DNA of 50,921 nucleotides from Microcaldota archaeon. GTDB lineage: Archaea; Micrarchaeota; Micrarchaeia; Burarchaeales; JAKAKT01. The translations under genes were made by a program, and so were the position numbers. Shown piece by piece: positions 1 through 50,921 of this stretch (positions are counted from its first letter, which is position 1; every line of letters begins with the position of its first letter). The notes under the pieces were generated by a model, which saw only the letters and a program-made list of their open reading frames with translations, did not search any database and was not told where the DNA came from. The DNA lies in NCBI GenBank assembly GCA_021813385.1, contig JAKAKT010000040.1, forward strand, positions 1-50,921, written 5' to 3'.

Positions 1-106
1 CGAGAAGGGCGCGGGTATTTATGAGGTGCTTGCTTCGGTTGTTGCGACTTGGGAACTGCAAGGAGTCGAGCCGAGAGGGGCATTAGTGGCTGCCGTCAGG
101 GGCTAA
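1..106 (+). CDS. C-terminal fragment of a CDS truncated by the window edge (…EKGAGIYEVLASVVATWELQGVEPRGALVAAVRG*)
   Basis: Open frame from position 2 to TAA at 104-106 with protein-like composition; no product assignable. Confidence 0.5.
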   Translation, partial: EKGAGIYEVLASVVATWELQGVEPRGALVAAVRG

Positions 107-170
107 ACACATACTATGGTTCAGACCAGGAAATTAGGCTTATAATGCCTTCCTGTCCCATGTTTCTTCG

Positions 171-656
171 ATGGATGCTTACGAGAAGGAAGTGAAGGAG
201 CTTGCGGGGCTCTGCGCTCTATGCGACGGCAAGTGCTGCCTCGGCTCGAAGCTCTCCGTCTCATCGAAAGAGCTTTCGCGGCTATCAAAAAAGCACAAGT
301 TCGAAAGCGCGGTGCTTTCATCAAAAGAGGGGAGCCTCAATGTCATACTGTTCGAAGACGGCAAGTGCCCGTTTTTAGGTGAGAAGAACGGGTTGGTCCG
401 CTGCATCCTTTCGGGAAAGGACAGGCCGCTTTCCTGCCGGCTTTTCCCATTAACTTTCCGTTATGAGGAGAGCAAGCTTGAGTTCTACCCGTCCTCTTAC
501 TGCCCATATCAAAAGGAGGCGAACGAACTTTCAGAATGGGCGAGCAGAACAATGGATACTGCGACGGAAGAATTGGAGGAATGGACTGAAGGGGAGAAGA
601 AATTCAGGTCGGAATACCACGAGAGGATTCACAAGAAAAAAGGGAAGCTGAGATAA
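171..656 (+). CDS. YkgJ-like cysteine cluster protein (putative Fe-S/zinc binding)
   Basis: CxLCxGxCC N-terminal motif and later RCxL...RPLSCRLFPL typical of YkgJ family. Confidence 0.75.
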   Translation: MDAYEKEVKELAGLCALCDGKCCLGSKLSVSSKELSRLSKKHKFESAVLSSKEGSLNVILFEDGKCPFLGEKNGLVRCILSGKDRPLSCRLFPLTFRYEESKLEFYPSSYCPYQKEANELSEWASRTMDTATEELEEWTEGEKKFRSEYHERIHKKKGKLR

Positions 657-686
657 AAAAGCAAAAAAGGTAAAATGAAAAGAGGC

Positions 687-839
687 TCAGTTCAGTTTCT
701 TGAGCTCTTTTATGCGCTCTGCGACTCCTTGGGCTTCGTTCTCGAGTTCTTTCTTGTATTCCTCGAGCATCTCTATCTTTTCGTCCTTGGTGAGGAAGCT
801 TCTTGGGCTGCAGCAACCCGCTTCATAACATCCGTGCAT
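687..839 (-). CDS. Small Cys-containing coiled protein (MHGCYEAGCCSPRSFLTKDEKIEMLEEYKKELENEAQGVAERIKELKKLN), DUF5320-like; start could also be at 857
   Basis: Divergent from padR; the longer ORF to 1034 overlaps padR and is not credible; C-terminal amphipathic helix. Confidence 0.6.
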   Translation of the reverse strand: MHGCYEAGCCSPRSFLTKDEKIEMLEEYKKELENEAQGVAERIKELKKLN

Positions 840-858
840 ACTGACACCCCCACCCATA

Positions 859-917
859 ATATCGGGCATACGATATTTTGATATGGGGGGTATATAAACA
901 TATCGGGCGCCCAATAT
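859..917. promoter_or_regulatory. Two palindromic operator-like sites in the divergent promoter: ATATCG-GGCATA-CGATAT (859-876) and ATATCGGGC-GCCCAATAT (900-917)
   Basis: Read directly; TATATAAA at 891-898 lies between them, ~24 bp upstream of padR ATG (922). Confidence 0.65.
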
Positions 918-921
918 AATC

Positions 922-1212
922 ATGGGAACCTGCTGCTGCGACATGAGGGGGATGCTCTCGTTCCTGATACTGTTCCTGCTCTCAAAAAAACCAATGCACG
1001 GACAGGAGCTTGCTGAGGAAATCGGAAAGCGCAAGGGTGAGAAGCCGAGCCCGGGAACGATTTATCCCGCACTCAAAGCCCTGCGGGAGGCCGGCCTCAT
1101 CAAGGAGAAGAGGTCCGGAAAAATCAAGATTTACGAACTCACGAAAGACGGGAAGCTCGGGCTCGAGGAAGCGAAGAGGCAGTTCTGCAGGACATTTACC
1201 GACGTGTTTTGA
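922..1212 (+). CDS. PadR-family winged-helix transcriptional regulator
   Basis: LLSKKPMHGQELAEEIGKRKGEKPSPGTIYPALKALREAGLIKEKRSG...KIYELTKDGK matches PadR wHTH. Confidence 0.9.
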   Translation: MGTCCCDMRGMLSFLILFLLSKKPMHGQELAEEIGKRKGEKPSPGTIYPALKALREAGLIKEKRSGKIKIYELTKDGKLGLEEAKRQFCRTFTDVF

Positions 1213-1295
1213 GGTTGTTCATCAAAAGCCGAACTCGAGGCAAATCTATTTAAACAGAGGAAGCTAACTTTCATTAACGGAAGCACTTTTCGGGG

Positions 1296-1706
1296 GTGAT
1301 TCCGGTGGGGGATGACGAATTCTCGGCAAATGGCATACGGGCTAGTGTAGCTGATGAAAGCTGGCGTGAGCCAACGATGAGCGATATCATAACCAGGATA
1401 GCCAGGCTGGCACAGCGCCAGAGCAGGGGGCCGATACCGAATGACGAACTCGAGCGGGAGATAGGGGCGATAGAAAGGGTGTTAGACGGGCTTCCGAACC
1501 ACGAGCTTACGGATGTTTTCGGAAACTTCGTGCGTGGCGAAATCACTGTCTTGAAGGAGAGGAATTTGCGGGACGCAAAGGAGCTGAGGGATGACCCGAA
1601 AGCGAGGACCTTGGCTTCCATGGTTCGGGATTCCCCTAAACCCGGGGAATTCTCTGGGTTTGCAAAGCATAGAATGCACACGGTTCCCAGGTTGAGGATT
1701 GCATAA
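1296..1706 (+). CDS. Hypothetical protein
   Basis: 136-aa ORF with charged helical composition; the antisense ORF at 1274-1753 looks less protein-like. Confidence 0.5.
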   Translation: MIPVGDDEFSANGIRASVADESWREPTMSDIITRIARLAQRQSRGPIPNDELEREIGAIERVLDGLPNHELTDVFGNFVRGEITVLKERNLRDAKELRDDPKARTLASMVRDSPKPGEFSGFAKHRMHTVPRLRIA

Positions 1707-1789
1707 CGAAAAGCAGATTGCGCCCCCGGTTTCGCGGGCTTGCGAAGTTGCAACTAGAGCGCTTGCGCATATCACTTTGAGGCTCGCCC

Positions 1790-3790
1790 CTATTCTACGA
1801 CATTAAGCAGTTTCTTGGCTTCCCCAACGGGGTCCTTGTTGAAGTAGTAATTTGGCTCGCTTTCTTTTTGGTCGTAGTGGACTTTTTCTTCGTATATCGA
1901 TTTGAGGAACTCGAGCCGGCCTTCCTCCGATTTTTTCGAGATGATGCCTAAAAGCTCTGAGCCTTTATCGATTTCCTGAAGGAAACTTATCCAATTCCTC
2001 AAGTTTTTTTGCCTATCCGGAGCCATATCCTTGAGCTCATCAACCTCGTTCGGGTCATTGAGTTGGCCGTTTATGTATTTCTCAAGGGTTTTTGCGAGAG
2101 ACTCGTATTCTGTCCCGAGTACGGGCGCCTTGGGGCTGGGGGTCGTGGTCGAGTTCGGTGAGGAAATGACTGCAGGCCCTCTTGCTTGGATGTCCACATT
2201 AACCGAGTCCGAGTATTCGTCACCAATTGCTTCAGGGACAGGAATGGATGGGGGCGTTTTGTTTGATTTTTTTTCATTTTCCGCAAGCGAATCTCCTTTT
2301 ACTTTCCCCATGACTTCCTTTATCAGCTCATGAATGTCGACTTTTTTTCCGTTGGCAGGCATGACGGGCGTTTTCGTTCTTTTTTGGGTAGTGTCCCGGT
2401 ATTGCTCTTGCGGAAGCTGGAATCTTTCCTGGCTGCTATCGGCTTTAGCTTCCGCAGGGGGAGCTTTGGTTTCTGCCTGCTCGACTGGTGCGGGCTTACT
2501 CACTGCATATTTGTCGGTCTTATCAACATTATCCTCTCTCGCCGCGATATCCTTGGGATAAGCAAGCCTCCGGGCCATAGTTCCCTTATCCTTCTGTCCA
2601 GCATCCGAGGCTTTCCGGACCATCTCGGTCCATTCAGCTGAGGCGGGACGGACGGGGGTTGCTTTTTCCTGTTCAGCCAAACCGGAAACCGGGCTTATGG
2701 TGTTATTCACGCAATCCAATATCGAGCTTGCCGTAACTGCGCTGAGCTTGTTCCCGTTTTTAAGCCCATCTGCGGAATCGTCCAGCAACATCTTCAGTGA
2801 TTTCAATTCTGTATCAGAATAAGAATCGAGCTGTTCTGAAACCCTATTGAAGCATTCGCCCAAGATTCTCAAGTCAGTTTTGCCCATGCTGCCCATTTTT
2901 TTGATGGATGAGTCGATGAAGGCGAGGTCTTCCTTTAGCTCTTGGGAAATCTCCTCTTTTTGCCCAGCGCTGGCCGTAGTGGTCTCTGGGCCCTTTTTCT
3001 CGCTTTGTTCGGCAATTTCGCTAATGGGCGGCAATACGTGGGCTTGGAACTCCGGCCTAATCTTGACTATGCTGCTCATCTCGTCTATAGCCATCGTGGG
3101 CTGGGCCTTCTCGATGAATTCCTTGAGATTGGGGTCGCCCCTGCTTCCCCTCGTTATTGTGTCCAAGTAAGCCGAGGGCATAACGCCTGCAGGGCCCCCG
3201 GGGAATTTCGAGAAGATATCCGGGTTCTCGCTCACAGTTCCCTTGAACCATTCCATTTTCTCTGCAGCGGTTTTATTGGACATGCCGGAGGTGATGGAAG
3301 CGCAGCGCTGTACGATGATTGCGAGGAGAAGGTCCTCGTCAATCCCGAATTCGGCGCTTGCTTTTTGCACTAAAACGTGAAAATTCCCGAGGGACGCGTG
3401 GTAATCCTGATTTTCCCTAAGCGCCTTGGCAAGTTCTACTGTCTGGGCCGTGTGCTTCTTTTGCTCGAAGCTTTCGATTCCCTTCTTCGTCCCACTTTCG
3501 CCGTAGAAATAAGCTGAGATGGCGAACGCTTCCATGTCGAAGCCGCCCCCGCGGACGTACTGTTCGTTCTTGAACATGACTTGCCTCAGCCTGGCTGCGC
3601 CCATGAGAAGGGATTTGAAGGTGTCTTCGGAAAACCGCTTGTATTGCATCTCTTCCTCTGTCGTTAGTCTTTGTGGTTTCTCCGTGGTTCCAGAAGGTGC
3701 AGCAACAGCCTGTTGGGAAGCCGGAACTGCTTGCCCTTGGGCTTGGGAATCTGTTTTGTTTTGGTCTTTCGGCTTTGTAATGGCAACCAT
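1790..3790 (-). CDS. Large orphan protein (666 aa), hydrophilic with long low-complexity linkers
   Basis: Long ORF with coherent composition; no recognised family. Confidence 0.85.
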   Translation of the reverse strand: MVAITKPKDQNKTDSQAQGQAVPASQQAVAAPSGTTEKPQRLTTEEEMQYKRFSEDTFKSLLMGAARLRQVMFKNEQYVRGGGFDMEAFAISAYFYGESGTKKGIESFEQKKHTAQTVELAKALRENQDYHASLGNFHVLVQKASAEFGIDEDLLLAIIVQRCASITSGMSNKTAAEKMEWFKGTVSENPDIFSKFPGGPAGVMPSAYLDTITRGSRGDPNLKEFIEKAQPTMAIDEMSSIVKIRPEFQAHVLPPISEIAEQSEKKGPETTTASAGQKEEISQELKEDLAFIDSSIKKMGSMGKTDLRILGECFNRVSEQLDSYSDTELKSLKMLLDDSADGLKNGNKLSAVTASSILDCVNNTISPVSGLAEQEKATPVRPASAEWTEMVRKASDAGQKDKGTMARRLAYPKDIAAREDNVDKTDKYAVSKPAPVEQAETKAPPAEAKADSSQERFQLPQEQYRDTTQKRTKTPVMPANGKKVDIHELIKEVMGKVKGDSLAENEKKSNKTPPSIPVPEAIGDEYSDSVNVDIQARGPAVISSPNSTTTPSPKAPVLGTEYESLAKTLEKYINGQLNDPNEVDELKDMAPDRQKNLRNWISFLQEIDKGSELLGIISKKSEEGRLEFLKSIYEEKVHYDQKESEPNYYFNKDPVGEAKKLLNVVE

Positions 3791-3904
3791 GTTAACACCC
3801 CTCGACAGTTAGTACTGCTCAATGGCGCTTTAAATCCCTATCGGTGAAAACCGCTTTGGAAAGATTGGGAAATAATATAAATAACTCCCGGGAATAGACT
3901 TTCG

Positions 3905-5023
3905 ATGGATAAGAAAATCGTTTTCCTCGCGTTTTTTGTTTTGCTTTTGGCAGGCTGCCTCGGGAAACAGGGCCAGCTCGAGAAAATTTATGGGGCGGGC
4001 CCGTCCTCTCCTGCAAAATTCTGCATGTCTGAAGCCAACGAAAGCGACCCGAAATTCTACGAATGCATAGTGAACCTCGCGATAGGCGTGGGCAACAGCT
4101 CGCTGTGCGAAGAAGTTTTTAGCGAGTCCCCTAATTACGAGATGCTGCTCAAGAGGGACTCGTGCCTTTTCAGGGCTGAACAGGTAGGTCACGAGCAGGG
4201 GGCATGCCTTCGAATCGGGAACAGCGTCCTTCGGGATTACTGCACGGCTTTGGCAAGCTCGAACCCTGAATCGTGCCTTTCGCTCGAAGAAAACAAAAGA
4301 GCGTGCGTGCTTCGGCTGGGCGGGATGATTGTTGCTGGCGGCGTAGAGGAAGTTTCCTCTTCTTGCATCCCCGTTCGAAGGAGCGAGTGCTTGCTTGGGG
4401 TAGCCCGGGATTCGGGCAACCCAACTACGTGCGAGATGATTGAAAAAGTTTGCGATGCCGAATCCAGCGCCCAGTGCAGGAGCGATTTCGACAACTGCTT
4501 CATTTTGACTGCAGAGAGGAGCGGGAATGCAAGCATCTGCAAGAATCTCGCGAAGCGATTCTTTGGAGCCGGGCATCAGACATACGATCCCGAAGGGGCC
4601 GTTGCTGAGTGCAGCCTGAGGGCGTTTAATTCGACCCAGAGGCTCGCATCGTGCATGGAACTTGTAGGAAAGCAAAGGGGGGAGTGCATCGCGCAATACG
4701 CCGTTTCAGTTGGCAGCCCGGAGCTTTGCACGAGGATAGGGGAAGAGCTCAGGGGGACCGTGGCGTTCCCCGTCGAGTACGCAGAATATGCAAAGCCCCA
4801 CGGCGATTGGAGCGCTTTTAGCATCAGCAAGATCCACGATGAATGCATAACGAATCTCGCGGTAAGCCTGAGGAAGCCATCCCTCTGCGAAGGCGAGTTC
4901 CTCTCAAAAGGCGGCAACTCGCTCTGTTACTTTGAATCGGCTGTATCGCTCAACGACAAAAAGCTATGCGAGAAAATCTCGGATAAAGATGCGAGAGATT
5001 CTTGCCAGGCGCAATTAAAATAG
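3905..5023 (+). CDS. Lipoprotein with repeated C-x3-x-A-x(6-9)-C modules
   Basis: Signal peptide and lipobox LLLAGC; many similar Cys repeats (CIVNLAIGVGNSSLC, CLLGVARDSGNPTTC, CFILTAERSGNASIC, CIAQYAVSVGSPELC, CITNLAVSLRKPSLC, CYFESAVSLNDKKLC). Confidence 0.85.
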   Translation: MDKKIVFLAFFVLLLAGCLGKQGQLEKIYGAGPSSPAKFCMSEANESDPKFYECIVNLAIGVGNSSLCEEVFSESPNYEMLLKRDSCLFRAEQVGHEQGACLRIGNSVLRDYCTALASSNPESCLSLEENKRACVLRLGGMIVAGGVEEVSSSCIPVRRSECLLGVARDSGNPTTCEMIEKVCDAESSAQCRSDFDNCFILTAERSGNASICKNLAKRFFGAGHQTYDPEGAVAECSLRAFNSTQRLASCMELVGKQRGECIAQYAVSVGSPELCTRIGEELRGTVAFPVEYAEYAKPHGDWSAFSISKIHDECITNLAVSLRKPSLCEGEFLSKGGNSLCYFESAVSLNDKKLCEKISDKDARDSCQAQLK

Positions 5024-5119
5024 GCGCGTTAGGCTTTAGGACTACACTGGTTATCTGAGCCCAAGCTATCGGAATTGTTTCCATAATCTTTTAATAGGGT
5101 GGGTTGCCATTATTGGAGC

Positions 5120-5413
5120 ATGGCTGTCTCATCATTATTCGGCTACGCAATGACCTTCCTCTCGTCAATGGCAGTGTTGACAATCCTCATTATAGCCTGG
5201 GGGTATTATTCGCAGCCCGGGGGAGGGACTGATTTGCTCCCGACATCGACAATGCTTCTTCTGAACGACTATTTCCCGTATGTAATCGCGATTTCGCTGA
5301 TTATCGTCCTGGGCGAGTGGACGTATAAGAGGCCGAAAAAGCGGAAATATGACGAGGAGGAGACTTACGGGGCTCTCGAGCGCAAGGAAGGCGAAGGCCC
5401 CCCGGTGAGGTAA
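5120..5413 (+). CDS. Small membrane protein (2 predicted TM segments)
   Basis: Hydrophobic segments followed by charged C-terminus; start taken at MAVSSLFGYAM (ORF opens at 5099). Confidence 0.6.
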   Translation: MAVSSLFGYAMTFLSSMAVLTILIIAWGYYSQPGGGTDLLPTSTMLLLNDYFPYVIAISLIIVLGEWTYKRPKKRKYDEEETYGALERKEGEGPPVR

Positions 5414-5452
5414 GACAGGAATTAATATAAAGAGCCATGGCATAACCATTTT

Positions 5453-5659
5453 ATGGACGGAAGATTAACACGTGGCTTAGGACTCGTGATGATAGGGGGC
5501 GGGCTGATTTGGTTCGGTAAGGGCATAACCGATGTCTCGACAGACGACAGGGGCCTTGGGACTGGGATGATTTTCGCCATAATAGCCGGGGCGTATATGG
5601 TGCTGCTCGCTTTCTGCTCGCTCTACGATTTCGCCACGAAGCCGGCATCATATGACTAA
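5453..5659 (+). CDS. Small membrane protein, 68 aa
   Basis: Two hydrophobic helices, MDGRLTRGLGLVMIGGGLIWFGKG...IFAIIAGAYMVLLAFC. Confidence 0.6.
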   Translation: MDGRLTRGLGLVMIGGGLIWFGKGITDVSTDDRGLGTGMIFAIIAGAYMVLLAFCSLYDFATKPASYD

Positions 5660-5745
5660 TGCGACCAGGATGGCAACAAAAGCCTAGTACTTACTTTGAG
5701 GAGCGACAACTCGACCCTGTATAGCTTTATAAGGGGAAACAAAAT

Positions 5746-7341
5746 ATGATTATGGCTGGTCTCTTTGATGCCTTTGTTTGCATTTTGGCAATCATGCTTC
5801 TCTTTGGATGCCTCGGGGCGGGATGCCAGAACGATGCCCAGTGCAAGCCCGGGGAGTCATGCGTCAATGGCGCTTGCAACAAGGATTGCGTCAGGGAATA
5901 CGGATGGTGCGAATCAACTGCTGAATGTTGCCCGGGAATGGAATGCTCCAAGAATGCCTGCAGGTTTCCCTATGATATAAAGGACGCGAACCAGACTCCT
6001 GACCTCGGTGTGAACGCGACCCCTTCTGAAAATTTCACGGGAGACATGAACTCATCTGCCGGCAACACAACGAATTTCACACTCGAATATTTCCAGCCTG
6101 GGGCCCTTGATCTCGCAGAAGGGCAGACGGGTTCAATCGGCAACATAAGCATCAGCGTTGTTCGGATTTCGGAGGACCTGGGGGGATGCTCGGTCGAGAA
6201 CCAGGCTGCATTGTTGCGGGTTTCCGGTTATGGGCGTACCGAGGAATTCACGCTTAGGCCGGGGGAGAATGAATCTTTCCTCAACGCCGACATAAAGATG
6301 CTCGACATCCCGTGCGCAGTTTCCGAGAATGAAACGTCTTGCTTGTTTGGCAACATTTCCGCATTTATTGAGATTGGGAAGAGGTTCGAGTCAGAGGCTA
6401 TTCTTGAGAAGGGCCAGCGTTTCCTAGCTCCGGATGGCCAAAGCGCAATTGAGGCAAGAAGGATAACCAATCTCGGAGAACTTCCGGAATATTGGCGTTC
6501 TTTTAACTTGTCTGAGGGCGAGTCCTTAGTCGTGGATTATCAATATCTCGGAGGGATTAACAGCCTCGTTCTGGAAATCGAAGGAATTGACGAAGGGATG
6601 AACTCGAGTCCAGCCGGAAGCTCATGCAAGGTCTCTTCCAGGTGGGTAAAAATGAAAGCCACAGCAGCCGGGACCGAAATCCATACCGCTGCCTCCGAGG
6701 GGGGAAACACCACCGTGCAGTGGCATAAGATTAATGTGGTCAACGTGAGCGAGTCTCTCCTGCTAAGCGACGGGAAGGGTTGCGCCCAGGCCAACAAAAC
6801 CGTCCTTCTCAACATAAGCTTTCCGAGGGCCAACCAAAACATCTTAGTGGACATGTACCGCTACAAAGGGGATTTCGTTGAGGAAATTTCCGCCAGCAGC
6901 AAAACGCCCTGGGAATCAGACGGCCTTATGCTCGAGGTTTCCCCGATTGGAGACGAGAGCGGAGGGACAAGAACTGGTGCCTTCAGGATGAAAGCCACGG
7001 GGATTAGGAAGGGCGGAGCAGTGCTTTTTGAAGGGGAACAGGATGACCTTTATGGTGTTTTTGTTAATTTGGAGTCCTTTGGATTGCAAGCAATAGAAAA
7101 AATGGGCAATTGCATCCTAGTTGACATTCGAGCAACTGTGAAAGCGAGCGACCGAAGCCAAACTACGAGGAAAACCCTGGCTGATGGCGCAGTCATGACG
7201 CTTGGTGATGGCGGATATGTAAAGCTCAAGAGCATTAATTATGATTTGAGCAGAAAAATCGGCTCGTGCCGGGTGACTCTCGAAAGGGCGGTTATGGCTG
7301 TCTCGCCATTGAACGCAACAGCAAGCAAAGAATTAAAATAG
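5746..7341 (+). CDS. Lipoprotein with N-terminal disulfide-rich module and long beta-rich ectodomain
   Basis: LLFGC lipobox; CQNDAQCKPGESCVNGACNKDC...GWCESTAECCPGMECSKNACR. Confidence 0.85.
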   Translation: MIMAGLFDAFVCILAIMLLFGCLGAGCQNDAQCKPGESCVNGACNKDCVREYGWCESTAECCPGMECSKNACRFPYDIKDANQTPDLGVNATPSENFTGDMNSSAGNTTNFTLEYFQPGALDLAEGQTGSIGNISISVVRISEDLGGCSVENQAALLRVSGYGRTEEFTLRPGENESFLNADIKMLDIPCAVSENETSCLFGNISAFIEIGKRFESEAILEKGQRFLAPDGQSAIEARRITNLGELPEYWRSFNLSEGESLVVDYQYLGGINSLVLEIEGIDEGMNSSPAGSSCKVSSRWVKMKATAAGTEIHTAASEGGNTTVQWHKINVVNVSESLLLSDGKGCAQANKTVLLNISFPRANQNILVDMYRYKGDFVEEISASSKTPWESDGLMLEVSPIGDESGGTRTGAFRMKATGIRKGGAVLFEGEQDDLYGVFVNLESFGLQAIEKMGNCILVDIRATVKASDRSQTTRKTLADGAVMTLGDGGYVKLKSINYDLSRKIGSCRVTLERAVMAVSPLNATASKELK

Positions 7342-7362
7342 CGGGCATTTAACCGTATAGCT

Positions 7363-8967
7363 ATGGGGAAGATGCAGCTGATTCTCATTGTAACCGGCCT
7401 TTTTTTTCTGCTATTGGCCGGATGCATAAAGCAGGAGACTCCGTGCGCAACGAACAACGACTGTCCGTCCGGGGCATTTTGCGTTAACGAGAGATGCACG
7501 ACGCTTTCATGCAGCGAGGAGGGCGGGGGGTGCAAACGAAACTCCGATTGCTGCAGTTCGCTTGAATGCATCAATTATGTCTGCGAGCAAGTGCCTGAGC
7601 TCGAACGCACAGCCAAGGTCCTCGTGAGCGAAAGCGGGACAGCCGAGGTATACGGGGTTTTTGTGAAAGTGGGAAAAGTTTTGCCGGAATTTGACTCTGG
7701 TTGCAGGTTGCTGAATGGCTCAGCTGAAATCGAGCTGGGGTATGGCCCTGACACTACGAGAGGAACGGTATTTGCCGGAGAAATGATTAAAGCCGGGAAA
7801 GCGTCTGCCAGGCTTGACGCACTCATAGGAAACGCAACATACGGGGGATGCGATATTGAATCGAAAGAGATTGTGCTCGGGGTTTCGCGTGAGTCTGTTT
7901 TCGAAGGGCCGTTAGCTGTTGGCACCGGCATAGAGATTTCAGCCGGGGGACCAAGCATAAGGCTGTTGAAAATCGAGCCCGCGAGTGCGCAAAACGGCAA
8001 ATGCAGATATCCGCGCACGGCATCTATCGAAGTCCGATTTAAGGGAGAGCAATATACGGTTACAGTCGGGAATGACAAACCAGTTGCTGTGAAAAATGCA
8101 GTCTTCATCTTGGACCAGCCAAACCCGTTCAACGACTCGGAGTGCATCGGCCCTGACCCGAAGCTGAGAGCAAGTTTCTTTGAAAGGGACCAGGTCCTTC
8201 TGAAGGAAGGCACTTCTGCAACCGCCCTCGGGGACGTAAGCATAATGCTTGACAGAGCCGAGGCATCGAGTGTCGGCAATCCTTGCACAATCACTGACGC
8301 AACTGCCCATCTCTCAGTGAAACCATCATATGTTGCCGATATCGGCTCGATTGCCGTAAAAAAGGGCGGGTTCATACCTTTTTCGAACCTGCAGTTCAAT
8401 ATTGACGAAGTCCGGGGAAAGCTTCTCCCCTCCTGGAGCACCTGCGCGTTTAAGGACAACAAGCTCCTATTGGGCGTGCTATCGCCCGAGGGCGCGGGCG
8501 GAACTTTTGCCCCTCGGACCCCGATTGGAAGCTCGCTCTTCATTGAAGTTGTAACGGAGCGGGAGGAAAAAGTCGTCTCGGGAAGCTGCCCGGCCAATGA
8601 TGAAAGCTCAGTCGGCTATTCTTTCAATGATGACAGGCGCGAATTCTCATCGCTTTCTGTAAAGCCCTCCGGTCCTGTTCTCGTCGCATACGGGAATGTG
8701 AAGAAGTTCTCAGGGAACTCGAACGGGATTGCCTCAGAGCTTTTTACAGGTAGCGAGATGCCTTTCGAGCAGGGGGAACTCAAAGTCCTCGGTGCCAATA
8801 AAAACGGGGATGCGAGCCTCGCCTATAAGGGAGTTTCCCTCGTTCTCGCAGCGGGCAAGGCATTCAGCAGGGAGATGAGCTCAACCGAAGCGCTAGCCAA
8901 TTGCACGCTCGAAGTCAGGACCATCGAGACCGTAATGAACTACGGGTTTGTGAAAGCCCCGGGCTGA
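7363..8967 (+). CDS. Lipoprotein, paralog-like neighbour with N-terminal disulfide-rich module
   Basis: LLLAGC lipobox; CATNNDCPSGAFCVNERCTTLSCSEEGGGCKRNSDCCSSLECINYVCE. Confidence 0.85.
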   Translation: MGKMQLILIVTGLFFLLLAGCIKQETPCATNNDCPSGAFCVNERCTTLSCSEEGGGCKRNSDCCSSLECINYVCEQVPELERTAKVLVSESGTAEVYGVFVKVGKVLPEFDSGCRLLNGSAEIELGYGPDTTRGTVFAGEMIKAGKASARLDALIGNATYGGCDIESKEIVLGVSRESVFEGPLAVGTGIEISAGGPSIRLLKIEPASAQNGKCRYPRTASIEVRFKGEQYTVTVGNDKPVAVKNAVFILDQPNPFNDSECIGPDPKLRASFFERDQVLLKEGTSATALGDVSIMLDRAEASSVGNPCTITDATAHLSVKPSYVADIGSIAVKKGGFIPFSNLQFNIDEVRGKLLPSWSTCAFKDNKLLLGVLSPEGAGGTFAPRTPIGSSLFIEVVTEREEKVVSGSCPANDESSVGYSFNDDRREFSSLSVKPSGPVLVAYGNVKKFSGNSNGIASELFTGSEMPFEQGELKVLGANKNGDASLAYKGVSLVLAAGKAFSREMSSTEALANCTLEVRTIETVMNYGFVKAPG

Positions 8968-8996
8968 AAAAAGAGAAAAGCCTATTAAAATAGACG

Positions 8997-9686
8997 ATGC
9001 CAAAAAAACTCATGCAAAATGACTTCTTGGTTCGCCATAGTGAGTTTGTGCTGGGACTTGCAAAAAAGGACGATAAGCTTCATGACTTGATTGGCGACCA
9101 TTGGAGGCTGTATTCATATGTGACGAGCAGGCTTGAGGCATTGAAAGCAATGCCAGGCCTTGAGAATATGCCAAATTCAGAAATATCCGAATGCGGGAAG
9201 CTTCGGGATTACCAGCTCGCCAAGCTCGTATGGCTGCTTGACAGCCTGCAGATGAGCTCCAACTTCAGGAAAAGGATTGGGGCGGAGATTGAAGCCGACC
9301 TTAAGGACGAGAAATCGGCCCACGGGGGGGTTATAGTTTTCCAGAAAGATGAGCTCGGAGTAATCATGATACCGGGAAAAGCACTCGGGCCGGCTGCCTC
9401 CGGGGCAGGAAAAAAATTCGAGAATTTTTCTTACGAACCCATCGATTTCGCTATGAAGCCGGAATTCATGTTCCTTTTCCATTTCCATGCATTCGAAGAG
9501 GACAGTTCAAAGTTCGCAAGCCCAACGGGCTCTGACCTCAAGGATGCCGAGAGGAGGGGGTTCGACGGCATTGTTTTCACGAAATTAATTGGGAAGCATT
9601 TCAACGCAGACTTCTATTTCGCCGGGAAAGATGTTGATGACAACCCGTTTAGGCTCGTGCTCGACCTGGGAGTTTACGGCTATTAG
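8997..9686 (+). CDS. Hypothetical protein, possible divergent JAMM/MPN-like metalloprotease
   Basis: EKSAHGGVIVF...FHFHAFEEDSSKFASPTGSDLKDAERRGFDGIVFT resembles HxH...(S)xxD JAMM pattern with longer loop. Confidence 0.6.
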   Translation: MPKKLMQNDFLVRHSEFVLGLAKKDDKLHDLIGDHWRLYSYVTSRLEALKAMPGLENMPNSEISECGKLRDYQLAKLVWLLDSLQMSSNFRKRIGAEIEADLKDEKSAHGGVIVFQKDELGVIMIPGKALGPAASGAGKKFENFSYEPIDFAMKPEFMFLFHFHAFEEDSSKFASPTGSDLKDAERRGFDGIVFTKLIGKHFNADFYFAGKDVDDNPFRLVLDLGVYGY

Positions 9687-9716
9687 GTTTAAATTCTCCG
9701 GATTCGGAATATCCAT

Positions 9717-10238
9717 ATGCACTCATCTGGGCAGCTCAAGGAAAAAGAGCCCGAAGAGCAGCATTTATTGAACAGCATGCTGAACAGCGCTCGCGGCGCT
9801 GCAGCAACTGGCGATGTCCCCGGAATGCTTGAGGCGATTAAGCGAGGGAGCGCCATGAACAAGGACAGGGAACTTGTGGAAGCCCTCTCTAGCAACATGA
9901 GCGAGAAGGGCATCCAGAACCTCGAGAGTTATATACAAACATCGCTTTCCGACAAGAGAAACATAACAAACACCAACTCTAGGGAGTTCGCCGTGCTCGC
10001 AACAGTCCTTCTTGAAGTTCAGGTAAAAAACGGATCCGAGATTACGAATACGGCCTCGGCACTGGGGATGATTCAAAATAACCCCGAGCTCCCTCCTGAA
10101 GTGCGGGCGACAGCTGAGAAGACAAAGAAGGAAGTCGAGTATGCGCAGTTCAAGCGGAGTGACAAGATTTTCGAGGGCATCAAGAAACAGAAACTGGCGA
10201 AAACCGATCAGCCCCAATATTCTTACAAGAGCGCTTAG
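9717..10238 (+). CDS. Hypothetical helical protein
   Basis: 173-aa ORF with coherent amphipathic helical composition. Confidence 0.7.
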   Translation: MHSSGQLKEKEPEEQHLLNSMLNSARGAAATGDVPGMLEAIKRGSAMNKDRELVEALSSNMSEKGIQNLESYIQTSLSDKRNITNTNSREFAVLATVLLEVQVKNGSEITNTASALGMIQNNPELPPEVRATAEKTKKEVEYAQFKRSDKIFEGIKKQKLAKTDQPQYSYKSA

Positions 10239-11471
10239 CTATCCTGTTGGGTTTATAATCGACCTAAGACCGGGGGATTGTTCGCTCCCGTTTGCTCCAA
10301 TCTTTTCCGCAATTATGCTCGCTAGAGCGCCAATCTTTTCCAAATCATCCTTCTTGGGTCTTGCTTTCACTTCGACGGTTCCCAGCATTTCGATACCGGT
10401 TCCCTTGAGCGCTTCCGTTATGGTCCTCCCCGCCATTGGGCCCCACCCGTACGAACTCACTAACGCCGCGTATTTTGCAGGGGGCCTGAGGGCCTTTGCC
10501 AGAGATGCCGCGTTCAAGGCGAGCGGGTGCACGCCCCCTAGGAAAGTCGGGGCAGCGATTACGATGCAGGCTGAATCCACGAGATCTCTCGCAATCTCCC
10601 CGAGGTCAGCTTCCTGAAGGTTGTATGACGAAACGAGCACTCCCTTCTCGCGAAGCTTTCTCTCCAATTCCTTCGCCATAATCTCAGAGCTGCCCCACAT
10701 GCTTACGTATGCGATTAATGCGTGCTTTGCGAGCTTGCCGCTTGTCCAAGAGGAATAGCGCACCAATATCTTATCAGGATTCGTGAATATCACGCCGTGG
10801 GATGGGGCGATTGTTTTTATCTCGAGACTTTTCATCTTCTCGAGTGCCTTTTGCCCCGCAGACCTAAAGGGAAGCATTATCTCGCCAAAATATCGCTTGG
10901 CGTATTCCTCGAGTCGCTCCCAGTCCATCTCATAGTCGAAATTTTCCTTCGTGCCGATGTGCTGGCCAAAGAAGTCGCAAGGAAAAAGAATCGCATCTTC
11001 CTCGAGGTATGTGAACATCGTCTCTGGCCAATGGAGCCAGGGGGCATCGACGAAACGGAGAGTCTTTCCGCCAAGAGGGATTCTCGTGGTTTCGTCAACA
11101 ATCTCAATGCGGTCTTCTGGAACTTCGTAGTATCCCTTTGCAACCTGCGCGCCCATCTTGCTTGCAAGGAGCTTTGCGTTTTTTGCTTCCTCCAGTATTT
11201 CGGGAATTGCGTTCGCGTGGTCGGGCTCGGCGTGGTTCATTATCAGGTAGTCGAGCTTCTCGAAAGAGATTTTTTCAAGGACGTTCAGCATCAGTTCCTT
11301 TTCAAACCCGGGGTTCACGGTGTCTATGAGGGCATTTTTCTGCTCCCCAAGAACCAGGTAGGAGTTGTAGCTCGTGCCCTCTGGGAGCGGGATAAGCGCA
11401 TCGAAAATCTTCCTGTTGAGGTCCTTTGCGCCGACGCTGAAAACATCTGGCGCAATCTCAAGTGCCCCCAT
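10239..11471 (-). CDS. fprA: A-type flavoprotein (FprA/rubredoxin:oxygen oxidoreductase-like): metallo-beta-lactamase diiron domain plus flavodoxin
   Basis: Diiron ligands NHAEPDH, WLHWPETM, FPCDFFGQH, APSHG; C-terminal flavodoxin IAYVSMWGSSEIMA. Start at GGGGTGAGGCCATG rather than the 11552 upstream start, which overlaps glmS. Confidence 0.92.
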   Translation of the reverse strand: MGALEIAPDVFSVGAKDLNRKIFDALIPLPEGTSYNSYLVLGEQKNALIDTVNPGFEKELMLNVLEKISFEKLDYLIMNHAEPDHANAIPEILEEAKNAKLLASKMGAQVAKGYYEVPEDRIEIVDETTRIPLGGKTLRFVDAPWLHWPETMFTYLEEDAILFPCDFFGQHIGTKENFDYEMDWERLEEYAKRYFGEIMLPFRSAGQKALEKMKSLEIKTIAPSHGVIFTNPDKILVRYSSWTSGKLAKHALIAYVSMWGSSEIMAKELERKLREKGVLVSSYNLQEADLGEIARDLVDSACIVIAAPTFLGGVHPLALNAASLAKALRPPAKYAALVSSYGWGPMAGRTITEALKGTGIEMLGTVEVKARPKKDDLEKIGALASIIAEKIGANGSEQSPGLRSIINPTG

Positions 11472-11482
11472 GGCCTCACCCC

Positions 11483-13306
11483 TCAGTCGACTGTTATCGT
11501 CTTGCTGAGATTCCTCGGATAATCCGGGTCTATCCCTTTCTTGACGCTCCAATAGTATGCGATTAGCTGGACCGGGACTACATTCAGGATTGGCGCGAAA
11601 ATCTCGTGGTCCTTCGGGACAGCTACGAAGTCATGCGAGTTGTGCCTAAGGCCCTTGTCGTCCTCGGAAATGCAGATTACTCTCCCGTGCCTGCAAGAGA
11701 CCTCATTCATGTGCGAAATTATCATGTGCGATTCCTCTCTCGATGTCACATAAAGCACGGGGTAGCCCTCGTCAACGATTGAGAGGGGGCCGTGCTTGAA
11801 TTCGGAGGAGTAGATTCCCTCGCAGTGCGTATAAGTTATCTCCTTTATCTTGAGCGCACCCTCGAGCGCAATCCCGTGGTTCATTCCATACCCCAGGCAG
11901 TAGATATCCGGCTTAGTGTGCAGTTCGGCTGCGATTCTGTCACAGGAATGCATAGTTTCGTTTATCGTCCTTTCTAAAAGTTCAGGAAGGTCGTGGAGCC
12001 TGCCCCTCAGTTCCTTCGCTTCAGCCTTGCTCAATGACTTGTTCCTCTCGCCCAGCCTAATTGCTAAATAAACTAGGAGGACGAGCTGGTTCACAAATGT
12101 CTTTGTGGCTGGAACGCTCATCTCGAGGTCGCAGGCAAGCGGGAGGTATGCCTCGCTCGCATGCATCAGTGATGAGCCGAGAACGTTCATCACTCCGAGA
12201 ATCCTGCCGACCCTGTTCTTTTTGCAGAAGTTCACCGCGTTCAATACGTCCTTTGTCTCGCCGCTCTGCGAGACGCAGACAATGACGCTGTCTTTGTTGA
12301 GCACATTCCCGTACAAGCTCTCAAACTGGCCCGCAATCACTGGGACGACCTTCCTTCTTGAGAGCCTGTTGAAGTAGTAAGCGCTTGTCACGCAGGCGTT
12401 ATAGCTTGAGCCGCTCCCCACCAGGTAGACATCCCCCCCGGCCATGTGGTCAAGGAAAACGTCGACGTATTTTGAATCGTCCAGGGCCTTGAGAAGGGTG
12501 CTTACTCTCGAGGGCTGCTCGTGAATTTCCTTCAGCATGAAGTGCGGGTAACCCCCCTTGCTCGCGGCCTCGACCGATAGCGTGCTCTTTTCTGCCTTGC
12601 GCTCAATCTGTTTCCCTGTTGCGACTTCAAAAATCTTGTAAGTGTTGTAGGTGAACTCGACCATCTCGCCGTCCCTCAGGGGGATTATGTACTTGGTGAA
12701 TGGAAGGATGGAGGGCAGGTCGGAGGAGCAGCAGACAAATTCCTTTCCAATTCCTAAATAGAGGCTGCTGCCCATCTTCGCGCAGTACATTGTTTTTTGC
12801 TCGAACCGGGTCACCACATAAGCATAATCCCCGTGCAGGTCCTTCGCCGCCCCCATAATTGCCTTCTTCATGTCTTTTGTCTTTTTGAAATGCCGTTCGA
12901 TGGCGTGGATGCAGGTCTCGCCATCGTTCGTGCTACGTATCGACATCCCTTCCTTCTTGAACTCTTCGTTGAGCTGGATGGTGTTGACTATGTTGCCATT
13001 GTGGGCCCCGGCCATCTCCCCCTTGGTGTCGAAATGGGGCTGGGCATTGACTTTCGAAGGTGCGCCGAAGGTGGCCCACCTGAGCTGGCAGATTCCCCTG
13101 TCGCCCCTCATCTCGGGAAGCTTGAGCTTTCTTGCGACTTCATCGATAGTTCCTACGTCTTTCCTGAGGTCCGCCCTCGAGCCTTCGACTGCAACGCAGC
13201 CAACCGAGTCATAGCCCCTGTAGGTGAGGTTTTTGCCTCCCTTCACGAGCACTTCCCCGAGGTCGTCCCTTGTCTGCTTGAATGTAATCCCGAATATGCC
13301 ACACAT
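11483..13306 (-). CDS. glmS: Glutamine--fructose-6-phosphate aminotransferase (isomerizing)
   Basis: MCGIFGITFKQ N-terminal Cys, RWATFGAPSKVNAQPH, tandem SIS domains, C-term PRNLSKTITVD. Confidence 0.97.
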   Translation of the reverse strand: MCGIFGITFKQTRDDLGEVLVKGGKNLTYRGYDSVGCVAVEGSRADLRKDVGTIDEVARKLKLPEMRGDRGICQLRWATFGAPSKVNAQPHFDTKGEMAGAHNGNIVNTIQLNEEFKKEGMSIRSTNDGETCIHAIERHFKKTKDMKKAIMGAAKDLHGDYAYVVTRFEQKTMYCAKMGSSLYLGIGKEFVCCSSDLPSILPFTKYIIPLRDGEMVEFTYNTYKIFEVATGKQIERKAEKSTLSVEAASKGGYPHFMLKEIHEQPSRVSTLLKALDDSKYVDVFLDHMAGGDVYLVGSGSSYNACVTSAYYFNRLSRRKVVPVIAGQFESLYGNVLNKDSVIVCVSQSGETKDVLNAVNFCKKNRVGRILGVMNVLGSSLMHASEAYLPLACDLEMSVPATKTFVNQLVLLVYLAIRLGERNKSLSKAEAKELRGRLHDLPELLERTINETMHSCDRIAAELHTKPDIYCLGYGMNHGIALEGALKIKEITYTHCEGIYSSEFKHGPLSIVDEGYPVLYVTSREESHMIISHMNEVSCRHGRVICISEDDKGLRHNSHDFVAVPKDHEIFAPILNVVPVQLIAYYWSVKKGIDPDYPRNLSKTITVD

Positions 13307-13470
13307 GGAGGGGGATTTGTCGCAATAAATTAAAAAGGAATCGGATTGGCGCGGTTAATTTCGAATCGCAAACAAACACGAAACCCGAAGCCCGCGACTC
13401 GAGATTAAAGAATGGAACAAAAAACAGACACTCGGTCTTCCCGGAGGTGCCAGTTTCGAGCCGAGCGAGT

Positions 13471-13500
13471 CGCTCGGGTTTTTTTGTTTTGTTTGTTTTC
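13471..13500 (+). terminator. Hairpin-plus-T-tract (CCGAGCGA-g-TCGCTCGG followed by a T-rich run), terminator-like
   Basis: Perfect inverted repeat followed by GTTTTTTTGTTTTG. Confidence 0.4.
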
Positions 13501-13516
13501 TTAATTCTTCGACAGT

Positions 13517-14601
13517 TCAGCGAGTTCCGACTGGGTCTGCCCCTGGCTCGTGAACTGGAAATCTCCCTAAAGAGCGGAATCCCCCTTTCCAAAGCGCAAC
13601 CGCCTCACAGGTCCCTTCTGGAAACATCCTGAAAACAACTTCAGGACCAGAAATTCGCGTAGTTATCAAATCTCCTTCGCACTCTTGGGAGACTGATGAA
13701 TGGTCGGGTTTCTTGTAATGGGTGTGAAATCCCGCGAAGTGATCAGGGCCAAAATCGCTAGTATTGATGGACCTAATTAGTGACTTATTGGATAAGCCCG
13801 GAAGAAGTTCATTCAGAGCATTCCTTATTTCATCCTCGGTAAGGACGGAGATGATATAACTCCTGCTAGAATCGTATTTAGGTGTTTCGTGCATTTGGAA
13901 TTGTCTCATCATCTCGCGGATGACATACCCGGTATTTTCTATTATGTGGTTTGGAGGCTCTAGTAGGACGCTCTGACCGGAAGAGATAACGACCCCGGTT
14001 ACGTTGGATGTGGAAAAAATCCTTTGAATCTCTTCCGGGGAAGCCTCCAGCCCCAGAATGGTCTTTCCGCTTCCGGCGATTTGAAAAACAAAACCTATTT
14101 TGGATATCTGCAGTCGTGAGTTAGCCTTCACGAAGTAGTTTGCTTGGTCTTCAAGAGCCTTTATAGTTTCAGATCTGGGGTCACTGACTGGGGCATCAGG
14201 TTTTATTTGAAACGAACCGGGTTGATATGTTATGACTCCTTGAACCTCCTTGATTTTTTCCCACATTTTTCCAAGTTCTACTCGGTTGCTGGGGTTTGAG
14301 AGCCACGCCGCAAACGCATCGAGGTTTTGTTCAAATTTAGCCTCCGAGGCAAGAAGCTGGTGCATGAAACTAACCTTTTCAAAAAGGCCATATGGAGACT
14401 TCGAAGAAACGGCATCAGCTAGCCGTCTGTCGAATTGGTGAGCTTGGTAAAAAACGTACCCTGCACTTGCAGTGATAAGTCCAGCTCCAACCAAGGCCAA
14501 TCGAACCGAAGTCCGCCTGAACCATGGAGTTCGCGGTGGCGGAGGCGGTTGCCTTGCCGGTAGTTTTTTCTGACGATGAATGTTTTTATGGTGATGCACC
14601 A
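13517..14601 (-). CDS. Membrane-anchored hypothetical protein with C-terminal JAMM-like HTH motif (FAGFHTHYKKPDHSSVSQECEGD)
   Basis: N-terminal TM (VRLALVGAGLITASAGYVFY) then large ectodomain; start taken at MVHHHK (ORF opens at 14653). Confidence 0.7.
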
Positions 14602-14670
14602 TAGTTCTCTTATTTATCGAATTACGAAAATTTAAAACTATCTGGCCGGCCATTTCGAGTTAAGATGTAG

Positions 14671-15399
14671 TTATGTTTTATGGCCCGGGACTAGGGTCCT
14701 TGAGTCATCTATGATGGAGATGCAAGGAAATGACGGGGGCAGGGCCCATATGGCCTTGGAATCATCCGAGAACTCGCCCTGTGGGCCGAGCGTCCTGCTG
14801 ACGAGTCGGAATGGATAGCCGGGAATCAAAAGCCGGGCATTTTTTCTCGTGCTTTCTGCAGGAGCGCCGAACGGCAGCCACAATGTCGAGTCGCTCGCAA
14901 GGCGCCACTGCCCCTCTAAGGGAATCGCAAAATGCCGTACGTCTTCTGGTTTCAGAATGATTCGTATGTCCTTTCCATCCGGGCTTTTTCGCAACTCGAA
15001 ATTTCCAGGCACGAGGTCTATCGCGAGCGCGCCGGAGGAAACTCTGAACTTTTCGGGCACCTCGAGAGTCAAGGTTTTTCTCCACCAGAGCAACCCTGCC
15101 CCCTGGGAGAGCTCGGCCCCGAACGGCTTCTCTTTCCCCGGGCTGATGACCATCGTGCTCGTTATCGCGAGATTGCCTTTTAGGAGATGCCTCAAAAAAG
15201 AGTTCAGTGTTAGAACAGCGGTGACGTCGTCGAACGTGAGGTCCAAAACTTGGTTCGAGGCGATTGGGGTTCCGCTCTTTATCAGGCTTAGCGCTTTCAT
15301 CATGTTGATGCGGACAGCCCTTCCAGTTCGAGGGCCTTCGCCGTAGAGGCTCAGGGCAATCGGCTGCTGGGCGCTTATAGCCCCGGTTGCGTTTGTCAT
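14671..15399 (-). CDS. Hypothetical protein
   Basis: 242-aa ORF with coherent composition, no recognised family. Confidence 0.7.
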   Translation of the reverse strand: MTNATGAISAQQPIALSLYGEGPRTGRAVRINMMKALSLIKSGTPIASNQVLDLTFDDVTAVLTLNSFLRHLLKGNLAITSTMVISPGKEKPFGAELSQGAGLLWWRKTLTLEVPEKFRVSSGALAIDLVPGNFELRKSPDGKDIRIILKPEDVRHFAIPLEGQWRLASDSTLWLPFGAPAESTRKNARLLIPGYPFRLVSRTLGPQGEFSDDSKAIWALPPSFPCISIIDDSRTLVPGHKT

Positions 15400-15617
15400 T
15401 CGGATTCCTCTTTCAATGTTTCAAATTCTCGCATTTTAATTTTATTAAACCTCCTAAATCCCGGCTTTTGCAAAAATCGCAGAATCGCAAAACTGTCGAG
15501 AAAACTTACCCAAAAACGGGACATACCTATTTAAATACTCCCGGAAACATATTTTAGCGTTGGGGGGGTGTTTTTGGAAGCTTCAAAAGCTTTTGGGAAG
15601 GCTCCGCCAGAGTCCGA

Positions 15618-16784
15618 GTGTTCATGAAAATAGCGTTTCTATCATGGGAGTCACTCCACTCGATACCTGTTGGTGGGCTCGCGGTGCACATCACCGAACT
15701 CGCCGCCGCGATGAACCGGGCGGGGCACGATGTCCACGTTTTCACGAGAATCGGCCACGGGCAATCGCACTACTCTAACATCGACGGCGTCCATTACCAC
15801 AGATGCCCTTTCGACCTCAACCCGAACTTTGTCAATGAAATGAACAACATGAGCCACTCGTTTGCCCACCACCTCTTCGGGGTAGAACGGACTGTCGGGG
15901 CGTTTGATGTGGTCCACGGGCATGACTGGCATGTCGTTAATGCGCTTGCAGAAATCAAGAATGTCGCCCATAGGAAAGTGATGTGGACCTGCCATTCAAC
16001 CGAGTACGGCCGCTCGGGCAACCAGTTCCATGGGGGGCTTTCCGAGAATATAAGGAACATTGAATTCTATGGCACTTACATTGCGAACAAGGTTGTTGCC
16101 TGCTCGAACTCGATGAAGGACGAGGTGAAGTGGCTTTATCGGGTGCCTGACTGGAAATTGGAAGTCATTCACAATGGGATAAGCTCCGGAAAATACGATG
16201 GCGAGCTTGATGACCCCGGGATGATAAAGAGAAAATATCAGCTGGGACCGATTGACCCTACAGTGCTTTTCGTTGGCAGGATGACCCACCAGAAGGGCCC
16301 TGACCTGTTGCTTGAATCGATGCCGATGGTGCTTCGGAACAACCCCCAGGCAAGGACAGTCTTCGTGGGGGATGGGTACATGAAGCGCCAGCTGGAGTAC
16401 AGGGCACACCAGCTCGGAGTCTCTCATGCTACGAGGTTCACAGGTTACAGCTCGGAATCGGATGTGCTTGACCTCTATAAGGCTTGCGAGACGGTCTGTG
16501 TCCCGAGCAGGAATGAGCCTTTCGGCCTTGTTGTGCTCGAGGCAATGGCCTCGGGGAAGCCTGTTGTTGCAACACACGGCGGCGGGCCTGAAGAGATAAT
16601 AGACCATGAGGTAACCGGGGTAAAAGTCTACCCGAACCCGATATCGATAGCATGGGGAATCAATTACGTCTTTTCCGATTACGACAGGGCTAAAGAGATG
16701 GGCACGAACGGGAAGAAGAAAGCCACAGAAAGTTTCTCCTGGGATAGGATTGCCGACGAAACCTTGGAGATTTATAAACGTTAG
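15618..16784 (+). CDS. Glycosyltransferase family 4 (glycogen-synthase-like)
   Basis: SWESLHSIPVGGLAVHITELAAAMNRAGHDVHVFT; FVGRMTHQKGPDLLLES; EPFGLVVLEAMASGKPVVAT. Confidence 0.93.
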   Translation: MFMKIAFLSWESLHSIPVGGLAVHITELAAAMNRAGHDVHVFTRIGHGQSHYSNIDGVHYHRCPFDLNPNFVNEMNNMSHSFAHHLFGVERTVGAFDVVHGHDWHVVNALAEIKNVAHRKVMWTCHSTEYGRSGNQFHGGLSENIRNIEFYGTYIANKVVACSNSMKDEVKWLYRVPDWKLEVIHNGISSGKYDGELDDPGMIKRKYQLGPIDPTVLFVGRMTHQKGPDLLLESMPMVLRNNPQARTVFVGDGYMKRQLEYRAHQLGVSHATRFTGYSSESDVLDLYKACETVCVPSRNEPFGLVVLEAMASGKPVVATHGGGPEEIIDHEVTGVKVYPNPISIAWGINYVFSDYDRAKEMGTNGKKKATESFSWDRIADETLEIYKR

Positions 16785-16858
16785 GGGACCGGAAGAAGGC
16801 ATTGGGTGGCGCTGGACCAAGATAAAGGATATTAAGTCTATTTCGGAATAATTAGGTT

Positions 16859-17929
16859 ATGAATTTACACTTAGCCTTGAGGGGATTCCTTTTTGCAATG
16901 GCGATTCTTCTCGCGTTCTCGAGTCCCTCAACCGCAGGTTCGAATGACATCGAGATATCGAAGTTCATGAAAACCTGCCTTCAGGAGAATGAGAGTTTCT
17001 CGAAGGAGCGACTGGGGCTTTCGAACACTTACCTTGTCTCGATAGGAAAATTTGAAACCGGGCTGGGGACCGCTTACACGGTCTATGACTCGATAATGCT
17101 GAAAGTCAGCGAAACAAATTCCTCGGACATAACGATACTCAACAATACGGCTGAGGCCGAGGGAATGCTGACGGATAAATACACGGCGATGAACCTCACC
17201 TACGATTCGCTATACCCGACCTCGTTCGAGATGGGGGAGATTCTCGCTATGGTGATGCGTTTCAACGACAGCCGCCAGCCGAACGAGGGCAAGTGCAAAT
17301 TGTGGATTGGGACGGATACGCCTGAATTCGACTGCTACGACCCCGAGTCCTGCTTCCGAGCGTGCCATACCCCATTGTCCAATCCCGTCGCATCAGGAGT
17401 CGGTTGGCCTTTTGTTTTCGCGGTTTGGGAGTTCACGAACAACACAAAAGCGATGGATGGGAACCTATCGGCGGTGAATAAGAATATTGACGATATTGAG
17501 GGCAGGTCGGGGAATACCGAGCACCTGTTGAATGACCTGCAGGCAAACCTTGACAATATCCAAAACTCCTCGAGCATTATTTCGCAGAGCCCCCTTTTTG
17601 ACCCATGGAGATATTCTTTCTGCTGGCCGATAAAGTATGACAGGACGAGCTTGATAACAGCCAAAGTCTATGCCAAGAGGCTGTACGAACGGATGGATGT
17701 TGTCTTCTCAATCCCGAAGCAGGCCAGGAGCATCTCCGAGGCTGGGACAAGGAGAATTGAAATCTGCAGGCTCAACAAGGAGAAAGCCAATAAGCCGAAA
17801 GCTCATGTCTCGTTCTGGGCGAGGATGAACAAGGACGAGAGGAATTTCCTGAAATTGCTGTCGGCGGAGGTTTCGCCAGGCCCGCTGTTCCCGGTCAATC
17901 CGAGGAATAGAATGGTGAATTGGGAGTAA
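16859..17929 (+). CDS. Secreted hypothetical protein
   Basis: N-terminal signal peptide (GFLFAMAILLAFSSPSTAGS), coiled-coil middle; no recognised family. Confidence 0.75.
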   Translation: MNLHLALRGFLFAMAILLAFSSPSTAGSNDIEISKFMKTCLQENESFSKERLGLSNTYLVSIGKFETGLGTAYTVYDSIMLKVSETNSSDITILNNTAEAEGMLTDKYTAMNLTYDSLYPTSFEMGEILAMVMRFNDSRQPNEGKCKLWIGTDTPEFDCYDPESCFRACHTPLSNPVASGVGWPFVFAVWEFTNNTKAMDGNLSAVNKNIDDIEGRSGNTEHLLNDLQANLDNIQNSSSIISQSPLFDPWRYSFCWPIKYDRTSLITAKVYAKRLYERMDVVFSIPKQARSISEAGTRRIEICRLNKEKANKPKAHVSFWARMNKDERNFLKLLSAEVSPGPLFPVNPRNRMVNWE

Positions 17930-18400
17930 TCACTTCTTTTCCTTCTCGAACTCCTTCCGTTCCCAGGGATAGACGAGCCAGCTTGTCGTCTCCTCGACGA
18001 AGAAATCAGGCCTTATTTTCGACATTGGCTTGTAGTTGAGAGTGGCGGTTTTCAGTTGCGAAGGGGCGAGCGCGAGGGCCTTTTCCTTCGCCAGCATGAG
18101 GCTTTCGCCGCTGTCTGCAACATCATCGATTAAGAGCACGCGTTTTCCCCGGATATCGACATTCAACTCCTGGGTGAGCTTCGGCTTGTCCAGCGTTTTC
18201 CCGACCCCCTTGTAGAACACCACCCCGATTGAGGCGACCCTATAAACCCCGAGCATGTCCGAGATGATTCTTGCGGGAATCCAGCCCCCTCTCGAGATTC
18301 CAATCAGGACTTCGGGCTTGAACCCAGAGCCTTTAATCTGGTTCGCGAGCTTTTCGCACATCAGCTCTATTTTCTCCCAGGTCAGCTTTTCGGCTTCCAT
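17930..18400 (-). CDS. Phosphoribosyltransferase (purine PRTase-like)
   Basis: VLIGISRGGWIPARI and RVLLIDDVADSGESL PRPP-binding motif. Confidence 0.85.
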   Translation of the reverse strand: MEAEKLTWEKIELMCEKLANQIKGSGFKPEVLIGISRGGWIPARIISDMLGVYRVASIGVVFYKGVGKTLDKPKLTQELNVDIRGKRVLLIDDVADSGESLMLAKEKALALAPSQLKTATLNYKPMSKIRPDFFVEETTSWLVYPWERKEFEKEKK

Positions 18401-18455
18401 GGCAGGTTATTGCAGAAAACGTTTTAATATCTTGTATACGGAAAGATAGACGCGC

Positions 18456-18689
18456 GGGCCCGTAGCTCAGCTTGGATAGAGCGACACCCTCCTAACTCCT
18501 CGGCACTCCCTTGGGGGAGGGTCAGGAGGAGCCTGAAACTGGGGAGGGGGTGGAACCCCCTCCGCGGTTCGGAAAGGTGAAGGCCACGTGTTCAAATACA
18601 TCCCTTTCTTTTTAAGAAAAAGAAAGGTCTGTATCAACCCCAAAGAAAAACTACTGACGGGTTGATTCTTGAAAATCACGTCGGGCCCG
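18456..18689 (+). tRNA. tRNA-Arg(CCT) with two introns: anticodon loop (about 18495-18574) and T-loop 59/60 (about 18597-18675); CCA not encoded
   Basis: Exons assemble to a 75-nt cloverleaf: GGGCCCG TA GCTC AGCTTGGATA GAGC G ACACC CTCCTAA GGTGA AGGCC ACGTG TTCAAAT CACGT CGGGCCC G; anticodon 18491-18493. Confidence 0.88.
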
Positions 18690-18713
18690 CTTGTGTTTTT
18701 TAATGGTGTTTGG

Positions 18714-19487
18714 ATGGATGAACTTGTTCTGAAAAACCTTGCGAACTCGATTTTGGGCTCTGTCGAAAACTGCGTTTCGGGCAGGGGGAAAACTGGTGTC
18801 ATGTTCTCTGGAGGAATCGACAGCACCCTGATTGCCTTTCTCTCGAAAAAATTCGATCCGAACACGAGGCTCTGCACAATTGGGACTGAAGGCTCGCAGG
18901 ACTTGGAATGGGCGAGGAGGATTGCCGGCGAGATTGGGCTTTCGGAGAAATTAAGGGTGAAAGTTTTGGGCGAGAAGGAGGTAATGGATGCGTATCACGA
19001 AGTCAGAGAAATCCTCAAGACCGAGCACCTGCTCTCAATCGAATTGGGAATTGCGGTTCTTCTTTGTTCGAGAATAGCGAAGGAGGAGGGAGTCGGAAAA
19101 CTCCTCTCAGGCCACGGGGCGGACGAGCTGTTCGGGGGCTATAGCAAATACCCAAGCGGATTCGCGTCCGGGAAAGATGTCTCGAAAATGATGGGCGAAG
19201 ACCTGGAATCGGCGATTAGTAAGGATATCAAGGAGAGCGAACTGATTGCTGGCGGGGAGGGAATCGAGATTGGTTTCCCTTTCCTTGCCAAGGAAGTTAT
19301 TGAATTGGCACTAGAGATTCCGATTTCCGAGCATTTCGAGGGAGAAGCGAGAAAGCCGGTCTTGAGGGAAGCGGCCCGAGTTCTCGGGCTTCCTGAGGTT
19401 GCGAGGGGCAGGCCGAAGAAGGCGATGCAGTACGGGTCGGGCATCCATAAAATTTTATCGAAACGCCAAAGCCTCATTTCGCGATGA
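18714..19487 (+). CDS. Asparagine-synthase-type ATP-dependent amidotransferase domain, no glutaminase domain
   Basis: VMFSGGIDSTLIAFL PP-loop; LLSGHGADELFGGYSKY; start at MDELVLKNL because the 18669 start lies inside tRNA-Arg. Confidence 0.85.
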   Translation: MDELVLKNLANSILGSVENCVSGRGKTGVMFSGGIDSTLIAFLSKKFDPNTRLCTIGTEGSQDLEWARRIAGEIGLSEKLRVKVLGEKEVMDAYHEVREILKTEHLLSIELGIAVLLCSRIAKEEGVGKLLSGHGADELFGGYSKYPSGFASGKDVSKMMGEDLESAISKDIKESELIAGGEGIEIGFPFLAKEVIELALEIPISEHFEGEARKPVLREAARVLGLPEVARGRPKKAMQYGSGIHKILSKRQSLISR

Positions 19488-20277
19488 ACTTCTTATAGGC
19501 GAGCATGGAGAAGAAGGCCGCCACGAGCACGAGAACTATCGCTCCTCCTGCGGCCAAATCAAAGTAATACGCAAGTGCAAGCCCCACGATTACTGATGCC
19601 GTTGCGATTAATGCCGAGGCTGCGATTGATTGCTTGAAGCTCCTGCAGATGGGCAGGGCGGTTGATGCGGGAATCACTATGAACGAGGACACGAGCATTA
19701 TGCCGACAATGCGCATGGAAAGGACTACGGCTATTGCAGTCAGGATTATCAGCATCGTGTTCAATCGCTCAACTGGAATTCCCGAGGCGCGGGCGGACTC
19801 CTCATCAAAAGTGATGAAGAAAAATTCCTTATAAAAAAGCCACAAGGCCACGAGTGTGCCTGTTCCCAACGCGATTATCAGGAGTATATCCGTCCCATTA
19901 ACCGCCAGGATGCTGCCGAAAAGGTAAGAGAACAAATCGGCGTTGAAGCCGTGAGAAAGGCTGATCAGGACAACACCGATTGCCAGCCCGAAGGAAAAGA
20001 ACATCGCTATCGCAGCATCGCTATACACTTTCATGTGCTTGAGCTTCTGGATGCCTAATGCCGCCAAAACAGAGAATGCCAAGGCGGAAAGGAGCGGGTA
20101 GAAACCGAAAAGTATTCCAGCTGCTATCCCCCCGAAGGAGATGTGTGCCAGCCCGTCCCCCAATAGCGCCATCCTGCGAAGGACAAGAAAAACGCCTATG
20201 ACGGAACAGAGCAGCGCTATCAGAATGCCCGCCATAAAAGCGCGCTGCATAAACCCGTACTGCAGGAATTCCATCAT
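19474..20277 (-). CDS. znuB: Zinc/manganese-type metal ABC transporter permease
   Basis: ABC-3 family membrane protein (VFLVLRRMALLGDGLAHISFGGIAAG). Confidence 0.9.
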   Translation of the reverse strand: MMEFLQYGFMQRAFMAGILIALLCSVIGVFLVLRRMALLGDGLAHISFGGIAAGILFGFYPLLSALAFSVLAALGIQKLKHMKVYSDAAIAMFFSFGLAIGVVLISLSHGFNADLFSYLFGSILAVNGTDILLIIALGTGTLVALWLFYKEFFFITFDEESARASGIPVERLNTMLIILTAIAVVLSMRIVGIMLVSSFIVIPASTALPICRSFKQSIAASALIATASVIVGLALAYYFDLAAGGAIVLVLVAAFFSMLAYKKFIAK

Positions 20278-20285
20278 TCAAACGC

Positions 20286-21035
20286 CTAATCGTGGTGATG
20301 CGGCACAACCCCTACGTCCTTAGCATATGAGCAGAATAGGGCCGCCTCCTCAAAGCCCTTGGATACGTCATGGAAAGTCGCTGTGACATTGACACAGGCG
20401 AGCTTGCTAACGCTTTTTGTTATCATGCCCACGTCATGGGAAACGAGAACGAGCGTCATGCCCATCTCCCCATTCAGCTGCTTAAGAAGCGAATAAAAAT
20501 TGTGCTGGGCTTTCATGTCAACTCCTACTGTGGGCTCGTCGAGAATCAGGAGATCCGGCTCAGCAGCCAGAGCCCTTGCGATGAATACCCTTTGCTGCTG
20601 CCCGCCAGAAAGGTCCCCAATCCTGCTGTTCTGAAGGTTCGTTATGCCAGCGACGTGAAGCGCTTTTTCAACTGCCTTTCTGTCTGCTTCTGATGGCTGC
20701 CTCATCAAGCCAGCCTTTGAGAATCTTCCCATGCTTGCCACTTCGAAGACAGTCGCAGGGAAATTCTGGTCGAAGTTAGTCGCCTTCTGGGGGACATACC
20801 CTACCCTGTGCCAGTCCCTGAATTCCTGGATGCCTTTTCCGAAAACCGTTATGGAACCAGAGTCAGGCTTAAGCAGGCCGAGCATCAGTTTCACCAAAGT
20901 GGTTTTGCCTGAGCCGTTCGGCCCTATGACTCCAACGAAATCCCCTTTCTCAATCGAGAATGAGACGTTTTCGAGCGCCGGCTGCTTGCCGTAGGAATAA
21001 GAAACTTTCTTGAATTCCATGATTTTTTCCGCCAT
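20286..21035 (-). CDS. znuC: Metal ABC transporter ATP-binding protein
   Basis: Walker [40 protein letters not shown]. Confidence 0.93.
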   Translation of the reverse strand: MAEKIMEFKKVSYSYGKQPALENVSFSIEKGDFVGVIGPNGSGKTTLVKLMLGLLKPDSGSITVFGKGIQEFRDWHRVGYVPQKATNFDQNFPATVFEVASMGRFSKAGLMRQPSEADRKAVEKALHVAGITNLQNSRIGDLSGGQQQRVFIARALAAEPDLLILDEPTVGVDMKAQHNFYSLLKQLNGEMGMTLVLVSHDVGMITKSVSKLACVNVTATFHDVSKGFEEAALFCSYAKDVGVVPHHHD

Positions 21036-21042
21036 TTTCCCA

Positions 21043-21951
21043 CTATCCGCAGTCGAGCCCTTTTTTTATGTTCACCAAGTTCTCTTCCATCAGCGAGAGA
21101 TAGTTTTCGCCGCGTGCCTCCTCTTCCGGCGTAACTCCGTGCACGGTGTTGAACGCAAGCACTTGCCCATTAATCTCGTTCGCTATGGTTTGCGCTGACT
21201 TTGGGCTTATGAGGCTCTCGAAAAACACAGCCGTCACTTTTTTCGCTTTCGCCTGCTCAACGATTTTCACCAGTTCGGCTGGGGATGGCTCCCCCTCCTC
21301 GCTCACTCCTTCTATTGGAATCTGCGTGCATCCATACTCCTTGCAGAAATACCCCAAAGTTGCGTGAGTTATCAGGATATCCGTTTTTTTGCATGAGGAA
21401 AAGGCCAATCGGATACTCGCATCGAGCGAATCTAGCTTAGCATCGTATGCCGCAGCATTGGCGGAGTAATAGTCCTTCCCAGCTGGGTCCGCTTGCGCGA
21501 ATGCGTCCCGTATGTTGGCAACCTGCTTTTTCACAAGCACTGGGTCGAGCCAAACGTGGGGGTCGGTGCCAGAATCTCCTTGATTTTGGGGTTTTATCAG
21601 CTCGACGTTCCCGCTCGAATCAACAGCAAGGAGTTTCGTGTTCCCAACCCCATGAAGGAGGTTGGGGACCCATGGCTCCATCCCCGCGCCATTGTAGATG
21701 AAAACATCAGCTTCGGCGAGGCGCCGGATTGCGGATGGGGAAGGTTCGAACTCGTGAGGTGAAACCCCCGGAGGCATGATAATCGATACATCGACCCGCT
21801 CCCCCCCGATATTTTTCGCAAAGTCGTACATCGGATAAAAGCTTGCAACGACCTTAAGTTTTCCATCATTACCCGGTGGCGTTTCACCCGGTTGGGCACA
21901 GCCGAAGAGGAGCAGCGCTGCGAGCAGCAGCAATGATAGCCTTTTGTACAT
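21043..21951 (-). CDS. znuA: Metal ABC transporter substrate-binding lipoprotein (ZnuA/TroA family)
   Basis: LLLFGCAQPG lipobox; VVASFYPMYDFAKNIGGERVDVSIIMPPGVSPHEFEPSPS; DPHVWLDPV; HATLGYFCKEYG. Confidence 0.93.
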   Translation of the reverse strand: MYKRLSLLLLAALLLFGCAQPGETPPGNDGKLKVVASFYPMYDFAKNIGGERVDVSIIMPPGVSPHEFEPSPSAIRRLAEADVFIYNGAGMEPWVPNLLHGVGNTKLLAVDSSGNVELIKPQNQGDSGTDPHVWLDPVLVKKQVANIRDAFAQADPAGKDYYSANAAAYDAKLDSLDASIRLAFSSCKKTDILITHATLGYFCKEYGCTQIPIEGVSEEGEPSPAELVKIVEQAKAKKVTAVFFESLISPKSAQTIANEINGQVLAFNTVHGVTPEEEARGENYLSLMEENLVNIKKGLDCG

Positions 21952-21976
21952 CAGAACCCTAGGGGTTTACGCCACT

Positions 21977-22013
21977 ATTATTATTAAGAATATCTGTTAA
22001 AGTTAATAATAAT
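21977..22013. promoter_or_regulatory. Perfect inverted repeat ATTATTATTAA-N15-TTAATAATAAT between znuA and nikR-like genes
   Basis: 11-bp perfect arms (21977-21987, 22003-22013) in the divergent promoter. Confidence 0.65.
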
Positions 22014-22042
22014 CAAGAAGCCTTTAAAAGGAGGTTATTAAG

Positions 22043-22426
22043 ATGGCGATTGTGAGCGTATCGATAGATGAAGAGACTCTGGGCGAGGCGGATAAGGCTG
22101 TCGAGACGCTCGGGTTCGGGAACCGCTCGGATGTTTTCAGGAAAGGTGTGAAAACGCTCCTTGCTGAAATGAGGACGAGCGAAGGATTGCCGGCAAACGC
22201 GAATGCCGTGCTTATCGCAATCCACCGAGAAGCGCATGAGGATGAGATAACGCGCGTCAAGCATATGTTTGAAAAGATAATAACAATGCAGACCCACACG
22301 AAACTTGATGACGAGCATTGCCTTGAGATTTTTGTGCTCAAGGGCGATGGCAAGAAGGTGGGGCAGCTTGCAGAAGCGTTTGCCTCTAACAAGAAGATAA
22401 AATACTCGAAACTCGTGCGGCCTTGA
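22043..22426 (+). CDS. NikR-like ribbon-helix-helix metal-responsive repressor
   Basis: CopG-like N-term VSIDEETLGEADKAVETLGFGNRSDVFRKGV; C-term HTKLDDEHCLEIFVLKGDG resembles NikR HxHxxxxxCLE ligand motif. Confidence 0.85.
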   Translation: MAIVSVSIDEETLGEADKAVETLGFGNRSDVFRKGVKTLLAEMRTSEGLPANANAVLIAIHREAHEDEITRVKHMFEKIITMQTHTKLDDEHCLEIFVLKGDGKKVGQLAEAFASNKKIKYSKLVRP

Positions 22427-22498
22427 TTTAACGGAGTTAAACGCCGAACCATATGGATAGGCTTTAATACTTTCTGAGCTGAAAGTATCTCGAGGGAT

Positions 22499-23233
22499 AT
22501 GGCCAAGGCAAAACGGAAAACTTCTGCCAAAGGGGGGGACCTGAGTTCGAAGAAGAATAAGGCTGCTCCAGAGGCCCAACTGCCGATTGAAGAGGAGCCG
22601 ACTGGACTTGAGGAACGCGGGGAGGAGCTCGAAGAAGACGTTCAAGATTCAGCAGAGGATGTTGAGCCAGGAGAACCAAGCAGCAAATCAACATATTCCC
22701 CCCTTGTTACTCCGTGGACCAGGGAACAGGCAATACCGAAACCTATTGCTCTCGTCGCTTCCATCATATTATTGGCGTGCGTATTACTCTTCGGAGTTCT
22801 GCTTTTTAACGGCATGAAGGGCGCAGTTAAGGGAGGGGGACCATCCCCTTCGAACACGAACGGGGATACTGTGGATGTCACTGGCCTTTTTTCTGAAGTG
22901 ATGAACGGAACACAACCGGTGCCTGGGCAAACATTCTCTGAATGCCTCGTTGGCTATGGGATTGACCCGAAATTGCCGATTTTTGCTTTTCTTCCCACCT
23001 GCTCGCATTGCGAGAAAATGGCGCCGGTTATTGCGAGGCTCGAGACCACCGGACATTCGTTCAGTTGGCTGGATATGAGCGAGACGGGCAACAGGCCGAT
23101 AACATCCCGGTGCCTTGGGATATCAGTTGACACTGTGCCGAGGCTCATCTGCCCAAGCACCCGGGCTGAGAAGTCCGGCGAATTGACAGAGGATGAGATA
23201 ATCGCATTTGCAGAGACTTGCAAAAACGCTTAA
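22499..23233 (+). CDS. Membrane-anchored thioredoxin-fold protein
   Basis: TM segment plus FAFLPTCSHCEKMAPVIARLE CxxC. Confidence 0.8.
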   Translation: MAKAKRKTSAKGGDLSSKKNKAAPEAQLPIEEEPTGLEERGEELEEDVQDSAEDVEPGEPSSKSTYSPLVTPWTREQAIPKPIALVASIILLACVLLFGVLLFNGMKGAVKGGGPSPSNTNGDTVDVTGLFSEVMNGTQPVPGQTFSECLVGYGIDPKLPIFAFLPTCSHCEKMAPVIARLETTGHSFSWLDMSETGNRPITSRCLGISVDTVPRLICPSTRAEKSGELTEDEIIAFAETCKNA

Positions 23234-23245
23234 GGAGGTCTTTCA

Positions 23246-23995
23246 ATGAACAAGAAAATTATTGGAGCAATGCTCATCATGGCCCTTGCGGTCCTTTTCG
23301 GCTGCACTGGAAACGAGAAAATTGTTTATGACTGCAGCAAATGCAATGCCACGACGGACTGCAGCACGTGCCCTGGTGGGGGCGGTATCGGACCACTGTC
23401 GGGCCTTACGATGATAGTGCCGCAAAGTTGCACCGATGAGCTGTGCAAGCTCACAGAAACAAAGGGATGGGCGAAAGAAATTGGCGTTGAAACTCAAGTC
23501 TTTAATGCTGACTGGGCGCAGGGCCCGATTCTTTTGCTTTACAGCGGAAAGAACGCGTATGTATTCCAGCCGACTCCGGCTAAACGGGGCGACTTCATGA
23601 AAAGCGTCTGCACATTCACGAAAGACACGAAAGCCTGCACCTTTGCTAGTGAAGAGAACAAGAACGCCACCGGGGACATGAAGTCCTGCCTGCAGAAAAA
23701 CGGCGTGTCTCTCGGGGCTGTGGCGTTCTACCATGCAGACTGGTGCCCCCACTGCGCAAAGATGAAGCCATGGGTTCAGGAGCTTGAAGCAAAGGGGTAC
23801 CAGTTCTATTGGATAGAGGAGAAAAACACCACTGCAATTGGAATCCTTAAAGACTGCCTTTCAACTGTTATTGACGCAGGTTCAGGATACCCGCAATTCG
23901 GCTGCCCATCGAACGGGAAGCTCCAGCTCGGCGAATTCCCAAGCCAAGAGGCAATGGAGACCTTCGCGAAGGATTGCGCTGCGGCGGCCAAGTAG
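23246..23995 (+). CDS. Lipoprotein with thioredoxin fold
   Basis: LAVLFGC lipobox; VAFYHADWCPHCAKMKPWVQELE. Confidence 0.85.
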   Translation: MNKKIIGAMLIMALAVLFGCTGNEKIVYDCSKCNATTDCSTCPGGGGIGPLSGLTMIVPQSCTDELCKLTETKGWAKEIGVETQVFNADWAQGPILLLYSGKNAYVFQPTPAKRGDFMKSVCTFTKDTKACTFASEENKNATGDMKSCLQKNGVSLGAVAFYHADWCPHCAKMKPWVQELEAKGYQFYWIEEKNTTAIGILKDCLSTVIDAGSGYPQFGCPSNGKLQLGEFPSQEAMETFAKDCAAAAK

Positions 23996-24003
23996 GTGAT
24001 GGT

Positions 24004-24915
24004 ATGGAAACTCGAGGCATGCTTTTTGTTGCGGTGATTGCGGTTGCATTGCTGGCAGGGTGCACGAGTGGACCTGTTAATCCTCCGTCTGGCGGGGGCA
24101 ATAACGTTACCAACAGCACTGCTCAAGCGCCGACTCACGCCCCAAGTGAAGTGGCTGCTTACCTGCAGAAGCATCTCATCGTGTATTACGGAATCGCGAG
24201 CGCAGAGATTCCCACGCCAACTTTTTCTGATGGCGAATGGAGAACAGACGTGAGATTTGATGAGAACGGCAAGCTCCAGGTGCTTCGCATATCGGTATCT
24301 GACGATTCTCTCGCCCTCAAGGAGATGTGGCTGAAGGTCCTGCTCAACAAAGACCCGGCTGGCATCGCTCCGATACCTGGCAAGGTGAGCTGCTCGGAGG
24401 GCGACAGGGTCAAGGTAATCGAATTCGCGAACCCGTACTGCCCGAATTGTGTCGCAGCAGGGAGGGCTATTGAGATGTTCAAAGGAAAGTTCAATGGTAC
24501 GGTTGACTATGAGTATCGGGTGATGCTGCCAAAAAGCAACGCCATGATTGATGCGTATGGGTATACCAATGTTTCTTTGACCTCGAAGTATTACGTGTGC
24601 GCGCAGAAGCAGGGCCTTCTTGATGCGTTTAGGAAGTGTGTGATGGGAGTATACGCAAAACAAGCTGGCAAACCGCTCGCTGAGAACTGGCTGGACAGCT
24701 GTGCTATCGATGAAGGCTTGAACCTCACTGAGACGAAGAGTTGCGTAGCTGACGCGGACAAGCTTCTCGATACGGACTTGAAGCTTGGCTCAACTTACCT
24801 TGGAGCCTACGCCCAACTCCCGACATTCGTGGTGGATTGCAGGTTCAAGACAACGGACCCGAGTCTCATTCGCTACGCTGTCTGCTACGAGTTCCCAAAA
24901 ACAGCCGCCTGTTAG
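24004..24915 (+). CDS. Lipoprotein with DsbA/thioredoxin-like domain
   Basis: ALLAGC lipobox; KVIEFANPYCPNCVAAGRAIEMFKGKF. Confidence 0.83.
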   Translation: METRGMLFVAVIAVALLAGCTSGPVNPPSGGGNNVTNSTAQAPTHAPSEVAAYLQKHLIVYYGIASAEIPTPTFSDGEWRTDVRFDENGKLQVLRISVSDDSLALKEMWLKVLLNKDPAGIAPIPGKVSCSEGDRVKVIEFANPYCPNCVAAGRAIEMFKGKFNGTVDYEYRVMLPKSNAMIDAYGYTNVSLTSKYYVCAQKQGLLDAFRKCVMGVYAKQAGKPLAENWLDSCAIDEGLNLTETKSCVADADKLLDTDLKLGSTYLGAYAQLPTFVVDCRFKTTDPSLIRYAVCYEFPKTAAC

Positions 24916-24920
24916 AAAGC

Positions 24921-25514
24921 CTACTCGTTTATTTTTTCTTTCACTTCGCTTAGCTCGACCTCGGTGTTCATGCACCCGTCCTTGCTGAGCATCACGATTT
25001 GGGTCGGGAGCTTCTTTTCGCTCGTCTTCTCGAGGGCCATCTTGAGCTCATTGTAGCATGCTATTCCTATTACTGCTTTCGGCTGGTACTTGTCGATGAG
25101 CTTCATCACTATCGAGCCACCTGCAACCATGAAGTATTTTATTTCGTTCTTCTCGCACTCCTCGACTATGGACATGATGACGCAGCCCCCGCACTTGGCG
25201 CACCGATAGCCTTCTTCCCCAATCGTTGCCTTGCAGACTTTAACGTTCCTGAGGCAGTGCGGGATGAAGACTATTCGTTCGTTCTTTTTCGTCCTGCGGT
25301 AGAGGTCGCTGTTGACTTTGTTGATAATCTCGATTGACGTGTATTTTGCCCATTTCTCGTCCTTTATCCCGGTTTCTTTGCATATTTTGCTCGCTAGGTC
25401 GCTGGGGGAGATGGTGAGCCCGAATGAAACGGCCTGCGCCACGAAGCCTCTTATCTGGGTTTTTATGCCGTGGTCTTGGCCGTTAGGCTCCGCTTCGCCA
25501 TTCCTTTTTGACAT
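24921..25514 (-). CDS. DUF116 domain protein
   Basis: IVFIPHCLRNVKVCKATIGEEGYRCAKCGGCVI Cys pattern of DUF116. Confidence 0.8.
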   Translation of the reverse strand: MSKRNGEAEPNGQDHGIKTQIRGFVAQAVSFGLTISPSDLASKICKETGIKDEKWAKYTSIEIINKVNSDLYRRTKKNERIVFIPHCLRNVKVCKATIGEEGYRCAKCGGCVIMSIVEECEKNEIKYFMVAGGSIVMKLIDKYQPKAVIGIACYNELKMALEKTSEKKLPTQIVMLSKDGCMNTEVELSEVKEKINE

Positions 25515-25577
25515 GAGAAAATTGGCGCATTAAAAGAATAAAAATTCGATGGCTAACGCAGTTAATAGCTTATTTTC

Positions 25578-26237
25578 TCACTTTTTCCTCAAGCTCACGA
25601 ACAGGTGGTCCTTGTCGAACGGGTTGAGGTCGAACCGCTCGAGGATTGAGAAATCCGGTTCGAGAGAGGCGAGAACCGCCTCGTATGTCTGTTTTGGCTT
25701 TGCCGTGACATCGATGGACTGGGATTTTATCGCGAAGAGCGCCCCTCCTTTCGCTTTAAGCATTTTCGCGTTCCTCAGCAGGATTTTGTCCTGGTCAGGC
25801 TGGGCAACATCCTGGTAAATGCAATCGACCTTCCCGACATCCTTCTCGTAGTCCTCTGGCTTCCTCGCGTCCCAGAGAATCGGGAGCATGTTCTTCCTCC
25901 TCTCGCAGACGTTTATGAGGTCGCGCATCGAGCGGGGGGCGAATTCGACGCAGAAGACTTTCCCTTTCGGGCCAACTATGTCGCTCACGTGGGAAGCTGT
26001 TGTTCCGCTCGCCGCGCCCAAGTAGAGGACGTTCATCCCAGGTGCTAAAGGGACCTCTTTCAACCCATTCAGTATCGCTGCAGAGAGCTTGCTCCTATAC
26101 GGGTCCCAGGAGCGGTATTCCTTCCCCTCGAATTCGACTACCCGCTCGCCATAAACCTTGAGACCCGGAGTCAGATTGACCGTGGCCAGCCTTCCTTCGA
26201 CCTTGTAGATTCCCTTGAAAACTTCCTTAACTTCCAT
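25578..26237 (-). CDS. flpA: Fibrillarin-like rRNA/tRNA 2'-O-methyltransferase
   Basis: YRSWDPYRSKLSAAILNGL, VLYLGAASGTTASHVSDIVG, VFCVEFAPRSMRDLINVCERRKNMLPILWDARKP, IYQDVAQPDQ. Confidence 0.95.
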   Translation of the reverse strand: MEVKEVFKGIYKVEGRLATVNLTPGLKVYGERVVEFEGKEYRSWDPYRSKLSAAILNGLKEVPLAPGMNVLYLGAASGTTASHVSDIVGPKGKVFCVEFAPRSMRDLINVCERRKNMLPILWDARKPEDYEKDVGKVDCIYQDVAQPDQDKILLRNAKMLKAKGGALFAIKSQSIDVTAKPKQTYEAVLASLEPDFSILERFDLNPFDKDHLFVSLRKK

Positions 26238-26373
26238 TTGAACCACGCACTGCTTTCCTGAACTCGCTCTCGCCATTTGTCTTGACTTTGCCAGACTCAA
26301 TTTCGCGCATCGCTTTGTCTAGCATTGCCGCGTATTTCTCTTCCTCGAATTGAGCCCGCGAGTTCGCTTTCAT
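26227..26373 (-). CDS. Small 48-aa ORF (MKANSRAQFEEEKYAAMLDKAMREIESGKVKTNGESEFRKAVRGSNGS) overlapping the fibrillarin start
   Basis: Translated by hand; GGTGA motif upstream of ATG; its stop overlaps the flpA ATG (AAATGGAAGTTAA). Confidence 0.55.
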   Translation of the reverse strand: MKANSRAQFEEEKYAAMLDKAMREIESGKVKTNGESEFRKAVRGSNGS

Positions 26374-26388
26374 TTTTTCACCGAATGA

Positions 26389-26439
26389 GGACAAATTTTC
26401 GAAAATTTGTCCGTATTGGAATTTATCAAAATTCCAATA
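26389..26439. repeat. Two adjacent inverted repeats: GGACAAATTTTC/GAAAATTTGTCC (perfect 24-bp palindrome) and TATTGGAATTT-atca-AAATTCCAATA
   Basis: Read directly. Confidence 0.85.
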
Positions 26440-26458
26440 AAATTTAAAAAATAAAAAA

Positions 26459-26633
26459 CGGGCCTGGGGGGATTTTCAGTTCCCACAAAAGGTTTCTTTT
26501 GGGTTCAACCACCGTTTTTTCTTTGGGGTTGATCCAGACCTTTCTTTTTCCTAAAAAGAAAGGGAAGGATTTTGAACCCCCGGCTTCCTGGTTAAAAGCC
26601 AGGCACTCTAAGGCCAAGCTGAGTTACAGGCCC
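26459..26633 (-). tRNA. tRNA-Lys(TTT) with a T-loop intron at 59/60 (about 26473-26570); CCA not encoded
   Basis: Exons assemble to 77 nt: GGGCCTG TA ACTC AGCTTGGCCTTA GAGT G CCTGG CTTTTAA CCAGG AAGCC GGGGG TTCAAAT CCCCC CAGGCCC G; anticodon at 26594-26596. Confidence 0.9.
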
Positions 26634-26761
26634 ACGGGGGAGAATTAAGTTGGAAGGGTTTATTAAATGCTGCGGGCTCCGGTTGGGAAGCTCGCCATTG
26701 CGCATTTCGCTGAACTTCTATCGCGTAAGCGTTTAGTCTCGAATCACTCCCTTTACTTTTA

Positions 26762-28510
26762 CTACACGCGATTCAGCATGCTGCTTGCAAGCCTTTGGGT
26801 AATTGCAACTGTTTCCAGGAATCTCGCCTGTTCCCTCAGTGCTTCACTCGCCCCCGCAGGGTCGGAATCCTTAATTGTTTCCGCAAGTTTTCCTGCTATT
26901 GAAGCAGCGTTTGCATTAACTATTCCTATCGAACTAATATGCCCGTCCACCAGATTCATATTGAGGTGTTCAAGGCCGGCCAGAGCCTCCCTGAAGGCAG
27001 CTGCCGCCCCGACAGGGTCCTTTAAAATCAAGAGGAGGTCTCCCTGCCTATCGAAAACATAGACTAGCCTCGGGAGTGGCTTATCTTGATCGTATTTTCC
27101 GAGAGGACCATACGTGTCAGGATTATCGCGCAGGCATGCACCCAATTTCCCGAGGGAATCCGCTATCAGCGACATGATTTCCTTCTCAGACTCTTTCCCG
27201 GAAATCTTGAACAGCTCGTCCAGGGCTTCTAATTTCTGTTCGAACAGCTTATAGGCCTTTCCAGGGTTTTGCTTGTGCTTCTGCGCCAGGTCCCCGAGCA
27301 CTTCTGCTAAGGTTCTGAGCCGTCCCCTCGCGGCAATAATCTCCCCTGTTCTTGTAAGGTCGTTATCAGGCACGCCGGACATCCAGTATTGCTTGTTTGC
27401 TTCGCTGTGGAGGGAGTTCATTTGCTTAAAAGCGTACACAAGATTAGTTTCCATCTTGTCGTCTAGGTTATCAGTTCCGATTTTGAACAGGGAGTCTATC
27501 AGTTTCCTACAAACCAAAATAGTCTCAATGCACGCTTTTTTAATTGTTTCTGGTTCTGCTTCTTGGGTGATAAGAAGGTTGACTCTTTCACTCAAGTCTG
27601 TGGCTGCGTTGTGGTAGCTATCGGTACCATACGTTTGAAGATGGAGAGAACCTCTAATCTCCCCGAGTTGAGTATACGCATCCCCGGATTTCATGTAAAG
27701 AAGTCCCCTGTGGAGTAAGTGGTTCGGGTTGTTGAATCCACGGTTGGCGGAAGCACCGTTCTCCGCAGCCAAGGCGTTGTCATAAGATTCGACTGCGTCG
27801 GAGAACTGTCTGAGTTTCATAAACGCGTCGCCCCGGTTCTCGCAGGCGCTTGCAATCCTGGATTGGAGTTCTCCCTTGTTGGCCTTTGCATCACGCACAA
27901 GCAAGATTCTAAGCAGCACGTTGCATTTCCCCCAGCATGCTGAGGAGTTTCCATATGCATCGATAAACTTCACTGCTGTTTCACTCTTGACTCCCTCCCC
28001 AATCTCTTCGTATCCGATTGCCGCAAGCCTGACTGATTCGGCTGCCTCTTTCACCAGCTCGACAGCGTTCTTTTGCATGGTTGCTGATTGAGATTTGTCA
28101 GTTTTTACTAAACCGTCGGAAAACTTCAATATCTCTTCGGCTTGCATATAAAGGGCCTCTCCGAGCTGCCGTCTCGACCAGGCGAGGCTTTTCTTGGTTT
28201 CAGTTGAAGTGGGATTCCGGGCCCGTTCTATCAGAACGAGCTTCAGGTAAGCGACGATTAGAGCTTTATAGTTCTTGGCAGCCTTTTCCCAATTCTCTTT
28301 CCCCATCGCATTGCCGGCCGATTGAGTTAGTTGGGTGACCATATCCTTCAGATCTTTCAGTTGGGCCGAAGTCGGGCTGTCTGGAAGCCTGTCTGTGAGC
28401 ACTAGTGTTCGTTTTCTTTCACATCGATTGTTGCTGAACCAAGTTCCTACGGCATAGCCAGCCCTTTGTAATCCATTCGGTTTCCTAACAGCAGTAGCAG
28501 TCCCATTCAC
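26762..28510 (-). CDS. Large helical-repeat (TPR-like) orphan protein
   Basis: Repeated helix pairs such as ENRGDAFMKLRQFSDAVESYDNALAAENG; YMKSGDAYTQLGEIRGSLH. Confidence 0.8.
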   Translation of the reverse strand: MNGTATAVRKPNGLQRAGYAVGTWFSNNRCERKRTLVLTDRLPDSPTSAQLKDLKDMVTQLTQSAGNAMGKENWEKAAKNYKALIVAYLKLVLIERARNPTSTETKKSLAWSRRQLGEALYMQAEEILKFSDGLVKTDKSQSATMQKNAVELVKEAAESVRLAAIGYEEIGEGVKSETAVKFIDAYGNSSACWGKCNVLLRILLVRDAKANKGELQSRIASACENRGDAFMKLRQFSDAVESYDNALAAENGASANRGFNNPNHLLHRGLLYMKSGDAYTQLGEIRGSLHLQTYGTDSYHNAATDLSERVNLLITQEAEPETIKKACIETILVCRKLIDSLFKIGTDNLDDKMETNLVYAFKQMNSLHSEANKQYWMSGVPDNDLTRTGEIIAARGRLRTLAEVLGDLAQKHKQNPGKAYKLFEQKLEALDELFKISGKESEKEIMSLIADSLGKLGACLRDNPDTYGPLGKYDQDKPLPRLVYVFDRQGDLLLILKDPVGAAAAFREALAGLEHLNMNLVDGHISSIGIVNANAASIAGKLAETIKDSDPAGASEALREQARFLETVAITQRLASSMLNRV

Positions 28511-28544
28511 AAAATCCCCTCCAAAACAACATTAAGCATGAAGC

Positions 28545-29201
28545 TCACTTGGCTCCCGGCGGGTTTATCGCGGCCGCCTCCTTCCTACTCATCTCCGCTG
28601 CCCTGGTCCCTGCGTTTACCGAAGAGGCGTATTTCCCGAGGTCGGAAAGCAAATTCATCTGCGTTGTAAAAGCGCAATAAGCCTCGTGGAAAGCGCTGCC
28701 AGCATCCTTGTTTTTCCCTTGCGCCAGGAATTCGTCTCCTGCGCTGTGGTAGTAATCTCCAGCCTCCATTTGGAATCCCTCGGCAAGCTCCTTACTTATG
28801 GTTTTCTTATCGTGGTTTTTCGTCGAGTTCGCGAGGGTGTTTAGGATGTCGGCGTGGACTGCTACCACATTAGCGAGCACGACCAGGACTTCGGGCGTGC
28901 ATTCCCTTGTGTAAAGTATCTTGGCCAGCCTCACCGCCTCCTTGATTTTGTCGGCTGCCTTTCCTGGCTTGTTCTCGTAGGAGTTGAGGTTCCAGGCGGC
29001 GTCCTTGAGAGCGGTGATTTTTTCAATAGCAGTATTAATCTGGCTGGGGGAAGGCCTCCTCTCTCTCACTACATCGTCAATAGCAAGTTTCGCATCGAAA
29101 ACCGGGGCAGGGCCGAGTTGGGCCATACCACTCATGAATGTCCTCACAGCTGGTTTTATCGATTTCTGCTCAGTTCTGGGACCCGAATATGCACGAATCA
29201 A
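28545..29201 (-). CDS. Helical orphan protein, likely co-transcribed with the downstream TPR-like gene
   Basis: TTG start preceded by GAGGTGA; helical composition (MEAGDYYHSAGDEFLAQGKNKDAGSAFHEAYCAF). Confidence 0.7.
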   Translation of the reverse strand: MIRAYSGPRTEQKSIKPAVRTFMSGMAQLGPAPVFDAKLAIDDVVRERRPSPSQINTAIEKITALKDAAWNLNSYENKPGKAADKIKEAVRLAKILYTRECTPEVLVVLANVVAVHADILNTLANSTKNHDKKTISKELAEGFQMEAGDYYHSAGDEFLAQGKNKDAGSAFHEAYCAFTTQMNLLSDLGKYASSVNAGTRAAEMSRKEAAAINPPGAK

Positions 29202-29245
29202 AATCTCACCTCTTGTTTAGCCTTTTATTATGTGCAAAACAGTAT

Positions 29246-30058
29246 TTAAAGCTTCGTATTTTGTTTAAGAAGCGATTTCTCGCGGATAGCCCACAGCACT
29301 GCAAGCGCAAACAGGGAAATCCCATAAGCAACGACAATTCCCGGGATTAGTCCATAAACCTGGCAGAACGTGTTCGCCGAGATGATGAACGCGAAAGCCG
29401 AGAAGGAGCCCAGCGGAATCGTCCTCATGAACTCGCGCATGAAGTCCGGGCCATGTTTGGAATGGAGTATTATGAAAGTTGAGGAAAAGACTGCTGGGAA
29501 GGTCCCGAACGCTCCCCCAAAGAGAGGGCCTGCGAACTTCGCGGTTATTACCGAGAGGGAGATGACGAACCCTCCGAAAAACGCTCTCGCAATGATTTCG
29601 TTCCTCTCTGCTTTTGGCTTATTCCCCTGCGGGTTGGGCTTGTTCGAGCAATCCACAATGTAGTAAAGGACGAGAAGGACGGGGAGATAGATGAGCGACG
29701 AGGTGAGGATTGCCTGCTTTGAAATCATTGCAGGAATTGCGAGAATTCCCCAAGCAAAAAAGGAGAGGGCGAGAGTCGGCAGCAGCGCCTTCCCGAACCT
29801 TCCCATTGCCAGGAAATAGACCGCAACGAAAAGGGTGGCTGCGGCCAACCCGAGTGGCATTGCATAGGTCGATTCGATTGCAGCCCAATCCCCCTGGGAC
29901 CAGGCGATGAACACGAGCGCTATCACGCTTGTCGAGGGCATTCCAGTTATTATCCCGCCGAGCCGCGAGCTGACTCGCTCCGAGATTAGCGTTGCCAGGG
30001 TGACAACTATCGCCCCGGTTATGAAAGACAGCAGGAGTTTGAGGTAGAAAATGTCCAT
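29246..30058 (-). CDS. Polytopic membrane protein, unknown function (DUF3147-like)
   Basis: Multiple hydrophobic helices; GGIITGMPSTSVIALVFIAW, FGGAFGTFPAVFSSTFII internal similarity. Confidence 0.8.
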   Translation of the reverse strand: MDIFYLKLLLSFITGAIVVTLATLISERVSSRLGGIITGMPSTSVIALVFIAWSQGDWAAIESTYAMPLGLAAATLFVAVYFLAMGRFGKALLPTLALSFFAWGILAIPAMISKQAILTSSLIYLPVLLVLYYIVDCSNKPNPQGNKPKAERNEIIARAFFGGFVISLSVITAKFAGPLFGGAFGTFPAVFSSTFIILHSKHGPDFMREFMRTIPLGSFSAFAFIISANTFCQVYGLIPGIVVAYGISLFALAVLWAIREKSLLKQNTKL

Positions 30059-30059
30059 G

Positions 30060-31706
30060 CTAACCCTTCAGCTTCGCCTGCTGCTTTTCCACCTGCTCAT
30101 CCGAGATTTTCGAGTAAAGGGGAGCAATATTTGTTATCGGGGTGCCTGGCTTGACGAGCTCGAGTTCGGCATTATCCCACTTTATTTGCTCAGGGGATAT
30201 GCTTAGCATTCCTTGAATCTTTTTTGAGCTGAACGGGAGCAACGGTTCTATTAATACTGCAAGGGCTGAAATCCCCCTTAAGCAGACATACAGGCAGTTC
30301 GAAACCTTCTGCCCGTCTTTCTCTTTCCAGGGCTCGCGCTCGCTCAGGTACCTGTTGAATTCTGCCGACAAGAAAAAGGCTTCCTCCTGGGCTTCCTTGA
30401 AAAAAAAGTTTTCGAAGTGGGCGGAGATTTTTTCCTTTTTCTTCCCAATTAGCTCGAGAAGCTCTTTGTCGCGGGCATCCAGGTTTTTCGGTTCGGGTAT
30501 TTTTGAGTCTGAGAGTTTCTTTGCGAGGACGAGGGTCCTGTTCACGAAATTTCCAAGGTTCGCGACCAACTCATTATTCACTCTAGCCTGGAAATCCTTC
30601 CACGCGAAATCAGCATCCTCAACCTTGTGCGGGGTGATTGCTGTCTCGTAGTAACGCAACAGGTCAGGGTCGAACTCTGCGAGGAAATCCCCTAGGGAAA
30701 CGAACCAGTTCTTGCTTTTCGAGAATTTCCTTTTCTCGAGATTCAGGTAGCCTCGGGTCGGAATCGCCGTGGGAAGGTTGAATTCCCCTGTTCCCAATAG
30801 CATCGCCGGCCAGAAGAGGAAATGGTGGTAGATGATGTCCTTGCCTATGAAATGGACCACTTTTGAGTCCGGGTTCTTCCAGAACTCGGCCCACTTGCCA
30901 GTGAATGCGACTGTCGAGCTGACATAGCCAATCGGGGCGTCGAACCAGACGTAGAAGACCATTCCCTTCTCGCCAGGGACAGGCACTCCCCAGTCCAAAT
31001 CCCTCGAGATGTCCCAGTCCGCCAGCCCGTTGTCTATCCAATTGACGACATAATTGACGACCTCCTTCTGGAGGTTCTCGTTGCCTGTGAGCCATTCCCT
31101 CAATTTCGGGGCGAATTTCGAGAGAGCTAGGAAATAGTGCCTGGTTGTCTTTGTAGCCGGGGGAGAGCCGCAGACGAGGCATTTCGGGTCCTGAATCTCC
31201 CCTGGCCCGAGGGCTTTCCCGCAGGAGTCGCAGTAATCCGAGTATTGGCCTTCCGCCTTGCAGTAGGGGCAGGTGCCGATGACGAAACGGTCGGGTAGAA
31301 AGCGCTTGCAGTTCTCGCAATAGGCCTGCGCAACCTCCTTTTGGTAAATGTAACCGCCTTCATTGAGCCTGTTAAAAAAATGCTGGGTCATCTCCCGGTT
31401 TTCCTTGCTGGAGGTTCGGTGGAAGATGTCCATTGAGAAGCCGAGCTTTTCGAACTCCTCCTTATCCTTGTCGTGGTAATGGCGGGCGAATTGCTCGGGG
31501 GATTTCTTTTCCTTTTCAGCTGAAGCAACAATCGGCGTTCCGTGCTCATCGCTCGCGCAGATGTAGAGGCATTCGTTCCCGATTAACCGCTGGTAGCGGG
31601 CGTAGATGTCTGCCGGAAGGTAGGTGCTCCGTATGTGCCCAAGGTGGAGCGGGCCGTTTGCATAGGGCAGGGCTGCTGTTACCAGTATTTTAGAGAAATC
31701 CAACAC
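30060..31706 (-). CDS. metG: Methionyl-tRNA synthetase
   Basis: ALPYANGPLHLGHIRSTYLPADIYARY, zinc knuckle Cys pairs, KFSKSKNWFVSLGDFL. Confidence 0.97.
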   Translation of the reverse strand: MLDFSKILVTAALPYANGPLHLGHIRSTYLPADIYARYQRLIGNECLYICASDEHGTPIVASAEKEKKSPEQFARHYHDKDKEEFEKLGFSMDIFHRTSSKENREMTQHFFNRLNEGGYIYQKEVAQAYCENCKRFLPDRFVIGTCPYCKAEGQYSDYCDSCGKALGPGEIQDPKCLVCGSPPATKTTRHYFLALSKFAPKLREWLTGNENLQKEVVNYVVNWIDNGLADWDISRDLDWGVPVPGEKGMVFYVWFDAPIGYVSSTVAFTGKWAEFWKNPDSKVVHFIGKDIIYHHFLFWPAMLLGTGEFNLPTAIPTRGYLNLEKRKFSKSKNWFVSLGDFLAEFDPDLLRYYETAITPHKVEDADFAWKDFQARVNNELVANLGNFVNRTLVLAKKLSDSKIPEPKNLDARDKELLELIGKKKEKISAHFENFFFKEAQEEAFFLSAEFNRYLSEREPWKEKDGQKVSNCLYVCLRGISALAVLIEPLLPFSSKKIQGMLSISPEQIKWDNAELELVKPGTPITNIAPLYSKISDEQVEKQQAKLKG

Positions 31707-31784
31707 CTCAGCTTAGAATTTGGGGGCTAAGATTATAAAAGAATGGGAAAAAGAAGAATTTTGTTGAGAGGAGTCCAGCCGTAA

Positions 31785-33269
31785 CTATATGCCCTGCTCC
31801 CTACGCCAGCGAGCTATTGGCGACAATTCTTTCAAAGCCTGAACAGCACCCGGGCTTATTTGCCCTTGTGTGGCATTAGCAACTTGGGCAGGGGCTTGGA
31901 CTGTTCCGAGTTCCCCTTTATACCTGGCGATTGTCTCTTTCACGCTCTTTATGGCAGTTCCCACTAGGAGGACCGGATTGCTCGTCCCGAGCTCGGTCAT
32001 TATCGCATTCACGACAGGGTAGCTCTTGTCCATGGCCTCGTAGATTGAATGGTATTTGGCATCAAGTTCCCCAAGCTTAGCCTCGACCCGTGCGATGAGC
32101 TGCAGTTTTTGGTCGCGGTTAAGTTCAACTGCTACTGTTTCGGAATGGGCAACTGCGGCGAGGCTTCCCTTTCTCACTTCCCTTCTCCCATTCCTCTCAA
32201 GGTCCGCGAATGTTATTTCAAGCCCGTTATGCATCCTCAAATCCATCTGCTCTACTTTTGCCCTTGCTTCTGCAGGCGACATCGGCGTGGTTAGCTCGAT
32301 TGCCGCTACTGCGAGTTCGTCTGCTTTTACCAGGTGCGTATGGACTGACAGATGGTCTTCTGAAACGACCATAGCGACTTTGGGATCGCCGTTGAGCTTT
32401 GTTCTCAGAGCGTCGAGCGCTGCCTTGAGCTTATCCCCCTCAAGCCCTTTCGCGCGGATGAAAACGAGGCAAGTGCCGGCCGGGAGCGTCGCGTCCTCTC
32501 TGGCTTTCTTCGGCTCAAGGACTCCGAGTTCTGAGTTCAATTGAGACACTGCTCCAAGCACCTCGTTTAGCGCGTCAGTGAAGCCAAGTGTCTGCTTAAT
32601 CGTGTCGTGTATGGAGACTTTGTCCGTAAGCTCAAGGGAGGCGGTGAGTCCGCTTATTATCGCCGGCATAATCATCAGCACGTCCCCGTGCCTGCTCTTG
32701 TCCTTGAACCAGGTGAATGGATTCCACGATGCTGAGGTGGCCCCTTTCCTCATCTCTTCGATAGCAGTTGCCAGGAGCTCAGCATCCCCTCTAAGCGCCT
32801 TGTATGCATCTGGCCCAAACTTCTCGACATCTGCTCTGAGCCTTTTTTCCGCATCTGCGAGATCACCGTAGGTAGCAGGAAACTGGCTTTCAGTTAGCTG
32901 TTCCAACAGGTTCCGAACTTTCGCATAAATGAGCATCAGCTTGGAGAAGTTGTGGGCCCCGTGGAGCTTTCCTTCCTGGCCCATGAGTTCCGAGGCCTGG
33001 TCGATAACCTCGGCGATTGCTTTTCTTGCGGCAATAGTCTTCTTGTCCTTTCCCGGAACGTTGACAGTGAGCTCGGGGTTGACTTCAGAATAGGCCTCCC
33101 TCATAAGCCTGACCACGGTGGCGAGCGACGAGGAGTCGACCCTCCCGCGTATGTCCTCTTTTAAGCCCTTGAACCCTCCCCTTCTCGTGAATGGGTCCCG
33201 GGTGTCCGGGATGAGTTCCGGTCTTCGGCTTATGGCCTGAATCATCGAACCTGATGTTGCTGTCGCCAT
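31785..33269 (-). CDS. Orphan protein (about 494 aa)
   Basis: Start taken at MATATSGSMIQ after GGAGGGGGAAT; ORF extends to 33416. Confidence 0.75.
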   Translation of the reverse strand: MATATSGSMIQAISRRPELIPDTRDPFTRRGGFKGLKEDIRGRVDSSSLATVVRLMREAYSEVNPELTVNVPGKDKKTIAARKAIAEVIDQASELMGQEGKLHGAHNFSKLMLIYAKVRNLLEQLTESQFPATYGDLADAEKRLRADVEKFGPDAYKALRGDAELLATAIEEMRKGATSASWNPFTWFKDKSRHGDVLMIMPAIISGLTASLELTDKVSIHDTIKQTLGFTDALNEVLGAVSQLNSELGVLEPKKAREDATLPAGTCLVFIRAKGLEGDKLKAALDALRTKLNGDPKVAMVVSEDHLSVHTHLVKADELAVAAIELTTPMSPAEARAKVEQMDLRMHNGLEITFADLERNGRREVRKGSLAAVAHSETVAVELNRDQKLQLIARVEAKLGELDAKYHSIYEAMDKSYPVVNAIMTELGTSNPVLLVGTAIKSVKETIARYKGELGTVQAPAQVANATQGQISPGAVQALKELSPIARWRREQGI

Positions 33270-33502
33270 ATTCCCCCTCCGTGCCTTAGAATGAGTAATA
33301 CTTTGTATCTCTTCTAGAATATAAATCTTCTTGGATTCCGGTTGCCATAACTGGCCAGTTCTTCTAAAAAACTCCGAATTCCGAGATGTGTGCCTTCGGA
33401 GGGGCTGAAACGGCAAAAAGAAGCCCTAAAACTACCCGGAATCCGAATTTAACCTGCAGTAGGGGAATTTCAAGCACCCTTTTATAAGTTCGGTTGCAAA
33501 GG

Positions 33503-33880
33503 GAGAACTTGCGTGGGAAAAAAGAGAAGACGAGAGATTATGTTCGCGGGGGGAATCAGGAGGACCAATTTGTGCTCGGGCACAAATGGTCCATTTTTGC
33601 CTTGGGGCAAAAATAGGACCCTGAAACTGAAGGGGCCGACAAGTGTTCGAGCACTTGTGGCCCATTTTTCCCATCAGGGAAAAATAGGGGGCGGAGCCCC
33701 CCTGCGGTTCGGGGGGGAACTTGCGTGGGAAAAAGTTTAGGAAGACGAGAGGTAAAGTTCGTTGGGGGGTATCAGGAATAGCCAGAACTGAAGGGGGCGC
33801 TCCCCCTGCGGTTCCAATTTTTCGCTCGAGCGAAAAATGGACCATTTGTGCCTTGCACAAATTGGTCGGCACTGGAAAGC
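33503..33880. repeat. Intergenic array of nested hairpins in two ~212-bp-offset related units; candidate structured ncRNA/mobile RNA element
   Basis: Direct repeat GAACTTGCGTGGGAAAAA…GAAGACGAGAG…GTTCG…GGGGGG(A/T)ATCAGGA at 33505 and 33717; hairpins at 33564-33590, 33591-33617, 33633-33663, 33662-33688, 33687-33701, 33814-33840, 33841-33866. Confidence 0.8.
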
Positions 33881-33927
33881 AAGGGTCCGAGAGTTTATAA
33901 CGGGCGAGCGAGTGAGTTGTGTTTGTT

Positions 33928-36900
33928 ATGGCCGAGGATATAACGCCGCATGTTGAGAGGTTCCGCGACTTCTTCGAGTCGAGCCCGAAGATTTCTGGGG
34001 CAATTGAGCTTGTTGCAATGAGCTACCCGGAGAAGAAGAGCTTCGATGTCGATTGCTCGGAACTCGGGAGATTCGATTTCAGGATTGCCGACTTCCTAGT
34101 GGAAAAGCCTGATGTCGGCATAGAGGCTGCAAGGCTTGCGGCAGCTGATTTGGGCAGAGATAAAGTGGAAGCGGGGGTAAAGTTCGAACCCCATGTCAGG
34201 TTCTTCAACCCCCCCAGAGAGAAAGAACTTTTAATCCAGGATGTCGGCTCGCTTCAGATTGAGAAGCTCCTCTCTCTCGAAGGGGTCATAACGAAGAGGG
34301 CCGAGGTTAGGCCCAAGGTCAAGGTCGCGGTCTACAAGTGCACCAAGTGCGACGCAGTCGTCAAGGTGCCGATGACGAAGAAAACCATTGTGCCTCAGGT
34401 GTGCGATGTCTGCAAGAGGAGGGCTCTCGAGCTTTCCGAAGAGGATTCATATTTTGTCGATTTGCAGAAGGGCGAGATGCAGGAGCTTCTCGAGAGGCTG
34501 CACGGGGGGGCCCCAGCAAGCCACATCGAAGTCTGGATGGAAGACGATTTGGTAAACACGGTTATACCCGGGGACACCGTCGAGATAACCGGGATACTTA
34601 GGATAAGGCCCCCGATTCCCGGAAAAGGCGGTGGAGACTCTTATTCCAAATATATTGATGTCATCCATATCCAGAAGGTCCAGCGGGAGTTCGAGGAGGT
34701 CGAGATAAGCAAGGAGGACAAGGAGGCCGTGATTGAACTCTCTAAAGACCCGAGGATTTTCGAAAAAATCGTCAAGTCGACTGCGCCGTCCATTTACGGT
34801 CACGATGAGATTAAGGCAGGGGTTGCGCTCCAGCTCTTCGGGGGGACCCCTGACAAGAAGCTGCCCGAGGGGGGGAACATCCGAAGCGACATCCATTTGC
34901 TGTTGATTGGTGACCCGGGAAGCGCGAAATGCGTAGATGGTGACACCAAAGTTGTTCTTGCTAACGGTTCCATTGAGAGAATAAAGGATATAGTTGAAAC
35001 TGAGCTCACAAAGAAGACAGTTGAACGAATGAGTGACGGAATTTATGCGAGAAGCAACCACGACGTATTATCGCTAGACCAGGACGGGAAGGTTGAAAGC
35101 GAAAAGGCCCTTGTGTTCTGCAAGCTTGAGGCTCCGGAACATCTTTTTAAGGTCAAGACGTCAACTGGCAGGAGTGTCACGACCACCCCCATTCATCCGT
35201 TTTTCGTTTTGCGCGACGGAGTCGTAAAAGCAATAAAAGCGGAAGACTTGAAGAATGGGGAATTTATTGCGACCCCGCGCATCTTGCCGGTAAAAGGAAG
35301 CTCGCAACCGCTTCCTGCAGTCAAGAGAGGAAAAACCAGCGCAAACCACATAAGGAATCCGGAATTCATTACTCTGGCTTTCGCGCGGATTCTCGGCTAT
35401 CTTACGGGCGATGGCTATGTGCGCAAGATCGGCACGTCGTATGAGGCGAGCCTCACAAACTGCGATGACCTATTGCTCGATGATTTTAGGAATTCACTCC
35501 AGTCTGAATTCGGGCTGAAGACAAGTTTGAAAATTGATAAGCGAAACGGCGTGCGAAGCGCTTCTGCTTTTTCGGTTGAACTGGGTGGCATCCTTGAGAG
35601 AATGGGGATGCTCGCAAATTCCCAGGAAAAAAGAGTGCCGAACGAGATTCTTAAAAGCCCCAACGATGTCGTGCGGGAGTTCGTCCGCGCTTATTTCGAT
35701 TGCGAGGGCTCGGTATCGAAAGGGAAAAGAGAAGTTTGCGTTGTTTCCTATAGCCGCGAGCTTTTGGAACAAGTTCAGATACTTTTGCTTAGGTTCGGGA
35801 TAATTTCACAGCTCCATGAAACGCATTCAAGGGCCACCAATTCGACTTCTCACGAGAAAACGGAATATTACCGGCTGCACATAAGCGGAGAGAATGTGAA
35901 GTTATTCTATGAACGGGTAGGTTTCGTTTCTGTTGAGAAACAGAGGAAATTGAATAGCAAACTGGCCGGCAAGGGCTTCAACACGAACATTGACGTGATT
36001 CCAAACCTTAAGAACATGCTGAGGAGCACTCGGCTTGCGCTCTCGATGAGCCAGTTTGACCTCGGGATTCCGAGGACCACATATCAGCATTTCGAGAGAG
36101 GGGACAGGAACCCGTCACGCGCTACGTTGCGAAAGATAGTTGATGCTCTCGAAAAGAAACTTCGAGGCATGGATTCAGCCCAAAAGACGATTGTGGACAA
36201 CCTGGCCCTTCTTGAGATGCTTGCGAACTCGGATATATTTTGGGATAAGGTGAAGGTTGTTGAGAGAGTGGAATCGAAAGATGAATGGGTGTATGACCTA
36301 CAGGTAGAACCTTCGCACAACTTCATCGCTAACGGGATGATGGTCCATAATACGAGGATTCTGCAGTATGTCACCGACCTCGCGCCAAAAAGCATTTATG
36401 TGAGCGGAAAAAGCGTGAGCGGGGTCGGGCTGACTGCTGCTGCCGAGAGGGATGAGCTCAGCGAAGGAGGCTGGACTCTGAAGGCGGGGGCTCTTGTTCT
36501 AGCTAGCGGCGGGATGGTTGCGATTGATGAATTCGACAAGATTGAGGATACGGAACGGGCTGCGATGCATGAGGTTATGGAAAGCCAGACCGTCTCGGTC
36601 GCTAAAGCCGGCATTGTCGCGAAGTTCAAGGCGAAGACTTCGATTCTCGCAGCAGCGAATCCCAAGTTCGGGAGGTTCGACACGAACAAGCTCCCTGGGG
36701 AGCAGTTCGACATTCCCAATACTCTTCTCTCCCGTTTCGACCTTATTTTCCCAATTAAGGACATCATGGACGAGGAGAAGGACAGGAGGCTCGCCGAGTT
36801 CATCCTTCGCTCGCACGAGGCGGCTGCCCTGAAAATCAACCTGCTCCAGAAGGATGAAACCATCATACCTCACGACTTGATGAGGAAATACATCGCTTAT

Positions 36901-37410
36901 GCCCGAAAATACGTCAGGCCGAAATTGAGCAAGGAGGCTACCGAGAGAATTAAAGACTATTACGTCGAGATGAGGAGAATGGGGGCATCGCAGGGGACTG
37001 TCCCGATTACACCGAGATATATTGAAGGAATGATACGGTTATCTGAAGCATCAGCAAAAGCAAGGTTGAGCGAGGTTGTTGAGCTCTCGGATGCTGAACT
37101 CGCAGTAAAGCTGAATGATTTCGTCTTGAGGCAGATTGCCCTTGATAAGGAAACCGGGAAAATCGATGTGGATATTGTCGCAACTGGGCAGCCAAAATCG
37201 AAAGTCGAGAAGGTGAACGTGATTCTAGGGCTTGTCCGGGACATGCAAAAGGAATACGACCTTGTGGAGATTGGGAAAGTGATTGAGCAGGCGGAGAACT
37301 ACAACATGGACCCGGTTACTGCAAGAAGGCTGATTGAGGACCTGATTGCAAAGGGCGAGCTGTTCAAGCCGAAGCCTGGTTTTATTAAGCTTGTGCGGCA
37401 GTATGATTAG
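33928..37410 (+). CDS. mcm: MCM replicative helicase precursor containing an intein
   Basis: MCM N-term with zinc motif CTKC…CDVC, LLIGDPGSAK//TRILQYV Walker A, MVAIDEFDKI, LLSRFDLIFPI; TATA-like TTTATAA at 33893-33899 upstream of ATG 33928. Confidence 0.96.
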   Translation: MAEDITPHVERFRDFFESSPKISGAIELVAMSYPEKKSFDVDCSELGRFDFRIADFLVEKPDVGIEAARLAAADLGRDKVEAGVKFEPHVRFFNPPREKELLIQDVGSLQIEKLLSLEGVITKRAEVRPKVKVAVYKCTKCDAVVKVPMTKKTIVPQVCDVCKRRALELSEEDSYFVDLQKGEMQELLERLHGGAPASHIEVWMEDDLVNTVIPGDTVEITGILRIRPPIPGKGGGDSYSKYIDVIHIQKVQREFEEVEISKEDKEAVIELSKDPRIFEKIVKSTAPSIYGHDEIKAGVALQLFGGTPDKKLPEGGNIRSDIHLLLIGDPGSAKCVDGDTKVVLANGSIERIKDIVETELTKKTVERMSDGIYARSNHDVLSLDQDGKVESEKALVFCKLEAPEHLFKVKTSTGRSVTTTPIHPFFVLRDGVVKAIKAEDLKNGEFIATPRILPVKGSSQPLPAVKRGKTSANHIRNPEFITLAFARILGYLTGDGYVRKIGTSYEASLTNCDDLLLDDFRNSLQSEFGLKTSLKIDKRNGVRSASAFSVELGGILERMGMLANSQEKRVPNEILKSPNDVVREFVRAYFDCEGSVSKGKREVCVVSYSRELLEQVQILLLRFGIISQLHETHSRATNSTSHEKTEYYRLHISGENVKLFYERVGFVSVEKQRKLNSKLAGKGFNTNIDVIPNLKNMLRSTRLALSMSQFDLGIPRTTYQHFERGDRNPSRATLRKIVDALEKKLRGMDSAQKTIVDNLALLEMLANSDIFWDKVKVVERVESKDEWVYDLQVEPSHNFIANGMMVHNTRILQYVTDLAPKSIYVSGKSVSGVGLTAAAERDELSEGGWTLKAGALVLASGGMVAIDEFDKIEDTERAAMHEVMESQTVSVAKAGIVAKFKAKTSILAAANPKFGRFDTNKLPGEQFDIPNTLLSRFDLIFPIKDIMDEEKDRRLAEFILRSHEAAALKINLLQKDETIIPHDLMRKYIAYARKYVRPKLSKEATERIKDYYVEMRRMGASQGTVPITPRYIEGMIRLSEASAKARLSEVVELSDAELAVKLNDFVLRQIALDKETGKIDVDIVATGQPKSKVEKVNVILGLVRDMQKEYDLVEIGKVIEQAENYNMDPVTARRLIEDLIAKGELFKPKPGFIKLVRQYD
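34930..36351 (+). other. Intein (about 474 aa) within MCM Walker A, with LAGLIDADG-type homing endonuclease and an internal HTH_3-like segment
   Basis: Starts CVDGDTKVVLANG after GDPGSAK, ends PSHNFIANGMMVHN before T; endonuclease motifs ILGYLTGDGYV and FVRAYFDCEGSV. Confidence 0.95.
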
Positions 37411-38440
37411 GTGCCTGATAGCGGGCAGGGTTGCGAAAAAGATGAAGGAGATAACCACCATAATATCGATGTTCCTAGTTGTGCAGCTTCTCGGGCTTTG
37501 TGTTGGGGCGATAATGAGCAGCCCCGTGAATGTCGAAGACTTCTCGGGCCTGAATGTCGCACCCTCTAAGGATTCGGGAGATCTCTTCAACTCCGCATAC
37601 TTTTTGGTCGCTGTCATCCTTGGGGCGGTTTTTCTAATAGCCCTGATAAAGAACTACAGGGGGGTATTTCTTTTCAAGGCACTTGAGACATTCATCGTGT
37701 TCTTCGCATCGTTCATAGTATTCTTGGCATTTCTTTACCAATTTTCTGGTTTTCTTGCCTCGATAAATCCTATTCTGGGCCTTGCTGAACTGTGGGCCTT
37801 TGCCGGAGCGATTGCACTTGCGGTCTTAAAATACAGGATGCCGAACCTGAAGAACATCGTCGCTGTCATCTCGAGCGCGGGTGTGGGGGCCCTATTCGGC
37901 TTCTCGCTCAACCTTATCCCGGCGATTCTTTTCATCATAGGGCTCTCAATCTATGATGTTGTTGCCGTTTTCTACACTAAGCACATGCTTACGATGGCAA
38001 GGGAGATGAGCAAGAGGAGCATGTCTTTCTCAGTAAGCGTCGAGTCGATAGAGAAGAGGAAAGCGACCAGTGAAGAGAAGAAGAAAATGATGGAAGAGGC
38101 TGAAGCTAAGCATAAAGAAGAGATAAGGGGGCTTAAGGCATCGGGAAAGGGAGCTGTTCCGAAGGCTTACGCGAAAATCGAAGTTCCGAAGGAGTATATT
38201 GAGGAAAGGAGGCATCTCGAACTCGGGACGGGGGATATGGCGATTCCGCTAATGTTATCCGTGTCTGCACTGAGGTTCGGAGGGCCCGGGCTTGCGCTGG
38301 CCGTAGTTTTTGGCGCCTGCATCGGACTCTACTTTACGCTCGATTATGTTTTCTCAAGAAGGACTTTCCTGCCGGCACTCCCGCCGATTTCAGCTGGGGC
38401 GCTGATAGCGCTTGCGATTGCGTGGCTGGTTAGGATTTAA
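37403..38440 (+). CDS. Presenilin/signal-peptide-peptidase-like intramembrane aspartyl protease (start could be 37442)
   Basis: Polytopic; SIYDVVAVF (YD), LGTGDMAIPL (GxGD), LPALPP (PAL) motifs. Confidence 0.88.
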   Translation: MIRCLIAGRVAKKMKEITTIISMFLVVQLLGLCVGAIMSSPVNVEDFSGLNVAPSKDSGDLFNSAYFLVAVILGAVFLIALIKNYRGVFLFKALETFIVFFASFIVFLAFLYQFSGFLASINPILGLAELWAFAGAIALAVLKYRMPNLKNIVAVISSAGVGALFGFSLNLIPAILFIIGLSIYDVVAVFYTKHMLTMAREMSKRSMSFSVSVESIEKRKATSEEKKKMMEEAEAKHKEEIRGLKASGKGAVPKAYAKIEVPKEYIEERRHLELGTGDMAIPLMLSVSALRFGGPGLALAVVFGACIGLYFTLDYVFSRRTFLPALPPISAGALIALAIAWLVRI

Positions 38441-38542
38441 ATCTTTTTGTTCTTTTTACGAAAAATGGGGATAGCTTTTTAATTTCCCGTGTTAATAGTG
38501 CTTTTTCCTTTCGAATTCCCGTACACGGGAGGAGGCGTTAGG

Positions 38543-39799
38543 ATGACCGAAGAGAGAGACCTTTGGAAAGAGACCCTCGCAAGACTTGACAACGTGAGGA
38601 GCTATTTGGAGATAAACAAGGGGGTCTACGAATACTTAAGCCACCCGCAGAGGGTCATAACCGTTTCGCTTCCGATTGAGATGGAGAACGGGGAAGTCCG
38701 TGTTTTCACAGGCTACAGGTCCCAGTATAATGACGCACGGGGACCTTTCAAGGGAGGTTTCAGATACCATAAGATGGTCACCGAGAATGAGGTCATTGCC
38801 CTTTCCGCAATGATGACCTTGAAGTGCGCCGTAGTGAACATACCGTTCGGGGGCTCAAAAGGCGGGGTCATTGTGGATGTCACTAACAAGACGAAGAGGG
38901 AGCTCAAGAGGCTCACCAGGATGTACACTCTCGCTCTCATCAATGACATCGGGCCTGAGAAGGACATCCCGGCTCCGGACGTGAATACCAATGGCGAGAC
39001 CATGAGCTGGATGATGGACACTTTCAGCAAGGCAAAGGGGTATAATGTGCCCGCAGTTGTGACGGGCAAGCCAATCAGCCTGGGAGGCTCGCTCGGGAGG
39101 ACAGAAGCGACTGGAAACGGGGTTGTGATGGTAAGCGCGGAAGCGATGAAGCACCTGAAGATGGACCCGAAGAAGACGAGGGTGGCGGTTCAGGGATTCG
39201 GGAACGTGGGAAGCCACGCGGCGATGTTCTACAACAGACTCGGGTGCAAGGTGGTTGCTGTGACTGACTCGCACGGAGGCGTCTACAACCCGGATGGATT
39301 GAACGTGGATGCGGCCATAAAGTATGCACAGCAGAACAAGGGCCTGAAAGGATACACCGAGAAGGGAGCGGAGCCGATGGACAACGAGAAGATATTCGGC
39401 CTCGATGTTGAGATAATGGCGCCCTGCGCTATCGAGAACGTGATAACCAAGGACAATGCTGACAGCATAAAAGCGAAGATTATCGCTGAAGGCGCGAACG
39501 GACCGGTCACTGCTGACGCCGACCCGATTCTGAACGAGAAGAAGATATTCATCCTGCCGGACATTCTCGCAAATGCAGGAGGAGTGACTGTCTCGTATTT
39601 CGAGTGGGTGCAGGGCCTCCAGCAGCACTATTGGAGCCTTGAGGAAGTGAACAGCAAGCTCGACAGGATTATGAAAGCGAGCTTCAAGGACACCCTCGAT
39701 TACTCGAAGAAGTACAAGACCGACATGAGGATGGCTGCGCAGATTCTTGCTGTGGACAGAGTGATGAAAGCAGCGAGGGACAAGGGAATATTCTTCTAG
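38543..39799 (+). CDS. gdhA: Glutamate dehydrogenase
   Basis: GYRSQYNDARGPFKGGFRYH, VPFGGSKGGV, PAPDVNTN, AVQGFGNVG; RBS before MTEERDLWKE. Confidence 0.96.
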   Translation: MTEERDLWKETLARLDNVRSYLEINKGVYEYLSHPQRVITVSLPIEMENGEVRVFTGYRSQYNDARGPFKGGFRYHKMVTENEVIALSAMMTLKCAVVNIPFGGSKGGVIVDVTNKTKRELKRLTRMYTLALINDIGPEKDIPAPDVNTNGETMSWMMDTFSKAKGYNVPAVVTGKPISLGGSLGRTEATGNGVVMVSAEAMKHLKMDPKKTRVAVQGFGNVGSHAAMFYNRLGCKVVAVTDSHGGVYNPDGLNVDAAIKYAQQNKGLKGYTEKGAEPMDNEKIFGLDVEIMAPCAIENVITKDNADSIKAKIIAEGANGPVTADADPILNEKKIFILPDILANAGGVTVSYFEWVQGLQQHYWSLEEVNSKLDRIMKASFKDTLDYSKKYKTDMRMAAQILAVDRVMKAARDKGIFF

Positions 39800-39822
39800 A
39801 AAAACAGAACAAGACAAAAACT

Positions 39823-39860
39823 GGGCCCTCGGGGGCCCTTTTCGATTTTTGTTTTTATTT
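39823..39860 (+). terminator. GGGCCC-tcg-GGGGCCC hairpin followed by T-rich tract, downstream of gdhA
   Basis: Read directly: CTGGGCCCTCGGGGGCCCTTTTCGATTTTTGTTTTT. Confidence 0.6.
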
Positions 39861-39861
39861 G

Positions 39862-40566
39862 TTACTTAAGTTTCGCCAGTTCTTCTTTCGCCCAACCAGC
39901 CTGCTCTTCGCCCATTTCCCTGAAATAGCGCAATATTCCAGCCGCATTTTTCGCCCTATTTTTATTTTCTCCTTCAGCTTGCCTCCTGATTTCAGCCATC
40001 GCTTCCATGCGAATTGGCTGAGGGAGTTCTCGGTCTATTATGATGTGAAAGAGCCTGCTCGAGCCTGGGATGTCGCTTATCGTGTCAAGGTCGCCGAGTG
40101 TTTGAAGGGTGAGTTTCAGCATTTTCGGGTCCGAGGGCTTCTTCGCAGCTGATTGGAGAGTATCGAGAACTGATTTGAAAACCGGGCCGATTGGCTCGCA
40201 GTCCCAGCCGATTCGCTTTAGTTCGAGAACCTCGGGCTTTGTGAGCGGCCGTGTATCCATGACTTGGGATAACTCGGAAACCCTCTCGAGCCTCTGGGCT
40301 TCAGGCCCCGTATGGGTTCGGGTAAGTCTCGGGAACTCGAGAAATGTCGTATCCATAAAAGGGCTTAGGGGACCCCGATATCCCGAAGTTCTGGCTGAGT
40401 TTTTTATGTCCGATGAGACGCGATCCAGGATAGTACCCACTACGGCAATGAATTTGGCAGTTGGGATGTCCCCTGGCCCTCCTCTCGTTCTTTGGTAAAA
40501 TGAAGTCGGGCTTTTTCGAGTCCCTCTGACAGTGTGCTTATGTTCTGCGGACTGTGCTGTTACCAT
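39862..40566 (-). CDS. Orphan helical protein
   Basis: 234-aa ORF with coherent composition; GGTGA before ATG. Confidence 0.7.
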   Translation of the reverse strand: MVTAQSAEHKHTVRGTRKSPTSFYQRTRGGPGDIPTAKFIAVVGTILDRVSSDIKNSARTSGYRGPLSPFMDTTFLEFPRLTRTHTGPEAQRLERVSELSQVMDTRPLTKPEVLELKRIGWDCEPIGPVFKSVLDTLQSAAKKPSDPKMLKLTLQTLGDLDTISDIPGSSRLFHIIIDRELPQPIRMEAMAEIRRQAEGENKNRAKNAAGILRYFREMGEEQAGWAKEELAKLK

Positions 40567-40798
40567 ATTATCACCTTTTCAACCCATGTTCTTAATTAGT
40601 ACAATATATCGGGAATAATGTTTTTAGCCTTATCGCTGTTCACACATCCATACCTAAAAGCGCGGGGCTTCTGTGTGTATTATGCGAAAAATATTGTGCC
40701 TTCACACGCGGCTAAAACTGCGGGCTTCGGGCGTGGGAGTGTGTCACTTGTTCGCAAAACGCAGATAATATAAATTTTATCCACCAGAATTATCGAGC

Positions 40799-41323
40799 AT
40801 GGCGAACGGAGCATTGAGGAATGGCAACAAGGGTCCCACTATCAACCCCGGAAGCTTTGGCCAAGTGCCCGGTCGAAGCATATTCTACATGATTGCGGGG
40901 GACGACGTAAGACCGGGTGACCTCGCCCGAATCCCTAACAGGAAACGCGATGTTCTGCCGATGGCGAAGGGCCATCCCCTGGACCAGAATTTTCACGACG
41001 GAGACGCGATGATTGCGTGGCGGATGGAACAACCTGAAAGAAGCAGGTTTCTCAATGTTATGTTCTACACTCCTGAGATTGGGGCCGTGAGTCTGGGGAT
41101 CCACAAAGCGCTCTGGACAGCAATGGAGACGGTATTTGATAATTGCATGAGCGAAGCTCCTAAAGAGATGAAGAGGCAAAGACAGGGCGAATACGAGATA
41201 AGTCACGCCTTCCTTGATTTGGAGAGCGCCCAAAAATTGCTCAAGGATCCGCCGACCCCCGAATCGCCGAGGGAATTGAAAGTGCATGTTATATTTGTCG
41301 AGAAAGAAAGCGATAGAGTTTGA
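40799..41323 (+). CDS. Orphan protein, 174 aa
   Basis: Coherent ORF preceded by AATATAAATTTTAT TATA-like region. Confidence 0.65.
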   Translation: MANGALRNGNKGPTINPGSFGQVPGRSIFYMIAGDDVRPGDLARIPNRKRDVLPMAKGHPLDQNFHDGDAMIAWRMEQPERSRFLNVMFYTPEIGAVSLGIHKALWTAMETVFDNCMSEAPKEMKRQRQGEYEISHAFLDLESAQKLLKDPPTPESPRELKVHVIFVEKESDRV

Positions 41324-41486
41324 ATTTTCTGGTTGAGGCGAGATGTCGATTTCAAGAATCCAGACCCAGGACTAGGGTTCATATAGGTGGGCAGGGGCGG
41401 CATAATAAGACGTGGGAGGTGAATTATGGCCGACCGCCCCTTGCCCAACAAAGACAGATATGGTCGCCTTGCATTCTATGCAAGCA

Positions 41487-41966
41487 TCAGACTTTGTGAG
41501 CGAGGACGTAGTACACCTTACGCCCTACCTGTTCCTTTTCGAGAACTCCTCTCTCGAAAAGCTTGCTCATTCTCGCGCTCGCCGCGTTTGTCCCGCGGTA
41601 TTTGAACGCATCCCGGATTTCCTCGGCGCATGCGCGGCCTCTCTTGGATATGTAATGGACGATTCTCTCGTCCGCCTCGGGAAGGAACGGCGAGGGCGGG
41701 CCCCTCGGGCCCCTCGGTTCCATCTTCTTCACTTCGAGGTCCGCAATCCGCGTCTCCAGCGCCTCAATCTTTGCAAGTATGTTCTTGAGCAGCATGTTCG
41801 TGCTCTCTCGCTCCCTGGTTGCCGTGTACATGAGAGAGCCCAGTACCACGGGGTCCTTGAACTTCAGGAGCTGCTGCTTCAGCTCGTCAGTCACCATGGC
41901 CTGCTCGATAACAGGCCCCTGCTCGAAAGATTTATAAGTTGGTTGCTTCTCATTTTCCTGCGTCAT
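41487..41966 (-). CDS. Winged-helix DNA-binding protein
   Basis: C-term PEADERIVHYISKRGRACAEEIRDAFKYRGTNAASARMSKLFERGVLEKEQVGRKVYYVLA wHTH-like; start taken at MTQENEKQ. Confidence 0.65.
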   Translation of the reverse strand: MTQENEKQPTYKSFEQGPVIEQAMVTDELKQQLLKFKDPVVLGSLMYTATRERESTNMLLKNILAKIEALETRIADLEVKKMEPRGPRGPPSPFLPEADERIVHYISKRGRACAEEIRDAFKYRGTNAASARMSKLFERGVLEKEQVGRKVYYVLAHKV

Positions 41967-41993
41967 GACGAGCACCTGACAAGCATATGGTAG

Positions 41994-42014
41994 TGTCATG
42001 ACATAATCATGACA
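41994..42014. promoter_or_regulatory. Tandem operator-like sites TGTCATGACA-TAA-TCATGACA upstream of winged-helix gene
   Basis: TCATGACA repeated at 41996-42003 and 42007-42014; the first lies within a perfect 10-bp palindrome. Confidence 0.55.
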
Positions 42015-42094
42015 TATTTATAAAGGTTTCGGTTCTACGTCGAAGAATTGCTTCTTGCTCGAATTCTTTTAGAGAAAAAAACAGGGGTGCGGGA

Positions 42095-42646
42095 ATGGAG
42101 AACTCGGTCGCAAAAGCCGCCCAGGAAGTTTATGACGCGTTTAGGAACGGCGATATCAAGGTTCTCAGGAAAACCAGCACCCGCTGCGCCGAATCCATGG
42201 CAACTGAAAGCGTGGAAGGGATGTTTCCCCTAAGCGTCATTTCCTACGTTCTTGGGAAGATGCTCGAAAAGCCCAGGTTTTTCCATGACCATAGGACCGA
42301 GGAACTCGGCCTTTTTATCGAAAACAAGCTTCTGGAATGCTCCAAATGCGCAAAAGAAGGGAGGAAGGAGGATTTTTCCCGCGCGACAACCGAACTTATC
42401 GAGCACCTTGTAGAGTTCGAATCGAGGGACAGGAGGTATGTCCGCGGGCTCATCGACAAGGCGAAACTCAAGATTGCCGCCCGCCTGTATGCGCAGGGCT
42501 TCTCGCTCTCGTATGTCGTCTCGATAACAGGCGCTGACATGAGGGAAGTCCTGAAATACATCGGGCAGACATTGATGTTCGACAGGGTCGGCAAGACTAA
42601 AAACGTCGAGGAGAGATTGGCGAATGCAAGAAGGATTTTCAGCTAA
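42095..42646 (+). CDS. Conserved-looking archaeal hypothetical protein
   Basis: 183-aa ORF, overlaps the downstream PIN-like gene (operon). Confidence 0.75.
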   Translation: MENSVAKAAQEVYDAFRNGDIKVLRKTSTRCAESMATESVEGMFPLSVISYVLGKMLEKPRFFHDHRTEELGLFIENKLLECSKCAKEGRKEDFSRATTELIEHLVEFESRDRRYVRGLIDKAKLKIAARLYAQGFSLSYVVSITGADMREVLKYIGQTLMFDRVGKTKNVEERLANARRIFS

Positions 42647-43313
42647 ATCAGTCATTTGCGACTCGAGCTCGCTCATCGCATTGACCGAGTCCTGCCTTCT
42701 CGGGGTAATCGAGATGCTGAAGGAGAGGCTTCCGGAAGGCTTCTACATTTCCGAGAGGGTCAAAGGCGAATGCATCGACAACCCGATTAAATTGCGCTCG
42801 CACGAGCTCACGGCAGTAAGATTGAAGGATGCGTTGAACCGGGGAGTGCTCAAGCTCGCGAATGCAGGGGCCGAGAGCGAGATGAAGGAAATCTTATGGG
42901 TCGCGAACAACATATTCTATGTGAATGGGAGGCCGCTTCAGGTTATCCACTCTGGAGAAGCGGACATGATTGCGACTGCGACTATAATGGGCACGAGGAA
43001 CATCCTGATTGACGAAAGGACGACGAGGATGCTAATCGAGGCGCCTGAGAAGCTGCGGGACCACCTCGAGCGCGAGTTCATGCGGGGAGTCCAGGTGAAC
43101 GAGGATTACCTGGGAAAGTTTGAAAAAATGACGCATGACCTTGTGATAATCCGGAGCAGTGAGCTCGCGATGGTTGCTTATGAAAGAGGGTATTTCAAGA
43201 GGTTCGGGAGCCTCGAGAAGAAGGCAGTGGAAGCGGCGCTCTACGGGCTGAAATTCAACGGGTGCGGCATCTCATTCTCGGAAATCGACGAGTTCTGCGG
43301 GAGCATAAGGTGA
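42624..43313 (+). CDS. PIN-domain-like protein
   Basis: ICDSSSLIALTESC, SGEADMIATATIMGTRNILIDERTTR acidic pattern. Confidence 0.7.
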   Translation: MQEGFSAKSVICDSSSLIALTESCLLGVIEMLKERLPEGFYISERVKGECIDNPIKLRSHELTAVRLKDALNRGVLKLANAGAESEMKEILWVANNIFYVNGRPLQVIHSGEADMIATATIMGTRNILIDERTTRMLIEAPEKLRDHLEREFMRGVQVNEDYLGKFEKMTHDLVIIRSSELAMVAYERGYFKRFGSLEKKAVEAALYGLKFNGCGISFSEIDEFCGSIR

Positions 43314-43320
43314 GCGGGGG

Positions 43321-44010
43321 ATGGGAAAGGAAGGAGTCGTGCAAATCTTTATGGATGACAGGGAAAGCGCTAGCTTGAAGGAAGAGCTCGAAGGGCTCGG
43401 GGCGAAAGTGGAGAAGAAGAGGCTCGAGGTCGGGGACTTCATTTTATCTGAGAGAGTGATAGCTGAGAGAAAAACGAGGAACGACTTCGAGAGTTCGATT
43501 ATCGATGGGAGATTGTTCCAGCAGGCTGCAAGGATGCGGGAGCAGTTCGAGAGGTCGATAATAATCGTTGAGGGGGAGAGTTTCGAGGAGCGGGTGAAAA
43601 GGGTTGCGCTGCTCGGGGCGCTCGCTGCGCTCATGGTCGATTACGGGATTCCGGTGATGTTCACGAGGGGAGTTGAGGGGACGGCGGAATTCTTGTTCGC
43701 AGTCGCGAAGAGGGAGCAGTTGGGCGAGAAGAAGGAAATCAGGTTGCTTGGGGAAAGGAAGGCGCGGACTCTCGCGGAGCAGCAGCAGCTCATAATCGAG
43801 TGCCTGCCCGGAGTGGGGCCGAAGAGGGCGAAGGATTTGCTGAGATATTTCTATTCCGTCGAGAATGTAGTGAATGCGACTGAGACTGAATTGCTCGAGC
43901 TTGAGGGGATGGGTGAGAAGAGGGCAAAAGACATAAAGAAAGTGGTGAAGTCGGCTTACAAGGAAACGGGAAAAGAGAAAGGGAATAACGAGGGGGAGAA
44001 AGTAAACTAG
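43321..44010 (+). CDS. XPF/ERCC4-family nuclease with C-terminal helix-hairpin-helix domain
   Basis: DDRES, AERKTRNDFESSIIDGRLFQQ (ERKxxxD), HhH CLPGVGPKRAKDLLRYF...LEGMGEKRAKDI. Confidence 0.92.
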   Translation: MGKEGVVQIFMDDRESASLKEELEGLGAKVEKKRLEVGDFILSERVIAERKTRNDFESSIIDGRLFQQAARMREQFERSIIIVEGESFEERVKRVALLGALAALMVDYGIPVMFTRGVEGTAEFLFAVAKREQLGEKKEIRLLGERKARTLAEQQQLIIECLPGVGPKRAKDLLRYFYSVENVVNATETELLELEGMGEKRAKDIKKVVKSAYKETGKEKGNNEGEKVN

Positions 44011-44049
44011 AAGATAGCTTGATTTTGCACAAGCGCCATTAGCTTAATC

Positions 44050-44847
44050 TCAAATTTCTCTTGATAAGTCCACAAGTTTTGCGATACCGGGCGGAAGCTG
44101 CATTCCTGCGTCCGCAAGTTTCCTGGCTTCTATGAGCGCTTGAGGTGAGGTTTCCAGGAGTTCTTGCAACAACATTTCTGGTGGCGCGTTCAATTTCGCT
44201 TCAAGAACAACAACCCCGGCATTCGTGGAGGGCAACCAATAAGCAGTAATCCCGGAACCGAGCTTATCATAATTACTAAAATGGTCGAAACCGCGAACAA
44301 TTGGCCTCAGACTTTCAGGATCCGCGTAATAAATGATCCCTGCGTTCATCGGGTCAATTTCACTTTCAGACATCACTGGAAGTCCTGTAGCTTTATCCAA
44401 TTTACCCAATTTACCGGTTGCCTGGAGGTTTGAAACAACGACAATTGATTTTGGAACTGCTACTATCCCGTTTGCTCTCTCCTCGAGATCTGCAGGGTCT
44501 ACTAAAAGTCCGATTCCAGGGGCAAAGGGGTCTCCGCCTTTCACTTCTTTCATAGCTGATGCGGGGATGGACCAACCCGTTATCGAGTCCTTCAGATCCC
44601 TGCCTTCCTTAAAGCGTTCTCCGTTTTTTGGTTTTCCGAAAAGTTCTCTCGCCCAAGCTGGATAGGCACCGCGTATTCTTTCGTATTGTAGTCCGGAATC
44701 GACCAAACCAATACGATTTAGCTGTTCATGAACAAAATTTGACGCCATTCTGTCTCTGAATTCCTGGAGTGCGTCCCTATAAGTTACACCGTTAGAACTC
44801 GGTCTGCCGACTCGGACATACCCTTCCTCCATTTTTACAGTACCCAT
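44050..44847 (-). CDS. Orphan protein, 265 aa
   Basis: Coherent ORF; RBS GGGAGGTTGAG before ATG. Confidence 0.7.
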   Translation of the reverse strand: MGTVKMEEGYVRVGRPSSNGVTYRDALQEFRDRMASNFVHEQLNRIGLVDSGLQYERIRGAYPAWARELFGKPKNGERFKEGRDLKDSITGWSIPASAMKEVKGGDPFAPGIGLLVDPADLEERANGIVAVPKSIVVVSNLQATGKLGKLDKATGLPVMSESEIDPMNAGIIYYADPESLRPIVRGFDHFSNYDKLGSGITAYWLPSTNAGVVVLEAKLNAPPEMLLQELLETSPQALIEARKLADAGMQLPPGIAKLVDLSREI

Positions 44848-44962
44848 AAGCTCAACCTCCCAAGATGAACAGTAATATTTTGCATTTTAAGCTTATAAAC
44901 TTCATTATTTGTAGAATTCGTGACAACCAAGAATTAATGTATCTTTTTCAAAAATAATCTTA

Positions 44963-45991
44963 ATGTCTAAAGCGAGAGATGAATTAATGGTCAAGGCAAT
45001 CGGGATGTTCTCAGGAGGGCTGGACAGCTCAGTCGCTATTAAAGTTATTCAGGAGCAGGGAATCGAGGTGATTGCGCTCCATTTCGAATCTCCTTTCTGC
45101 GCGTGCCAGGAAAAGGGCTGCACAGTTAAGGACGTCGCAAAAGAAATTGGAGTGAAGCTGATGCTCGTGCCCGAGGGGATGGACTTCATCCGGCTGGTCA
45201 GGAACCCGAAGCACGGATACGGGTCGGCGATGAACCCTTGCATCGATTGCAGGATTGGGAGATTGAGAAGGGCGAAGAGGATTGCGAAGAAGATTGGCGC
45301 GGACTTCATTTTCACAGGCGAGGTGCTCGGGCAGAGGCCGATGTCGCAGCACATGGGGGCGATGAGGCTCATCGAAAAGGAGGCGGGGCTCAAGGGAAAA
45401 TTGCTCAGGCCCCTTTCAGCTAAATTGCTCGTACCCACTGAAGCGGAAGAGAAGGGGCTCGTGGACCGGGAAAGATTGCACGCGATAAGCGGAAGGAGGA
45501 GAATCGAGCAGGCTGCCTTAGCGAAAAAGTATGGGGTCACGAAAAACCTGACACCTGGAGGAGGCTGCCCGCTCACTGAAAAGGACTTCGCTGCGAAGCT
45601 GAGGGATTTGTTCGCGAGCAAGAGGCGGCTTGATTTGCGGGACGTGATGATACTCCGATACGGGAGGCATTTCAGGGTCGGGAAAAACAAGATTGTGGTC
45701 GGGAGAAGAAAGCGGGACAATGACATGCTCTTGCTGCTGAAGAAAAAGGCAGATTTCGCATTCGAGGTGCCCGGGGTCGGGAGCCCGATAACTTTGCTCT
45801 CAGGCCCGAAAACAAAGGAAGCAATCGGGATTGCGGCTTCCTTGACTGCCAGGTATTCGGACGCAGAAGGGGAGAAAATCAGGGTTGAATATTGGAAGAG
45901 CGACGCGAAAAAGCGCGAGAGCGTCGAGGTTTTTAAGGCTAGCGAAGAGTTCTGCAAAAAGAACATGCTGACCGGCCCTGCGGTTGAGTAG
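44963..45991 (+). CDS. PP-loop ATPase of the tRNA-thiolation (ThiI/MnmA-like) type
   Basis: GMFSGGLDSSVAIKVI PP-loop, CIDCRIGRLRRAK, FIFTGEVLGQRPMSQH. Confidence 0.82.
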   Translation: MSKARDELMVKAIGMFSGGLDSSVAIKVIQEQGIEVIALHFESPFCACQEKGCTVKDVAKEIGVKLMLVPEGMDFIRLVRNPKHGYGSAMNPCIDCRIGRLRRAKRIAKKIGADFIFTGEVLGQRPMSQHMGAMRLIEKEAGLKGKLLRPLSAKLLVPTEAEEKGLVDRERLHAISGRRRIEQAALAKKYGVTKNLTPGGGCPLTEKDFAAKLRDLFASKRRLDLRDVMILRYGRHFRVGKNKIVVGRRKRDNDMLLLLKKKADFAFEVPGVGSPITLLSGPKTKEAIGIAASLTARYSDAEGEKIRVEYWKSDAKKRESVEVFKASEEFCKKNMLTGPAVE

Positions 45992-46031
45992 AGAATTTAA
46001 AAGCCTGCAACTAGTTATAAGTTCGAGGTTT

Positions 46032-46871
46032 ATGGCGAAGCTCCTTTATCTCGCGGTGCTCCTATTCTCAATCGCCCTTATCCATGGCTGCACCTCGCGC
46101 GACACCGAAAACAGGCTCAAGATTACCGGCTCCGACACGATGGTGATTCTCGGGCAGGCCTGGGCGGAGAGATACATGGAACTCCACACTGAGAAAACCG
46201 TTTCCGTTACCGGGGGGGGTTCCGGGGTCGGGATAACCGCGATAATCGACGGAGGAACGGACATCGCGCAGGCGTCGAGGGAAATGAAGCCCTCGGAAAT
46301 CGGGAAGGCGAACGCGATGGGTGCCAGCCCTGTCAAGACGATTGTCGCCTACGATGGGATTGCAATGATTGTTAATCCGGATAATCCTGTCGAACAGCTG
46401 ACGATGGGGCAGGCCGGGGCGATTCTGAAGGGCGAAGTCAAAAATTGGAAGGAAGTCGGCGGGAAGGATGAGCAGATTGGGATTTATTCAAGGGAATCCT
46501 CTTCGGGAACTTACGAGTTCGTGAAGGAATACGTACTGAAGAAAGCGGACTACGCCCCTGGCACGAAGTATTCTTCCGGGAACTCCGCGATTGTCGAGTC
46601 GGTCTCGCAGGACAAGACGGCAATCGGTTATGTCGGGGTCGCCTACGCGAAGCAGAGGAATGACGTGAAGATTTTGAGGATAGCGAAAGAGGGAGGGAGT
46701 GAAGGATACTTGCCGACCAAGGAGACTGTGAAAAGCGGGGAGTACCCGATATCCAGGTCCTTAAATTTTTATACCAACGGGGAGCCGAAAGGAACGGCCA
46801 AGGAATTTATAGATTTTGTCAAGGGGGAGGAAGGGAAGGCGATAACGGAGGAATTGGGCTATTTCGGGTGA
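46032..46871 (+). CDS. pstS: Phosphate ABC transporter substrate-binding lipoprotein
   Basis: IHGC lipobox; ITGSDTMVILGQAWAERY, GGGSGVGI, SRESSSGTYEF. Confidence 0.93.
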   Translation: MAKLLYLAVLLFSIALIHGCTSRDTENRLKITGSDTMVILGQAWAERYMELHTEKTVSVTGGGSGVGITAIIDGGTDIAQASREMKPSEIGKANAMGASPVKTIVAYDGIAMIVNPDNPVEQLTMGQAGAILKGEVKNWKEVGGKDEQIGIYSRESSSGTYEFVKEYVLKKADYAPGTKYSSGNSAIVESVSQDKTAIGYVGVAYAKQRNDVKILRIAKEGGSEGYLPTKETVKSGEYPISRSLNFYTNGEPKGTAKEFIDFVKGEEGKAITEELGYFG

Positions 46872-46878
46872 GTGAAGT

Positions 46879-47751
46879 ATGGCAAAACAGGATTTGGCCG
46901 GAAACGCGATGGGGAAGCTCACGCACATTGTCGCCTACACTTCAATAGTTGCGATAGTTCTCATCTTCCTGTTCCTGTTCCTCGAAGGCGCCGGGATATT
47001 CAGGTTCGAGGACCCGGTTCATCTCTTCCTCGGAACCGAGTGGCAGCCGACTTCCGAGAACCCGAGATACGAGATGCTCACGCTGATTGTCGGCTCGCTG
47101 TTCGTGACTCTCGGGGCGATTGTTGTTGGGGTTCCGCTGGCAGTTGGCTGCGCCATTTACCTCTCCGAAATCGCGCCCCAATGGCTCGAGGAGGTTCTGA
47201 AGCCTGCGATTGAGATAATCGCGGGAATTCCCTCGGTGGTTATCGGGTTCTTCGCGCTCGTTGTGCTCGCTCCCTTGCTCTCGCAGATTTTCGGAATCCC
47301 GAGCGGGCTGACTGCGCTCAACGGGGCGCTCATGCTCGCTGTCATGATAATCCCGACTGTCGAGACTATTTCCGAGGACGCGCTGAGGTCTGTCCCGAAA
47401 GGCTACAGGCACGCTTCCCTTGCAATGGGAGCGACTGAGTGGGAGACGATAAAGAACGTCATTGTGCCTTCTGCGATACCCGGGATTGGCGTTGGGGTCC
47501 TGCTCGGCTTCGGGAGGGCGATAGGCGAAACGATGGTCGTCTTGATGGCGACTGGGAACGCCGCCCTGATTCCGACCGGATTCCTCGACCCGGTGAGGAC
47601 CATGACCGGGACTGTTGCAGCCGAGATGGGCGAGGTTGCGAGGGGGAGCCCGCACTATTTTGCCCTCTTCATGATAGGCTGCACACTTTTCATCATAAGC
47701 TTCGGGGTGAACCTTGTCGCGAATCACCTCATAAAAAGGGAAGAACGATGA
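46879..47751 (+). CDS. pstC: Phosphate ABC transporter permease PstC
   Basis: GTEWQPTSENPRYEMLTLIVGSLFVT; EIIAGIPSVVIGFFAL; GRAIGETMVVLMATGN. Confidence 0.94.
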   Translation: MAKQDLAGNAMGKLTHIVAYTSIVAIVLIFLFLFLEGAGIFRFEDPVHLFLGTEWQPTSENPRYEMLTLIVGSLFVTLGAIVVGVPLAVGCAIYLSEIAPQWLEEVLKPAIEIIAGIPSVVIGFFALVVLAPLLSQIFGIPSGLTALNGALMLAVMIIPTVETISEDALRSVPKGYRHASLAMGATEWETIKNVIVPSAIPGIGVGVLLGFGRAIGETMVVLMATGNAALIPTGFLDPVRTMTGTVAAEMGEVARGSPHYFALFMIGCTLFIISFGVNLVANHLIKREER

Positions 47752-48599
47752 ACCGAAAAACAAAGCAAAGAATAGCTTTCCTCTTCCTGCGCCTGTGCGC
47801 ACTCGCCGTAGTGGCGGTTCTCTTCGTGCTTGTTTATGACATAGCGAGCAAGGGCATTGGGGTTGTGAACTGGGATTTCCTGACTAAAGCGCCAGCGAAA
47901 AGGATGACCGCCGGAGGGATATTCCCGGCGATTTGGGGGACGGTTCTTCTTTCCCTCGGGGCGATTCTCGCAGCTTTCCCGCTCGGGTTATTGACTGCAA
48001 TCTATCTGACCGAGTATGCGAGGCCGAGCAAGGCCCTTTCGCTGATAAACACCGGGATTACCAATCTCGCAGGGGTCCCTTCGATTGTGTTCGGGCTGTT
48101 CGGCTTCGCTTTGTTCGTGACGATTTTCGGGTTCGGGGCATCGATCCTCGCAGGTAGCTTGACGCTCGCGCTCATGATATTGCCCGTAATCATTAAGACT
48201 TCCCAGGAGGCATTGCTGAATGTGCCGCAGTCCTTCAGGAACGCATCTTTCGCTCTTGGGGCGACAAAATGGCAGACGATACAAAGCAGCGTCCTGCCCT
48301 ATGCGATGCCCGGGGTACTGACTGGCGCAATACTTGGGGTGGGCAGGGCTGCCGGAGAGACTGCGCCAATTCTCTTCACTGTAGCCGCATATTTCCTCCC
48401 GAGGCTCCCAACTTCGGTTTTCGACCAGACAATGGCCCTGCCTTATCACTTATATATTTTATCCACGCAGTCGATTAACGTGAGGGCGACGCAGGGGCTC
48501 CAGTACGGGACCGCCCTCGTGCTGCTCGCACTCGTGCTCGCGCTCAACCTCTCGGCGATATTGCTGAGGTTATACTTTAGGAGGAAATACAGGTGGTGA
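47748..48599 (+). CDS. pstA: Phosphate ABC transporter permease PstA
   Basis: ATG overlaps pstC stop (ATGA); [34 protein letters not shown]. Confidence 0.94.
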
Positions 48600-48600
48600 A

Positions 48601-49365
48601 TTGGCAGAGAGGCCCATCAAGATATCATCGAAAGGGATAAGTCTGTGGTACGGGGAGAAGCAGGTTCTTTTCGACATTTCCATTGAGATTTTCGTGAATC
48701 GCGTGACCTCGCTCATAGGCCCCAGCGGATGCGGAAAAACGTCTTTCTTAAGGTGCATAAACAGGATGAACGATGTGATTCCCGCCTGCAGAGTGTCGGG
48801 GCAACTCATGCTCGATGGCCTTGATGTGAATTCCCAAAATACCGACGTAGTCGATTTAAGAAAACGAGTCGGGATGGTATTCCAAACCCCGAACCCGTTC
48901 CCGAAATCGATTTATGAAAACGTAGCTTATGGGCCCTGGGTGCACGGGGAGAACAATCGCTCGAAACTTGACGCTATCGTTCGAAGAAGCCTTGATGAGG
49001 CCGCTCTTTGGGATGAAGTGAAAGACGACCTCAGCAAATCTGCAATGAAGCTTTCGGGCGGGCAGCAGCAAAGGCTCTGCATCGCGAGGGCCCTCGCTGT
49101 CGAGCCAGAGGTAATCTTAATGGACGAGCCGTGCTCGGCCCTCGACCCGATTGCGACCGCGAAAATCGAGGACCTCATGCACAAGCTTAAGGAGAAATAT
49201 ACCGTGGTCATAGTCACGCACAACATACAGCAGGCTGCGAGAGTATCCAATTACACCGCATACTTCTACCTCGGGAAGCTGATTGAGTACGGAAAGACGA
49301 GCGAGATATTTGAAAGGCCGAGGGAGAAGAGCACAGAGATGTATCTGACCGGGAGATTTGGCTAG
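48601..49365 (+). CDS. pstB: Phosphate ABC transporter ATP-binding protein (TTG start)
   Basis: [59 protein letters not shown]. Confidence 0.96.
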
Positions 49366-49375
49366 GGGTGATTGA

Positions 49376-50023
49376 ATGGTGCGCGAAACTTATCTGGAAC
49401 TTCTTGAGTCTGTAAATCACGACCTGCAGGACCTCAGCATAATGAGCTGCTCAGCGCTCGATAAATCGATGAAATATCTTGAGTCTTGGGATGAAAAGGC
49501 GTCGGAACAGCTCATAAAAGAGGATGTGCACATAAACGAGGCCTTCATTAACCTGCAGGAGAAGTGCTTCCAGATAATCGCGAGGCAGCAGCCCGTCGCA
49601 ATAGACCTCAGGTTCCTGGGCTCTGCGCTCACAGTTGCGAACAACCTCGAGAGATGCGGGGATTATTCCGCGGACATCGCAAAAACCGTGGTGCTCATGA
49701 AACCGAGAATCGTGGATGGAGTCGGCGAGTTGAAGAAGATGGAGGGGCTGGCCGAAGAGGCGATTAAGCTCGCGGTCGAGGGCTTCACGAAAAGGGACTT
49801 GGGGAGCCTTGAGGCAGTCCTGGAACTCGAGAAGGAAAATGACGTTTATTTTGGAAAGCTGCTGGACAAGCTCAAGAAATCCGCGAAGGTATGCAAGGAG
49901 CCGGAGCTCCTCTTCAGGACCGCGATTGTGGGGAGGCACCTCGAGAGGTTCGCCGACAGGGCAGTTAACATAAGCCATCGGACGGCGTATGTCGTGACTG
50001 CGGACAGGAAATATTTGAAGTAG
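49376..50023 (+). CDS. phoU: PhoU family phosphate uptake regulator
   Basis: VARETYLELLE..., RQQPVAIDLRFLGSALTVANNLERCGDYSADIAK, HLERFADRAVNISHR. Confidence 0.93.
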   Translation: MVRETYLELLESVNHDLQDLSIMSCSALDKSMKYLESWDEKASEQLIKEDVHINEAFINLQEKCFQIIARQQPVAIDLRFLGSALTVANNLERCGDYSADIAKTVVLMKPRIVDGVGELKKMEGLAEEAIKLAVEGFTKRDLGSLEAVLELEKENDVYFGKLLDKLKKSAKVCKEPELLFRTAIVGRHLERFADRAVNISHRTAYVVTADRKYLK

Positions 50024-50108
50024 GCATTGTGATTTGATGCGAAGATGTGCAAAAAGAGACTCCGCTAATATTTTAAGGCTTTTTTGGTATAAACCATTGG
50101 GTATTCTT

Positions 50109-50387
50109 ATGCCTGAGGAAAATTTAGTCGCAAAAGCCGAGCTGCTCGAGAAGAAGGGGAAGTATGCAAAGGCAGCTGATTACTTTTTGAAAGCTGAACT
50201 ACCAGCCAGGGCCGCAGCTTCTTACGAGAAGGGCTGCGACTACAAGCGGGCGCAGGAAATCTATTTGGATGCGGGAAAGGAAGAGGACGCGAAGAGGTGC
50301 GAAGAGAAATTAAGGAAGGCAAAGAAATACGAAAGCTTTGATGATGAACAGTCGAAGTTCCAGCAGGAGTTCGGGAACCCTTACTAA
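50109..50387 (+). CDS. Small TPR-like helical protein
   Basis: LVAKAELLEKKGKYAKAADYFLKAELPARAAASYEKGCDYKRAQEIYLDAGKEEDAKRCEEK. Confidence 0.75.
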   Translation: MPEENLVAKAELLEKKGKYAKAADYFLKAELPARAAASYEKGCDYKRAQEIYLDAGKEEDAKRCEEKLRKAKKYESFDDEQSKFQQEFGNPY

Positions 50388-50487
50388 CTGGTTTTCTTAA
50401 CGGCATAAACGAAAACATCGCCCTTCGGCGAACTTCGACGATGCCCGCACAACCTATAAATACCCAGCGACTTTAGTTAAATGCTCA

Positions 50488-50805
50488 ATGTCTAATGGAA
50501 ACAACGGGAACCGGTCGAGCGCGGGACCGACTTGGGAAGCTACAAGCGGGTTTTTTCCGCTGATATTTGCCAGAAGAAATGGAAACGGCCAGAAGCCAGC
50601 GGGCGGGCCGGGCAACGGGAGCGAATTTTTAAGGGAGCACGCCAGGAGCGCAAAACCGCCTCTCGCAGCTGAAAAGAAAGGAGACCGGAGAGGAGAAAGT
50701 TACCACGATGACGATGTGGGGGAATTGATTCAACAGTTAATGGCCCGCCATACGGAAGGTTTGAAGGTGACGCCCCGGGAGGACGGCTGGGAGACCGCAA
50801 GATGA
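50488..50805 (+). CDS. Hypothetical low-complexity protein
   Basis: 105-aa ORF; CCTATAAATAC TATA-like element upstream. Confidence 0.5.
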   Translation: MSNGNNGNRSSAGPTWEATSGFFPLIFARRNGNGQKPAGGPGNGSEFLREHARSAKPPLAAEKKGDRRGESYHDDDVGELIQQLMARHTEGLKVTPREDGWETAR

Positions 50806-50812
50806 AACAAAT

Positions 50813-50880
50813 GACTTCCTCCCCAACCTGAAGGCTCGCCCTCGGGGGCGAGTCCTCGCTTCGCTCGGATTGGGGTTTCC
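50813..50880. repeat. Palindromic element GACTTCCTCCCCAA…TTGGGGTTTCC with internal CTCGCCC-tcgg-GGGCGAG hairpin
   Basis: Read directly; layout resembles hairpin ends seen near IS200/IS605 elements, but no transposase is in the window. Confidence 0.4.
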
Positions 50881-50921
50881 GACTACGTCTGAAATTCTGT
50901 AAGTTTTGCCTGCTTCTTCTG

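Follow-up and report, generated by a model that had tools for sequence, protein, structure and literature searches.

A dispersed family of tiny, hairpin-forming elements with a predicted intrastrand triplex in Micrarchaeota

Introduction

Short non-coding repeats are found dispersed in many genomes, and several kinds have been described. The BoxC and TM repeats of enterobacteria are short, G-rich, intergenic sequences without strand bias, present in about two dozen copies per genome, that fold into an intrastrand purine-motif triplex (PMC4666352). REP/BIME palindromes and IS200/IS605-type single-stranded DNA elements insert without target duplication. MITEs are small, non-autonomous dispersed repeats with terminal inverted repeats and a short target duplication of fixed length. 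SINEs and the tRNA-gene-targeted retrotransposons of compact genomes (e.g., PMC5006619) show a fixed 3' end, a variable 5' end and flanking duplications of variable length, and tRNA genes serve as safe targets in gene-dense genomes. Double-hairpin or repetitive hairpin elements have been described in mitochondria (PMC2800124).

Here we analyze a stretch of 50,921 nucleotides from a Microcaldota archaeon (assembly GCA_021813385.1, contig JAKAKT010000040.1), hereafter "the window". An initial annotation of the sequence described a tandem, structured RNA-like array upstream of mcm that shares a core with the anticodon-loop intron of a tRNA-Arg gene, and proposed a structured noncoding RNA or an RNA-level mobile element. 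Below, genomes are designated G, contigs C and loci L; G000 is the genome that harbors the window. By MCM sequence, the nearest named genomes are Candidatus Micrarchaeota (about 50% identity).

Architecture of the repeats in the window

The observation made in the initial annotation holds, and its extent is larger than reported. Both units are present upstream of mcm: GAACTTGCGTGGGAAAAA is found at 33501-33522 and 33713-33734 (95% identical, 212 bp apart), GAAGACGAGAG at 33526 and 33741, and CCCCCTGCGGTTC at 33698 and 33802. The common core is an element of about 60 nt that we named E. The first copy, E1 (33548-33712, + strand), has an eight-base segment S, the putative third strand discussed below, at 33548-33555 and ends with CGGTTCGG at 33705-33712. 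The second copy, E2 (33764-33869, +), has its S segment at 33764-33771 and is identical over 53 of 53 nt to a copy at position 21061 of contig C41 of the same genome (BLAST, E 4.6e-21); other copies in the genome were detected down to E ~1e-5. The 386-nt stretch folds far better than shuffled sequences (z -7.1), although three nested double hairpins, described below, contribute much of that value.

A third copy, E3 (18514-18572, +), scores 74.6 bits (E 6.4e-16) with a covariance model of E, with the caveat that this copy was in the training set of the model. E3 lies in the anticodon-loop intron of a gene (18456-18689, +) that folds as tRNA-Arg(CCU) once spliced in silico, with exons at 18456-18495, 18576-18597 and 18677-18689 and with a second intron (18598-18676) in the T loop. 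The exact splice points are inferred; E3 ends 3 nt before the proposed 3' exon. ARAGORN misses the unspliced gene. A tRNA-Lys gene of this genome (L099) likewise appears to carry introns in the T loop as well as the anticodon loop.

Three refinements can be made. One is that E1 is long because its core is interrupted by two inserted modules of about 57 nt, while E2 carries a third in reverse orientation. Another is that the 5' segment shared by both units, assigned to the array in the initial annotation, is flanking DNA duplicated around E1: the upstream copy (33501-33547, +) includes a short leader ending in TTCG, and the downstream copy (33713-33763, +) starts at the exact 3' end of E1 and runs up to E2 (score 29 against a null maximum of 14). 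The third is the identification of the host gene at 18.5 kb, described above. The "tandem array" is better read as one element inserted beside another with flanking duplication, plus nested insertions of a different family.

The nested modules, named M, belong to a second, unrelated family with the organization GGACC-hairpin-GGTCC-hairpin-GG(A), in which the stems vary and the GGTCC joint is kept. M1 (33562-33620, +; 82.6 bits, E 8e-18) lies in loop 1 of E1, between TCAGGA and the closing stem; M2 (33633-33691, +; 79.5 bits, E 4.2e-17) lies in the apical loop of E1; and M3 (33811-33868, -; 69.5 bits, E 1e-14) splits the 3' arm of the closing stem of E2, whose final GG is at 33868-33869. The three copies were in the training set of the M covariance model used for scoring. 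The model finds 15 matches in G000, 27 in G001, 12 in G002 and 6 in G004, a genome without E; some of these are the same place matched on both strands. About eight of the places in G000 lie inside E. Downstream of the repeats, the mcm reading frame (33919-37410) appears to contain an intein (CVDGDTKV ... VVHN).

E is a family dispersed in Micrarchaeota

A covariance model built from 11 copies of E with inserts removed finds about 15 clear copies in the home genome. Matches were detected in 23 of 60 relatives at E<=0.1 and in 51 of 246 genomes of the phylum Micrarchaeota at E<=0.001; at the latter cut-off, 22 copies were found in G184, 21 in G242 and 17 in G040. None was found in seven control genomes, two of them Micrarchaeota. 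Conservation linked to mcm was discarded, as no significant E was found in loci L065-L090 around mcm of other archaea. A viral source was also discarded, on a search of viral contigs with a single pattern that gave no hit.

No Rfam family reaches its gathering score in this region. A resemblance to 16S/23S rRNA fragments, noticed by eye only, was discarded because no Rfam rRNA match was found in the window or region, and a resemblance to group II intron domain V (GCGGTTC) was also discarded, as by eye the AGC triad is lacking.

The initial annotation would have been contradicted by the absence of further copies and of covariation, and neither was the case. On 108 copies, all 14 helix pairs show changes on both sides, 95% of cells are paired, and the covariation score is 0.431, compared with 0.172 ± 0.007 in shuffles and at most 0.129 in slid controls. 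The alignment was fitted to the model, which favors the structure, but the slid controls are far lower.

The 5' G-run mirrors the purine arm of the inner helix

The eight bases that precede TC[A/C]GG are the mirror image of the mismatch base plus the purine arm of the inner helix: GGGGAGGG with GGGAGGGG, GGAGGGGG with GGGGGAGG, GGGGGGAA with AAGGGGGG, GGAGGGAA with AAGGGAGG, and GGGGGTGG with GGAGGGGG. Over 49 distinct combinations, the mirror match is 6.35 of 8 positions, compared with 4.80 ± 0.14 when partners are shuffled, while the direct-repeat match (4.63) equals its shuffles. G faces G, A faces A, and T sometimes faces A, as in an antiparallel purine-motif triplex according to the rules given in PMC4666352. 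Because related copies are not independent, the departure from shuffles overstates certainty; however, the A or T moves to different positions in different lineages. Mirror covariation of this kind is the signature of an intrastrand purine-motif triplex, a structure reported to form in DNA and not in RNA (PMC4666352).

These observations bear on the possibility that E is a small structured RNA, either a regulatory RNA or a SINE-like retroposon copied into DNA by target-primed reverse transcription. A fixed 3' end, a variable 5' end and duplications of variable length, as found in E (see below), are those of such retroposons; a nearly invariant U.G pair in the stem would suit RNA, and the E copy that lies in a tRNA intron is probably transcribed there. 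However, we know of no RNA explanation for the mirror covariation, and E shows no orientation preference relative to protein genes (46 against 52 for gene 3' ends). Furthermore, no reverse transcriptase (PF00078) was found in the E-rich genomes G000, G001, G002, G005, G040, G035, G039 and G042, although these are MAGs, not all complete, which leaves some doubt. We thus consider the RNA explanation unlikely, albeit the strongest of the alternatives. Therefore, the interpretation proposed in the initial annotation is supported only in part: a structured, mobile-like element with further copies and strong covariation is indeed shared by the gap upstream of mcm and the tRNA intron, but its RNA nature is not supported.

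Flanking repeats, leaders and empty sites

In 44 of 125 copies, the DNA directly after E is repeated upstream of it (score >=14), and 50 exceed every one of about 40 null comparisons. The downstream repeat starts immediately after the 3' end of E (..CGG). Where the upstream repeat abuts E or its leader, lengths run from about 16 to 89 nt, the longest being an identical 89-nt pair that abuts E in G040 (contig C14). In both this case and that of the window, a second E, full or truncated, follows, and tandem duplication is a fair alternative there. More than half of the copies show no detectable flanking repeat, and most tRNA-abutting copies have none, so duplication may not be part of every insertion.

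The 5' side of E carries a lineage-specific leader: TTTGATTCG in G039 and G042, GTGAAGTG in G040, and a hairpin of about 100 nt plus AATAATATCCATAATT in many copies of G184 (L240-L253), which thus show a larger composite form. In G242, copies L262, L264, L266, L276 and L279 share a lineage-specific conserved insert (..AATTCATGTG..) in the apical loop of E. Splicing from mRNA of the upstream repeat together with E was also considered, but inspection by eye revealed no common junction pairing.

Empty orthologous sites were detected. Orthologs of guaA and rtcB in sister genomes have a single gene end and no E, and the same is true of the G180 ortholog of a G039 gene. In one locus (L264, in contig C3 of G242), E lies exactly at the stop codon of a gene that looks like rtcB (tRNA-splicing ligase; identified by eye), and the last ~13 codons are repeated downstream using synonymous codons. 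Where the repeat covers a gene end, the two copies differ mostly at synonymous sites, with a tally of 35 synonymous to 22 non-synonymous codons over ORFs >=150 aa (some of which may be spurious frames), while about 22% synonymous would be expected at random. The strongest cases are rtcB, a gene in contig C11 of the home genome and a G035 gene (4 to 0 each); locus L201, with 0 to 2, is a counter-case. A duplicate simply decaying in place would not be expected to show this pattern, and a tentative explanation is exchange of alleles between lineages.

The mostly synonymous differences between the copies would also fit another explanation: E copies might be tiny integrated units spread by site-specific or homologous recombination at conserved tRNA and gene ends, the flanking repeats being att-like cores and the upstream copy being an incoming, already diverged gene end. 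tRNA 3' ends and gene 3' ends are typical integrase targets, and in guaA the downstream copy is nearer to orthologs than the upstream one, although the repeated segments are too short for firm phylogeny and guaA and rtcB remain ambiguous. On the other hand, each copy would need its own core, the 89-nt pair is identical, and in G039 the two copies resemble each other far more than the G180 ortholog, indicating that this duplication arose locally. A foreign, previously diverged gene end was thus discarded as the general rule, and the recombination scenario is considered doubtful.

E often abuts tRNA genes

Of 166 copies, 48 lie within 120 nt of a tRNA detected by ARAGORN. Where the tRNA is downstream, nearly all abut the 3' end of E at -2 to +10 nt, 20 of them at +2 or +3, either at the tRNA 5' end in sense or at the 3' end in antisense. 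Other copies lie inside tRNA introns (E3, L143 and L136). As ARAGORN misses tRNAs with T-loop introns, the tRNA share is underestimated.

One cannot fully discard that E may be a stationary functional repeat, such as an insulator or a replication/recombination site next to tRNA genes, moved only by rearrangement and tandem duplication. Precise tRNA abutment in G040 and other genomes, the presence of E at the same point of the same tRNA-Ser in G040 and G128 (though of different subfamilies), and the tandem arrangement in the window would fit this view. However, E is scattered in many unrelated genes with empty orthologous sites, and near-identical copies in G184 suggest recent spread. This possibility therefore seems very unlikely.

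Reverse transcriptase, TnpB and Y1 transposase do not track with E

No mobilising protein was identified. In addition to the lack of reverse transcriptase described above, Y1 transposase (PF01797) is absent from G000, G001, G005, G035, G039, G040 and G042, ruling against a Y1/HUH element. TnpB does not correlate with E either: the E-rich genomes G007, G035, G039 and G042 have no TnpB/Cas12f-like nuclease, while the E-less G009 and G044 have 14-16. This lack of correlation led us to reject the idea that E is a TnpB guide RNA (omegaRNA type) with the 3' flank as guide.

Discussion

The explanation that we favor, with moderate confidence, is that E is a non-coding mobile DNA element whose top strand folds on itself. 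A closing stem (CC..GAACTG / CGGTTCGG) would stack on a G-rich/C-rich helix, and the 5' G-run would fold back as a third strand over the purine arm, giving an intrastrand purine-motif triplex. Dispersal, compensatory changes in the helices, mirror covariation, a fixed 3' end with a lineage-specific leader, flanking direct repeats of variable length and exact abutment to tRNA genes are direct outcomes of our analysis. In contrast, formation of the triplex is inferred from sequence covariation alone, and the mechanism of mobility is also inferred: an enzyme supplied in trans would recognise the folded strand and join its fixed 3' end to a staggered break, preferentially at tRNA gene ends, and repair would then duplicate the stretch between the nicks. 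In this view, E1 entered the window just upstream of an older E2 with a duplication of about 46 nt (or the pair arose by tandem duplication), E3 settled in a tRNA intron where it would be spliced away harmlessly, and M inserted into the loops and stem of E.

A bolder possibility, which remains tentative, is that E represents a new class of archaeal mobile element: a single DNA strand of about 60 nt, folded as a stem-capped intrastrand triplex, that is recognised by an unidentified enzyme, inserted at tRNA gene ends and other staggered breaks, and leaves flanking duplications of variable length. If so, it would be a mobile element defined by a DNA triple helix whose third strand covaries through evolution, giving natural comparative evidence for intrastrand triplexes as functional structures. 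It would also explain many tRNA-adjacent repeats and some tRNA intron contents in Micrarchaeota, and would point to an unidentified enzyme acting on folded single-stranded DNA in these tiny, uncultured archaea.

Comparison with described systems reveals partial resemblances. Like MITEs, E is a small, non-autonomous dispersed repeat, but its ends are a G-run and CGG without terminal inverted repeats, its flanking duplications (16 to ~90 nt) are not of fixed length, and no cognate transposase was found. As in REP/BIME and IS200/IS605-type elements, which are also small, non-coding and dispersed, recognition of a single-stranded hairpin is plausible; the flanking repeats of E are, however, long and variable, and Y1 transposase is absent from the seven genomes named above. 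E shares with SINEs and tRNA-gene-targeted retrotransposons a fixed 3' end, a variable 5' end, variable-length flanking duplications and tRNA genes as targets; however, no reverse transcriptase was detected and a DNA-type fold is indicated. In form, the nested M module is, like the mitochondrial elements, a double hairpin inserted in intergenic DNA, and keeps a GGTCC joint while its stems vary. E also resembles BoxC in predicted fold: both are short, G-rich, intergenic, without strand bias, and have about two dozen copies per genome, and E has the third-strand purine tract, mirror-symmetric to the purine arm of a hairpin in the same strand, that is expected of an intrastrand purine-motif triplex. 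However, BoxC is a bare Y-R-R(H) motif of ~37 nt that was not associated with mobile elements in the study of Holder et al. (PMC4666352), whereas E has the opposite order (class I, third strand first), a closing stem, exact ends, a leader, flanking repeats and tRNA abutment, and is found in archaea.

Follow-up and report, generated by a model that had tools for sequence, protein, structure and literature searches.

The locus

The window is the whole stretch of DNA analysed, 50,921 nucleotides long. Its source genome (G000) is a 1.78-Mb draft in 105 contigs, 93% complete. Positions 33501–33869 are intergenic, between a minus-strand ORF and an MCM gene that carries an intein. They hold two tandem copies of a mobile element, here called E, interrupted by three double hairpins (DHs). 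A TATA-like TTTATAAG lies a short way upstream of the first E unit. The features are as follows.

18506–18575, plus strand: third E of the window, at the 3' end of an anticodon-loop intron (18495–18574); covariance model R1
33501–33547, plus strand: target copy 1, upstream of E unit 1; GGGAGAACTTGCGTGGGAAAAA..GAAGACGAGAG..GTTCG; direct repeat of 33713–33763
33548–33712, plus strand: E unit 1; G-run, TCAGGA, CCTGAAACTG, G/C hairpin, GCGGTTCGG; broken by two DHs; covariance model R1 and empty relatives
33562–33620, plus strand: DH1 (hairpins a and b); GGACC-A-hp1-GGTCC-hp2-A-GGACC
33633–33691, plus strand: DH2 (hairpins c and d), in the apical loop of E's own hairpin; GGGCC-G-hp1-GGCCC-hp2-A-GGGGG
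33713–33763, plus strand: target copy 2, starting 0 nt past the GGTTCGG of unit 1; direct repeat
33764–33869, plus strand: E unit 2 (GGGGGGTATCAGGAATAGCCAGAACTGAAGGGGGCGCTCCCCCTGCGGTTC^GG), split near its 3' end by DH3; covariance model R1
33815–33867, minus strand: DH3 (hairpins e and f), a 53-nt insertion (DH span 33810–33867), inverted relative to DH1 and DH2; empty site on contig C41
33919–37410, plus strand: MCM helicase gene with LAGLIDADG intein, directly downstream of the array; Pfam

An earlier note on this DNA described six hairpins, a–f, in adjacent pairs. All six are present with the stems it quoted, and they form the three DHs. The note did not recognise that the array is built of tandem E units or that the same E lies in the tRNA intron. 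It placed one pair in unit 1 between the strands TCAGG and CCTGA; one DH does lie between TCAGGA and CCTGA, and a second occupies the apical loop of E's G/C hairpin. Unit 2 also carries a DH, the third, which runs the opposite way and interrupts the conserved 3' end GGTTC^GG. For hairpin c the stem is as given, but pairing extends beyond GGCC, with the intervening strand of the two hairpins free to pair with the flank on either side.

The double hairpin

A DH consists of two back-to-back hairpins, about 53 nt in all, on the plan N-CC-R-[A..T]-GG-N'-CC-[A..T]-Y-GG-N. Read from the left it runs foot, one bulged base, [A..stem..T], centre, [A..stem..T], one bulged base, foot. One base bulges from each hairpin immediately inside the basal stem: from the 5' strand in the first hairpin, from the 3' strand in the second. 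The recurrent unpaired A reported before is thus a real unpaired base, more exactly a strict one-base bulge that is not always A (R or T on one side, Y or A on the other, strand-symmetrically).

Scripts and a covariance model found 75 DHs in Micrarchaeota and relatives, a few of them overlapping alternates. Three-base foot pairing at an offset of exactly one base is seen at hairpin 1 in 51 of the 75, at hairpin 2 in 58 and at both in 49; all other offsets together account for only a handful. The base before hairpin 1 is G in 23 cases, A in 19, T in 9 and never C. After hairpin 2 it is T (24), C (24) or A (10) and never G, the strand-symmetric counterpart. The covariance model that fetched many of these loci includes the first foot and leaves the second unmodelled, so the figure for hairpin 2 is not built in.

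Model R2 of the DH matches the source genome and 13 others, with about 13 places in G000, about 35 in a genome of the same family (G001) and about 14 in G002. Five genomes without any detected E (G004, G006, G008, G010 and G030) give matches as well. The same module recurs genome-wide and in relatives, including places without E, so one of the earlier note's two refuting conditions, a lack of recurrence elsewhere in the genome, is not fulfilled. Identical arms (ATTTTTGCC, ATTTGCGC, ATTCGAGC) are found at many unrelated sites and across genera, so sequence has been copied from place to place. At locus L327 one DH sits within the hairpin loop of another. DH motifs were not found in viral contigs.

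A different paired hairpin lies at 26390–26450 (ATTGGAATTT..AAATTCCAAT, then ACAAATTTTCGAAAATTTGT). It occurs again at L021:5286 and resembles L028, and it represents a second palindrome family without the one-base-bulge foot.

DHs are not expected by chance. As DNA, DH1, DH2 and DH3 fold with z = -7.1, -7.8 and -6.7 relative to dinucleotide shuffles. The earlier note would have been refuted by paired hairpins arising equally often in shuffled sequence. They do not: 867 kb of non-redundant fetched DNA contains 36 tandem-hairpin clusters, against 0–1 in each of five dinucleotide shuffles, and in 11 of the clusters the centre is complementary to a flank, which no shuffled cluster shows. The statement that sequences vary while pairing is preserved also holds, with compensatory change on both sides at 8–9 of 22 pairs, a level reached in at most 1 of 500 shuffles. 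Across seven DHs, 95–97% of cells pair under either alternative folding, with the centre strand joined to the left or to the right flank, and shifting the partner by one column halves the pairing.

Insertion into E

DHs often lie inside E, and we dissected seven such cases, all from the source genome. Removing CC-R-hp1-GG-N'-CC-hp2-Y-GG and one copy of N leaves a junction that matches an unoccupied E elsewhere; the identity extends to 28 nt or more in six cases and to 16 nt in the remaining one. Unit 2 of the window has a near-identical, uninterrupted copy at C41:21055–21118 of the same genome, and the two make a filled and an empty site. Since excision restores an E identical to empty copies elsewhere, insertion of the DH is demonstrated directly, and the modular insertion of double hairpins suggested earlier is borne out. 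DHs insert precisely and in both orientations; they follow a strict plan, are dispersed and nest. The E hairpin loop looks like a general landing site.

The footprint of insertion is one duplicated target base, N. The centre base N' is complementary to it in all seven cases (five A/T, two G/C). The match is only suggestive, because the chance of a perfect match given that split is about 1 in 21, and the rule rests on seven cases with only two classes of N (A and G). DHs with centres of 6–7 nt show no shared N. At L141 and L124, a longer inverted repeat (TCACATTGAGTAGC..GCTACTCGATGTGA) has been inserted into the apical loop of E, where DH2 lies in the window.

The host element E

E follows the pattern GGGGGG-(AA)TCAGGAnnAnCC-RAAaCTG-GGGGG..CCCCC-GCGGTTYGG and is about 60 nt long when empty; the cores listed span about 47–143 nt. 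The consensus of 10 copies with DHs removed runs G-run, (A/T)(A), TCAGGAnnAnCC, RAAaCTG, purine run, loop, pyrimidine run, GCGGTTYGG. A group I intron, considered from PMC6125680, was ruled out by the length of only about 60 nt.

Model R1 detects E about 14 times in the source genome and also in 13 of 40 relatives. Between 5 and 29 copies are present in each of ten further genomes, among them bins of Altiarchaeota and Diapherotrites. We count 114 copies overall and at most about 30 per genome. All 52 pattern matches in genome_contigs are archaeal, mostly from Micrarchaeota; two matches in viral contigs were rejected as ordinary coding sequence. The surroundings of the copies are unrelated, their strand relative to genes varies, and most copies are single and dispersed over different contigs.

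The window holds three copies, the two array units and 18506–18575. The last is the 3' part of the anticodon-loop intron of tRNA-Arg(CCT) (18454–18690), which ARAGORN calls as tRNA-Arg(cct) once the anticodon-loop and T-loop introns are removed. Other copies lie in introns of other tRNAs, immediately 5' of tRNAs, 3' of tRNAs and at the ends of protein genes. The second, T-loop intron is of a recurrent type (CCCTTTCTTTTT..AAAAAGAAAGG TCTGGATCAACCCCAAAGAAAAA) seen in tRNA genes at 18495–18690 and 26500–26627 (minus strand). Similar sequence adjoins E at L022 and L038 and is apparently another dispersed family.

The 5' purine run of E (A) and the purine strand of its hairpin (B) are mirror images, as in GGGGGAGGG..GGGAGGGGG and GGGGAGGAAA..AAAGGAGGGG. 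Mirror identity averages 7.08 of 9 positions, compared with 5.03 (sd 0.165) for permuted partners (z = 12); kinship among E copies was not controlled. Pairing of A with the pyrimidine strand C in place of a triplex was rejected, as the direct register is far weaker (z = 3). Mirror symmetry of purine tracts is compatible with an antiparallel purine-motif triplex (A.B:C) formed by a single strand, and it suggests, from sequence statistics alone, that E may fold as a single-stranded triplex.

Target duplications at gene ends

Sequence upstream of E is often repeated directly downstream of it. A repeat starting 0–3 nt after GGTTYGG is present at 34 of 113 copies and at 1 of 103 mispaired-flank controls. 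It is 13–73 nt long and starts exactly 0 nt past GGTTYGG in 24 of the 34. The other 79 copies have no recognisable duplication by the 0–3 nt criterion. The array units of the window are one case of duplication: target copy 2 begins at 33713, right after GGTTCGG. E is thus a dispersed element with a fixed right end and long target duplications.

Where the duplication is coding (15 pairs, 144 codons), the two copies differ by 28 synonymous and 4 nonsynonymous codons and by no indels. Neutral decay of a displaced copy would not give this synonymous bias; it is expected if E brings in the gene end of a relative. In rtcB, genome G041 has E and two copies of the gene end, whereas the 92%-identical rtcB of G042 has neither; the two G041 duplicates are at similar distances from G042. 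In the inositol-phosphate synthase gene, E lies at the same place past the stop codon in both genomes compared. Some insertions could restore the reading frame if E were spliced from mRNA, an explanation we set aside as unneeded given that the upstream copy completes the ORF.

At L131 and L116, in two genomes, E occupies the same junction between an AcnX-like gene and the gene that follows. At L131 the overlap of the two genes is duplicated, so both stay intact.

Mechanism and rival explanations

The paired hairpins are, we think it probable, a non-autonomous mobile palindrome of about 53 nt nested in a second non-autonomous element, E, and moved as follows. The DH can be read as two opposed short hairpins, N-[CC-R-hp1-GG]-N'-[CC-hp2-Y-GG]-N, in which N' could pair with either flank. 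As single-stranded DNA, on the lagging strand or in a cruciform, the bulged hairpins would be bound and cut by a nuclease or transposase acting in trans, in the style of IS200/IS605 or REP elements; this step is inferred. Insertion would favour hairpins and the G-rich ends of E. The match of N and N' may come from base-pairing with the target or from later perfecting by template switching, again an inference. E is likewise inferred to act as folded single-stranded DNA recognised by an enzyme in trans. Its fixed right end, ...GCGGTTYGG, would be joined to an arbitrary target point, with the 13–73 nt from there repeated upstream of E. That the duplicated gene ends differ almost only at synonymous sites makes it probable that E, with the upstream copy, has passed from one related genome to another by homing or gene conversion, importing a relative's gene end.

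No mobilising enzyme was identified for either element. Neither a Y1 transposase (PF01797) nor a reverse transcriptase was found in the 93%-complete source genome, and only 8 of 20 E-bearing genomes have a Y1 transposase. The four tyrosine recombinase or integrase genes of the source genome do not share a contig with any E.

Could mutation alone have produced the N-hp-N'-hp-N pattern, through template switching at palindromes during replication and without transposition? Quasipalindrome correction would be expected to yield perfect stems and a centre complementary to its flank, as seen in 7 of 7 cases, yet it would not explain constant insertion boundaries or the same arms (ATTTTTGCC, ATTTGCGC, ATTCGAGC) at many unrelated sites across genera, and we regard it as quite unlikely. 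At the RNA level, DHs and E might belong to a structured non-coding RNA or a bistable RNA switch, its variable stems keeping their pairing for the sake of RNA function and its tandem units made by duplication; we consider this unlikely. DH insertions point either way and disrupt conserved parts of E; the sites of E have unrelated surroundings and its strand relative to genes varies; there is no Rfam family, and copy number differs widely between genomes. Such an RNA would account for the compensatory changes, the centre strand that can pair with either flank, the location in tRNA introns and the TATA-like TTTATAAG near unit 1, and folding as RNA is indeed strong (z = -6.8 for the plus strand and -8.4 for the minus strand of the 401-nt array).

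E could instead be an attC-like folded site of an archaeal integron-type system, with DHs as variable terminal structures. Integrons have been reported in archaea (PMC9668308), four tyrosine recombinase genes are present in the source genome, and E lies at gene 3' ends as an imperfect hairpin with extrahelical bases, GGTT near its boundary and a variable apex. We nevertheless give this reading very little credence. The boxes RYYYAAC/GTTRRRY are not met (E has CCtRAAaC/GGTTYGG), the boundary falls after GGTTYGG and not inside GTT, most copies are single and dispersed, and integron recombination yields no long target duplications.

Returning to two nested mobile palindromes, a bolder form would make E a new class of tiny selfish DNA. 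It would fold into a single-stranded triple helix (purine run A on the B:C hairpin), join its 3' end to arbitrary gene ends and home between DPANN archaea with a recoded gene 3' end, and the DH would be a hairpin transposon parasitic on E whose centre base is set by the target. We offer this only tentatively; it may well be wrong in part or whole.

Comparison with known systems

Searches of Rfam 15 at gathering and relaxed thresholds gave nothing credible for the DH or E, only tRNA elsewhere in the window. In the literature on palindromic and hairpin repeats in Micrarchaeota and DPANN, we found no description of either (subscription literature lay outside the search). The array is best read as a nest of two undescribed mobile palindromic families. 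DPANN genomes are small, yet they carry these two very short families at up to a few dozen copies per genome, one nested in the other. Their sites include tRNA introns, the ends of the core genes rtcB and inositol-phosphate synthase, and the stretch shortly before MCM. The synonymously diverged gene-end duplications are probably a direct trace of DNA passing between relatives. The mirror-repeat covariation points to a possible triplex fold in a natural mobile element and is directly testable. The covariance models built here allow others to annotate both families.

Like archaeal tRNA introns, a class marked by the BHB motif, some E copies sit in the anticodon loop of tRNA-Arg, -Thr, -Ser and -Ala, where they form the 3' part of the intron; most lie outside tRNA genes. 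With archaeal integron attC sites, E shares a folded hairpin, extrahelical bases and a place next to gene 3' ends; it differs from those of PMC9668308 in its boxes (R''/R' RYYYAAC ... GTTRRRY against the E consensus CCtRAAaC ... GGTTYGG), in having no cassette array and in its target duplication. Mobile ORFs of fungal mitochondria (Allomyces atp6; Glomus atp6, atp9, cox2 and nad3) insert at a gene's 3' end and bring a diverged copy of the C-terminus while a second copy stays downstream; the nucleotides diverge and the protein is largely kept (PMC3630166). E shares with these C-terminal-duplication elements a duplicated gene 3' end whose copies have diverged synonymously (28 synonymous and 4 nonsynonymous differences in 144 codons). 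In contrast, E cores (about 47–143 nt) are too short for an endonuclease gene, tRNA introns and tRNA ends are further sites of E, and which copy is native is unproved for E.

In its workings, by analogy, the DH most resembles fungal mitochondrial double-hairpin elements (DHEs), yeast GC clusters and bacterial BIMEs. REP/BIME sequences, mobilised by RAYT (Y1 transposases of the IS200/IS605 type), are likewise dispersed, extragenic palindromes that are short and imperfect, have an unpaired stem base and are often arranged as inverted pairs; among the DHs, 49 of 75 are paired inverted palindromes with a one-base bulge on both sides. The flanks and centres of the 75 show no common GTAG or CGTC tag of the REP/BIME kind, their feet are CC/GG or GC/GC, and, unlike in REP/BIME systems, the Y1 transposase is missing from the source genome and many other bearing genomes. 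Fungal mitochondrial DHEs and yeast GC clusters are described as two short hairpins that are sporadic, mobile, intergenic, nested or merged, encode no protein and spread by conversion with their flanks (PMC2800124 citing Paquin 2000; PMC4478555). The likeness lies in the two adjacent hairpins of each mobile unit; the hosts are unrelated and no DHE sequences were compared. Allomyces DHEs are reported without flanking duplications. The DH differs from DHEs in residing in archaeal chromosomes, in its strict one-base bulge, in the N/N' rule and in having an obvious second element, E, as its host.
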